Below the pieces are notes generated by a model, which saw nothing but the letters and a program-made list of their open reading frames with translations, did no database searches and was not told where the DNA came from. From Candidatus Thalassarchaeaceae archaeon (GTDB lineage: Archaea > Thermoplasmatota > Poseidoniia > Poseidoniales > Thalassarchaeaceae): a DNA stretch of 44,866 nucleotides. A program made the position numbers and the translations under genes. This document shows, piece by piece, positions 1-44,866 of the stretch; position 1 is the stretch's first letter, and the number at the start of each line of letters is the position of its first letter. Location of the stretch: positions 1 through 44,866 of the forward strand of contig JAPYUP010000011.1 of the NCBI GenBank assembly GCA_029940695.1, in the 5' to 3' direction.

Positions 1-120
1 GAGGTCGAACCCGGTCACTTCGCAGCCTGTCACCACACCAACCGGACGGTGAACGTTGCAGATGTTCAGGCCTCATTCGACGTTTTCGCAGCCGAGTACG
101 AATTGGAAGGAGTTGCCTGA
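1..120 (+). CDS. OppD/DppD-like peptide ABC transporter ATPase, C-terminal end only
   Basis: The frame is open from base 1 and ends in TGA at 118-120, giving 39 residues of a protein truncated by the window edge. The piece [14 protein letters not shown] matches the end of the oligopeptide/dipeptide ABC ATPase C-terminal extension (the oligo_HPY region), where a final Gly-His-x-x-Ala-Cys-His is usual. The ATPase that follows one base later has the equivalent EGHEVACHF. Peptide transporters normally encode two such ATPases side by side (D then F), so this is most likely the D subunit. Only the tail is visible, so the substrate cannot be judged. Confidence 0.7.
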
Positions 121-121
121 G

Positions 122-1186
122 ATGCCGGATGACAGCAAGTTCGACGAGGTCCTCATAGAGGTCGAGGGGATGAGGAAGTGGTTCCCAATCAAGAGCGGCA
201 TGCTCACTACAGTGAAGAGCCACGTCCGCGCCGTTGACGGGGTCGACCTGCAGGTAAAGCGAGGCGAGACCCTCGGGATCGTCGGCGAGTCGGGTTGCGG
301 CAAGACCACACTGGGACGAGTCATACTGGGACTCACCCATATGACCGAGGGGTCGGTCCACTACGACGGCAAGGACATCCGGATGATGACAAACAAGGAC
401 CTCAGGAGACGACTCCAGATTGTGTTCCAGGACCCCGGAGGTTCGATGAACCCGAGGATGTCGGTGCGATCCATAGTCGGGGAGCCACTCCAGGTGAATG
501 GAATGGCCGAGGGTGCCGAGTTGACTCAGAGGGTAGCTGATTTGCTTGATTCCGTGGGCCTCAAGCGCGAGCACATGAACAGATTCCCCCACGAGTTCTC
601 CGGTGGACAGAAGCAGAGGATCGCCCTAGCGAGGGCACTCTCTCTGGACCCTGAGTTCATTCTCCTCGACGAGCCAACCAGCGCATTGGACGTGTCCGTT
701 CAGGCCCAGGTCCTGAATCTGCTCGAGGAGATCCAGGAGAAGCACGGTCTCACTTTCGTCTTCATCACTCACGCACTCAACGTCGTCAACCACATTTGCG
801 ACAGAGTCGCAGTGATGTACCTCGGAAAGATCGTCGAGATTGCCAATACAAACGACCTGTTTAGTGAGCCAGCCCACCCATACACGCATGCTCTGATGTC
901 GGCTATCCCAGAACCCTCTCTAGAAAAGGCCACTAGGAGGAGAATAGTTCTGAGTGGTGACGTACCCAGTCCCGCAGACCCCCCTCCGGGATGCAGATTC
1001 CACACTCGTTGCCCGATTGCTGAGGGGGGGCTCTGCGATGTCGAGGAGCCGAAACTGGAGTCCATCGTTGAAGGTCATGAGGTGGCGTGCCACTTTCCAC
1101 TGGGCCCCGGGATGAAACTCCCGATCCTCGACGATGACCAGATTCCTCCGGAGGATGACGACAAGCCGAATACGGCCATACTCTGA
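122..1186 (+). CDS. Oligopeptide/dipeptide ABC transporter ATP-binding protein (OppF/DppF type)
   Basis: This 354-residue cytoplasmic ATPase would power uptake of peptides through a binding-protein-dependent permease encoded to the left of the window. The sequence shows Walker A GESGCGKT at residues 55-62, a Q-loop at Gln103, the ABC signature SGGQK at 160-164, Walker B LLDEP at 181-185 and the H-loop His217. The C-terminal oligo_HPY extension has the cysteine pattern CRFHTRCP, then Cys, then ACHF. I chose ATG 122 because the strong ribosome site GGAAGGAG (about 107-114) precedes it and the upstream gene stops at 120. An earlier in-frame ATG at 56 lies inside the upstream gene. Nickel or other substrates used by relatives cannot be excluded, but peptides are the commonest assignment. 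Confidence 0.93.
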
Positions 1187-1195
1187 GGGACAAGA

Positions 1196-1561
1196 ATGGC
1201 TGAGAACGAAGCCGACCTAGGCGGAACTGAGACCACCCCTCCGATGTTTGACAAGAAGGAGGAGGCAGAGGCTGCCTTCTGGAGGCTGAAAAGGGCCTCT
1301 GACGAGTGGAGGGAGGAGCGCGTCAAGCGAGTTCTGGCCCAGGAGGACGAGGGCATTCTGACCACGCTCAGCAGAGTGGTCTACATTTCGTCGTGCATAT
1401 TGTTCGATGGTGTGGTGCTGGCGCAAGTCCCAGTCAGTATGGGCAGGACCCTAGCCGCCTGGTCCCTGTTTGTGATCCTTCTAGTAGGCACCATCAAGCT
1501 ACAGCGCGACCTCTACGAGAAGTGGTTCGGTGTTGACATTAGCCAGATTGACTTTGATTAG
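1196..1561 (+). CDS. Small two-helix membrane protein of unknown function
   Basis: The protein has 121 residues and I do not recognise the family. The N-terminal 60 residues are charged and probably helical (many Glu, Lys and Arg). Two hydrophobic segments follow, about 62-82 and 86-102, and then a short charged tail ending in IDFD. It begins nine bases after the peptide ABC ATPase with a GAGGGA ribosome-site match just upstream of ATG 1196, so it is likely cotranscribed with the transporter. Its last 23 bases overlap the 3' end of the convergent MFS gene. A role as a transporter accessory is only suggested by position. Confidence 0.65.
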   Translation: MAENEADLGGTETTPPMFDKKEEAEAAFWRLKRASDEWREERVKRVLAQEDEGILTTLSRVVYISSCILFDGVVLAQVPVSMGRTLAAWSLFVILLVGTIKLQRDLYEKWFGVDISQIDFD

Positions 1562-2783
1562 GTGTTATTGGGAATAGATCAGTCTTGACTCTCTCGAAGC
1601 GCCTGAATGAGGGAACGATCAGTCCGGCCATAGTCGTCAATACCATGAGAGAAACCGCAATAGAGTAAGTAGTCAGAATATTAGTTTCTGCAATCATCCA
1701 GCCTCCAATCAAAGGGGAGAGTGGGATGAAGATTAGTGAACCAATCGCATCGAGGGAATTCACCCTCCCCCTGAGGTGCTGGTCGACGCTGTCGGACATC
1801 GTGGTGCGCCAGATGACGCCAAGATTCCCACCTAGAAACCCCTCGATGAGCACGAACACCAGGATTAGCCAGAATGGAATGGGCATGGCCCACATCAGCA
1901 TGCTCCAGGCGATGCCTCCGATGAAGACATAGAACACCGTCCCCCTGATTTCCTTGGGAATCGGGCGAATGCCAGCCACCACCGAGCCAATCATGGCACC
2001 CGCAGCTCCCACGGCGCCAAACACGCCGAACTCGCTGGCACCCAGACCCTTGCTCTCGATGATGAACGGAATGCCAATTTCGATGGCTGAGTCCCCGATG
2101 TGCCAGACCATGAACATCAGGATGCCAGCGAAGAGCCACGGCTGTGTCTTGACGAAGGCCCACGCCTCCGAAACCTCCTCGCGCAGGTTTCCAGCCTCCC
2201 CCTCACGGGCCACCGGAATCTCCGAGATAGTCCACAGAACGGCTCCGCTGAAGATGAAGGTGAGCACATCGATCAGCAGGCATACCTCGATACCCCACTG
2301 ACCAACCGTAATGCCCCCTATCAGCGGACCGAGCATCCATGCAAAGGTCATACAGACTCCTCTCAGGGCATTGGCCTGCGGCAGGAGGTCCTCCTCGACG
2401 AGATCGGGCACCAGAGCGCCTATGGCGGGAATTGAGAAGGCGCCTGCGCCGCCTGTCAGAAAGATCACGACGAGGAGAATCCTGATTTCGTCAAAGCCTG
2501 CCATCAGCACCAAGATTGCTAGTGTCACGAGCACGGCCTGAGAGATATCTGCAACCAGAGCCACTGTCCTTCTCGGCATCCTATCGACCACCATGCCACC
2601 GTACAGCAGCAACGGGAGGTGACCCAGGAAGTAGGCGGTGAAGATCAGCCCGTACGCCTTTGGACCTCCAATCTGGGCGACCGTCCAACCAATTCCGATT
2701 ATGAAGATGGAACCACCCAGCATGTTGACCGTGCTGCCGATGAGCAAACGGCGGAACTCGATGATGTCCCAGGCCTCTTTCAT
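1539..2783 (-). CDS. MFS transporter (MFS_3 / EntS-like type)
   Basis: This is a 414-residue integral membrane protein with about 12 hydrophobic segments. The MFS loop signature is visible between helices 2 and 3 as GGMVVDRMPRRTVAL, and a glycine-rich helix 4-5 region follows. The pattern resembles the MFS_3 family, whose members include EntS-like exporters, so efflux of a small molecule is likely, but the substrate cannot be inferred. Two starts are possible: GTG at 2789 and ATG at 2783 (MKEAWDIIEF). I prefer the ATG because no good ribosome site favours the GTG. The gene is divergent from the glutamate synthase operon and convergent with the small membrane protein, overlapping it by 23 bases. 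Confidence 0.85.
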   Translation of the reverse strand: MKEAWDIIEFRRLLIGSTVNMLGGSIFIIGIGWTVAQIGGPKAYGLIFTAYFLGHLPLLLYGGMVVDRMPRRTVALVADISQAVLVTLAILVLMAGFDEIRILLVVIFLTGGAGAFSIPAIGALVPDLVEEDLLPQANALRGVCMTFAWMLGPLIGGITVGQWGIEVCLLIDVLTFIFSGAVLWTISEIPVAREGEAGNLREEVSEAWAFVKTQPWLFAGILMFMVWHIGDSAIEIGIPFIIESKGLGASEFGVFGAVGAAGAMIGSVVAGIRPIPKEIRGTVFYVFIGGIAWSMLMWAMPIPFWLILVFVLIEGFLGGNLGVIWRTTMSDSVDQHLRGRVNSLDAIGSLIFIPLSPLIGGWMIAETNILTTYSIAVSLMVLTTMAGLIVPSFRRFERVKTDLFPITPNQSQSG

Positions 2784-2789
2784 CCCCAC

Positions 2790-3058
2790 GCCCCGGCCCC
2801 ATGCAATCCGTTATTCAAGGTGCTCGTCGAGGGGACGTCCACGAATGCCGGAGAGGTGAATTGTACGATTGAGCGATAAGGAGAAAATTACAATAAATGA
2901 AATGCTCATTCAGATAATAATTATCGTATTAATTGAATAATTGTCCAGTTTAACTCAATTGAAATGAAACTTCTAACAATTTTTCTTGATAATGATGCTC
3001 ATTCGACCAAATTATTATATCGCTGTTTCATACGCTTACCCGTATTAGAGGGAGCAGA
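2790..3058. promoter_or_regulatory. AT-rich divergent promoter region upstream of the glutamate synthase operon
   Basis: From about 2880 to 3030 the sequence is far richer in A+T than its surroundings. A TATA-like element ATTATTATAT lies at 3011-3020, about 40 bases before the GTG start at 3059, and a ribosome site GAGGGAG lies at 3048-3054. The ten-base word ATGCTCATTC occurs twice in the same direction, at 2902-2911 and 2995-3004, the second copy just upstream of the TATA element. The spacing of 93 bases and the position suggest a regulator or BRE-proximal site. No gene was found in this stretch. A clear TATA element for the minus-strand MFS gene was not evident. Confidence 0.6.
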
Positions 3059-4564
3059 GTGCTAGATACGATAACCAGCGTGGAGCGTGAAAGCAGAACA
3101 AACCTGCTCACGCTCGAGGAGTTTGGAGCGGAATCGGCTAGGATTGGTAGAGAGATCGCCGACGGCTACGATCGTTACCACATCGATGTCAACGAGGTCG
3201 ATGATATCGATCCACTACCTCACAGGTTCCTCGTCAAGGTCGGCAAGATCGGACTTGCAAAGTTCATCGCCAAGGAGGTGCTGATGTATTTCCCCCATTT
3301 CGATGTTATATTCTCTCGACCCTGCACCTACGGAGTGTTCTCTGGACCGGTAGGAGGCTTCGCCCCGCGTCCGAAGCTTTGCGTGGGCTGCCTGCGTTGC
3401 ACCGTCCAGCACCCCGACTTTGTCAAGGTGCTGCCTAACCCGAAAATGCTTGCATTGGGTGACTCATACACAACGCACGGTCACATTGCTGCTATAGACG
3501 AGGAGGCCAAGAGGGGCATGGTCCCAGTCCGCGGCCAAGGATATAGGGGGCGCTTCGGCGGCCCTGGATTCGACGGCATGCTCACTGACATGTCCGAGAT
3601 TGTGCGCCCCAGCAGGGACGGCATCCACGGACGCGAACTGATTGGAACCTCTGTTGATATCGGCAGCAAGCCGATGCACCTGTCGTTCGATGAGAACGGG
3701 AGCCTGTTGGATTCAGTTCCAGACATGTTCACAATCCAGATTCCGTTAGTCTTCGACCTACCACCCGGCGACCTCGGCTCTGACGCACTAGCCAAGGTGA
3801 TCGATTCTACCAGCAATCTTGTGGATACCTTGGCCTGCCTCGATGCGAACACCGCCTCCCGCTTGGAGATGGACGCCCCAAATATTGTCCCCGTGCTGGC
3901 TGTTGAGGATGCTGCGAGAGCAAGCGAGTTCCATGCTGCCCGCTTGGTTGAACTAGAGGGCTGGGATGCGCATGCTTTCGAGGCAGCAATCAATGCAACC
4001 GATGCGATGGTTGGCGTTCGAATCCACTTCGACGAGGGTTGGCAGGGAATGTTGACCAATGCTGTGGACTCTGGTGCCAAGGTCATACATCTGCTGGCCG
4101 ATCTCCATGGCAGGGATCAGGATGGCACATTCGTCTCAGACCTATTCAAGGAGGCGCACATGCTGCTAATTGAGCAAGGAAGGCGTGATACAGTCACCCT
4201 GCTCGGCGGCGGCGGAATCGTCGGAGCCGATCACGTTCCCAAGGCGATTATCTCAGGCATGGACGCTGTCACTCTTGACCTGCCTGTTCTCTTCGCAATC
4301 CAGGGTCGGTCTCGCGGCTCCCTCAAGCATCGCGACAAGGTCCGGGGAAAGCTGCCGAAGAAGCTCGACCACGATTGGGCGGTACAACGCCTCACCAACC
4401 TGTGCGGATCGTGGAGGGATCAGTTGCTGGAGATTCTCGGGGCGATGGGCATCCGCGAGGTCCGCAGACTGAGGGGTGAGTTCGGTCGCTCTATGGTGGT
4501 CAAGCACCTAGAGGACGAGGCCTTCGGCGAAATACTCGGATACCACGGAGGTGAATACGCGTGA
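3059..4564 (+). CDS. Degenerate glutamate-synthase FMN-barrel paralogue, first gene of the glt operon
   Basis: The protein has 501 residues. The middle and C-terminal parts follow the glutamate synthase barrel: a TSVDIGSKP segment near residue 200, a TLLGGGGIVGADHVPKAI strand-loop near 380, and a closing helical part with LEILGAMGIREVRRLRGE, which parallels DILRKLGLSSVQELRGR in the next gene. The FMN-site motif GGGMSYGS and the C-terminal cysteine cluster of the true enzyme are absent here. Instead, a CxxCxxC motif (Cys108, 111, 114) sits in the N-terminal half where archaeal GltB proteins often carry ferredoxin-like sites. It starts with GTG behind GAGGGAG and overlaps the next gene by four bases. 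It may be a structural or electron-transfer partner of the active barrel. Catalysis by it alone seems unlikely. Confidence 0.75.
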   Translation: MLDTITSVERESRTNLLTLEEFGAESARIGREIADGYDRYHIDVNEVDDIDPLPHRFLVKVGKIGLAKFIAKEVLMYFPHFDVIFSRPCTYGVFSGPVGGFAPRPKLCVGCLRCTVQHPDFVKVLPNPKMLALGDSYTTHGHIAAIDEEAKRGMVPVRGQGYRGRFGGPGFDGMLTDMSEIVRPSRDGIHGRELIGTSVDIGSKPMHLSFDENGSLLDSVPDMFTIQIPLVFDLPPGDLGSDALAKVIDSTSNLVDTLACLDANTASRLEMDAPNIVPVLAVEDAARASEFHAARLVELEGWDAHAFEAAINATDAMVGVRIHFDEGWQGMLTNAVDSGAKVIHLLADLHGRDQDGTFVSDLFKEAHMLLIEQGRRDTVTLLGGGGIVGADHVPKAIISGMDAVTLDLPVLFAIQGRSRGSLKHRDKVRGKLPKKLDHDWAVQRLTNLCGSWRDQLLEILGAMGIREVRRLRGEFGRSMVVKHLEDEAFGEILGYHGGEYA

Positions 4565-5880
4565 CAATAATTAGGCCTACCCAGACTCTGATTAACAAGA
4601 CGACCCACCTGATGAGGGATGGATTGAACGCGCACGCCTTTGGCGAGTATGGCGTGCCCGAGGCTTTGGGCGATGCGCGCTGGACAGATGAGTTGATTCT
4701 CTCTACATGGTACATGGCAGAGACCGGGGAGGTCCCAGACAATCTGAACTTCAAGACCGGTAAGAGCGATGGCGGCTTCGACAGACTGGAGTTCAACTAT
4801 CTCGAGGAGTCTGAATGGATAGGTCACTCCGAAGAGATTGATACGAGCCTGACCCTTAACCGCAGGAACGACTCCAAGAACAAAATCGAGATTGATATTC
4901 CTTGGTACGGCGGAGGCATGTCATACGGCTCGGTCTCTGTAAACGTGATGATGTCCAGGGCACTCAACGCCAAGCGCTGGAACACATTCATGTCAACCGG
5001 AGAGGGAGGCTACCCCAATGAACTCCTCCAGATTAAGGACCATGTGATTACTCAGATTGCGACAGGATACTTTGGAGTAGAAGAGCGGACAATCAAGGCC
5101 TCCCCTATTGTGGAATTCAAGTATGCACAGGGGGCCAAGCCTGGACTAGGCGGCCACCTCCTAGCCGCAAAGGCCGGTGAGGAGGTTGCCAAGATGAGGG
5201 GTTCAGTCCCCTTCGTCAGTCTGTTCAGCCCGTTCCCATTCCACTCGACCTATTCCGTCGAGGATCACTCGAAGCACCTAGACTGGATCGAGACAGTGAA
5301 CCCACAGGCCATTCTCGCAGTTAAGGTCAGCACCCCTCACGACGTCGACATGGTTGCAGTCGGCTCTTTCTATGCGGGTGCCCACATCATCCACCTCGAC
5401 GGCAGTTATGGGGGGACTGGAGCGGCTCCAGAGATAGCCAAGAAGAACATCGCCATGCCCATCGAACTAGCGATTCCGAAGGTGCACAAGTTCCTCCAGA
5501 AGGAAGGAGTCAGGGACAAGGTCACTCTAATTGCGAGCGGTGGCGTTCGCACCGCGGACGACATCGCCAAGGCAATCGCTTTGGGTGCAGATGGTTGCGT
5601 TCTTGGGACCACCGACCTTGTCGGGATGGGCTGCACGCGATGCTCTAACTGCGAGGGCGGACCTTCTAGGAGGGGTTGCCCGTGGGGCCTGACCACTACC
5701 GACGTGGAACTGCAGGAGTTGGTAGACCAGGACTGGGGCTCGAAGCGACTCAACAACCTGTATTCGGCAATGCAGTGGCGACTGCGCGACATACTGCGTA
5801 AGCTTGGTCTAAGCAGCGTACAGGAACTTAGGGGTAGGACTGACTTGCTCAAGTACATGTCTAAGGAGAGGGGAGAATGA
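4561..5880 (+). CDS. gltB: Glutamate synthase, FMN-binding (synthase) domain protein
   Basis: The 439-residue protein is the central domain of glutamate synthase as a separate polypeptide. This domain combines ammonia with 2-oxoglutarate and reduces the product to glutamate. Visible motifs are GGGMSYGS (about 119-126), STGEGGYPNE, the phosphate-binding region QGAKPGLGGHL, HLDGSYGGTGAAPE, and the strand ASGGVRTADDIAKAIALGAD. The iron-sulfur ligands are Cys358, Cys361, Cys364 and Cys373 in CTRCSNC and GCPWG. The GTG start at 4561 overlaps the previous stop and follows a perfect GGAGGTGA ribosome site. The glutaminase and GXGXG parts are in the next gene. No NADPH-oxidising GltD subunit is in the window, so a ferredoxin or another donor may supply electrons. 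Confidence 0.93.
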   Translation: MTIIRPTQTLINKTTHLMRDGLNAHAFGEYGVPEALGDARWTDELILSTWYMAETGEVPDNLNFKTGKSDGGFDRLEFNYLEESEWIGHSEEIDTSLTLNRRNDSKNKIEIDIPWYGGGMSYGSVSVNVMMSRALNAKRWNTFMSTGEGGYPNELLQIKDHVITQIATGYFGVEERTIKASPIVEFKYAQGAKPGLGGHLLAAKAGEEVAKMRGSVPFVSLFSPFPFHSTYSVEDHSKHLDWIETVNPQAILAVKVSTPHDVDMVAVGSFYAGAHIIHLDGSYGGTGAAPEIAKKNIAMPIELAIPKVHKFLQKEGVRDKVTLIASGGVRTADDIAKAIALGADGCVLGTTDLVGMGCTRCSNCEGGPSRRGCPWGLTTTDVELQELVDQDWGSKRLNNLYSAMQWRLRDILRKLGLSSVQELRGRTDLLKYMSKERGE

Positions 5881-8570
5881 TTGACCCTGATGCCATTTTG
5901 CGCTCTCGCCGAGAGTTGAACATGCGCTACCCCAAGTTCGAGAGGCGAGAGGACGATGCGGCTGAAGGCGGGTGTGGCGTCGTCGGCCTCGCCTCCGAGG
6001 TTCCAGTCGCTGGCCGTCACCTGTTCGACTCGCTAGAGCAGATGAGGAACAGGGGGAATGGCAAGGGAGGAGGGGTCGCTCTTGTCGGCCTTGACCCTAA
6101 ACAGTTCGGCGTCGATTCCCGGACGCTTTCAGAGTCATACCTCTATGCCATCGCATACCTCAACTCGAGTTACCGTGAATCTGTCGAGGAGTCGTTTATC
6201 CATTCTAACTTCCACGTGGACCATATCCATGAGATGCCCACTCTAGAAACATGGCAGAAGGACCTGACCACACTGGACACCCGGCCGCCGGAAGTGGTGT
6301 GCTACTTTGTTAGGCCTAGGGAGGGGGAGGTCGACCGCTTCATCTCTGGCAATCTTGACGGGGCCATCGACCCGAATGACAGAGAGGCAGCCAAGCAGGA
6401 GTTCGTGTTCCAGACGACTCACTCTCTGAACGTTGAGTTCTACGCGAAGGATGGTCGAACCGACGCCTTCGTGCTTAGCCACGGACGAGACATGCTCATC
6501 CTGAAGATTGTTGGCTATGCTGAAGATGTGATTCGTTACTATCGCTTGGAGGACACCACCGCTCACGTCTGGATAGGCCACCACAGGTATCCAACCAGAG
6601 GCAGGGTTACGCATCCCGGAGGTGCGCACCCGTTTGGCCAGGGAATCGACTGTGCCTTGGTCCACAATGGCGACTTCTCCAACTACGTTGCAGTCAAGGA
6701 CTACCTCGCACAAAGGGGGATGGAGCCCCTGTTCTTCACTGACACTGAGGTGGGGGCACTTGCATTCGATCTCCATCGCAGGGTCTACGGATACAAGATG
6801 GAGCACGTAATCGAGAGCCTCGCCCCGACTAGCGAACTGGACTACGTAATGCTGCCTGAGGAAAAGCAGGAGGTGTACTCCGCAATCCAGAGGACTCACG
6901 TCCACGGCAGCCCCGATGGCCCTTGGTTCTTCATAATCGCACAGTCCGAGGGACCTATTCACCGCCTGATTGGGATTACCGACACTAGTATGCTGCGCCC
7001 ACAGGTGTTCGCATACCAGCGCGGAGAGGTCGGCATCGCGTTCTGCGGTTCCGAGAAGCAAGTCATAGATGCCGTTCTCAAGAGCCTGTCAACCGAGGAC
7101 AAGAGGTTCTGGTCGCGCGCAGATGAGTACTGGAACGCCCGAGGCGGTTCCTACACTGACGGGGGCGCATTCCTGTTTGATATCAGGCCCACCGAGTCGG
7201 GAGGCAAGGAACTGGTCATAACGAACAAGTTTGGAGGGGTGGTCGATACCCATCCGAGCGGTGATTACGACCTTGTACTCGCCGACGATGACACACCACT
7301 AGACCTCTCGGAAATGTCTGCGATAGACGCATACTCGGCAGTTCTTGAGGCGCTTCCCCACATGGACTGGCCCCAAGCCCGTGCCACTCTGGAATCGATA
7401 GTGTCCGACGCCTCGGAAAACGGCCGCCTGTGGTCCTGGGAACTGCTCACGCTGCTCTTGGATAGGAGGTACGACATCGGCTATCTTCGCCGCAGCCTCT
7501 GGCTCGACTTAGTGGAGTTATTCCTAATTCAGACAGTGTCCTCGGCTACCCACTCCCCCTGTGATCACTTCGCTGGGCAACGCACCATAGGGCACCACCC
7601 ACTTCCCTCCTCGGCTTCGCAGCGTATCGTCATAGACGCTCGCCCATACCCTCCTGAGGGGACCGACTCGCTAGCGTTGGAACTGGTAGCACTCAGGGAT
7701 GCCGGCTGGAAGGGATTCGTCCTCATTAACTGCCAAGGACATCGCTTCATAGGAAATGGCTTCGGCCATGATTCCCGCGGTGTCAGAATCGATGTCTTCG
7801 GTGCGGTGGGTGACTACCTTGGTAGCGGCAACGATGGCATGGAGGTGCACATGCATGGCAATGCTCAGGACCAAGTCGCTCAGATTCACAAGAGCGGTGA
7901 GCTGGTCGTTCACGGCGATGTAGGGCAATGCTACGGCTATGGTGCTAAGGGGGGGTCGATGTTTGTTTTAGGCAATGCAGCAGGCAGGGCGATGATTAAC
8001 GCGGTCGGCAGTCCCAGACTGGTCATCAACGGGACTGCCCTCGATTATCTTGCGGAGTCCTTCATGGCAGGAGACCCCCTGAAAGGCGGTGGCTTTGTCG
8101 TCATTAATGGGATGCGCTTCGATCAACGAGCCGAGCTTGTTCCCCTAGAGACGCCGTATCCAGGAGGCAACCTATTCTCGCTGGCCAGTGGGGGGGCCAT
8201 CTACGTCCGAGACCCGTACAGGCGCCTTTCAGAATCACAACTCAATGGTGGCACCTTCACAGAAATGACCGAGGCAGACTGGGCAGTCGTCCAGCCGATG
8301 CTGCAACGGAATGAGAAACACTTCGGCATCCCCCTGCAGAGACTGCTGACAGCTGGCGGCGAGGTCATGAGCCCATCTGCAGTCTATCGAAAGATCATCC
8401 CAGTCAAATCGAAGACCCTACACGCCGAGGCAGCATGGGCCGGCCACACGAGTGTCGGTGGCCCCAATGCAGAATTGGTGAGGGGCTCGCTAGAAAGGGA
8501 AATGGCCCGATCCGAAATCGCACGAGATCTGGAGCAGAGTCGTGTCAAAAGGGCACGCGAGAATAGATGA
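5877..8570 (+). CDS. Glutamate synthase glutaminase (GATase type 2) fused to GXGXG domain
   Basis: The protein has 897 residues. The N-terminal part is a class II glutamine amidotransferase that releases ammonia from glutamine. The nucleophile is probably Cys33 in GGCGVVG, so 32 residues would be removed as a propeptide, as in other GltB proteins. HHRYPTRGRVTHPGGAHPF and VHNGDFSN are typical of the glutamine pocket. Residues about 430-590 are a helical linker. From about 620 to 800 there is the right-handed beta-helix GXGXG domain (repeated Gly-rich turns such as GDVGQCYGYGAKGG and NAAGRAMINAVGS). In bacterial GltB these two parts flank the FMN barrel in one chain; here they are joined and the barrel is separate. 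ATG 5877 overlaps the preceding stop and follows GAGAGGGGAG. Confidence 0.92.
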   Translation: MIDPDAILRSRRELNMRYPKFERREDDAAEGGCGVVGLASEVPVAGRHLFDSLEQMRNRGNGKGGGVALVGLDPKQFGVDSRTLSESYLYAIAYLNSSYRESVEESFIHSNFHVDHIHEMPTLETWQKDLTTLDTRPPEVVCYFVRPREGEVDRFISGNLDGAIDPNDREAAKQEFVFQTTHSLNVEFYAKDGRTDAFVLSHGRDMLILKIVGYAEDVIRYYRLEDTTAHVWIGHHRYPTRGRVTHPGGAHPFGQGIDCALVHNGDFSNYVAVKDYLAQRGMEPLFFTDTEVGALAFDLHRRVYGYKMEHVIESLAPTSELDYVMLPEEKQEVYSAIQRTHVHGSPDGPWFFIIAQSEGPIHRLIGITDTSMLRPQVFAYQRGEVGIAFCGSEKQVIDAVLKSLSTEDKRFWSRADEYWNARGGSYTDGGAFLFDIRPTESGGKELVITNKFGGVVDTHPSGDYDLVLADDDTPLDLSEMSAIDAYSAVLEALPHMDWPQARATLESIVSDASENGRLWSWELLTLLLDRRYDIGYLRRSLWLDLVELFLIQTVSSATHSPCDHFAGQRTIGHHPLPSSASQRIVIDARPYPPEGTDSLALELVALRDAGWKGFVLINCQGHRFIGNGFGHDSRGVRIDVFGAVGDYLGSGNDGMEVHMHGNAQDQVAQIHKSGELVVHGDVGQCYGYGAKGGSMFVLGNAAGRAMINAVGSPRLVINGTALDYLAESFMAGDPLKGGGFVVINGMRFDQRAELVPLETPYPGGNLFSLASGGAIYVRDPYRRLSESQLNGGTFTEMTEADWAVVQPMLQRNEKHFGIPLQRLLTAGGEVMSPSAVYRKIIPVKSKTLHAEAAWAGHTSVGGPNAELVRGSLEREMARSEIARDLEQSRVKRARENR

Positions 8571-8574
8571 AGGC

Positions 8575-9510
8575 TTATGCAAACCGGGACACAATCTCAA
8601 CCACTTCCTCGGCACAGCCCCATGAGAGAGTAACCCCGGCTCCGCCGTGCCCGTAGTTATGAATCACCGTTCTTTCCCCAACTTTCTCGGACTCTAGCCG
8701 AACCTCTGTTCTAGATGGGCGCAATCCAACAGTACCCCCAACTATCCTAGATCGGTCTAAGTCGGGCCACAGGGCCTCGACCTTACGCAGAATTGCATCA
8801 TTGTCCTCTTCTCTAATATCCATGCCCCAATCGCCAATCTGGGCCGTCCCCCCAAGAACAGTCACATCGCTGCGGGGAATCGTATAGGTCAGACTCTCTG
8901 GTTGCTGGTCGAAGTGACCGATACCAGGGTCTTGATTAAGGAAGATTACCTGACCACGAGCCGGCTGTACCTCCTTGTCTCCACATAGCTCCCTCGCGCC
9001 CAGACCAACGCAGTTGATCACCACTTCACCATCCAGTTCGGATAGATTAGTCACGAAAGACTGCCTGAATGTCCCCCCCTTAGACTCAACAATTGAGCGT
9101 AGCCAAGGCATGTACAGGGGCATCTCAATCACCGGGGCTCTGAACTCCCACCCGAACACATAACCCTCGGCGATTTCGTCTTCTTCGAGGACTCTGAATG
9201 CGGCGATTTCATCCTTCCAAGCAGGCAATTCGACGATCTCCCGATGGTATTCCCTGCCATCTCTCATCATGACGCCTGACTCTGGCACCTCTCTGGCCAG
9301 TCTCTCTAGTTCGGCATAGGTCACCACTCCCCATGCTTCAGCCCTCTCAGCAGGTGCGGTCAGGAAGGGATACCAGATTGCTGCGGCTGCGTCTGACACG
9401 GTGTCCGGGCTGAACTTGTCTGCAACAACCTCGACCTCGTGCCCGCACTCGAGCAGCCTCTCTGCGCAGGACAGTCCCGACACTCCAGCACCGACAACCG
9501 TGCAACGCAT
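8575..9510 (-). CDS. FAD-dependent D-amino-acid-oxidase-like enzyme (DAO family)
   Basis: This 311-residue flavoenzyme begins MRCTVVGAGVSGLSCAE, with the dinucleotide-binding GxGxxG at residues 7-12. Near the C terminus it has HNYGHGGAGVTLSWGCAEEV, which fits the D-amino-acid oxidase signature, and LGGTAQIGDW plus GLRPSR, which fit the flavin and substrate-binding regions. It probably oxidises a D-amino acid to its keto acid with release of ammonia. The exact substrate is unknown, and D-aspartate oxidase or a glycine-oxidase-like activity are alternatives. I chose ATG at 9510 because the longer open frame upstream has no family similarity and would cover the opposite-strand zinc ribbon gene. 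It converges on the glutamate synthase operon with only four bases between stops. Confidence 0.88.
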   Translation of the reverse strand: MRCTVVGAGVSGLSCAERLLECGHEVEVVADKFSPDTVSDAAAAIWYPFLTAPAERAEAWGVVTYAELERLAREVPESGVMMRDGREYHREIVELPAWKDEIAAFRVLEEDEIAEGYVFGWEFRAPVIEMPLYMPWLRSIVESKGGTFRQSFVTNLSELDGEVVINCVGLGARELCGDKEVQPARGQVIFLNQDPGIGHFDQQPESLTYTIPRSDVTVLGGTAQIGDWGMDIREEDNDAILRKVEALWPDLDRSRIVGGTVGLRPSRTEVRLESEKVGERTVIHNYGHGGAGVTLSWGCAEEVVEIVSRFA

Positions 9511-9597
9511 ACTCCGAGATGGGCACTCCCCACATGATAGCGTCGGCTGACGTGTTCGCTTCTTGGGGTGAACCTCTTGAGTGACGGCTCCACTCAG

Positions 9598-9798
9598 ATG
9601 GACGGTGAGGTTGTGCCGAAGGTGAAGCGCCCGAAGAAAGGCTGGTTCGTGCCTCGGAAGAGGCGACCCAGACAGGGGCCCAGGGTCAAGCCGAATGTGA
9701 AGGGCCTTCCACCGTGCCCGGCATGCGGCCAGTGGAGCATGCAGAAGGACAACACCCGCCGAGAGCTCTACTGTGGCTCTTGCGGGGCCATCATGTGA
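9598..9798 (+). CDS. Small basic zinc-ribbon protein
   Basis: The product has 66 residues. A basic, proline-rich N-terminal part (KRPKKGWFVPRKRRPRQGP) is followed by a zinc ribbon with CPAC and CGSC pairs about 20 residues apart. Such proteins often bind nucleic acid or ribosomes, but no specific function can be assigned. ATG 9598 is used; an in-frame GTG at 9568 would add ten residues, and neither has a clear ribosome site. It is divergent from the DAO gene, and the roughly 90-base gap must hold both promoters. Confidence 0.65.
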   Translation: MDGEVVPKVKRPKKGWFVPRKRRPRQGPRVKPNVKGLPPCPACGQWSMQKDNTRRELYCGSCGAIM

Positions 9799-9861
9799 CG
9801 CCAAAACCCAATATCACAGCCCTCTCCCCGAGCATGCCACAGTGATGAGGAACCGCACCGG

Positions 9862-11493
9862 GTGCCTTGGGTATCCAGAGTGATGGGCGATCTGAGTGGC
9901 ACCCGAGGCAGGGAGATGGAAGGGGAACGCATACTGATCGATGCCCTGAACCGACGCTTCAGGGTCATGGTTCCCGCTATGCTAAGTGAGCCCCCCGCTA
10001 ACCTAAGGATTGCAAGGACCAGCAGGCCATGGCGAATTTACTTCAGTATGCTAGGGACGGTATTGCCAGCCTTCTTCCTGATGTACGCCTCATTGTTCAT
10101 CATCATAGGAGTCGTCGACTTAGAGCCCATATTGGTGCTGTCTGGAGGGATGTGCAGTCTGCCCCTAGTCGTTTTGATTTTCAGGCTGCACCGTCCCCGA
10201 CTCGTCCATGTCAGGCTCGCAACTGCAAACGAGCAAGGCTCTAACGTCCACGCACTGCCCGAGGGGGGCTCGTTGAGAACCCCGGTCAAGACGACCTTCA
10301 CGAGATTCCTCGTCAGAGACGACTCGGTTCTCGATATGCCTCCGAGCAAGCAACTCTGGGTAATATTTGCCATCATCGTCTCCATTGGTACCATATTGAC
10401 CGTGCTACTTTTTCAGAATACGACCGAGTTGGCTGGGAACGCACTCTTCGTTCTTCTCGCAATCCCCCTCTGGCTAGCCGGATTCTCCCTACCGGTTCTG
10501 GCGTGGTGGGGTACATCGACCCCCTTCATCGGTTTGCCCACTCGAAGGAGGGAGGCTGAGTCATGGCTGATCGCGGGAATGGCTTCTGCTTTCCCAGCCT
10601 TCGTTTTCAATAGTCTAGTGGCCCCAGAGCTGATTCCCTCGTCCTTCCCGTTATGGGCCACCGAACTCACTCTTCTCGCACTCGGAGCTCCTCTGTGCGA
10701 GGAGTTGTTCAAGGGGGGGGCAGTCGCACTCTTCCTGCCTTCTATCAAGGGTCCCAGGCATGGGTTTCAGGTCGGGTTCACCGTCGGTTTGGGATTCGCA
10801 CTGATTGAGAATTTCCAATACATCGGATCCTCGTTGCTCGGTGGGCCCCTCGCTGCCACACTGACCATTTTGGTTCGGGGCATAGGATCGATTCCGGGGC
10901 ATGCCGTGTGGACCGCAATGACCGGTACTGCAATTGGTTGGATGGCTACCGACAAGGCATTCAAGGCTAGGATGACATGGCGTGCAAAGTCACTTGCCAT
11001 CAGCGCTATCGATCTTGCCGAGGGACTCGGACTCGATACTGACGGCGATGGCGACCTCTCTGGATTCGATGGTGAGAGGCCGACCCTTGAAGAGGCCGTC
11101 GAAGACGCAATGGCCGAGCAGACCGGTCAGGACGGCGCTTGGCTGCTGATGGATCCCAGCCAGAGCTCGCTACCGGGTCCAGGGGGCCCTGCTAGCTACC
11201 CTGTCGAAATCGGGGATTATGGAGTGAGTTATAGTGACCCTCCCGATTCATCCGACCTGCCTATTTCCTTCTCACCGAAGTCGCTCGGATCCGCCCTCGG
11301 CCTAGCTATGGTGGGGCACTCCCTGTGGAACGGGACCTCGTACCTGTCGGGCTTTGTTCCGAGTAAGATGGGGTTCGGTGAGGTCGGGACAAGCCTGGTA
11401 GTACTCGGGTGGACAATTTTTCTGATAGCGACCATACTCGTGGTTGCACGACGCCTGCTGAGGGGAATCCGCACTCTGGACACACCCTTCTGA
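9862..11493 (+). CDS. PrsW-family intramembrane protease with an EF-hand-like loop
   Basis: The protein has up to 543 residues and about nine hydrophobic segments. The PrsW-type active-site pattern is present: EELFK with Glu280, Glu281 and Lys284, then Glu316-Asn317 in ALIENFQYI, His347 in GHAVWTA, and His486 in GHSLWNG. PrsW proteins cleave membrane proteins such as anti-sigma factors; the substrate here is unknown. Between the third and fourth motif groups lies a soluble insertion containing DTDGDGDLSGFD at 392-403, which has the Asp spacing of an EF-hand calcium loop. Starts at GTG 9862, ATG 9883 or ATG 9916 are all in frame; none has a convincing ribosome site. The DUF92 gene follows after three bases, suggesting cotranscription. 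Confidence 0.8.
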   Translation: MPWVSRVMGDLSGTRGREMEGERILIDALNRRFRVMVPAMLSEPPANLRIARTSRPWRIYFSMLGTVLPAFFLMYASLFIIIGVVDLEPILVLSGGMCSLPLVVLIFRLHRPRLVHVRLATANEQGSNVHALPEGGSLRTPVKTTFTRFLVRDDSVLDMPPSKQLWVIFAIIVSIGTILTVLLFQNTTELAGNALFVLLAIPLWLAGFSLPVLAWWGTSTPFIGLPTRRREAESWLIAGMASAFPAFVFNSLVAPELIPSSFPLWATELTLLALGAPLCEELFKGGAVALFLPSIKGPRHGFQVGFTVGLGFALIENFQYIGSSLLGGPLAATLTILVRGIGSIPGHAVWTAMTGTAIGWMATDKAFKARMTWRAKSLAISAIDLAEGLGLDTDGDGDLSGFDGERPTLEEAVEDAMAEQTGQDGAWLLMDPSQSSLPGPGGPASYPVEIGDYGVSYSDPPDSSDLPISFSPKSLGSALGLAMVGHSLWNGTSYLSGFVPSKMGFGEVGTSLVVLGWTIFLIATILVVARRLLRGIRTLDTPF

Positions 11494-11496
11494 GTC

Positions 11497-12309
11497 ATGA
11501 TTGGACAGTGCGCGAGGACTGTTGCCGAATCGTTCATGACCGCAGATGCAAACAGGCTGACTGAGAATATGGTGGATTTGAGCGATGAGCAGGTAATCTC
11601 CCTCCTACTGGTCACTCTCCTCCTGCTGATATCTAAGGTCAAGGATCTATTGGATGGGGGCGGCCTTCTCGCTGCCCTTTTCGTCGGACTGATGGTCTCT
11701 TTCTTGGGGCATTGGACGTGGCTGGCTGTGTTGATGACCTTCCTCTTCGTTGGCTCGGTGTCCACGAAATGGAGGTTCGAGGAGAAAATGAAGATTTCTG
11801 TAGAAGAGCTCAACGATGGGGTTAGGGGTTGGAAGAATGTGCTTGCAAACGGAGGCATCGCCTCTTCGGTGGCCGTAATCGACTTCTACATCGGTGGTCA
11901 CGCCTGGTCCTATCTCATCTTGTGCTCGTGCGTATCCGTCGCCGCCGCAGACACTCTAGCCTCGGAGATTGGCAGCCTCGATCCTAGGACACGCATCATC
12001 ACCACTCTCGAGGCTGTACCCGCGGGGACCAACGGGGGCATGTCTCCTACAGGAACTGTAGCCGCCTTCTACGGCGGTCTTCTCATAGCGATTGTCTCAA
12101 CTATCCTAGGCGCCATCAACGGTGACCAGACGCCGCCTGTGTTCATGTTCACGGTGGTGATATCCATAGGATGGATGGGCTGCCAAATCGACTCGCTACT
12201 GGGTGCAGTGCTGGAGAATCGCGGCTACCTCGGCAAGCACAGCGTGAATTTTCTATCAACTATCTCAGGTGCAGTAATGGCACTGATACTCGCACAGAGG
12301 TTCCTTTGA
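11497..12309 (+). CDS. DUF92 integral membrane protein (phytyl/prenyl-phosphate kinase-related family)
   Basis: The protein has 270 residues and about six to seven hydrophobic segments. Family hallmarks are ADTLASEIGSLDPR, then TTLEAVPAGTNGGMSPTGT, and the C-terminal WMGCQIDSLLGAVLENRGYL. The DUF92 family includes plant VTE6, which phosphorylates phytyl phosphate. An archaeal role in isoprenoid-phosphate metabolism for membrane lipids is possible but unproven. Alternative starts at 11536 and 11569 would shorten the weakly conserved N terminus without touching the first helix. It lies three bases after the PrsW gene and one base before the next gene. Confidence 0.8.
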   Translation: MIGQCARTVAESFMTADANRLTENMVDLSDEQVISLLLVTLLLLISKVKDLLDGGGLLAALFVGLMVSFLGHWTWLAVLMTFLFVGSVSTKWRFEEKMKISVEELNDGVRGWKNVLANGGIASSVAVIDFYIGGHAWSYLILCSCVSVAAADTLASEIGSLDPRTRIITTLEAVPAGTNGGMSPTGTVAAFYGGLLIAIVSTILGAINGDQTPPVFMFTVVISIGWMGCQIDSLLGAVLENRGYLGKHSVNFLSTISGAVMALILAQRFL

Positions 12310-12310
12310 C

Positions 12311-14698
12311 ATGGAGACGAGGGGTTTGAACGAGATTGTGCCCGGGTGGGGACTAGGTGACGGAATGGCTAGCATTCGAGCTAGTGGAATCCTGCTAGTG
12401 CCTATCCTGATTCTGCTTGCCGGCTCTTCACTTAGTATGGCCCAGACCTCGACCTCCTACGATGGTCCCGGTTTCGAAGCCCATTACCCAGAGGGACACA
12501 TGCTATTTCTGAAGGGAGACGATGAGTCACAGTACCTCGATAGGAACTGGACTACGGTAACCGGACTCCCTTCTGGCAGCGTAACCTTCTCCAAGACCAG
12601 CTCAGTCTCCTCCCCAACCATCATCGAAGCCCAAACGCCCCCCGTCCAAGAGGCTCTGCGCTACGAAGGTAACATCTCGGTGCAGCTTTTCGCTTCTCTG
12701 GAGGCTTCGAGCGATGTCTGCTCGCTGACCAATCTGGTCGGAGGAACGCCAATTGGCTCTGAAACGCAATTCACTATCACCCTCACCATGGGGGGAGTCG
12801 AGGTACTGTCCAGCTCAGAGACCAACGCGATCGTGATGAACAAGGGCCGCACGAATCCCCACGTTTTCGTTGCCGCAGCATCAAACGTCAACGTGACAAT
12901 GAGCCCGGGCGACGTTGTCGATTTGACAATACAGGTTCGGCACGAGTGTGCCTTGTCTGGAAACCTCTGGTGGGGGACGTATGACACTCGCACTGGAGTG
13001 CAACTAGACGGAGATATAATCGAGACGGAGCTCGCTGTCATTCTCGATCAGAATCGAATGGTCAGAGTTGAGTTCACGCCTATTTCGCCATGGGGTCAGG
13101 ATGACTTCTCCAACCAGGCTATCGAGTTGATCGGCCCGATAGGATGGTCCGAGATGAGACACGGATACTATGAGGAGGATATTTGGCGGGACCACTTCGA
13201 GATTCCTCACGGAACCTCGAAGGGCGAAGCCAACCGCACCGTCCTTTTGTGGTCTACAGAGCGACCTCTGACTCCGGGCAACTACATGATCGACGCCTGC
13301 TTCACCGTCACAGACCAAGATCCCGGAGAGACATGCGACTCATGGGCGATTCTTCGGTTCAACGTACCCGAGGATATCCCTCCGCTTCTTGGCGGCTACT
13401 GGGCTGCCGTGGCAATCCCTCTGTGCATTATTGCTTGGATTGGGTTCTCATTGAAAGGGGCGATGCTCCCTCTGCCGGCGTATGCTGTACTGCTTCTACT
13501 CGCTCTGGCGAGCCTAGGTCCCGCTCTTCACCTTCCCGACATAGAATCCGAGCCCTATCGGGAAGGCGGTGCCGCACCCTCCTTCATCCTGCTCTCGCAC
13601 GACCCAGACTCCGGGGCAATCTCTCTTTCCGAACTCCTTGGCGAATCCGAGGTTGTGGTGGTGGGTATGTTCACCTCTGGCTCGCCTAATGCAATTAGGC
13701 AAATGAACGACTTCGAGTCGGCCAAGATAATCCTAGAGCAGGAGGGAAGGTATCCCACTTTTGTCCAGATAGCAACTGGGGAGGGACTTCAGGCAATCAA
13801 CCTGAACGAGTACGCGCATACCCTCAATGGAACCTGGCCACTCTTAATGGACGACTCGTCCGTCGGAAGAGCACTTCCTAGCGGCGCTACTGATGCAGTC
13901 GTCGTCATCGACCCGGCCGGCTTCATAACCGATTGGAAACCCGGTTCGATGTCCCCTGCGGAAATCCAAGATGCCGTGAACTCCGCTGCCAGCGGATCAG
14001 ACAACTCTCCTCTTACCGTTTTTTCCCTCCTACTGGGTACGACCCTACTCCCCTTATTCGTGCTGGCAATGCCGAGTGAGAGAAGGTACGAGTCCCCTAA
14101 GGAGGCCTTAATCCCGGGCGTGGGTGGATTCATGACCATAGGGGCGTCTTCGGTAGGATTCATCGCATGGGCTCTCCCACTGGCCATGTTGTCTGTGCTT
14201 GGATTAGGCACATACTGGAACTTCATAGAGGCGCTTCTCGCGGTGATGCTTACATACCACGGATATTCAATGGCGACCAAAGGAAGAATCAGGGAATTGG
14301 AGGCCATATCAGAATTGGTATACTCCAAACTTCCCGAGGCTTACAGAGAGTGGAGGAGCCCCTCAAGGTTCACAGAAGATGCCTACCTAGGCTTGTGGCT
14401 TGCATGGCTCCTCTGGCTGAGGGTTCCCTCCATGGTGCCACAAGGGGTGGGGGCTGTCGCCAGGTCTGGCATTTTAGGAATGGGCCTCGCCCCCATCTTG
14501 CTAGTCGGATTCGCCGTCTGTGCGGGTACTGCAGTCCTCATTGTGCGTACAATCGTACTCCTCCCGGGTTCACCGTCCAGGATTCTCGGCCTTCTGAGCG
14601 TCGGAATTCGACCGAGGGCTTGGGGATTGGCCTCCGCGGTCTTTGGGTTATGGGTCCTCACGAGCATCGTCGTCGGCCCCATTCTGTCATCGATGTGA
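12311..14698 (+). CDS. Secreted/membrane protein with a cysteine-less thioredoxin-like domain and C-terminal helices
   Basis: The protein has 795 residues, or 777 if it starts at ATG 12365, where MASIRASGILLVPILILL begins a good signal peptide. Residues about 45-355 form an extracellular beta-rich region with several NxS/T sites. One or two hydrophobic segments follow at 365-410. Residues about 423-560 resemble the AhpC/TSA thioredoxin fold (APSFILLSHD, ISLSELLGESEVVVVGMF, DAVVVIDPAGFI). At the place of the redox CxxC or peroxidatic Cys the sequence reads FTSGSPNAIRQM, so it cannot do dithiol chemistry. At least six hydrophobic segments complete the protein. I do not recognise a named family. 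A role in protein folding at the membrane or in partner binding is only a guess. It follows the DUF92 stop by one base. Confidence 0.7.
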   Translation: METRGLNEIVPGWGLGDGMASIRASGILLVPILILLAGSSLSMAQTSTSYDGPGFEAHYPEGHMLFLKGDDESQYLDRNWTTVTGLPSGSVTFSKTSSVSSPTIIEAQTPPVQEALRYEGNISVQLFASLEASSDVCSLTNLVGGTPIGSETQFTITLTMGGVEVLSSSETNAIVMNKGRTNPHVFVAAASNVNVTMSPGDVVDLTIQVRHECALSGNLWWGTYDTRTGVQLDGDIIETELAVILDQNRMVRVEFTPISPWGQDDFSNQAIELIGPIGWSEMRHGYYEEDIWRDHFEIPHGTSKGEANRTVLLWSTERPLTPGNYMIDACFTVTDQDPGETCDSWAILRFNVPEDIPPLLGGYWAAVAIPLCIIAWIGFSLKGAMLPLPAYAVLLLLALASLGPALHLPDIESEPYREGGAAPSFILLSHDPDSGAISLSELLGESEVVVVGMFTSGSPNAIRQMNDFESAKIILEQEGRYPTFVQIATGEGLQAINLNEYAHTLNGTWPLLMDDSSVGRALPSGATDAVVVIDPAGFITDWKPGSMSPAEIQDAVNSAASGSDNSPLTVFSLLLGTTLLPLFVLAMPSERRYESPKEALIPGVGGFMTIGASSVGFIAWALPLAMLSVLGLGTYWNFIEALLAVMLTYHGYSMATKGRIRELEAISELVYSKLPEAYREWRSPSRFTEDAYLGLWLAWLLWLRVPSMVPQGVGAVARSGILGMGLAPILLVGFAVCAGTAVLIVRTIVLLPGSPSRILGLLSVGIRPRAWGLASAVFGLWVLTSIVVGPILSSM

Positions 14699-14768
14699 CT
14701 CCCCGCACGACTCTGCGGAACTTGACCGAGAGCATCATAAGAGGGAGTTCATTCTGTCACATACCCTT

Positions 14769-14956
14769 GGGGGTATAGTATAACCTGGTAGTACCGCGGG
14801 CTCCAGTTGCACGGGAATGACGACGAGTGGTTTTCTGATGGTTTTGATGACCAACTGGAGCACCGACCCGTCGCAACCCGAGAGTGTGCGCAATCCGGGT
14901 GCACGCTAGGCGGAAGATACCCGCTGATCTGGGTTCAAATCCCAGTGCCCCCACCA
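14769..14956 (+). tRNA. tRNA-Trp (anticodon CCA) with a 112-base intron
   Basis: The exons are 14769-14806 and 14919-14956, giving a 76-base tRNA with an encoded CCA. The acceptor stem pairs GGGGGTA with TGCCCCC (one G-T pair), and the D stem pairs GTAT with GTAC around a GG-containing loop. The anticodon stem pairs GCGGG (14796-14800) with CCCGC (14920-14924) perfectly. The anticodon CCA is at 14803-14805, and the T arm is CTGGG-TTCAAAT-CCCAG. The intron sits after base 37, the standard position for archaeal tRNA-Trp introns. The bulge-helix-bulge is imperfect: the four-base central helix CTCC/GAAG has one mismatch. The intron carries a box C/D RNA, listed separately. Confidence 0.95.
14807..14918 (+). 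ncRNA. tRNA-Trp intron containing a box C/D guide RNA for C34 of the same tRNA
   Basis: Within the intron, TTGC-ACGGG (14807-14815) pairs with CCCGT-c-GCAA (14867-14876) as the terminal stem. Box C is ATGACGA (14817-14823), D' is CTGA (14835-14838), C' is TGATGA (14845-14850) and box D is CCGA (14863-14866). The guide CAACTGGAGC (14852-14861) is complementary to 14800-14809, the end of exon 1 plus the first intron bases. The fifth base upstream of box D (14858) pairs with 14803, which is C34 of the anticodon. Haloferax and other Euryarchaeota are known to methylate tRNA-Trp using such an intron. The other guide, 14824-14834, has no match in this tRNA. Bases 14877-14918 form the 3' part of the intron, with a possible CCCG/CGGG hairpin. 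Confidence 0.88.
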
Positions 14957-15034
14957 CCACGTGGTTCAGCGTTTCGCTTCGAAACTGCAGATGAGCAGGT
15001 TGGATTGAAGGACTACTGACAGTTCGCTCACTCG

Positions 15035-17164
15035 ATGAACACCAAAGAGCTCAACTTGCTCCTGTGCGCCTTCCTAGTTCTTCCACTGGCTGGAAGTATA
15101 GCTCCGCCAACAACGATGACGCTGGATGAACAGGGCTTGCAGTTGATTGAGGACGGTCAAACGACTATTGTGCCAACACAAGCACCCGTGACATGGGACA
15201 ACCCAGGCCCATGGTGGGAATGGGCCTCCCTAGACGCTGACAGGAACGGCATCCACGATTCATTGCAAACAGCCTCTGGACCTGTCAACGTCGGCCTTTC
15301 GTACGATCGCCCCATCACCGATTCCAACCGTGAACAACTTACCCTCCTAGGGCACGATATCCATCTCGAACTACCCGTTGTGAATGCCTTGTTGATTGGA
15401 GACATAGATGCATCACAAATCTATGTTCTGGCCCTACTCGATGGGGTGATTATGGTCGAGCGCTATGGCTCGCTCGTCTTCTATGGCGATGTCCAGACCT
15501 CTACGGTCAAGGCGCGTAACTCGACCGAATACCCATTGGGGGCTTGGGACCTTGGAGTCAGCGGCCAGGGGGTCAACATAGCTCTCACCGACACCGGAGT
15601 AGACAACGAGCATCCCGGCCTCTCAAGCAAGTTCGTCGCAGGGTACGACGCCGTTTGCTACATGCACACTGACCCGCAGTGCCTGCTCGCGGGCGGACGT
15701 GAGGATGACGGCTCCTTCGACCCAGATGACGGCAACCAGCACGGCACCGCGTGTATGGGAATGGCCAGCTCCACAGGACTGGAGTCCGATGGTAGCCAGT
15801 CCAATTATTACGGTGCGGCGCCGAACGCATCCCTCATCGATGTGCGCATAGGCACTGACGTTGGTGCAGGCCCCTTCGAGAACTACCTACTCGAGCAGGA
15901 GTTCTACGAGTCGGCCATGAACGGCCTCCAGTGGATAATCGACCACAGTGATGATGCATGGCCCGGAGTCGATGAAGCCAACCACGGCATCGACATCATC
16001 TCCCTCTCATGGGGCATCACCAGCCATGAGAATGGAGGTTCTGACGGTACAGACATGCACAGCAGGATACTCGACGAGGCCATGTTGGCAGGCGTGACTG
16101 TGTCGAACGCCGCCGGAAACGACGGCCCCGACAACGATGGACTATCTGGAATGAGCGCTTCCTCCCTCTCGATTACTGTCGCAGCCACCGATGACCACAA
16201 CACCGTCGACCGCTCCGACGACACCATCGCATCCTATTCATCGCGCGGCCAGCGCAGGGACAATGGGGATGGCAACCCCCTGAACGAACTCATCCCCGAG
16301 ATCAGCGCCCCAGGGACTAACATCATCCAGGCCGAGGGATGTGTCACTAGTGGTGGCTGCAACAACTTCCTCGGGGGAGATGCCTCTGGGAACACATACA
16401 GTGGCAGAGGAAGCGGGACCTCGTACGCTACTCCTTCAATCAGCGGAGTTGCAGCTCTAGTCATCGAGGCGAACACAAACCTGACGCCACTCCAAGTCAA
16501 AGAGGTCCTCAAGCAGACCGCAGAGCGGCTCGGCGAGCCGACCTCCCCAGATGTTGACCCATACTGGAATCGGGACTTCGGTTACGGCTATGTTGATGCA
16601 CATGCTGCAGTCACTTTGGCATTGTTTCTAGCGGCCTCCGACCAGACTGAGTCTATCGACACGAACCTGCAGAACCACCTGCTCAGCGTCATCGACGCCA
16701 ACGGCACCATCAACGTCACGGGCCATTCTTGGGGTCAGTTAGGGGGCATCGAGCGTGTTGATTACCGCATCGACGGTGGGGACTGGTATGAGACGACCTA
16801 TTCGGCTGAGCCCGCAGAGATCGGAGCGCTCACCCCATTCTTATGGCATGTCATCCTGAACCCAAACAAGCTTAGCGAGGGTGCCCATGAGATTGAGGTC
16901 AGAGCAATCTTGGGGGAAAGCAACTCATTACCTGTTCTGGTGACAGTGCACGGGCTCCCCAGTGATGGCACCTCAACGTCCCTGCCACCAATCATTATCG
17001 TAATACTCGTTATCGTCTTCATTATTTGGGGTGCATCCATAGTGCTCGTCCAAGTTAGATCGGACGAGGAGATAGATGGACTCATTTCCAACTTAAGATT
17101 CCCATCCGCCGAGGTCCTAGATGCCGAGATAGTGTCTGATGCCGAGGCCTCCAATGCCGATTGA
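15035..17164 (+). CDS. Secreted, membrane-anchored subtilisin-like serine protease (family S8)
   Basis: The protein has 709 residues. It has an N-terminal signal peptide (LLLCAFLVLPLAGSIA) and a propeptide-like region to about residue 150. The catalytic triad is Asp186 (TDTGVDNEHP), His236 (NQHGTACMG) and Ser463 (GSGTSYATPS), and the oxyanion Asn is in NAAGNDGP. A beta-rich C-terminal domain follows (about 535-640), then one transmembrane helix (PPIIIVILVIVFIIWGASI) and a short acidic cytoplasmic tail. It therefore probably digests proteins outside the cell while anchored to the membrane. It starts about 80 bases after tRNA-Trp, and no strong ribosome site is visible, so a leaderless or weakly led transcript is possible. 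Confidence 0.95.
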   Translation: MNTKELNLLLCAFLVLPLAGSIAPPTTMTLDEQGLQLIEDGQTTIVPTQAPVTWDNPGPWWEWASLDADRNGIHDSLQTASGPVNVGLSYDRPITDSNREQLTLLGHDIHLELPVVNALLIGDIDASQIYVLALLDGVIMVERYGSLVFYGDVQTSTVKARNSTEYPLGAWDLGVSGQGVNIALTDTGVDNEHPGLSSKFVAGYDAVCYMHTDPQCLLAGGREDDGSFDPDDGNQHGTACMGMASSTGLESDGSQSNYYGAAPNASLIDVRIGTDVGAGPFENYLLEQEFYESAMNGLQWIIDHSDDAWPGVDEANHGIDIISLSWGITSHENGGSDGTDMHSRILDEAMLAGVTVSNAAGNDGPDNDGLSGMSASSLSITVAATDDHNTVDRSDDTIASYSSRGQRRDNGDGNPLNELIPEISAPGTNIIQAEGCVTSGGCNNFLGGDASGNTYSGRGSGTSYATPSISGVAALVIEANTNLTPLQVKEVLKQTAERLGEPTSPDVDPYWNRDFGYGYVDAHAAVTLALFLAASDQTESIDTNLQNHLLSVIDANGTINVTGHSWGQLGGIERVDYRIDGGDWYETTYSAEPAEIGALTPFLWHVILNPNKLSEGAHEIEVRAILGESNSLPVLVTVHGLPSDGTSTSLPPIIIVILVIVFIIWGASIVLVQVRSDEEIDGLISNLRFPSAEVLDAEIVSDAEASNAD

Positions 17165-17199
17165 GGGGCCTTCTAGCCACCTTGTTCAATACATAGTGC

Positions 17200-18360
17200 A
17201 TGCGTCCACAGGTCATGGTGCGATTCTCGGACCGTGCCAACAGCATCCGCCCGACAGGCGTGCGCAGGATGTTCGACATGGCGGGCGACGACGCCGTGCA
17301 GTTCGGGCTCGGCGAACCCGACTTTCAACCCCCTCCAATCGCTATCGAGGCATTCACCAGAGCCATGGAAGAAGGGAAGAACAAGTACACTTCCACGGCC
17401 GGCCTGCCCGCACTGCGCAGCAAGATAGCTGAGATGTGGCACAACCGTATTCCAGATCTCGACGAATCGAACGTTTGCATTACTATGAGTGGTACAAATG
17501 CCATCCTGGACGTCTTCCTCGCAATCGTAAGTCCCGGCGACAATGTCCTCCTCCCCGAGCCGTACTTCCCTCTCTACCCGTCTGACGTAGTGATTTGCGG
17601 GGGCGAGCCGAATCTCTATCCTTGTACCTTCGAAAATGGCTTCGTACCTAAAATCGAGGACCTAGAGGCTAAGGTCGACGATTGCACTGTCGCCATCCTC
17701 TATAACTTTCCCAGCAATCCCACTGGGGGCAACGTCACCGAGGGCCAGAGGGACGAACTGGTGGAGTTCGCCCGGAAACACGATCTGTGGCTCATCACCG
17801 ATGAGGTCTATGACAGAATCGTCTACGATGGCCCGCACGTCTCATTCCTAGGTGCTGGCTACGACAACGTGGTCATGGTCCAGTCTTTCTCCAAGACCTT
17901 CGCGATGACCGGATGGAGGGTCGGTTACCTCCTATCTCCTAATCTGGGTATGATGAAGGAACTTACCAAGATGCAGTATTACGTGACTGCATGCAGTAAC
18001 GATGCCATGCAATACGCTGTCCTAGAGGCTCTTGTCGAGTCTCCGGGCTACCCCGAGATAATGTGCGCCGAGTTCAAGGCTCGACGAGACCTGATTTGCG
18101 AGCGCCTCAATGCTATGCCTGGAGTTTCCTGCCACGTCCCAACCGGAGCCTTCTATGTTTTCCCCAAGGTCGAGGTCCCAGGAATGACTAGCAAAGAAAT
18201 CGCCATGAAACTACTAGATGGGGGGGTCCTCTGCTCCCCAGGTACCGCGTTCGGAGATGCCGGCGAGGGCCACCTGAGATTCGCATACACCATCGGCCGC
18301 GAGGACATCTCACTGGGCATGGATAGGGTCGAGAAAGTGTTGAAGGAACTAAGGGGTTGA
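17200..18360 (+). CDS. Class I PLP-dependent aminotransferase
   Basis: The 386-residue cytosolic enzyme has GLGEPDF near the N terminus, NKYTSTAGLPALR, NFPSNPTGG and TDEVYDRIVYDG. The PLP lysine is Lys232 in SFSKTFAMTGWRVGY, and a C-terminal LRFAYTIGRED contains the carboxylate-binding Arg. It most likely transfers amino groups between an amino acid such as aspartate or an aromatic or branched amino acid and 2-oxoglutarate. The exact donor cannot be fixed from sequence alone. ATG 17200 is used; ATG 17215 (MVRFSDRANSI) is equally plausible. No clear ribosome site precedes either. The glutamate synthase in this window would recycle its 2-oxoglutarate/glutamate pair. Confidence 0.92.
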   Translation: MRPQVMVRFSDRANSIRPTGVRRMFDMAGDDAVQFGLGEPDFQPPPIAIEAFTRAMEEGKNKYTSTAGLPALRSKIAEMWHNRIPDLDESNVCITMSGTNAILDVFLAIVSPGDNVLLPEPYFPLYPSDVVICGGEPNLYPCTFENGFVPKIEDLEAKVDDCTVAILYNFPSNPTGGNVTEGQRDELVEFARKHDLWLITDEVYDRIVYDGPHVSFLGAGYDNVVMVQSFSKTFAMTGWRVGYLLSPNLGMMKELTKMQYYVTACSNDAMQYAVLEALVESPGYPEIMCAEFKARRDLICERLNAMPGVSCHVPTGAFYVFPKVEVPGMTSKEIAMKLLDGGVLCSPGTAFGDAGEGHLRFAYTIGREDISLGMDRVEKVLKELRG

Positions 18361-18363
18361 TTC

Positions 18364-18627
18364 ATGTTCCAATTCTTTGCTAGCGCCATAGTTGGTTTGG
18401 GTTGCTTTGCAATTTCGTTTTGGGTTCCGAAGTCAGGCATAATCGCGCTGAAGAGCCTCCATACGGGTGCTTTACTTCTCTTGACTTCCGGTGCTGCCCT
18501 GTACTTGATTGGTCCGAACCCCCTCGCCTTCGGCCTCTTCCTAGGATCGGGGTGGTCGTTGTTGAACCAGCTGGTAGACGAGGCCTTTTCCGAACAGGGC
18601 TCGTTCAGTCTTCATCAAACAGGCTGA
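18364..18627 (+). CDS. Small three-helix membrane protein of unknown function
   Basis: The protein has 87 residues with three hydrophobic segments (about 2-21, 25-47 and 50-67) separated by very short loops. The family is not recognised. It begins three bases after the aminotransferase stop with AAGGGG upstream, so it is probably translated from the same transcript. Its last 23 bases overlap the 3' end of the convergent membrane protein gene. No cysteine or charged motif hints at a function. Confidence 0.55.
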   Translation: MFQFFASAIVGLGCFAISFWVPKSGIIALKSLHTGALLLLTSGAALYLIGPNPLAFGLFLGSGWSLLNQLVDEAFSEQGSFSLHQTG

Positions 18628-19735
18628 ACGGCAGGTCAATCATCCTGCTACTCTCTCTCTTCTCTCCGGCTTCGGCCTCCCCCTCCCCCTCTTGGTCGCC
18701 ATCCCCCACATCTCCGTCCGAGATTTCCGGAAAGCCCTCCAACGTGGATGTACCCTCCTCGCTCGGTGCCTCGAGCTGCATGCCTCTTAGGGACTCTAGC
18801 CTCTCCTCCTGACCCATCATCCATTCCGGCATGGACTTGGATCCCCCCAATACGGAAATCGTGGTGAAAGTCGCCATTGGAAGAACAGAAATTGCCACAA
18901 TGTAATCGAGGATTGCGGTTTCGGGGACCTCGGCTTCGGGGGCAACGGCTTGGAGGATGACCTTCTCCAACTGCATCTCGTGCCACTGGGAGTAATCCAC
19001 ATTCAGCCATGAGAGGGTAACCATGAGCACGATTCTGGCTACAATCCAATAGAGGAATATTGGGAGTACCCACGACAATTTGGACACACGCCAAATCACA
19101 TTCCTGAACATTGCCGCGATTCCCACTAAATGCCATGAGATTGCAGGGTGTACTCTAACTGAAATCCACAGGGCGATGATGTAACCTGCCATGCCGAGTT
19201 CGAAGGCTGTGTTCGGCTTGATCATCGTCTCGGGAACCCCCTCTATGATTGCCAGAGGCACAGCGATGAGTATGGCCTGCATGGGCACGGCGAGCAGCTG
19301 GAGACCACCGTGAATGGCCATGAGGTCGTGTTGTCCCGCCCTGCTCTTATGGTGTACCAGCCTTGCCATCTTCCCATAGGGACTAGCGAACAAGGAGAGT
19401 CTGGCCCTATCTACTAGCTCCGGGTCGTTCCTCATCCTACTCAGTCCAAGGAATGGCAGCCACCCCCCTTGGTTGGAGACGAAGAATGGCCTGTATCCAC
19501 CAATAACGAGGGCTAGGGCAATCGAAATCAAGCCATAAGACAGCCCGGCGATGAAGATCCAGTGAAACAGTCCAGTTCGAATCCCGATGGTCGAATTCTG
19601 GTAATCTATGTCCGGGAGGTAGGTCAAGGAGAACAGGATGATGGGGGCCAGAGTGACTTGGCCCACAACTATGGACGCAAGCAGCAACCTCTTCAGAAGG
19701 ATTGCCCGGTTAACCATGTTCGCACGTCTCACCAT
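18605..19735 (-). CDS. Multi-pass membrane protein with an acidic cytoplasmic tail, unknown family
   Basis: The protein has 376 residues with six to seven hydrophobic segments between about 14 and 305. The last 70 residues are rich in Glu, Asp and Gly (GDVGDGDQEGEGEAEAGE) and end in SLFDED. A loop around residues 85-130 carries conserved-looking FFVSNQGGWLPFLGLSRMR. I do not recognise a family; a Yip1-like arrangement was considered but no defining motif is seen. ATG 19735 is used, and ATG 19717 is an alternative. The gene is divergent from the giant surface protein with about 140 bases between starts. Confidence 0.65.
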   Translation of the reverse strand: MVRRANMVNRAILLKRLLLASIVVGQVTLAPIILFSLTYLPDIDYQNSTIGIRTGLFHWIFIAGLSYGLISIALALVIGGYRPFFVSNQGGWLPFLGLSRMRNDPELVDRARLSLFASPYGKMARLVHHKSRAGQHDLMAIHGGLQLLAVPMQAILIAVPLAIIEGVPETMIKPNTAFELGMAGYIIALWISVRVHPAISWHLVGIAAMFRNVIWRVSKLSWVLPIFLYWIVARIVLMVTLSWLNVDYSQWHEMQLEKVILQAVAPEAEVPETAILDYIVAISVLPMATFTTISVLGGSKSMPEWMMGQEERLESLRGMQLEAPSEEGTSTLEGFPEISDGDVGDGDQEGEGEAEAGEKRESSRMIDLPFSLFDED

Positions 19736-19875
19736 GGTACCATAAGCCCTTCATTGGGAGACGGTGCGGATTCCGCAGTTATCTCATGCATCTTCGCAGG
19801 CCGCCCCCTCTCCAGACACCGCCGAACTTTACTCCCATACCTTCTTACACGGAAGATTTTCGCAATTTAATATCC

Positions 19876-22800
19876 ATGAGAACCGCCTCTGCACTCTCAC
19901 TCGTCTCACTTCTTCTCATGATGAGCCTCTCCCATCTCGCCTTCGTTGTTCCCGTCGAAGAAGAAAGAGCCCACGCAGTCGCCCCGAAGAGCAACCCTGT
20001 AGATTTCGAGGTCACTGGAATCGAGATTGGGAATAGCACTCTGTCAGCGAGGCAATGGGAACAACCTGACTCGAGCATTACCGAGTACATGACCAAGGGC
20101 GAGATAATTCAGATAAACGTGACTTTCAATCAGGGGGGCGTCGACCCCTCTCCTATTACTGCCGTCGCCACTCTTGAAATCTGGCACCCCATTGGCGTTG
20201 TAATCAAGGAATGGAATTTCAACATCACTCTCGCTGCCAGCCAGTCCGTGAGGGAGACCTTCATCTGGAACCCGTCTTCAGCCCACAGCTCGCTGAATGA
20301 TGACGGTTGGTTGAGTGGGGGCGTGACTATCAGAGGAACTGTAGATGCTGGAATTGGGATAGACGGAGACGACTCGAACGACCTCTTTGAGAGAGATGTG
20401 CCTATCGCTCTATGGTTCGATGCAATGGAGAACGGCTTCTGTGACGACGAGGGCTTCGAGGGCAAGTTCTGCACGAACAACCCAGTGGGATATGGGAGGC
20501 CGACTTGGTACGGTGCGGGGTACGAACTCGACGGGTATGCCGCAGATAACGACTTCCCGACGGGGACATGGAGAATGGAGAACATTTCTAGCGAGACCGA
20601 GGAATGGCATTGGAAGGTTTCGGGAGCCAATGACAACTACGCCTCGAACCGCTTCGATAGGCTCCGTTGGGCATGGCAGAGGTACAACAACCAGGACGGC
20701 TGCGCGGATGGGGTCTGGGGAAACGGATACAGCCACGGCCTTGGCTATGGTGAGTACGACTCCACCGTGTCCTCAATCCACGGTTCCAACCTCTGCTTGG
20801 TCAAGCTCCAGAGCCCACTGTTGTACTCCATTCAGATTGCAACCGATGCTTGGGGCGAGATGGCTGCCGGTGATACGATAATGCTGGAGACAAGCTCCGG
20901 ACAGAGCATAGAGTACCTCAACTACACCGCCCAGAACTTGTCCACGACCGAGGGAGACTGGACCCGGTTGGTCTGGAACGCCACCGGCCTCCACCAAGCA
21001 GAGGGATTCTCCGTGTCCCTCCTCTTCCAATCCGACTCCTCCTTTGCGAACGAGGGCATTCACATCGATTCCTTCATTGTATTCGCAATCGAGCGCTACC
21101 CTGAGTATACTCTCGATGCCCGGTGCTCCTTCCCCGACAATTATGGGGGTACTATGGTCTACGACCCCGACTCGGAGGGTGGCAACACCGTCCTAGTCGA
21201 GGCCGCCGACCCCAATCCCCCGTCAATCCACTGCCACATATTCAACAGGGGCTACATCGACATCACCTTGTGGTTCTACACGGAGGTCTCCAACAGATCC
21301 TGGATGTTCGACTACCCACTTCGAATCGACTCGAACAATATAATCGATCATGACAATTTCGTCAAGTCCAACATCATCAAAGCTAGGACCCACACCGATA
21401 CTTGGTTCAATCTCTCCATACCCGATGGTGCCGATGTCCAGGATCTGGTGTGGTATGTCTGGATAAACGACGGTGTCCTCAATAACACGAACAAGTACGA
21501 GGTCATCCTTCCTGTCAGTGTCGAATCGACATACAGGATGACACTAAAGCAGAAGACTCTGGCTAACCCCGCTGCGTCAATCTTGCCAGGGGACAAGGCG
21601 AATATCACGATGGACCTGAAGAACACCGGCAACCAATACTCGTCTTGGGACTTGGGCGGCTATTTCTCAGATAACCGCTTCACCTCAGAGAATGTCAAAT
21701 GGTACGAGATAGGAGGGGGCGAGATCGTCAGGCTGAACCTGACCCCAGTGGAGGAGATTTCTCTGAACGCCGAAATCACAATCCCCTCGGGCATGGATCC
21801 CGGGACATATTCTCTCGAACTATTGGTCGACCCGCGTCTTCCAAACACCTACCAAGCTTCTTCGTTATTGCAGATTGAGGTCCCCGTGTACCACGACCTA
21901 GCGATTGCTCCTGTCAAGAACGCCATACTCGCGCCCGCGAACGGCGAGCAGAACAACATTCAGATCTTCCTCTTCAACTATGGCAATACAGAGGAGACTT
22001 TCGACATCAGAATCGACACCGACAACTGGCGCTTGCTCGCCGATGTCAGCTCCCATACGGTGACTATGGAGGCCAACGGAGGGCAGACTACGGTCTCGTT
22101 GCTGCTTCCGATGCCCAAGGGGGTGGCGAACGGAACCTACAGGGTCACCATTGTTGCCACCAGTCAGTCTGATCAGACATACCAGTCCGCGGCCAACTTC
22201 TACCTGACGGTTCCCGTGACCAACCTAGTAGAAGTCGAGGATCGAGACCTGTCCGAAGAAGTCTTCGCTGCTGGAACTGACGCTAGAACCCTGAAGTGGG
22301 AGATCTGGAACACTGGCAACGTCGATGACGCCTTCACCATCGACCTGTCATTCGCATCAGACGTCTCCGCATTCTCATCCGGCCTTTCTGGTGGCAGGAC
22401 TCCCTTCATCGCCCCCGGCTCCTCATACAACCTGAGCGTGAGCTACTCTTTCGACTCCGGCGTTGACGGCACGCGAGTCATCACGTTGCGAGCTACTAGC
22501 ATAGAATCGGGGCTCTATAGCGAGGGTGAAGCCAAGTTCGATGTTGGCACCGTCGGATACCTCCTCACTCTCCCACCTTTGCCCTCTTCCGATGCGATGC
22601 ACATTACTGAATCGGGAGACGATTACTCCCTCGTTTACACTGTCCGTAGCGCCCATCCAGAGCTAGACCAGCAAATCAGAGCGGAGGTCGAACTGGGAAA
22701 CCAGTGGACCATCTATAGCGCTAGGATCGCCGAAGAAGACAGGAACTTCGTGCTGAAGGCCGGCGAGAGCAGGAACGTGACCATACACTTGGACGTCAGG

Positions 22801-23406
22801 GAGGAAAACTTGGAAAACCTGCAGGAAAACTTGGTCGAATTCAACGTTACTCTGATGGTCATCAGCGAATTGGACACTACTAGCAAGACAACGCAGATTA
22901 CATTGGTCAAGCCAGTGCCAATCCAAGAAGGACCCGACGTCGAAGAGGTCGCGTGGCAGGGCGCGAATTACATCCTGATTGCCGTCGGCCTTGCTATCAT
23001 TATCGCCGTATTGATCGTGACTTTCAGGGTCTTTCGGAGCGCGAGGTCTCCTCTGGAGGAGGTGTCAACGCTTGGCGATTACAAGATGACGGTCGATGGC
23101 TGGGACGGAACGAAATTCGAAGAGGATCAACTGCCATCGGCAGACGACATCGCAAATTCGATGTACGGGGGCTCAAAGGAGCTTTTTGAACAGCCCCCTC
23201 CCATCGCATCAACCGCTGACGAACCTCCTCCCTCGCCTCCCGATGAACCCACCCCTCCACCCTCGTCTGAACCCTCACCGCAAACTCCCGCGCTCTCCGC
23301 CCCCGTTGCGCCCCCGCTTCCGGAGAGCGGCCTTCCCGAGGGATGGACTATGGAGCAGTGGCAGCATTACGGCCAGAGGTGGCTCGACTCCCTGAAGGAC
23401 GAGTGA
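19876..23406 (+). CDS. Giant cell-surface protein with NEW3/CARDB-like beta domains, one helix and a Pro-rich cytoplasmic tail
   Basis: The protein has 1176 residues starting at ATG 19876, where a signal peptide MRTASALSLVSLLLMMSLS begins. An upstream in-frame ATG (19786) would add 30 residues unlike a signal peptide. The extracellular part has a jelly-roll-like domain (about 150-410) and then several repeated Ig-like modules. Their phrases, such as LKNTGNQYSSWDLG, LFNYGNTEETFDI and WNTGNVDDAFTIDL, are typical of NEW3/CARDB domains in archaeal surface proteins. A transmembrane helix follows near residue 1060 (NYILIAVGLAIIIAVLIV). The cytoplasmic tail is Pro-rich and ends in GLPEGWTMEQWQHYGQRW. 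It may take part in the cell envelope or in binding polymers; no catalytic motif was found. Confidence 0.8.
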   Translation: MRTASALSLVSLLLMMSLSHLAFVVPVEEERAHAVAPKSNPVDFEVTGIEIGNSTLSARQWEQPDSSITEYMTKGEIIQINVTFNQGGVDPSPITAVATLEIWHPIGVVIKEWNFNITLAASQSVRETFIWNPSSAHSSLNDDGWLSGGVTIRGTVDAGIGIDGDDSNDLFERDVPIALWFDAMENGFCDDEGFEGKFCTNNPVGYGRPTWYGAGYELDGYAADNDFPTGTWRMENISSETEEWHWKVSGANDNYASNRFDRLRWAWQRYNNQDGCADGVWGNGYSHGLGYGEYDSTVSSIHGSNLCLVKLQSPLLYSIQIATDAWGEMAAGDTIMLETSSGQSIEYLNYTAQNLSTTEGDWTRLVWNATGLHQAEGFSVSLLFQSDSSFANEGIHIDSFIVFAIERYPEYTLDARCSFPDNYGGTMVYDPDSEGGNTVLVEAADPNPPSIHCHIFNRGYIDITLWFYTEVSNRSWMFDYPLRIDSNNIIDHDNFVKSNIIKARTHTDTWFNLSIPDGADVQDLVWYVWINDGVLNNTNKYEVILPVSVESTYRMTLKQKTLANPAASILPGDKANITMDLKNTGNQYSSWDLGGYFSDNRFTSENVKWYEIGGGEIVRLNLTPVEEISLNAEITIPSGMDPGTYSLELLVDPRLPNTYQASSLLQIEVPVYHDLAIAPVKNAILAPANGEQNNIQIFLFNYGNTEETFDIRIDTDNWRLLADVSSHTVTMEANGGQTTVSLLLPMPKGVANGTYRVTIVATSQSDQTYQSAANFYLTVPVTNLVEVEDRDLSEEVFAAGTDARTLKWEIWNTGNVDDAFTIDLSFASDVSAFSSGLSGGRTPFIAPGSSYNLSVSYSFDSGVDGTRVITLRATSIESGLYSEGEAKFDVGTVGYLLTLPPLPSSDAMHITESGDDYSLVYTVRSAHPELDQQIRAEVELGNQWTIYSARIAEEDRNFVLKAGESRNVTIHLDVREENLENLQENLVEFNVTLMVISELDTTSKTTQITLVKPVPIQEGPDVEEVAWQGANYILIAVGLAIIIAVLIVTFRVFRSARSPLEEVSTLGDYKMTVDGWDGTKFEEDQLPSADDIANSMYGGSKELFEQPPPIASTADEPPPSPPDEPTPPPSSEPSPQTPALSAPVAPPLPESGLPEGWTMEQWQHYGQRWLDSLKDE

Positions 23407-23495
23407 GGGCAAATAATGTGCAACAGTGATGGTGTGGGAGACCTTATGACCCCCCTTCGGGTGCCCGGGTCGCCGAATTCAGGAGTGTGATTTTC

Positions 23496-25106
23496 ATGTA
23501 CGATGGCCATCAGCCGATTTTCATCATGAAGGAAGGTACAACCAGAACCAGCGGCAAGAGCGCTCAGAGCAACAACATCGCTGCTGCGAAAGCGGTCGCC
23601 GACGCCGTCCGCTCGACTCTGGGACCGAAGGGAATGGACAAGATGCTGGTCGACACCATGGGGGACGTCGTCATCACCAACGACGGTGCGACAATCCTCA
23701 AGGAGATGGATATAGAACATCCCGCTGCAAAGATGATCATTGAGATCGCCAAGACCCAAGACCAGCATTGCCATGACGGCACTACGAGCGCGGTAGTGAT
23801 TGCTGGCGAGTTACTCAAGAGGAGCGAGGACTTAGTCGAGCAGAACGTGCATCCCACCGTCATCTGCGAGGGCTTCAGGCTCGCTTCCGACAAGGCTGTC
23901 GAGTTGATTGACGCCCACGGCGTCGACGTCGACGAGAAGATGCTGGGCGAGGTCGCTAAGACTGCCCTCACGGGCAAGAGCGCGGGCGCAGTGAAGGAAT
24001 TCCTTTCCGAGATCAGCGTGAGAGCGGTGCTCGCAGTGACTCAGCAAGACGATGGCGAAGTCATCGTCGACCTCGATGATATCAAGGTCCAGAAGAAGCA
24101 AGGAGGCTCGATTCGCGACAGCGCTCTAGTCGACGGCATCATCCTCGACAAGGAGCGCGTGCACAGTGGCATGCCTCGCTCGGTCTCTGAGGCGAGAATC
24201 GCTTTGGTCAACTCGGCAATAGAGGTAAAGAAGACCGAGGTCGATGCGAAGATCCAGATTACTGACCCCAACATGCTCTCCCAGTTCCTCGACGAGGAGG
24301 AGCAGTTCCTGCGCTCCCTAGTCGACAAGATTCAAGCATCCGGTGCGAATGTCGTCATCTGTCAGAAGGGGATTGACGACTTGGCCCAGCACTATATGGC
24401 CAAGGCGGGAATTTTCGCGATTAGGCGCGCCAAGAAGAGTGACATGGAAGCCCTCTCAAAGGCCACTGGCGGACGCATTGTTACCAACATCGATGACCTT
24501 TCTGCAGATGATCTAGGATCGGCTGCGAAGGTCGACGAGCGGAAGATCGGCGATTCGGACATGGTGTTCGTAGAGGGTTGCCCCGAGGCGAAGAGCGTCT
24601 CCGTCCTTCTTCGAGGGGGTACGGAACACGTCGTCGACGAGGTCAAGCGCGCCTTCGAGGATGCGATCGGCGTAGTTGCTGTGGCTCACGAGGACGGTTC
24701 GGTCCTCACCGGCGGCGGCTCTGTGGTCGCCGCGCTGAGCCGTGACCTGCGCTCGTACGCAGAGGGCATCGGCGGCAGAGAGCAGATGGCTATCGAGGCA
24801 TTCTCCAGCGCCCTCGAGGTGATTCCCCGGACACTCGCCGAGAATGCCGGACTCGACCCAGTGAACACGATTATCGACCTTAGGAAGGCGCACTCCGAGG
24901 GCAAGTCCAAACACGGTGTCAATGTCTTCGACGGAGGTGTTGCCGACATGAGTAAGGCCAATGTCTTCGAACCAAGCAGAGTGGTCGAGCAGGCCATTCA
25001 GAGCGCCTCAGAGACTGCTGTGATGATTCTCAGGATTGACGATGTCATCTCCAGCAAGAGCGCAGGTCCGATGGGCGAGGGCGAGTTCGACGGCATGGAC
25101 ATGTGA
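23496..25106 (+). CDS. thsA: Thermosome subunit (group II chaperonin)
   Basis: The 536-residue protein refolds proteins in an ATP-driven double ring in the cytoplasm. Signature motifs are [57 protein letters not shown], and [13 protein letters not shown] near the C terminus. The usual GDGTT reads HDGTT here (Asp94 kept). The C terminus ends [10 protein letters not shown] and lacks a long GGM-repeat tail. ATG 23496 is chosen because AGGAG (23481-23485) lies ten bases before it; a GTG at 23487 would be too close to this site. The roughly 90 bases upstream contain a GC hairpin, GACCC pairing with GGGTC around 23448-23472, in the likely leader. Confidence 0.95.
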
Positions 25107-25210
25107 GTCCGAACCGCAGGAGTCCCTTACATTAGTCAGTCAGCCTGCCCGATGAGCATGTTCAATAATCTGTTATCAGTGGCAGAACCACTCATAGAGG
25201 AGCAGTACGC

Positions 25211-27187
25211 GTGACCATATTCAGCGTCTACATCGATGATGGCTGCATCACCTGCGATGCATGCGAGGAGGCAGCCCCGGATGTCTTCGAAGTTTCCGAC
25301 GACACCTGCTTCATCAAGCCGACAGTCCGAATCGACGGCGGCTTCGACAGAAACATGGACCAGTCGGGCCTCAAGCCCGAAATTATCTCAGCCATGTCTG
25401 ACAACATCCTAGACGCCGCCGAGGCCTGCCCGGTTGATGTCATCATGGTGGTTGAGGGTGAGCCAAGTGAATCTGTTGAACCAGAGGAAGCCCCTGAGCC
25501 CGAGACTCTGGAAGCCGTGCCAGAGGGGGCTGCGGTGGAGGATATCGAAGTCGGTGAGGGCATCGAGCAGATACTGACTGTCGGCGACAGGTCCCTCAAC
25601 ATCCTGTTCGGCTCCCAATCCGGAAATTCCGAGGACCTGTCCGCCAAGCTCGCCAAGCAAGCGAAGGGCTACGGCTTGGAGGGGACGGTCCACGACATGG
25701 ACGGTTTCGACTTCAACTCACTATCTGGGAAGAAGCGGGTTCTGATAGTCTGCTCAACTTGGGGCGAGGGAGAGATGCCCGACAACGCCGAGGAGTTGTG
25801 GCAGTTCGCGAGTTCGGACGCCGCAGCAAGACTGGACGGAGTGCACTTCTCAATCTGCGCCCTGGGGGACACCAGCTACGAGTTCTACTGCGAGTCAGGA
25901 AAGGACTGGGACCGACGACTCGAGCAACTCGGCGCAACACGCCTCGTAGACCGCGTCGACTGCGACGTCGACTATGACTCTCCCGCAGCGGCATGGGCCC
26001 TCGAGGCTCTGCCAACACTGGCCGCTGTCGACGGCACGGGGAAGTTCCGCGAGGACATGGTCGAACCCATCAAGGCCCACATCTCTGGCGACGGCTCTAG
26101 AGGCGCTGAGGGCGAGGACGGATTCACCCTGCCCACCGTTCTCGCTGACTCTATACAAGCGGAAATCACCATATTCAGGTACGATCCAGTCGCTGCCTGC
26201 ACGGGTAAGGACACCTGGATGTGCGCACTGCCCGGCCACCTGTCGGTCCTGGAGGCCCTTCGTACTCTCAAGGACTCGCAGGACGGCTCACTCACGTTCC
26301 GAGACGGCGCTTGCGATGACCCGAACACGGCCATTTCCGTCAACGGACGACTCGTCATGCCCGGCCTGTCCAGACTCGACTCAGTCGCCCCTACTCGCGA
26401 CGGCGCCATCAGAATTCGCATCGAGCCCCTGCCCGGGTTCGACGTCGTGCGAGACCTAGTGATTGACCCGTGGTCGTTGGAGAGGAAGCGCGAGTCGAGT
26501 AAGCCCTGGATGGTCGCAGCCACCCGAGAAGGCGCATCCACGCCACAGGGTCCCATAGGGACCATGGACCCAGCCGCAGCCTCGCACCTCCATTCGGTAA
26601 CCGACTACCAGAGCCAGGCCCTTCTCCACGCCAGCTCCGACGCTGTGCCCCACGCAAACGGCTACCTCGGACCAGCAGTGCTCGTGAGCGCGTGGGCGCG
26701 CAGGAGCGACCCTCGGATATCCCCCCTCAGAAGGTCTGAGATCGATGAACTGATTGGCTCGAGCAATGGCATCAAGGCAGAGACCGACCTTGCCCCGATT
26801 CGGCGCCAGGCCTCGAACGCCCAGGCAATCTCCGACTCACTCCTAGAAGCCAAGAATGCGACGCTGACCAGGGACGCCTACAACGGCAGGCACGGCAAGC
26901 ACGTCTGGTGGTACACCTGGACGATCAAGAGCAGTGGCAGAGTCAATGACACCGTGATCTACCGCCAGGTGCTCGGTCCCGCTGGCCTGCTCGGCAACCT
27001 ATTCTCAGGCGTCACTGCTAGGATGGTGTTCGGATTCACGAGGACCGGCGGCAACATGTTCAACGGCATGCTGGGCATGGTGGCCCCGCCCGCCGGCATC
27101 GGAAAGATGCCCCAGCAGTTCAATTCCTCAGTGGAGAACCATCACGAGGTAGTCGCGATATTCAACGAACTGGACGGGCGATTCTGA
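25211..27187 (+). CDS. Ferredoxin-flavodoxin-SdhB-like fusion whose SdhB part has lost its Fe-S ligands
   Basis: The protein has 658 residues. Residues 1-80 are a single-cluster ferredoxin with Cys12, Cys15, Cys18 and Cys73. Residues 80-125 are an acidic linker. Residues 128-300 are a flavodoxin of the P450-reductase type (LFGSQSGNSEDLS, STWGEGEMPDNAEELW, ALGDTSYEFYCESG). Residues 317-560 align with a whole succinate dehydrogenase iron-sulfur subunit: FRYDP, LTFRDGACDDPN, VNGRLVMPG, PLPGFDVVRDLVIDPW and GYLGPAVLVSAW. In SdhB these regions bind three clusters. Here only Cys368 remains, and no cysteine occurs after it. The last 100 residues are unrecognised and partly hydrophobic. The GTG start follows GAGGAG, and its TGA shares one base with the next ATG, so the two genes are coupled. 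Confidence 0.82.
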   Translation: MTIFSVYIDDGCITCDACEEAAPDVFEVSDDTCFIKPTVRIDGGFDRNMDQSGLKPEIISAMSDNILDAAEACPVDVIMVVEGEPSESVEPEEAPEPETLEAVPEGAAVEDIEVGEGIEQILTVGDRSLNILFGSQSGNSEDLSAKLAKQAKGYGLEGTVHDMDGFDFNSLSGKKRVLIVCSTWGEGEMPDNAEELWQFASSDAAARLDGVHFSICALGDTSYEFYCESGKDWDRRLEQLGATRLVDRVDCDVDYDSPAAAWALEALPTLAAVDGTGKFREDMVEPIKAHISGDGSRGAEGEDGFTLPTVLADSIQAEITIFRYDPVAACTGKDTWMCALPGHLSVLEALRTLKDSQDGSLTFRDGACDDPNTAISVNGRLVMPGLSRLDSVAPTRDGAIRIRIEPLPGFDVVRDLVIDPWSLERKRESSKPWMVAATREGASTPQGPIGTMDPAAASHLHSVTDYQSQALLHASSDAVPHANGYLGPAVLVSAWARRSDPRISPLRRSEIDELIGSSNGIKAETDLAPIRRQASNAQAISDSLLEAKNATLTRDAYNGRHGKHVWWYTWTIKSSGRVNDTVIYRQVLGPAGLLGNLFSGVTARMVFGFTRTGGNMFNGMLGMVAPPAGIGKMPQQFNSSVENHHEVVAIFNELDGRF

Positions 27188-28047
27188 TGGCGCTGAAGTA
27201 CGCATACCACCCCGGCAACGTGGCACACAGCAGCGCTCCGGAGGTGGCGGACACGATGCCGCCCGCCGCCCGCTCTCTGGGCATCGAGCTAATCCCCCTC
27301 GATGGCGCGACGAGCTGCGGGGCGGGGATTATCAGGCAGGCCAACGACATCCTGCAAGTCACCCTGAACGCTAGGACCATGGCTTTGGCCGAGTCGATGA
27401 GCCTCGACATCATCACCCCATGCGCCGCGACGGCGGGAAACCTGCACGAGGATCTGATCCGGCTCAGGAACGACCCCCTGCTGTTAGCGAAGACCAACGA
27501 TGTCCTCAGGAGAACCACCGGCCTCACCCTAGAGGGGACGGTCAGCGTCCACCACCTACTGCACGTGATGGTCGATGAGATTGGCCTCGACAAGGTAGAG
27601 GCGAATGTGAGGAACCCCATGCGGTCTCGCATCGCCGGGTACTATGGCCCGAACATGCAGCAGGAGGGGGCGTGCGGGGACGACGATGTCTACGACCCGA
27701 ACTACTTCGAGCAGCTCATCGAGGCTCTTGGGGGGACACCCGTCGAGTGGGAGAGCAGGACGCAGAGCGTAGGAGTCCCCGGCCTGTTTTCCGAGGAGCC
27801 CACCGTACTACGGCAAGCCGCAGCGGTCATCTCCGATGCCAAGTCAGAGGGCGCGGATATTATCGTCAGCGCATGCACCCTCTCGCACGCCGTCCTCGAC
27901 GTCTACCAGGGCAAGGCTTCCAGAGCCACCGGAATCTCAACCAACCTGCCGGTAATCCACCTGACTGAACTCCTCTCCTTCGCGTTCGGGCATCACAACA
28001 GCAGGCTTGCACAGTTGAGGACCAGAATGGCAGTGATAGGCGACTAG
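27187..28047 (+). CDS. HdrB/SdhE-like CCG-domain protein lacking most cluster cysteines
   Basis: The protein has 286 residues and follows the two-repeat CCG (cysteine-rich) fold of heterodisulfide reductase subunit B and of SdhE/TfrB-type quinone-reductase subunits. First-repeat landmarks are YAYHPGN, ATSCGAGI and TPCAATAGNL; second-repeat landmarks are GYYGPNMQQ, QSVGVPG and VSACTLSHAVLD. In canonical HdrB each repeat binds a noncubane [4Fe-4S] cluster through a CX31-39CCX35-36CxxC pattern. Here only Cys44, Cys79 and Cys229 sit at expected sites (Cys162 is elsewhere). The rest are His/Pro, Gly, Thr, Pro, Ser-Val and Ser. It is translationally coupled to the SdhB-like fusion, the same pairing as SdhB-SdhE, so the two products probably form a complex. 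The function is not known. Confidence 0.8.
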   Translation: MALKYAYHPGNVAHSSAPEVADTMPPAARSLGIELIPLDGATSCGAGIIRQANDILQVTLNARTMALAESMSLDIITPCAATAGNLHEDLIRLRNDPLLLAKTNDVLRRTTGLTLEGTVSVHHLLHVMVDEIGLDKVEANVRNPMRSRIAGYYGPNMQQEGACGDDDVYDPNYFEQLIEALGGTPVEWESRTQSVGVPGLFSEEPTVLRQAAAVISDAKSEGADIIVSACTLSHAVLDVYQGKASRATGISTNLPVIHLTELLSFAFGHHNSRLAQLRTRMAVIGD

Positions 28048-28072
28048 GATTGGTCCCTAACCACCGTTCCTA

Positions 28073-29851
28073 TTATGATGGGTCGTTTCGCTCATCAGCG
28101 GCAACAGCGAACTGCTCTAGCCCCGCCTGACCAGTTGGCCTGAAGTTCTCAGGAGAGGGTGCCGCGGCAGCCAGCCTACCTTGCTCACTCGTCACCGTAT
28201 CATCCGACTGAGCTAGTCGCGCGCGGTGCTCCTCTCTCACCTCAAGCACGAACTCGGCGGCTGGTACCGAGCCGTTATCTCGAACGACCTCGAATCGACC
28301 TAGATTGGAAAGGTCGGTATGTGGTCCCTTGGCAAGTTTCCTGCCGACCCTCCTGACCGCCTTGTGCATGAACCCCTCCTTGCGGACGGCGGCTGCCCTC
28401 GCCCCCTCGTCGCGGGTTCCCTCGGCAATCAATACCACGACCTCGCCCTCGCGTCGCCGCCCGGTTCTACCTCTGCGTTGAATAGTTCGGATCTCGCTGG
28501 ACACCGGTTCGTAGAATATCACGAGGTCAGCGCTCGGTATGTCGAGGCCCTCCTCACCGACCGAGGTGGCTACGAGCACGTTGGCTGAGCCAGACCTGAA
28601 CGCCTCCAGTCTCTCTATCTGCTGCTTAGGACGGAGACCGCCGGTGCCGCCCCTGCTCGACTGGCCGATGAACTGGACCGGCCTCGCCCCTCTGAGCCCC
28701 GACAGGGCCTGCTCGAGTGCGTTTACGGTGTCCCTGTAGGTCGCGAAGACGATGACTCTCGACTTGACGTCTCTGCGCAGTCGCTGCCTCACTAGGCGAC
28801 GAACGGCCCCAACCTTGGAGTGAACCTCCTCCATTTCCGCTAGGCTTCCGACCAGATTCCTCACTCGGGGGTCCCTCAGGAAGTTTCTGGCGGAGCGGCC
28901 CTTACCATCCTCCCTTGCCATTCTATCCAAGAACTCTCTCGAGGCAGCAATCCCTTGGCACAGCAGGTGGTTGATGAGGTGGTGAAGCCTCATCGCAGTG
29001 GCGATCTGAGAGGCCGAGCGGTAGGCGCTCGACTCACCCCTGGAGATAGCTGCTTGTGCCCTCTCCATCGCGTTAGACAGTCCAGCATAACTGATCATTC
29101 CCGGCATGACATACCTGCCGACCCTCTTCTCGCGGTCCACGATGCCCGTCTGCCAGATCCTGAATGGCTCGGCAAGTTCCCTGATTATATCCGGGACCTC
29201 GACCTTCGTTTCAGTCACCTCCAGTCCCGCGAGATGCTCTGCCATCATCGGATCGTTCGGGGTCCTCAGGTGTATCCTCTGGATGCCGAGCCTGGTGCAC
29301 ACCTCCTCCACCTGGTTGGTCTTCGAGCCTGGGCTCGCTGTGGTGGCGAGGATGCGAGGGTCCTCTGACTGTGAGATGTAGAGCTCGGCGACTTGTGCCA
29401 TCGCATGATTGCCAGTACAGTGGTGAGCCTCGTCGACCACCAACAGCGAGCATTCAGCCAGAGACAGGGTTCCTCGCAGAACGTCGTTCCTGACCACTTG
29501 AGGAGTTGCGAAGACCAATCGTGAGGATGACCACAGATCGGGTCTCTTTGCCGCGGGTTGCTGGCCGCTGATGGAAATCGGGTTGACTTCCCTACCCCCC
29601 ACCAGCACCGGGGCCGTGCTCACTAAGTGCTGATTGACCAGAGCCACAGTCGGCGCGATCATCAGGACCCAACCGGGAGTGATCTCGAGTCTCTCGGCAA
29701 TCGCCATCCATGCAACAGCCGTCTTTCCAGCAGCAGTGGGCAGGACTAGCAGCATCGACCCGGACAAGGATTCGTCCACGGCTTGGAGCTGATACCCCCT
29801 CGCCTCTACGGCCTCAGAAGAGAGTCTGGGATGACTGACGAATGGACCCAT
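28073..29851 (-). CDS. Hef/FANCM-type superfamily 2 DNA helicase without nuclease domain
   Basis: The 592-residue protein has helicase motif I PTAAGKT at 38-44 and motif II DEAH at 140-143. Motif III is TTASPGS, and the C-terminal RecA domain has VIVFATYRDTVNAL, ATSVGEEGLDIPSADLVIFYEP and motif VI QRRGRTGRR. The phrase GLDIPSADLVIFYEPVSSEIR is typical of archaeal Hef and eukaryotic FANCM, which remodel stalled replication forks. Euryarchaeal Hef usually has a C-terminal XPF nuclease; here the protein ends about 100 residues after motif VI, so it is the helicase half only. It is transcribed away from the ribosomal operon. Confidence 0.88.
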   Translation of the reverse strand: MGPFVSHPRLSSEAVEARGYQLQAVDESLSGSMLLVLPTAAGKTAVAWMAIAERLEITPGWVLMIAPTVALVNQHLVSTAPVLVGGREVNPISISGQQPAAKRPDLWSSSRLVFATPQVVRNDVLRGTLSLAECSLLVVDEAHHCTGNHAMAQVAELYISQSEDPRILATTASPGSKTNQVEEVCTRLGIQRIHLRTPNDPMMAEHLAGLEVTETKVEVPDIIRELAEPFRIWQTGIVDREKRVGRYVMPGMISYAGLSNAMERAQAAISRGESSAYRSASQIATAMRLHHLINHLLCQGIAASREFLDRMAREDGKGRSARNFLRDPRVRNLVGSLAEMEEVHSKVGAVRRLVRQRLRRDVKSRVIVFATYRDTVNALEQALSGLRGARPVQFIGQSSRGGTGGLRPKQQIERLEAFRSGSANVLVATSVGEEGLDIPSADLVIFYEPVSSEIRTIQRRGRTGRRREGEVVVLIAEGTRDEGARAAAVRKEGFMHKAVRRVGRKLAKGPHTDLSNLGRFEVVRDNGSVPAAEFVLEVREEHRARLAQSDDTVTSEQGRLAAAAPSPENFRPTGQAGLEQFAVAADERNDPS

Positions 29852-30142
29852 GGGCAGTGACCTCCGGAGTCAGGGTTCAAAATCGTTGCACACACGGGGG
29901 GAATGATACTCATCCACCCCATAGGGGTGCATCGAACCAATCCCGATTTGTTCAAATAGGGTATGTCAGTCGCAAAGCCGCTCACAGCGTGAGATACCAG
30001 ACACCACAGGGCACTGCAGACGCATCCCTCACACCCGGTCCGCACTCGCGGTCCGAGTCCGGTGTCACGGTCTCTCCCTAGCGCAGTGGGCCCGGTCCAA
30101 GGCCGCTCGCGGCCCGATATCGGTAATTACGGAGGAAGTTGC
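29852..30142 (+). promoter_or_regulatory. Promoter region and structured 5' leader of the ribosomal protein operon
   Basis: The 291-base gap holds no gene I can support but several inverted repeats. CACCCC-ata-GGGGTG is at 29915-29929. CTCAC-agc-GTGAG lies near 29982-29994. ACTCG-cggtc-CGAGT is at 30044-30058 inside ACACCcGG / CCGGTGT (30031-30038 with 30059-30065). GGCCGC-tc-GCGGCC is at 30101-30114. A weak TATA-like TTCAAATAG lies near 29950. The ribosome site GGAGGA is just before ATG 30143. The two stems nearest the start could be an autoregulatory leader, since ribosomal protein operons are often controlled this way, but no known leader motif was recognised. Confidence 0.4.
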
Positions 30143-31222
30143 ATGGCTGACCGACACAGACCCCGCCGAGGTAGCATGGGCTATAGCCCGAGGAAGCGTG
30201 CAGTGCGCCAGTTCCCTCGAATCTCCTCGTGGCCGGAGTCAGACGCTTCCGAGGTCCGCGTGCAAGGCTTCGCAGGATGGAAGGCAGGAATGACTCACAT
30301 ACTGATGAGGGACACCAACCCTCACTCTACCTCAGCCGGACAGGAAGTCAGGCAGGCGGTCACGGTAGTCGAGACCCCTCCGATGAACGTCCTCGCGGTT
30401 AGGGGATACAGAATGACACCCTACGGACTGCAGACCGCAGGCGAGGTCTGGACCGACATTTCCCAAGGCGGCCTCGAGAACCTCGCCCCTCGCTTCGCCA
30501 ACCAGACTAGGGGGGAGCGAGACATTGAGGAGGGCCGCAAGCCAGCCAAGCGCGGAGGACGAATCCCGAGTCGCAGCAACGGTTCCCAAGAGGCCTCTAT
30601 CGAGTCACTCAGGGGGCAGGACCTCAGTGAGGTGAGACTCATCGTGAGTACTCAGCCGAACATGGTAGGCAGCATCCCCTCGAAGACTCCAGAGATCATG
30701 GAGGTCGACCTAGTTGGCGGTGGCACCGATGCCAAGCTCGACTGGGCGATGGAGCACCTCGGCGCCCAGATCGATCTAGATGACGTCTACCAAGTAGGTC
30801 AGGAGGTTGACGTTGTCGGGGTCACGAAGGGCAAGGGATGGCAGGGATCAATCAAGCGATTCGGCCTCAAGCTACTCTCTCATAAGAACAGCAAGCGCCG
30901 ACGCCAAGGGGGCAACATGGGTGACTTCGGCACTGGCTACGTCCGCAAGACCATCCGACAAGCCGGGCAGGTCGGCTATCACAAGAGGACCGAACTAAAC
31001 AAGAGGATCCTCCGAATTTCGAACCCGGATGAGTCTGAAATTACCCCAGCAGGGGGTTTCCTCAACTATGGTGAAGTCAGAAATCCGTACATGATAGTCC
31101 AGGGAAGCCTTCCTGGGCCAGCGAAGAGACTTCTGAGATTCCGCGATCCAATCCGCCCTAGGAAGAAGGTTGGCGAAGTCGAAGTCACCTACGTAAGCAC
31201 CTCGAGCAAGCAGGGAGTGTGA
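30143..31222 (+). CDS. rpl3: Large subunit ribosomal protein uL3
   Basis: The 359-residue protein binds 23S rRNA and reaches the peptidyl transferase centre. Evidence is RPRRGSMGYSPRKRA near the N terminus, FAGWKAGMTHIL, the central GVTKGKGWQGSIKRFGLK, and HKNSKRRRQGGNMGDFG. An insert of about 30 residues rich in Arg, Lys and Gly (RKPAKRGGRIPSRSNGS) lies in the middle. ATG 30143 follows GGAGGA; a longer in-frame start at 30062 would add 27 unconserved residues. It opens the S10-spc operon here, and uS10 is not adjacent. Confidence 0.97.
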   Translation: MADRHRPRRGSMGYSPRKRAVRQFPRISSWPESDASEVRVQGFAGWKAGMTHILMRDTNPHSTSAGQEVRQAVTVVETPPMNVLAVRGYRMTPYGLQTAGEVWTDISQGGLENLAPRFANQTRGERDIEEGRKPAKRGGRIPSRSNGSQEASIESLRGQDLSEVRLIVSTQPNMVGSIPSKTPEIMEVDLVGGGTDAKLDWAMEHLGAQIDLDDVYQVGQEVDVVGVTKGKGWQGSIKRFGLKLLSHKNSKRRRQGGNMGDFGTGYVRKTIRQAGQVGYHKRTELNKRILRISNPDESEITPAGGFLNYGEVRNPYMIVQGSLPGPAKRLLRFRDPIRPRKKVGEVEVTYVSTSSKQGV

Positions 31223-31226
31223 TTCT

Positions 31227-32105
31227 TTGAAAACGAAGACCTACAACTTGGTGAATTCTGTTGTCCAAGAGGAGCTCGATGCGGGCCTTCTGGCAGAGTC
31301 ATACGCCGTGGAGGCCAAGGACGGCAAGGCGATCACACTTCCAGAGGCCTTCTCCTCGGAGATCAGGCTTGACATCATTCGTTCTGCCGTGCATGCCTCC
31401 CGTGCCAATCGCAGGCAACCCTATGGACACCGAGAGCACAAAGGCAAGCGTGCCCCCCAGCCCGGGATGAAGCACTCCGTGGAGTGGTGGGGCAAGGGAC
31501 GAGGAGTTTCCCGAATCATGAGGAAGACTGGACAGAGGACCGGCGCGCAGAACCCGCACACCCGCGGTGGCCGCAGAGCCCACGGACCCAAGGTGGACAA
31601 GGACTGGTCCCAGAAACTCAACTCAAAGGCGCGCACGGTTGCGCGCAACGCCGCCATCGCCGCCTCCGGCGATTCCGAATTGGTCTCTTCTAGGGGCCAC
31701 AAGTTCGAAGAAGGCACCAGATTCCCGATTATTATCGATGACTACGTCGAGTCTAGGGGTGGCACGGATGAGAAGTACGAAATCGAGTCCATCCCCCTTC
31801 TGTACTCGACTCGCAAGTTCATCGCCATGATGGGGGCGCTCGGACTGGCTGACGACCTCGCCCGCTCCAAACAGGGCCGCACCATCAGAGCGGGCAAGGG
31901 AACGATGCGCAGTCGAAAGTACAGGACCCCGAGGAGCGTGCTCCTCGTGGTGGCCCAGAAGGACGGGCTTGACAAGGCCGCGAGAAACGTCCCCGGGGTT
32001 GATGTTGTCACGGCCAAGGATTTGAGTGCCGAGGACCTCGCTCCTGGTGGCGATCCCGGCAGGCTCACAGTTTGGACTAAGGACGCAATAGGGGCTCTGG
32101 AGTGA
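31227..32105 (+). CDS. rpl4: Large subunit ribosomal protein uL4
   Basis: The 292-residue protein lines the peptide exit tunnel. Evidence is the archaeal uL4 signature SRANRRQPYGHREHKGKR, then KGRGVSRIMRKTGQRTGAQN and GGRRAHGPKVDKDW, and the C-terminal NVPGVDVVTAKDLSAEDLAPG. The start codon is TTG at 31227 (MKTKTYNLVNS), supported by GGGAG nine bases upstream and by the position four bases after the uL3 stop. TTG use is the only one in this operon. Confidence 0.96.
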   Translation: MKTKTYNLVNSVVQEELDAGLLAESYAVEAKDGKAITLPEAFSSEIRLDIIRSAVHASRANRRQPYGHREHKGKRAPQPGMKHSVEWWGKGRGVSRIMRKTGQRTGAQNPHTRGGRRAHGPKVDKDWSQKLNSKARTVARNAAIAASGDSELVSSRGHKFEEGTRFPIIIDDYVESRGGTDEKYEIESIPLLYSTRKFIAMMGALGLADDLARSKQGRTIRAGKGTMRSRKYRTPRSVLLVVAQKDGLDKAARNVPGVDVVTAKDLSAEDLAPGGDPGRLTVWTKDAIGALE

Positions 32106-32110
32106 TTGGA

Positions 32111-32398
32111 ATGGATCCCTACGACGTCATCATCATGCCTTGGATTACGGAGAAGACCCTCCAGGCTAGGAGGATTGCTGACCATGAAGGCGGCCATCGC
32201 GAGAACAACAACAGAATCGAGTTCATTGTACGCCGAGAGGCGACGAAGAAGGACATCCGTGAGGCGATTGAAAGCCTACTGGAGGTCAAGGTCGCCAAGG
32301 TGAACGTCAGGATCAACAGGACCGGCAAACACGCCAGCGTGCGCCTTGCCGATGGATACGACGCAGAGGAGGCGGCTCTCAAGCTCGGAGCGTTCTGA
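32111..32398 (+). CDS. rpl23: Large subunit ribosomal protein uL23
   Basis: The 95-residue protein sits at the exit tunnel rim, where signal recognition particle and translocon dock. Evidence is WITEKTLQARR, then NNRIEFIVRREATKKDIREAIE and VKVAKVNVRINRTGKHASVRL. I chose ATG 32111 with GGAG at 32099-32102; a GTG at 32102 overlapping the uL4 stop would add three residues. Confidence 0.96.
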   Translation: MDPYDVIIMPWITEKTLQARRIADHEGGHRENNNRIEFIVRREATKKDIREAIESLLEVKVAKVNVRINRTGKHASVRLADGYDAEEAALKLGAF

Positions 32399-32410
32399 TA
32401 GGGTGATTAA

Positions 32411-33127
32411 ATGGGTAAGAGGACACGTTCACAACGCCGCGGGTCGAGCCCCAAGAACAGAGTCTCCAGCCACCGCTTCCCGGCTGCCAACCGTCTGCCT
32501 AGGGTCAGCGGCGAGATTGCCAAAGTCGTCGATTTGGTTCACAGCCCGGCACACACCGCCCCACTTGCCAAGATCAAGTTCGACGATGGTGCAGTAGCCC
32601 ACCTAGCAGCCCCCGAGGGCATGGCCGTAGGCCAGACAGTTGCTTTCGGCGACCGCGTCGCGCTCCGACCCGGCAACGTCACCACTCTAGACCAGATTCC
32701 CGAGGGAACTCAGATCTGCAACGTTGAGGCTCGTCCTGGTGATGGCGGCAAAATCGCTCGCTCTGGAGGGAACTCGGCCACAATCGACACTAGGATGGGT
32801 GGCCTTGTTAGGGTGCGCATGCCGAGCGGTCGAGTCAAGGACCTCCCAGCGAAGTGCCGCGCTACGATTGGTGTTCTCGGCGGCCACGGCCGTACCGAGA
32901 AGCCGTTACTCAAGGCCGGCGCTGCCCACCACCGGGCCAAGGCCCGCGGCAAGCCCTACCCGACCGTCAGCGGCGTGGCGATGAACCCTGTCGACCACCC
33001 GCACGGTGGTGGAAACCATCAGGCCGTCCACGGGCCCAACTCGGTGAGCAGGAACGCGCCCCCGGGCAAGAAGGTCGGCAACATCGCACCGAAGAGGACC
33101 GGACGTGGAAGGTCGAAGAAGGAGTAA
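32411..33127 (+). CDS. rpl2: Large subunit ribosomal protein uL2
   Basis: The 238-residue protein helps assemble the peptidyl transferase centre and the subunit interface. It starts MGKRTRSQRRGSS as archaeal uL2 does, has the RGGPGDGGK-like turn EARPGDGGKIARSGGNSA, and the conserved C-terminal loop MNPVDHPHGGGNHQ. The basic end KRTGRGRSKKE is normal. GGGTGATTAA provides the ribosome site before ATG 32411. Confidence 0.97.
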   Translation: MGKRTRSQRRGSSPKNRVSSHRFPAANRLPRVSGEIAKVVDLVHSPAHTAPLAKIKFDDGAVAHLAAPEGMAVGQTVAFGDRVALRPGNVTTLDQIPEGTQICNVEARPGDGGKIARSGGNSATIDTRMGGLVRVRMPSGRVKDLPAKCRATIGVLGGHGRTEKPLLKAGAAHHRAKARGKPYPTVSGVAMNPVDHPHGGGNHQAVHGPNSVSRNAPPGKKVGNIAPKRTGRGRSKKE

Positions 33128-33135
33128 TGTGAGAC

Positions 33136-33633
33136 ATGGCGCGCAAGAGAAGGGTGTTCAGAACGGCCAAGATGGCCCGCCGGCAGGCGAGGAAACGCCG
33201 CTCCAAGATTAGCGAGCGCCGAAAGAAGGAGTTCCGCTGGCGAGGTTACAGCCTCGAGGAGCTCCTAGTGATGCCACTCTATCCTCCAGACGACGACCCC
33301 GACGCACCCTCCATAGCCACTCTGATGCCCTCTAGGGTCAAGCGCACACTGTCCCGCGGCCTCAGTTCCGAGTGCGAGAAACTCCTAGATAGGGTCAGGA
33401 AGAACAACGGCAACGGGGTCGTCAGAACCCACTGCCGCGGCATGTACATTCTTCCCGAGATGGTTGGCACTACCATCGGGATTCACAACGGCCAGCACTT
33501 CGTCAATGTCGAAATCGTACCTAATATGATCGGACATGCGCTAGGGGAGTTCGCGAAGACGAGGAAGTCGGTAGCCCACACCGGTCCAGGCGTCGGTGCT
33601 ACCCGGTCGTCCCAGCATGTGGCATTGAAGTGA
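33136..33633 (+). CDS. rps19: Small subunit ribosomal protein uS19
   Basis: The 165-residue protein lies in the 30S head. The conserved core is RGMYILPEMVGTTIGIHNGQ, then HFVNVEIVPNMIGHALGEFAKTR, which contains the typical GHxLGEF element. A longer than usual basic N-terminal part (RRVFRTAKMARRQARKRRSK) precedes the archaeal FRWRGYSLEELLVMPL motif. It begins eight bases after uL2. Confidence 0.96.
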   Translation: MARKRRVFRTAKMARRQARKRRSKISERRKKEFRWRGYSLEELLVMPLYPPDDDPDAPSIATLMPSRVKRTLSRGLSSECEKLLDRVRKNNGNGVVRTHCRGMYILPEMVGTTIGIHNGQHFVNVEIVPNMIGHALGEFAKTRKSVAHTGPGVGATRSSQHVALK

Positions 33634-33643
33634 GGTGAGGAGA

Positions 33644-34174
33644 ATGAGTAGAGTGCAGGGCAAATCGCAGCGGGGATACACCCAGCTGCTTGAGGGGGCT
33701 AACCTAGTGTCTGCTCGCACTGTCGATGTCGACTGCCACCACAAGCACTGCTACCACATCGCCAAAGCGATTCGCGGCATGAACGCTGACGAAGCCATAA
33801 GCTACCTCGAGGACGTCATAGAGAAGAAGCGCGCGATACCGTACCAGCGCCGTTCCCGAAAAGGGCGCGGTGGCAATACGATGGCCGGTCACAGGAAGGG
33901 CAAGATGGGACCAGGCAAGTACCCGAACAAGGCTTCCAAGGAATTCATCAAACTCATCAACAGCGCCATGGACAATGCCCGACAGCGCTACGACACCATC
34001 GACCCGGAAGAGATGATTATCACTCACGTCGCCGCCCATCGCGGACAGGTCGCCACCAACTGGAAAGCCCGGGCGATGGGTAGGTCGTCCCCCAGCAATC
34101 ACTACCAAATGAATCTGGAAATTTTCTTAGAGCACTTCGGCGAAGAGGAAGAGTCCGGGGAAGAGGAGTTCTGA
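33644..34174 (+). CDS. rpl22: Large subunit ribosomal protein uL22
   Basis: The 176-residue protein lines the exit tunnel. Evidence is ARTVDVDCHHKHCYHIAKAIRGM, shortened from the family pattern, with YLEDVIEKKRAIPYQRR and the C-terminal tunnel loop RGQVATNWKARAMGRSSPS. The end is acidic (EEEESGEEEF). ATG 33644 is chosen with GAGGTGA at 33632-33638; an earlier GTG at 33635 is inside that ribosome site. Confidence 0.95.
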   Translation: MSRVQGKSQRGYTQLLEGANLVSARTVDVDCHHKHCYHIAKAIRGMNADEAISYLEDVIEKKRAIPYQRRSRKGRGGNTMAGHRKGKMGPGKYPNKASKEFIKLINSAMDNARQRYDTIDPEEMIITHVAAHRGQVATNWKARAMGRSSPSNHYQMNLEIFLEHFGEEEESGEEEF

Positions 34175-34183
34175 GGTGATGTC

Positions 34184-34879
34184 ATGAGGCAGAACACGAT
34201 TCGCAAAATGATTGGTCGCAACGTCGAACGGCAGTTGGTGCGCGAGTACCTTCTGAAGGAAACCGAGAGAGCCGGTTTCGGCGGTCTTCACTTCAACAGG
34301 ACCCCTGAGGGCACCAAGGTGACCCTGACCGCCGAGCAGGTCGGACGAGTGATTGGCAGGCGCGGCAAGGTCATCCACGAGCTCCAGCGCCGGCTGCAAG
34401 AGGATTTCAAACTCACTAACCCCCAACTGGAGGTCGAGGAGATTGAAGATTCCAGAATCAGCGCCCAAATCATGGCGAGCAGGCTCGCCAGCTCCCTTGA
34501 GCGAGGCTGGTTCTTCCGCCGAGCAGGCCACAGCACGGTCCAGAACATAATGGACGCTGGCGCAAGAGGATGCATCGTCATCCTCAGTGGCAAGATAACG
34601 GGCGCTAGGCACCGTGTCGAGAAATTCCAGAAGGGGCACATCAAGTACTGCGGCGAGACGGCCCTGCAATTCATGGACGTCGGATTCTCGACCGCTGTCA
34701 AGAAGCTCGGTACCGTCGGCTGCACAGTCAGGATAATGAGACCCGGAACCAAACTTCCTCACGAAATCACAATCCAAGAGAGGCACGAGTCCGGTTTACC
34801 CCAACTAGTCGAAGCCTCTGGCTTCGTCCCCCTCGAGTTGGACGAGGCCTTAGTAGAAGGAACGAAGGAGGAGGAGTGA
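34184..34879 (+). CDS. rps3: Small subunit ribosomal protein uS3
   Basis: The 231-residue protein guards mRNA entry on the 30S subunit. The KH domain has VGRVIGRRGKVIHELQRRLQ, and the second domain has ERGWFFRRAGHSTVQNIMDAG and GARGCIVILSGKITGARHR. The last residues are acidic (GTKEEE). GAGGTGATGTC precedes ATG 34184. Its TGA overlaps the ATG of uL29. Confidence 0.97.
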   Translation: MRQNTIRKMIGRNVERQLVREYLLKETERAGFGGLHFNRTPEGTKVTLTAEQVGRVIGRRGKVIHELQRRLQEDFKLTNPQLEVEEIEDSRISAQIMASRLASSLERGWFFRRAGHSTVQNIMDAGARGCIVILSGKITGARHRVEKFQKGHIKYCGETALQFMDVGFSTAVKKLGTVGCTVRIMRPGTKLPHEITIQERHESGLPQLVEASGFVPLELDEALVEGTKEEE

Positions 34880-35082
34880 TGCCGTACGTAAGTTCGAAGG
34901 ACATCGATGAGATGAACCAAGAGCAGCGCGAGCGCACGCTCGAGGAACTGCGCGACGAGATGCTTCAGCTTAGAGCCCAGCAGGCCCTAGGTGGCTCGGC
35001 CTCGAATGCCGGAGCCTACAAGCAGACCCGCAGGAGCATCGCGAGGCTTCTCACGAAGATGAAACAGCCCAGGGGGGAGTGA
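34879..35082 (+). CDS. rpl29: Large subunit ribosomal protein uL29
   Basis: The 67-residue protein is a helical hairpin near the tunnel exit. Evidence is the pattern LEELRDEMLQLRAQQALGG, then YKQTRRSIARLLTKMKQ. ATG 34879 shares its first base with the uS3 stop and follows GGAGGAGGAG; a GTG three bases earlier is possible but less likely. Confidence 0.95.
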   Translation: MPYVSSKDIDEMNQEQRERTLEELRDEMLQLRAQQALGGSASNAGAYKQTRRSIARLLTKMKQPRGE

Positions 35083-35084
35083 TT

Positions 35085-35384
35085 ATGGCTGGGATTTGCA
35101 ACCTATGCGGCCTTCCCAACGAGCTCTGCATCTGTCAGGAGATCGCCAAAGAGCAGCAGAAGGCCATCATTTCGGTGGTCAGAAGGCGCTACGGAAAGCT
35201 TGTCACCATGGTCGAAGGCATCGACGATTCCGCCATCGACATCGGCCAGCTCGCTAAGATACTCAAGGGCGCCTGCGCGAGCGGCGGGACGGTCAAGGGC
35301 CGAACAATTGAGCTGCAGGGCAATCACAAGAAGAAGGCGTCCAAGGTCCTCGAACAGAACGGCTACCAAGTGGAGGTGCGCTGA
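35085..35384 (+). CDS. Translation initiation factor aIF1 (SUI1 family)
   Basis: The 99-residue factor monitors start-codon selection in the P site. The SUI1 core is RRRYGKLVTMVEGID, then LAKILKGACASGGTVKGRTIELQG and the closing VLEQNGYQVEV. The N terminus has a zinc-binding pattern ICNLCGLPNELCICQEIAKE, common in archaeal aIF1. ATG 35085 follows GGGGGGAG. The position between uL29 and rnp1 is standard in Euryarchaeota. Confidence 0.94.
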   Translation: MAGICNLCGLPNELCICQEIAKEQQKAIISVVRRRYGKLVTMVEGIDDSAIDIGQLAKILKGACASGGTVKGRTIELQGNHKKKASKVLEQNGYQVEVR

Positions 35385-35639
35385 ATGAGCAATCTAATTC
35401 ACATGCCTTGGCTCGCTCGACGACTGACGGTGACCGATTCCACCGATCCTACGCTTATAGGGGTCAGCGGCACAGTGCAGGACGAGACAAGACGAACCAT
35501 CCGAGTCATGACCGAGAGTGGCCCGCTAACACTGGCCAAGGATGTCATTCGCTTCACTATAGATGACGAGGAGATTGACGGAGCAATCGTGACGCAACGT
35601 CCCGAGGACAGAATCAATCGTAGATACAGGAGGACCTGA
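35385..35639 (+). CDS. rnp1: RNase P protein component 1 (Rpp29/POP4 homologue)
   Basis: The 84-residue protein is part of RNase P, which trims 5' leaders from pre-tRNA. Evidence is an Sm-like fold with LIGVSGTVQDETRRTIRVMT, then LTLAKDVIRFTI and the basic end RPEDRINRRYRRT, as in Rpp29. ATG 35385 follows directly after the aIF1 stop with GGAGGTG upstream. It is flanked by aIF1 and uS17, its usual archaeal position. Confidence 0.92.
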   Translation: MSNLIHMPWLARRLTVTDSTDPTLIGVSGTVQDETRRTIRVMTESGPLTLAKDVIRFTIDDEEIDGAIVTQRPEDRINRRYRRT

Positions 35640-35640
35640 G

Positions 35641-35973
35641 ATGCGCGACATAGGGGTAGACGTCCACGTCCCCGATGGCGAGTGGGACGGCAACGAGAAC
35701 TGCCCGTTCTACGGTAGCCTGAGGCTGCGCGGACAAATCATCAAGGGAGTTGTCTCATCCAAGGGTATGCAGGACGCGGTAATCGTCGAGCGTGAGACCA
35801 CGCGCTACATGAAGAAGTTCGAGCGCTACGAGAAGCGCACCCGACGCTACCCAGCACACCTACCGAGTTGCATAGGTGAGATCGCTGCCGGCGATAGCGT
35901 CCGCATCATGGAGTGCAGGCCGCTCTCCAAGACGGTGAAGTTCTGCGTTATCGAGAAGGAGGGGAGCGAATGA
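35641..35973 (+). CDS. rps17: Small subunit ribosomal protein uS17
   Basis: The 110-residue protein binds 16S rRNA early in assembly. Evidence is NCPFYGSLRLRGQIIKG, VERETTRYMKKFERYEKRTRR and the OB-fold end PLSKTVKFCVIEK, which carries the family signature GDSVRIMECRPLSKT. AGGAGGA precedes ATG 35641. The stop overlaps uL14 by four bases. Confidence 0.96.
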   Translation: MRDIGVDVHVPDGEWDGNENCPFYGSLRLRGQIIKGVVSSKGMQDAVIVERETTRYMKKFERYEKRTRRYPAHLPSCIGEIAAGDSVRIMECRPLSKTVKFCVIEKEGSE

Positions 35974-36368
35974 AGGGGATTCCCGGGCGCGTGACCTCCG
36001 GCCTGCCAACGCAGGCCCGACTGGACTGCGTCGACAACACCGGCGCCAAGGTAGTCCAGTTAATCACCGTGCTCAAAAAGGGCGGGGTCGCGAGGAGGTA
36101 CCCTTCCGCTGGCGTGGGTGACATGATTAGAGTCACCGTCAGGCGCGGCACTCCTGAGACCCGTCGCCAGATTTTCAACGCCATCATAATCCGTCAAGCT
36201 AGGCCCTTCCGCAGGGTCGACGGCACGTGGGTGCGGTTCGAGGACAACGCATGCGTAATCACGAATGATCGTGGTGAAGTGCAGGGATCCGACATAAAGG
36301 GGCCCGTGAGCAGGGAGGCCGCCGAGAGGTGGCCTAGGATTGCTGCCACGGCCAAGCAGATAGTGTGA
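35970..36368 (+). CDS. rpl14: Large subunit ribosomal protein uL14
   Basis: The 132-residue protein is at the subunit interface where aIF6 and factors bind. Evidence is LDCVDNTGAKVVQLITV, GVGDMIRVTVRRGTPETRR and VRFEDNACVITNDRGEVQGS. ATG 35970 overlaps the uS17 stop (ATGA) and follows GGAGGGGAG. The longer frame upstream runs through the uS17 gene and is not used. Confidence 0.97.
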   Translation: MKGIPGRVTSGLPTQARLDCVDNTGAKVVQLITVLKKGGVARRYPSAGVGDMIRVTVRRGTPETRRQIFNAIIIRQARPFRRVDGTWVRFEDNACVITNDRGEVQGSDIKGPVSREAAERWPRIAATAKQIV

Positions 36369-36378
36369 GGTGAAAGGA

Positions 36379-36816
36379 ATGTCCAGTAAGAAGTCAGGAA
36401 AGCAGCGAATGGCCCAGAGCAAGGCCCCGATTCACGTCCGTCGCAAGCGGATGAGGGCACGCCTAATCACAGACGACCCCGACCTGAAGGACATCCGATC
36501 CGTCACCGTTCGAGTAGGCGACGAGGTCGAGGTCACGAGGGGCGACTTCAGCCACCCGAACAGTGTCAAGGCCGACTCCCGTGGCAAGCGACTAGCCCAG
36601 GCCAGAGGCAGGGCTGGTGTCAAGGCCAAGGTCGCGAGAGTCGACACGGGCAACGACTTCATCTTTGTTGACGGCCTAACTCAGTCAACCGCAGACGGCA
36701 AGGAGGAGGCAGTTCCAATCAGGCCCTCCAATGTCATCGTCACCAAGCTTTACGAGGGCGACCCACTTCGCATCCGGAGGATTATGGATCGCACTTCGGG
36801 AGGTGATTCGGAATGA
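36379..36816 (+). CDS. rpl24: Large subunit ribosomal protein uL24
   Basis: The 145-residue protein initiates 50S assembly. Evidence is the archaeal/eukaryal start SKKSGKQRMAQSKAPIHVRR, the KOW-like VRVGDEVEVTRGDFSHP, and KVARVDTGNDFIFVDGLT. The ATG is at 36379 with GAGGTGA upstream (36366-36372). Its stop overlaps eS4 by four bases. Confidence 0.95.
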   Translation: MSSKKSGKQRMAQSKAPIHVRRKRMRARLITDDPDLKDIRSVTVRVGDEVEVTRGDFSHPNSVKADSRGKRLAQARGRAGVKAKVARVDTGNDFIFVDGLTQSTADGKEEAVPIRPSNVIVTKLYEGDPLRIRRIMDRTSGGDSE

Positions 36817-37511
36817 GCAGGAGCCACATCAAGCGCCTCGTGATGCCGCGGAGTTGGCCGCTGACGAGAAAGACTAGCATTTGGGTCCAGAAACCGAACC
36901 CCGGTGGCCACAACACGGAGATGTGCATGCCGCTCGGCATCGTTCTGAGGGATGTCCTCGGCATCGCACATAATATGCGCGAGGCCAAGCGAATCCTGCA
37001 CTCGAGGAAGGTGAGCGTAGACGGGCGCATTGAGACCGACCGCTCTCGCGGAGTGGGCCTGATGGATGTCCTGACCGTTGGTGAGAACAACTACAGGTGC
37101 GTGTTGGACACCAACGGCAAACTGCGGTACCGCTCTATTCCCAAGAAGGCCGCTGGCAGCAAAATCTGCAGAGTTATGAGAAAGACCACGATTAAGGGTG
37201 GCAAGACCCAGATTCACCTCCACGACGGCCGCAACATTGTGGTCGATGATGCTTCGAAGTACAAGTCCGGCGACTCACTTGCCATCTCGCTGCCGAACCA
37301 GACCATCTCTTCTCACATGGAAATGAAGATTGGGGCTCTGGCGTACCTGACTGGCGGCAGTCACATCGGCGAGACGACCGTGATCCAAGACCAGGAAGTC
37401 AAGCGCTCTTCAAAGCCCAATGAGACCTCCTTCGAGAACTTCGGAACAATCACGGACTACGTCTTCGTCATCGGCAAGGCCACCGACCTGCCTCTGGAGG
37501 GTGACTCATGA
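36813..37511 (+). CDS. rps4e: Small subunit ribosomal protein eS4
   Basis: The 232-residue protein is specific to Archaea and eukaryotes. Evidence is the start HIKRLVMPRSWPLTRK, the S4-like SRKVSVDGRIETD, and the KOW segment GALAYLTGGSHIGETTVI. GGAGGTGATTCGG precedes ATG 36813. The position between uL24 and uL5 is the standard archaeal one. Confidence 0.96.
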   Translation: MSRSHIKRLVMPRSWPLTRKTSIWVQKPNPGGHNTEMCMPLGIVLRDVLGIAHNMREAKRILHSRKVSVDGRIETDRSRGVGLMDVLTVGENNYRCVLDTNGKLRYRSIPKKAAGSKICRVMRKTTIKGGKTQIHLHDGRNIVVDDASKYKSGDSLAISLPNQTISSHMEMKIGALAYLTGGSHIGETTVIQDQEVKRSSKPNETSFENFGTITDYVFVIGKATDLPLEGDS

Positions 37512-38035
37512 GCGATGCTGCCAACCCCATGCTGTCGCCCAGTATCACCAAGGTCACGGTGAACATTGGCGTGGGCGAGGGCGGTCGACGACTCCTGCTC
37601 GCGGAGCGCGTGCTCGAGGTCCTCACGGCGTTGAAGCCGATGCGCACCATTTCCACCAAGACCAACAGGGACCTCGGCACGAGGAAGGGAGCTCCGATTG
37701 GCTGCAAGGTCACGATACGCGACTCTGAGGCCATCGAGGCTTTCCTGAAGGACGCCTTCTGGGTGAGGGACCATGCCCTCCCAGCGTACAACTTCGACGT
37801 TCAGGGAAACCTGTCGTTCGGCATCTCTGACTACACCGACTTTCCCAAACAGAAGTATGATCCTGACATCGGTATCTTCGGAATGGACGTAAACGTGGTC
37901 CTCGAACGCCCCGGTCACCGTGTCTCTAGGCGGCGGCGACGTAAGTCTAGGGTCTCCGTGCCTCACAGAATCGGCAAGGAAGAGTCGAAGGCGTGGTTCG
38001 CTGATCGGTACGGGCTCAACATAGTGGAGGAGTGA
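37508..38035 (+). CDS. rpl5: Large subunit ribosomal protein uL5
   Basis: The 175-residue protein binds 5S rRNA. Evidence is [39 protein letters not shown], and [20 protein letters not shown] with the C-terminal [13 protein letters not shown]. It overlaps eS4 by four bases and precedes uS14. Confidence 0.97.
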
Positions 38036-38037
38036 GT

Positions 38038-38190
38038 ATGGCGCGCGATCACGGTGAGAGCATTGGAAGAAGCACTGGATGCAGGCGCTGCGGGCGCAAG
38101 AGGGGAATGATCCGGCGACACGGCCTGCGACTGTGCAGACAGTGCTTCCGAGACGTCGCCCCCGATATTGGATTCAAGAAGTACTCATGA
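38038..38190 (+). CDS. rps14: Small subunit ribosomal protein uS14, zinc-binding
   Basis: This is a 50-residue protein read directly from the sequence: it begins [19 protein letters not shown] and ends in IGFKKYS with TGA at 38188-38190. The zinc site is CRRC and CRQC, and [15 protein letters not shown] is the archaeal uS14 pattern. ATG 38038 lies two bases after the uL5 stop with GGAGGAGTGA upstream. It occupies the expected place between uL5 and uS8. Confidence 0.95.
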
Positions 38191-38199
38191 GGTGATAAG

Positions 38200-38589
38200 A
38201 TGCAGTTTGACCCATTGAATGACGCTTTTACAACGATTTTCAACGCAGAGCACGCTGGCAAGTACGAAGTTACTGTGCGCCCAGCCAGCAATCTGCTAGG
38301 TAGCATGCTGACCATCATGCAGAAGTCCGGTTACCTGGGCGAGTACGAACGCTTGGAAGACGGACGCGGTGGCTCCTTCCGAATCGAGCTCATCGGGGCC
38401 ATAAACCGCTGTGGCGTCATTAAACCTCGTCACTCTGTCAAGCGCTCGGATTTCGACAAGTGGGAGTCGAGGTATCTACCAGCGAGGGACTTTGGCCTAC
38501 TGATACTGACTACCAATCAAGGCGTCATGGACCACTTTGACGCGAAGAAGGAGAGGGTTGGCGGGCGCTTGCTCGCATACGTGTTCTAG
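38200..38589 (+). CDS. rps8: Small subunit ribosomal protein uS8
   Basis: The 129-residue protein nucleates the 16S platform. Evidence is DPLNDAFTTIFNAEHAGK, then IMQKSGYLGEYERLEDGRGG, ending in ARDFGLLILTTNQGVMDH and LLAYVF. GAGGTGATAAG precedes ATG 38200. Confidence 0.96.
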   Translation: MQFDPLNDAFTTIFNAEHAGKYEVTVRPASNLLGSMLTIMQKSGYLGEYERLEDGRGGSFRIELIGAINRCGVIKPRHSVKRSDFDKWESRYLPARDFGLLILTTNQGVMDHFDAKKERVGGRLLAYVF

Positions 38590-38600
38590 GAGGAAATCGC

Positions 38601-39152
38601 ATGCCCAGAACTGCCCTAGTATCGAATCTCATCGCCATCCCCGAGGGAGTGAGCGCAAACCTCGAGGGCAACACCGTGACTCTGACCAAGGACGGCAACT
38701 CGATAACTAGGGATTTCAACCACAATCGAGTCCTAGTTCGACAGGTGGACGGCGACTTGGAGGTGTTCTGTAACCTGCCACGCCGTTCCGAGAGGGCAAT
38801 AGCGGGAACCTGGGCCGCGCATCTGCGCAACATGGCCAAGGGCCTCGACGAGGGCTTCGAGTACCGCCTCAAGGCGGTCTTCAGCCACTTCCCTATGTCC
38901 CTCAAGGTCCAGGGTAACGAGTTCACCATCACCAACTTGCTAGGCGAGAAGGTTCCGAGGGTCGCAAGCCTCCCATGGTCGCCTGCGGAGGTCGAGGTCA
39001 AAGTCAAAGGGAGGTCCGATGTTTTCGTCATGGGTGCCGACCGTGAGAAAGTCGGTCAAACAGCAGCCAACATAGAGCGAGCCTGTAAGATCAAGAATCG
39101 AGACCCGAGGGTCTTCCAAGATGGTGTGTACATCGTGTCCAAGGGAGCATAG
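38601..39152 (+). CDS. rpl6: Large subunit ribosomal protein uL6
   Basis: The 183-residue protein sits near the factor-binding site. Evidence is the two-repeat fold with IPEGVSANLEGNTVTLTKDG and VQGNEFTITNLLGEKVPR, and the end CKIKNRDPRVFQDGVYIV typical of archaeal uL6. AGGAGG, overlapping the uS8 stop, precedes ATG 38601. Confidence 0.96.
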   Translation: MPRTALVSNLIAIPEGVSANLEGNTVTLTKDGNSITRDFNHNRVLVRQVDGDLEVFCNLPRRSERAIAGTWAAHLRNMAKGLDEGFEYRLKAVFSHFPMSLKVQGNEFTITNLLGEKVPRVASLPWSPAEVEVKVKGRSDVFVMGADREKVGQTAANIERACKIKNRDPRVFQDGVYIVSKGA

Positions 39153-39163
39153 GAAGTGAAGAA

Positions 39164-39850
39164 ATGGCGTACGATGAATTGACCGTGGCCGAGCTCAAGG
39201 ACCTGCTGCGCGAGCGCGAGCTGCCCGTCTCGGGCAGAAAGAGCGAGCTCGTTGCGCGCCTGACCGATGCCGAGGAGGCACCCTCAGAGGTCGAGCATGA
39301 TGAAGCGCCACCCGAGAAGACACCCGATATCATAGATGAAGAGGGGAATGACTTCGAGGAAGACGATAACGACCACTATGAGGACGAGGGTGACTTCGAG
39401 GAGTGGGAAGAATTCCACACCTCGCGACAGAAGCCAGTCCTCGACGATGCCACGCGGGCGGCTCTCGACATGCGCGCGGCACAGAGCAAGAAGCAACCCA
39501 CCTTCAGGCGCCAAGAGTGGTTCCGTTACCGACGCCTGTCCAAGACCGGCTACCGTAAGCCGAAGGGCAAGGATTCCAAGATGAGGCAGAACAGGAAGTA
39601 CCGCGCCCCAATGGCTAGGGTCGGTTACGGCAAGGTCGCCGCAGCTCGCGGCCTCCACCCCTCGGGGTTCAAGGAGGTCCTTGTCCATAACTCAAACGAA
39701 CTGGACGGACTCAACCCCGAGCTCCAGGCCGTGAGGATCGGCGCTGGCGTGGGCAACAGGAAGCGCTCGAGAATCCACGACCGCGCTGATGATCTCGGCC
39801 TACGCATTCTGAACCGGCGCCCGATTGTGCGCAAGGGGGACATGCAATGA
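39164..39850 (+). CDS. rpl32e: Ribosomal protein eL32 with an N-terminal SAP domain and acidic linker
   Basis: The 228-residue protein consists of three parts. Residues 1-36 match the SAP DNA/RNA-binding motif (LTVAELKDLLRERELPVSG, then RKSELVARL). Residues 37-90 are very acidic (EEGNDFEEDDNDHYEDEGDF). Residues about 105-228 are eL32 (FRRQEWFRYRRLSKTGYRKP, RAPMARVGYG, ARGLHPSGFKEVLVHN). The usual archaeal protein is much shorter or has a different extension. The frame is continuous and the start at 39164 has GGAAGTGAAG upstream, so it is a real fusion. It lies between uL6 and eL19, its usual place. Confidence 0.93.
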   Translation: MAYDELTVAELKDLLRERELPVSGRKSELVARLTDAEEAPSEVEHDEAPPEKTPDIIDEEGNDFEEDDNDHYEDEGDFEEWEEFHTSRQKPVLDDATRAALDMRAAQSKKQPTFRRQEWFRYRRLSKTGYRKPKGKDSKMRQNRKYRAPMARVGYGKVAAARGLHPSGFKEVLVHNSNELDGLNPELQAVRIGAGVGNRKRSRIHDRADDLGLRILNRRPIVRKGDMQ

Positions 39851-40323
39851 TGATTACCAACCAGAAGCGGATGGCTGCCCAGATCTTCTCGAAGAGAGAG
39901 GGGAGGGTCGTCGGCATACACAGAGTCAGGATCGACCCTGACTACTTGGACGAGGTCGCCGACGCCGTCCAGAATGAGGACGTGCGCAGCCTCATCGACT
40001 CCGGGATTATCACGGCCAAGCCAATCGTCGGAACCAGCCGGTCGAGGGCCCGCAAGGCCTCACAGCAGAAATCGAAGGGCCGTCGCAAGGGTCAGGGCTC
40101 TAGGAGTGGCAGTGCAAACGCCCGCAGCCCGAGGAAGCAGCGCTGGATGACTCGGATAAGGGCGCAGCGGAGGGTACTCAGGGAATTGAGGGAAGGGAAA
40201 TCCATTACCCCGTCCCAATACAGGCACTTCTACCTCAAGGCGAAGGGCGGATCCTACCGCTCGATTGCCCACATGAGGAGCAACCTCGAACTCGAGGGGA
40301 TATCTATTGGGGGTGAGCAGTGA
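39847..40323 (+). CDS. rpl19e: Large subunit ribosomal protein eL19
   Basis: The 158-residue protein forms an intersubunit bridge. Evidence is NQKRMAAQIFSKREGRVVGI, SLIDSGIITAKPIVGTSR, GRRKGQGSRSGSANAR and the closing YFHLYRKAKGG-like YRHFYLKAKGGSYRS. Two adjacent ATGs (39847 and 39850) are possible; the first overlaps the eL32 stop. Confidence 0.96.
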   Translation: MMITNQKRMAAQIFSKREGRVVGIHRVRIDPDYLDEVADAVQNEDVRSLIDSGIITAKPIVGTSRSRARKASQQKSKGRRKGQGSRSGSANARSPRKQRWMTRIRAQRRVLRELREGKSITPSQYRHFYLKAKGGSYRSIAHMRSNLELEGISIGGEQ

Positions 40324-40838
40324 TGGTACGAGGACGGAGCCACCGACTGCGCTTCAAGCGTCGCCGTAACGCTGAAACCGACTACCACAGGAGGATGAGG
40401 ATGCTGAGGGGGGGACTTCCTCGCGCAGTCGTCCGAGTCTCCAACACTCAGGTCACATGCCAACTTGTCTCCTTCGACGCCGGAGGTGACAGGGTGTTGG
40501 CTTCGGTCACGGGCAAGACTCTTGTCGACAAGCACAAGTGGCCATCCGACGCCTCTCGCAAGTCGGTGCCCGCCTGCTACCTAGCAGGAATGGCTCTCGC
40601 GAGGTCCGCTCTTGCCGCTGGTCACAGCGAGGCGATTCTCGACATCGGTCTGGCTGCCTCCTCCAGGGGCAGCAGGACCTATGCCGCACTCAGGGGCATG
40701 GTCGATTGCGGCCTCGAGGTCCCTCATTCTGAGGCTGTGCTTCCCAGCGACGAGCGAGTAAACGGCTCGCACATCGACGAAAGCCTAGCCAAGGCCGTGG
40801 CAACGACCAAGAAATCGATAGAGGGGGCGAAAGCATGA
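40323..40838 (+). CDS. rpl18: Large subunit ribosomal protein uL18
   Basis: The 171-residue protein binds 5S rRNA together with uL5. Evidence is RLRFKRRRNAETDYHRRM, LPRAVVRVSNTQVTCQLV and ALRGMVDCGLEVPHSEAVLP. ATG 40323 shares its first base with the eL19 stop, and GGGGGTGAGCAG is upstream. The stop overlaps uS5 by four bases. Confidence 0.96.
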   Translation: MVRGRSHRLRFKRRRNAETDYHRRMRMLRGGLPRAVVRVSNTQVTCQLVSFDAGGDRVLASVTGKTLVDKHKWPSDASRKSVPACYLAGMALARSALAAGHSEAILDIGLAASSRGSRTYAALRGMVDCGLEVPHSEAVLPSDERVNGSHIDESLAKAVATTKKSIEGAKA

Positions 40839-41629
40839 GCGAAGAGGCTGCACCAACAGAGGAAGAGGTCGCACCAGAAGAGGAGACCGTCCAAGTCGCA
40901 CCCGGCTTAGCACTCGCCCAGGCCCCCATCGAGCACTCTGACGATGGCCCGAGGCGGAGGCGCGGTCCCGACCCTCTGGCAGCACTGCGAGTATGGGTAC
41001 CGCGCACGCGCCTAGGCCGCATGGTCATGAGCGGGGAGATACTCACCTACGAGCAGGCGCTCGCCACCGGGTTGCCGATCCGCGAGGCCGAGATTGTCGA
41101 TGCCTTGCTTCCGGGCCTCGAGGACGACGTCCTCAACGTCAACATGATTCAGAGGATGACCGACTCCGGTCGCCGTGTCAGGTTCAACGTCTTGTGCGCA
41201 GTGGGTAATGGCGATGGTTACGTGGGACTCTCGATTTGCAAGGGCAAGGAGGTCGCCAGCACCATTCAGAAGGCAATCATCCAAGCCAAACTCAACCTCA
41301 TCCCAGTGATGCGCGGCAATGGCTCTTGGGAGTCCTCCGAGGGGCCAGGCAACAGCGTCCCGTTCAAGACCACTGGCAGGTCCGGCTCGACCCGCATAAC
41401 CCTTCTGCCCGCCCCCGCGGGCAAGGGCCTAGTAATCGGCGCCTACGGTCGCAGGGTCCTAGCTCTCGCGGGTGTTTCCGACGTCTGGTCTCGCTCATCC
41501 GGCCAGACCCGCTCGACCATCAACTTCGCCAAGGCGACCTTCAACGCGCTGGTCGAACTAAGTCGAACCAAGATCAGCGATGACCTCCGCAGACGTCTGC
41601 AAATCACCGTCGGGAGGAAGCTCGCATGA
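40835..41629 (+). CDS. rps5: Small subunit ribosomal protein uS5
   Basis: The 264-residue protein helps translational accuracy at the mRNA channel. The core has VLNVNMIQRMTDSGRRVRF, CAVGNGDGYVGLSICKGKE and TLLPAPAGKGLVIG. The N terminus is an acidic extension of about 25 residues (EEAAPTEEEVAPEEE). It overlaps uL18 and uL30 by four bases at each end. Confidence 0.96.
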   Translation: MSEEAAPTEEEVAPEEETVQVAPGLALAQAPIEHSDDGPRRRRGPDPLAALRVWVPRTRLGRMVMSGEILTYEQALATGLPIREAEIVDALLPGLEDDVLNVNMIQRMTDSGRRVRFNVLCAVGNGDGYVGLSICKGKEVASTIQKAIIQAKLNLIPVMRGNGSWESSEGPGNSVPFKTTGRSGSTRITLLPAPAGKGLVIGAYGRRVLALAGVSDVWSRSSGQTRSTINFAKATFNALVELSRTKISDDLRRRLQITVGRKLA

Positions 41630-42096
41630 CCTACCTAGTGATTAGGGCCCGGAGCGACCGGGGAGTCACCAAGAAAATCCGTGATACTATGGCGATGCTC
41701 AATCTGACGCGCGTCAACCACGCGGTCTTCCTCCCCGAGACGCCCAGTTACACTGGCATGCTCCAGAAGTCCAAGGACTTCGTCACATGGGGCGAGGTCG
41801 ACGCCGAGACAATCAGCACGCTCCTCAAGGAGCGCGGTAGGATGATCGGTGACAAGCCCGTGACTGACACAGTGATCAAATCCAGCAGCGAGTACTCCAC
41901 GATAGACGCCCTCGCGAAGGCGATCGCCTCGGGCGATGCGACTCCGAAGGCCGTCGAGGGCCTCAAGCCGGTTTTGAGACTCCACCCCCCGAGGGGGGCT
42001 CAGGGCTGGGGTGGCATCAAGCGCGCCTACTCAATCGGCGGCGCGCTTGGGTTCCGCGGCAAGGACATCGAGAACCTGGTCGCGAGGATGGTCTGA
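41626..42096 (+). CDS. rpl30: Large subunit ribosomal protein uL30
   Basis: The 156-residue protein has the archaeal long form. Evidence is TYLVIRARSDRGVTKKIRDT, MLNLTRVNHAVFLPETPSY, MLQKSKDFVTWGEVD and the end LHPPRGAQGWGGIKRAYSIG. It overlaps the uS5 stop and is followed by uL15. Confidence 0.96.
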   Translation: MTYLVIRARSDRGVTKKIRDTMAMLNLTRVNHAVFLPETPSYTGMLQKSKDFVTWGEVDAETISTLLKERGRMIGDKPVTDTVIKSSSEYSTIDALAKAIASGDATPKAVEGLKPVLRLHPPRGAQGWGGIKRAYSIGGALGFRGKDIENLVARMV

Positions 42097-42105
42097 GGTG
42101 AGTGC

Positions 42106-42525
42106 ATGGTGTCAAGGACGAACAAGTTCCGTGGCAGCCGCTACCACGGCCGTGGCAAGAAGGCGGGCCGCGGCGCTGGCAAGCGCGGTGGCCGCGGCAA
42201 CGCAGGCCTGAACAAGCACAAGGTCATGACACGCTTGAAGTACATGCCAGGGCACTGGGGGATGCACGGCTTCAACCGGCATCCGAGCCTGCGGGTCGTG
42301 AACACGTCAATCAACATCGGCGAGGTCAGCGAGCGGGCCGAAGGCGACTCCATCGACCTGACCCAGATGGGCTACGACAAGCTCCTTGGTCGGGGAAGCA
42401 TAGATCGAGCCATCAAGATAACCATCCGCGAGGCGAGCGCACGCGCCATCGAGAAGGTTGAGGCAGCCGGTGGTAGCATCGCCATCGGTGATGATGAGGA
42501 ACAGGGCGAGTGGGAAGAGGAGTGA
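42106..42525 (+). CDS. rpl15: Large subunit ribosomal protein uL15
   Basis: The 139-residue protein contributes to late 50S assembly. Evidence is the Gly/Arg-rich start KFRGSRYHGRGKKAGRGAG, then GLNKHKVMTRLKYMPGHWG and FNRHPSLRVVN. The end is acidic (DDEEQGEWEEE). GAGGTGAGTGC precedes ATG 42106. Confidence 0.95.
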   Translation: MVSRTNKFRGSRYHGRGKKAGRGAGKRGGRGNAGLNKHKVMTRLKYMPGHWGMHGFNRHPSLRVVNTSINIGEVSERAEGDSIDLTQMGYDKLLGRGSIDRAIKITIREASARAIEKVEAAGGSIAIGDDEEQGEWEEE

Positions 42526-42550
42526 GCGACCCACATAGGGAGGCTAGTCT

Positions 42551-44473
42551 ATGGTGAAGCGCGGACCGAACGTTATCGGGCTCGCTATCATGGCCGCGGT
42601 GTACTGGGGTGCGCTCTTCTACTGGGTCAAGGACGATCTGAACAGCTTCGTCGCAGAGGACCAGACTCGCGCCGTGGTCCTTTTTGCTACCTCAATCCCC
42701 TACGTGGCGTTCATCATCTGGGGCACCATGACCGACCTGCCCGAGCGCGTCACCGAGATTCCGTTCATAGGCAAGTACCTGAAGCTCTACCTCTGGCTCG
42801 CTATCGTAATCATCTTGGCCTACTGGGGATGGGTTGATCGGGCTGCAGTGGGCTTCCTGCTGGTTGGCGTGGCCCTGTTCGGACTCGGTACCGGACTCGC
42901 ACTATCCTGCCTGTTGTACACCGGTGAGGAGGCCAGCCGTCTATATGGAATGAGGCGACTCGTGGACGTCTACCCCAGCATCACCAAGCCGGAGGGGCAC
43001 GTGAGGTTCAACCAGAAGCTGTGGACCACGGTCCTCGTCCTCATCATCTACTTCGTGATGACTAACGTGATGATCTACGGCCTCTCAGATACCACGCTGG
43101 ACGTGTTCTCCTCGTTCAGGGCCATCATGGCCGGCGCCTCGGGCTCGATTATGCACCTAGGCATCGGCCCCATCGTCACCGGATCAATCATCATGCAGCT
43201 GTTCTCGGGCGCCAAGATTATCCAGCTAGACCTCCAAGATTCCGGTGACAAGCAACTCTACCAGGGCGTCCAGAAGATTCTGGTTCTGATTATGATCCCC
43301 GTCGAGTCGATCCCTCAGGTCTACGGCTTCCTTGACCCTTCCGAGACGATGATTCTCGACTACGGGGTGGGCTGGGCCAACGCCGTCATCGTCTCGCAGT
43401 TGTTCCTAGGCTCGCTACTTGTGTTCCTTCTCGACGAGTTGGTCAGCAAGTGGGGTATCGGCAGCGGTATCTCCCTGTTCATCGCTGCGGGTGTCGCCCA
43501 GTCGACCTTCGTGGGCACGCTCTCCCCCCTACCCAGCGTCGAGGGCTCTCCGCTGTCCTTCGACAATCCCCCTTCGGGCGCGCTGCCAATGATATTCTAC
43601 ACGCTACGAACCGCGACCAACCAGCAACTGGTCTCGCAGAACGGATTTGAGCTGATGCTGCTCAATCACGCCAATCCGATTGCGGCGCTCGCCTCATCGA
43701 TCATCGTGTTCCTCGTGGTCGCCTACGCCGAATCCAGCAAGCTCGAGCTTCCGCTGACCCACGGCAAGGTCAGAGGGCATAGGGGGCAGTACCCGATTCG
43801 CCTAGTCTACGCCAGCAACATCCCCGTAATCCTGATGGCCGCTCTGCTGGCTAACGTCAATATGTTCACGCTCCTGTTCTGGAGCCACCCGACCCTCTCC
43901 ACCGTTCCAATACTGGGGAGGAACGGGGCTTGGAGCAAGGCCCACTGGTTCGGCTCCTATGAGGTCGGGGCAACCACTCCCTCCGATGGCTTCGCCTGGT
44001 ACTCCTCCATGGTCAACGGCGTCGGCGCTTGGTTGGTACCTCTCCTGAACCAGACCGGCGATGCCTACGGCCACAGCCTGGGGCAGATTATGACACACGT
44101 ATTCGTCTACGTGTTCTTCATGACCGCAGGCTCGACGGTGTTCGCCAAGTTCTGGATTGAGACCACCAACATGGGCGCCAAGGACGTTGCCAAGCAGATT
44201 GAACGTACAGGCATGCAAATTCCAGGGTTCCGCAAGAACCCGGTTGTTCTCGAACGCATCCTCGAACGCTACATCCCTCCCGTAACCCTATTCTCCGGAG
44301 CTTTCGTCGGACTGCTGGCTGCGGGTGCCGACCTGCTGGGTACCGTGGGCAACGCCACCGGGACCGGACTGCTCCTAGCCGTAGGCATCATCCTGCGCAC
44401 CTACGAGCAGATTCAGAAGGAGCAGGCCATGGAGATGCACCCAGTGCTGCGTGAGTTCTTCGGTGCCGAGTGA
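42551..44473 (+). CDS. secY: Preprotein translocase subunit SecY with a four-helix N-terminal extension
   Basis: The 640-residue protein is the channel that exports the many secreted proteins of this organism. From residue 141 (YPSITKPEGHVRFNQKLW) it follows SecY: plug and first helices, GIGPIVTGSIIMQLFSGAKI, KWGIGSGISLFIAAGV, LPLTHGKVRGHRGQYPI and GFRKNPVVLERILERYIPP. Typical SecY has about 450-490 residues. The first 140 residues add four hydrophobic segments at about 7-24, 42-58, 77-93 and 97-120. GGGAGG before ATG 42551 and the position after uL15 support this start, so the extension appears genuine. Confidence 0.95.
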   Translation: MVKRGPNVIGLAIMAAVYWGALFYWVKDDLNSFVAEDQTRAVVLFATSIPYVAFIIWGTMTDLPERVTEIPFIGKYLKLYLWLAIVIILAYWGWVDRAAVGFLLVGVALFGLGTGLALSCLLYTGEEASRLYGMRRLVDVYPSITKPEGHVRFNQKLWTTVLVLIIYFVMTNVMIYGLSDTTLDVFSSFRAIMAGASGSIMHLGIGPIVTGSIIMQLFSGAKIIQLDLQDSGDKQLYQGVQKILVLIMIPVESIPQVYGFLDPSETMILDYGVGWANAVIVSQLFLGSLLVFLLDELVSKWGIGSGISLFIAAGVAQSTFVGTLSPLPSVEGSPLSFDNPPSGALPMIFYTLRTATNQQLVSQNGFELMLLNHANPIAALASSIIVFLVVAYAESSKLELPLTHGKVRGHRGQYPIRLVYASNIPVILMAALLANVNMFTLLFWSHPTLSTVPILGRNGAWSKAHWFGSYEVGATTPSDGFAWYSSMVNGVGAWLVPLLNQTGDAYGHSLGQIMTHVFVYVFFMTAGSTVFAKFWIETTNMGAKDVAKQIERTGMQIPGFRKNPVVLERILERYIPPVTLFSGAFVGLLAAGADLLGTVGNATGTGLLLAVGIILRTYEQIQKEQAMEMHPVLREFFGAE

Positions 44474-44529
44474 CGAGGCCACGAACGACGCACTTGTCAC
44501 TAATCCTCACTGAGTCGCGCTCGTCACGT

Positions 44530-44703
44530 TCTTAAACCGCATGAAGGTCGGCAGGACGCTGCGTCCAGCAGGCGTTGGAGATCGAGCACCAAGGTGCCGT
44601 GACGTCCTCCATCACGCAGGACGCTGCCGAGGCAGTGCGGCCACGAACTTGTTCGTGGTTGAGGAGGTTAACCACAATACGACTTGACCCCCGAACAGGG
44701 GGT
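44530..44703 (+). ncRNA. Candidate structured non-coding RNA between secY and 16S rRNA
   Basis: No credible reading frame is seen between 44474 and 44822. A TATA-like CTTAAA lies near 44531. GCAGGACGCTGC occurs twice, at 44551-44562 and 44616-44627, and the first copy forms GGACGC-t-GCGTCC. CTGCC-ga-GGCAG follows near 44624. CCACGAAC-tt-GTTCGTGG (44641-44658) overlaps a competing stem GTGGTT / AACCAC (44655-44675). ACCCCC-gaaca-GGGGGT (44687-44703) closes the region, and a T-rich stretch follows at 44718. This could be a small RNA or the secY 3' end with a termination signal. It does not match the RNase P or SRP RNA motifs I know. Confidence 0.3.
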
Positions 44704-44754
44704 GCAAGAAGCAGATAATTTTTCATTCGATTTTCAATGAAGTGCATCTGCGCC

Positions 44755-44822
44755 ATTTTCCAATATAGTGACACTTGTGACACACTACACACTCCTGCTG
44801 GATCAGTGATTCGCTCACGCGA
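44755..44822 (+). promoter_or_regulatory. Promoter and leader of the 16S rRNA gene
   Basis: A TATA-like CAATATAG lies at 44761-44768, about 60 bases before the mature 16S end. GTGACAC is repeated directly at 44768-44774 and 44777-44783. The leader ends GTGATTCGCTCACGCG before the mature rRNA. The 5' strand of the usual processing stem should lie here, but its partner is beyond the window. Confidence 0.45.
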
Positions 44823-44866
44823 AATCCGGTTGATCCTGCCGGAGGCTACCGCTATTGGAGTTCGAT
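44823..44866 (+). rRNA. 16S ribosomal RNA, 5' end only
   Basis: The sequence AATCCGGTTGATCCTGCCGG and the next 24 bases match the start of archaeal 16S rRNA, including the GAGGCTACCGCTATTGGAG stretch of helices 1-3. The gene runs off the window at 44866. The exact mature first base may be 44822-44824. Confidence 0.97.

Follow-up and report, generated by a model that had tools for sequence, protein, structure and literature searches.

The systems closest to the protein described here, P0001, are SdhE of the SdhABE-type succinate dehydrogenase / 8-methylmenaquinol:fumarate reductase (NF042965), the heterodisulfide reductase subunit HdrB (TIGR03288; structures 5odc and 8rvy) and TfrB of thiol:fumarate reductase, an SdhB-CCG fusion. 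We take the ten ligands of HdrB to be C9, C41, C42, C78 and C81 at the first CCG site and C153, C193, C194, C231 and C234 at the second, a numbering that is reportedly that of the Wagner 2017 structure. In this parent family a disulfide binds and is reduced between both CCG sites (PMC5861303), and Cys81 and Cys234 of HdrB bridge the catalytic irons (PMC13083937). Departures from the full ligand set are on record among CCG electron-transfer proteins: one CCG cluster is altered in EtfD, and in FadF and DgcB the cysteines of one are missing (PMC13083937). Targeted searches of the open-access literature returned no report of the protein pair presented below, of order-wide loss of SdhB-SdhE clusters or of a ferredoxin-flavodoxin-SdhB fusion.

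The pair lies in a window of 44,866 nucleotides, the whole stretch of DNA analysed, and comprises the following features:

25211-27187, plus strand: P0002, ferredoxin, flavodoxin and cluster-free SdhB-like region, 658 aa, GTG start (ORF, profiles)
25211-25456, plus strand: [4Fe-4S] ferredoxin domain of P0002; C12, C15, C18 and C73 invariant wherever the domain is present
25592-26080, plus strand: CysJ-type FMN flavodoxin domain of P0002, with invariant phosphate- and ring-binding loops (profiles, structure match)
26144-27184, plus strand: SdhB-derived region of P0002, collinear with the outgroup SdhB, 12 of 12 cluster cysteines replaced
27185-27189, plus strand: TGATG stop/start overlap from P0002 to P0001 (sequence)
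27187-28047, plus strand: P0001, SdhE/HdrB-derived, both CCG sites dismantled, 286 aa, ATG start, TAG stop (ORF, profiles, HdrB alignment, AlphaFold, Foldseek)

Fold, origin and conservation of the gene pair

The initial annotation, made from the sequence alone, held that both CCG repeats of P0001 can be followed and that the gene is coupled by TGATG to an SdhB-like fusion. Both points are borne out, the whole HdrB and SdhE profiles of NCBIfam aligning to residues 4-275 and the overlap lying at the position given above. The scores are 126 bits against the HdrB profile (TIGR03288) and 115 bits against the SdhE profile (NF042965), short of the curated cut-offs of 345 and 500, the latter of which is also missed by the cluster-bearing SdhE of family f6 (215 bits). 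Repeat 1 matches the Pfam CCG family (PF02754) with 32 bits, above the gathering score of 20.6; repeat 2 has no Pfam CCG match above cut-off, and HdrB-like_C stays below cut-off. The AlphaFold2 model of P0001 (pLDDT 90.5, pTM 0.89; 61 aligned sequences) has the HdrB fold, its best Foldseek matches among solved structures being the HdrB chains 8rvy_B and 5odc_B (TM 0.87-0.88, rmsd ~2 Å). P0001 thus belongs to a known family, as a derived variant, and represents neither a new fold nor a new class.

P0001 resembles SdhE in fold, in length, in its collinear profile match (residues 4-274) and in the adjacent SdhB-like gene, but lacks seven of the ten cluster cysteines, and its partner SdhB has none of the 12 cluster cysteines and carries a fused ferredoxin and flavodoxin. 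It shares with HdrB the fold and two traceable repeats; unlike HdrB, it has no HdrA or HdrC adjoining it. The pairing of an SdhB-like with a CCG part recalls TfrB, from which the locus differs in that P0001 and P0002 are separate genes, the cluster ligands are lost and TfrA is absent.

Outside the order, the nearest relatives of P0001 are the SdhE proteins of family f6 (34-38% identity, E values of 1e-44 to 1e-54), which have all ten ligands and are encoded in an SdhA-SdhB-SdhE operon, and the last 347 residues of P0002 can be aligned with the f6 SdhB from one end to the other, C-terminal extension and tail included. These sequence comparisons indicate that P0001 is a metal-stripped descendant of SdhE, sharing common descent with the SdhA-SdhB-SdhE operon, and that P0002 is a metal-stripped SdhB with a ferredoxin and a flavodoxin fused in front, translationally coupled to P0001. 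There is no SdhA among the neighbours of the locus, the only SdhA of the genome being on contig C15. A role for the pair within the main succinate dehydrogenase was ruled out, as the canonical enzyme of this genome is encoded by a separate operon on another contig and has an intact SdhB.

Of 98 related genomes, 85 yielded an orthologue of P0001, among them every one of the 28 Poseidoniales genomes with at least 90% completeness. The sole genus in which none was found is g2, represented by three fragmented genomes (G028, G038, G048), owing either to loss or to incomplete assemblies. Named records carrying P0001, from a separate scan, belong to Poseidoniales, Thalassarchaeaceae and Marine Group II, and include AG-/AH- isolates resembling single-cell genomes as well as MAGs. 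In every stretch checked the gene order is constant, chaperonin (cpn)-P0002-P0001-helicase, followed by L3 where the stretch reaches that far. These neighbours (chaperonin, Hef-like helicase, ribosomal proteins) were considered as pointers to function; they are conserved but offered no hint. The Hef-like helicase beside P0001 (28073-29851) consists of helicase domains only; its relatives in several other genera have an additional C-terminal stretch of ~300-400 residues, apparently a nuclease with a helix-hairpin-helix part.

Loss of motif cysteines, taken alone, could point to a pseudogene or to an assembly or annotation artefact. Such an explanation is barely conceivable here: dN/dS, which the initial annotation had proposed as a check, is 0.016-0.073 in close P0001 pairs (dS 0.2-1.2; one pair at 0.17), i.e. 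strong purifying selection, the protein is full-length in 70 orthologues, and it occurs in apparent single-cell genomes and in MAGs alike. The pseudogene reading was ruled out by dN/dS together with order-wide retention; orthologues in 85 of the 98 genomes and such low dN/dS values also put the gene far outside what chance would produce.

Ligand positions and the order of cluster losses

The codons at the former ligand positions of P0001, with the residues of 70 orthologues, are:

27217-27219, plus strand: N11, ligand 1 of the first CCG; N in 62/70, C in 8/70
27313-27318, plus strand: S43-C44, CC pair of the first CCG; S43 in 60/70, residue 44 C in 48 and D in 22
27421-27432, plus strand: C79-A-A-T82, former CxxC of the first CCG; C79 in 70/70
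27649-27651, plus strand: P155, ligand 1 of the second CCG; P in 61 of the 62 orthologues without the first site, A/S/V/T in the 8 with it
27766-27771, plus strand: S194-V195, CC pair of the second CCG; Cys in 0 orthologues
27874-27888, plus strand: C230-T-L-S233-H234, former CxxC(H) of the second CCG; C230 in 70/70, S233 in 69/70

Aligned with structurally solved HdrB, with all ten HdrB ligand numbers consistent, P0001 has N11, S43, C44, C79 and T82 at the first site and P155, S194, V195, C230 and S233 at the second, so that three of ten ligands are left (C44, C79, C230); a fourth cysteine, C163, is at no ligand position. The initial annotation had arrived at the same number, though its Cys229 is really Cys230, and the replacements it pointed out lie at residues 77-82 (TPCAAT for CxxC) and 227-233 (VSACTLS for PCPLC). 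Unlike in HdrB, the bridging pair Cys81/Cys234 is replaced (T82 and S233), and no noncubane clusters are expected. Per-site conservation among the 70 orthologues sets Cys79 and Cys230, which are invariant, apart from Cys44, which is Asp in 22; these 22 are all the members of family f2 that lost the first site, and in them residue 82 is S or A. His234, beside C230, is invariant in a 27-row alignment, and a new C-terminal tail is conserved among the orthologues (R273, A275, T279, R280, G285).

A complete pair of CCG motifs (10 Cys) is absent from all 70 orthologues, the maximum being six of ten. The annotation had named orthologues with full motifs at the same locus as the finding that would speak against it; such orthologues exist for one of the two motifs. 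The complete first set C11, C43, C44, C79 and C82 is present in eight orthologues at the same locus, in genera g5 (family f1) and g16, g17 and g19 (family f2). The second site is dismantled in all 70, four of its five ligands being gone everywhere, and C230 is no longer held by the old metal site because its four co-ligands are gone in all orthologues. The partner has fared likewise: none of the 12 cluster cysteines of SdhB is conserved in 69 P0002 orthologues (three isolated single-sequence cysteines occur), with two of the former cysteine positions fixed as Ser and Glu, which bears out the claim that both subunits lost their metal sites.

Loss began with the SdhB clusters and the second site, which is gone even in the eight orthologues that keep the first. 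As the 12 SdhB cysteines and the four second-site ligands are absent throughout, they were most simply lost in the order's common ancestor, in which the first site would still have been complete. The first site went later, probably on two occasions, since family f1 forms a single group in the partner's tree and g5 falls within it. The P0001 tree unites all proteins that lost the first site. The AU test against unity of f1 gives p = 0.0096 with all columns and p = 0.197 with the motif columns removed, and the signal for the grouping lies largely in those motif columns. We prefer parallel loss with convergent replacement, to which these comparisons point, over the less likely course of a single loss with gene transfer. 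The proposal of a coordinated change of function, and not decay of one gene, is supported: selection is strongly purifying, the gene is retained across the order at one locus, and both subunits have lost metal ligands yet keep their folds. The initial interpretation stands only in part, as the losses were not simultaneous.

The residues that took the place of the first-site ligands are nearly fixed among the orthologues that lost it (N11 62/62 and S43 60/62, as well as P155 61/62 at the second site), suggesting a new ligand set and not random drift. The old first-site pocket (N11, S43, C44 or D44, C79, T/S82) might accordingly bind a single metal ion or another ligand, and the related CCG protein EtfD does have a linear [3Fe-4S] cluster with fewer cysteines (PMC13083937). 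We regard a different cofactor as quite improbable, since the pocket keeps only one or two cysteines and the ligand set would differ between families, D44 occurring in all 22 of the f2 proteins mentioned above and T82 giving way to S or A.

Cys79 and Cys230 each occupy the leading position of a former CxxC and, as pseudo-symmetry mates, flank the old heterodisulfide pocket. They could act as a redox dithiol/disulfide or as a nucleophile, reduced by the partner's flavodoxin or ferredoxin; the substrate of such a thiol enzyme would be a disulfide or persulfide, in keeping with the disulfide bound and reduced between the two sites in the parent family (PMC5861303). Both cysteines are kept in 70 of 70 orthologues, the order's subtree of 60 sequences spanning 14.9 substitutions per site, despite the disappearance of the other four second-site ligands everywhere and of the first site in 62, and the invariant H234 adjoins C230. 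By count, two of ten sites are unexceptional when 45 of the 287 columns (~16%) are invariant, and precisely the pair that bridges the catalytic irons in HdrB, Cys81 and Cys234 (PMC13083937), has been lost (T82, S233). We consider a thiol enzyme unlikely on balance, but it is a serious candidate and the main rival of the explanation preferred below.

Input modules of the partner protein

Whereas the SdhB/SdhE core is constant, the input modules of the partner vary (ferredoxin-flavodoxin, flavodoxin-flavodoxin, flavodoxin, ferredoxin). The FMN-loop residues G134, Q136, G138, N139, S182, T183, W184, G185, E186, G187, G219 and D220 are invariant in 32 sequences, as are the ferredoxin cysteines where that domain is present. 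The AlphaFold2 model of P0002 is good for the ferredoxin and flavodoxin domains only, the SdhB-like part being mostly at pLDDT 35-70. Redox work in the complex probably falls to these intact modules, which the initial annotation leaves out of account, as it does the contrast between the invariant Cys79 and Cys230 and the variable Cys44. The flavodoxin resembles that of CysJ, with a TM of 0.90 to the flavodoxin domain of E. coli sulfite reductase (1ykg) and a CysJ profile match of 148 bits, but P0002 lacks the FAD/NADPH reductase half of CysJ. A function as electron donor to sulfite reductase was rejected, no sulfite reductase (NIR_SIR) homologue having been found in this genome, and a CysI-type client is unlikely for the same reason.

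The ferredoxin has been replaced repeatedly by a second flavodoxin, with 11 state changes on the tree of the SdhB region, and in the extra flavodoxins' own tree the label changes at least four times. The exchange concerns the domain at 25211-25456 and its relatives (L037, L064, L073, L091, L095 and others). In one Thalassarchaeum genome (L263:1827-3224) the partner is without flavodoxin and consists of ferredoxin and SdhB only (466 aa). Family f3 of the same class, presumably Marine Group III, yielded no SdhB/SdhE core; its stretch L259 has a flavodoxin fused to two [4Fe-4S] sites, 59% identical to the P0002 flavodoxin, adjoined by a CCG protein whose C-terminal motif is intact.

Loss of all clusters from both core subunits could also mean that the pair is a structural relic, or an assembly or regulatory subunit that stabilises or regulates the canonical succinate dehydrogenase or another complex, its ferredoxin and flavodoxin sensing redox state. 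The conserved new C-terminal tail (R273-G285), likely a binding segment, would suit such a role. The FMN and ferredoxin sites, invariant and swapped only for another electron carrier, point instead to electron transfer, and we find this explanation doubtful.

Proposed function and significance

The best explanation, to which we give about an even chance, is that the SdhB/SdhE pair serves as a platform with almost no iron, relaying electrons from its attached carriers to a client enzyme. The contact between SdhB and SdhE would persist in P0002 and P0001, as their co-conservation suggests, and the two would together form the platform; electrons would come in through the tethered ferredoxin, the FMN flavodoxin or both, and go on to a client oxidoreductase docked in the place of the lost SdhA, no longer running through SdhB clusters into SdhE. 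EtfD, FadF and DgcB, in which one CCG cluster is altered or its cysteines are lost and the protein is still taken as functional (PMC13083937), offer a precedent. EtfD differs in that a noncubane cluster and two cubane ones are kept and make up an electron wire, which is gone in P0001 and P0002. No client enzyme was identified, the chaperonin and helicase beside the locus giving no hint. Against a pure platform stands C230, for which it has no obvious need and which is invariant although its metal site is gone. A bolder proposal, which appears rather improbable to us, is a metal-free disulfide or persulfide reductase in which C79/C230 chemistry replaces the two noncubane Fe-S active sites and is fed by the tethered flavodoxin. 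If true, the complex would be completely iron-free in the lineages that exchanged ferredoxin for flavodoxin.

Whichever function applies, P0001 and P0002 have lost the ligands of about five Fe-S clusters (~17 iron atoms, assuming a complete SdhB-SdhE pair as ancestor) and yet are under strong selection. They form a stepwise record of an Fe-S complex becoming nearly iron-free, with the intermediate state alive in four genera. The exchange of ferredoxin for flavodoxin is possibly an iron-sparing switch and could mark low-iron ecotypes. Together with the disappearance of about five clusters, it would agree with selection for low iron use and oxygen tolerance in surface seawater, low-iron selection being a guess from the habitat. 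Marine Group II archaea abound in surface oceans. We know of no isolate of this group, and functions therefore have to be read from genomes. The present locus offers a concrete protein pair to express and test, in which the frame of an old iron-sulfur enzyme seems to serve a new, iron-saving purpose in nearly all Marine Group II archaea.
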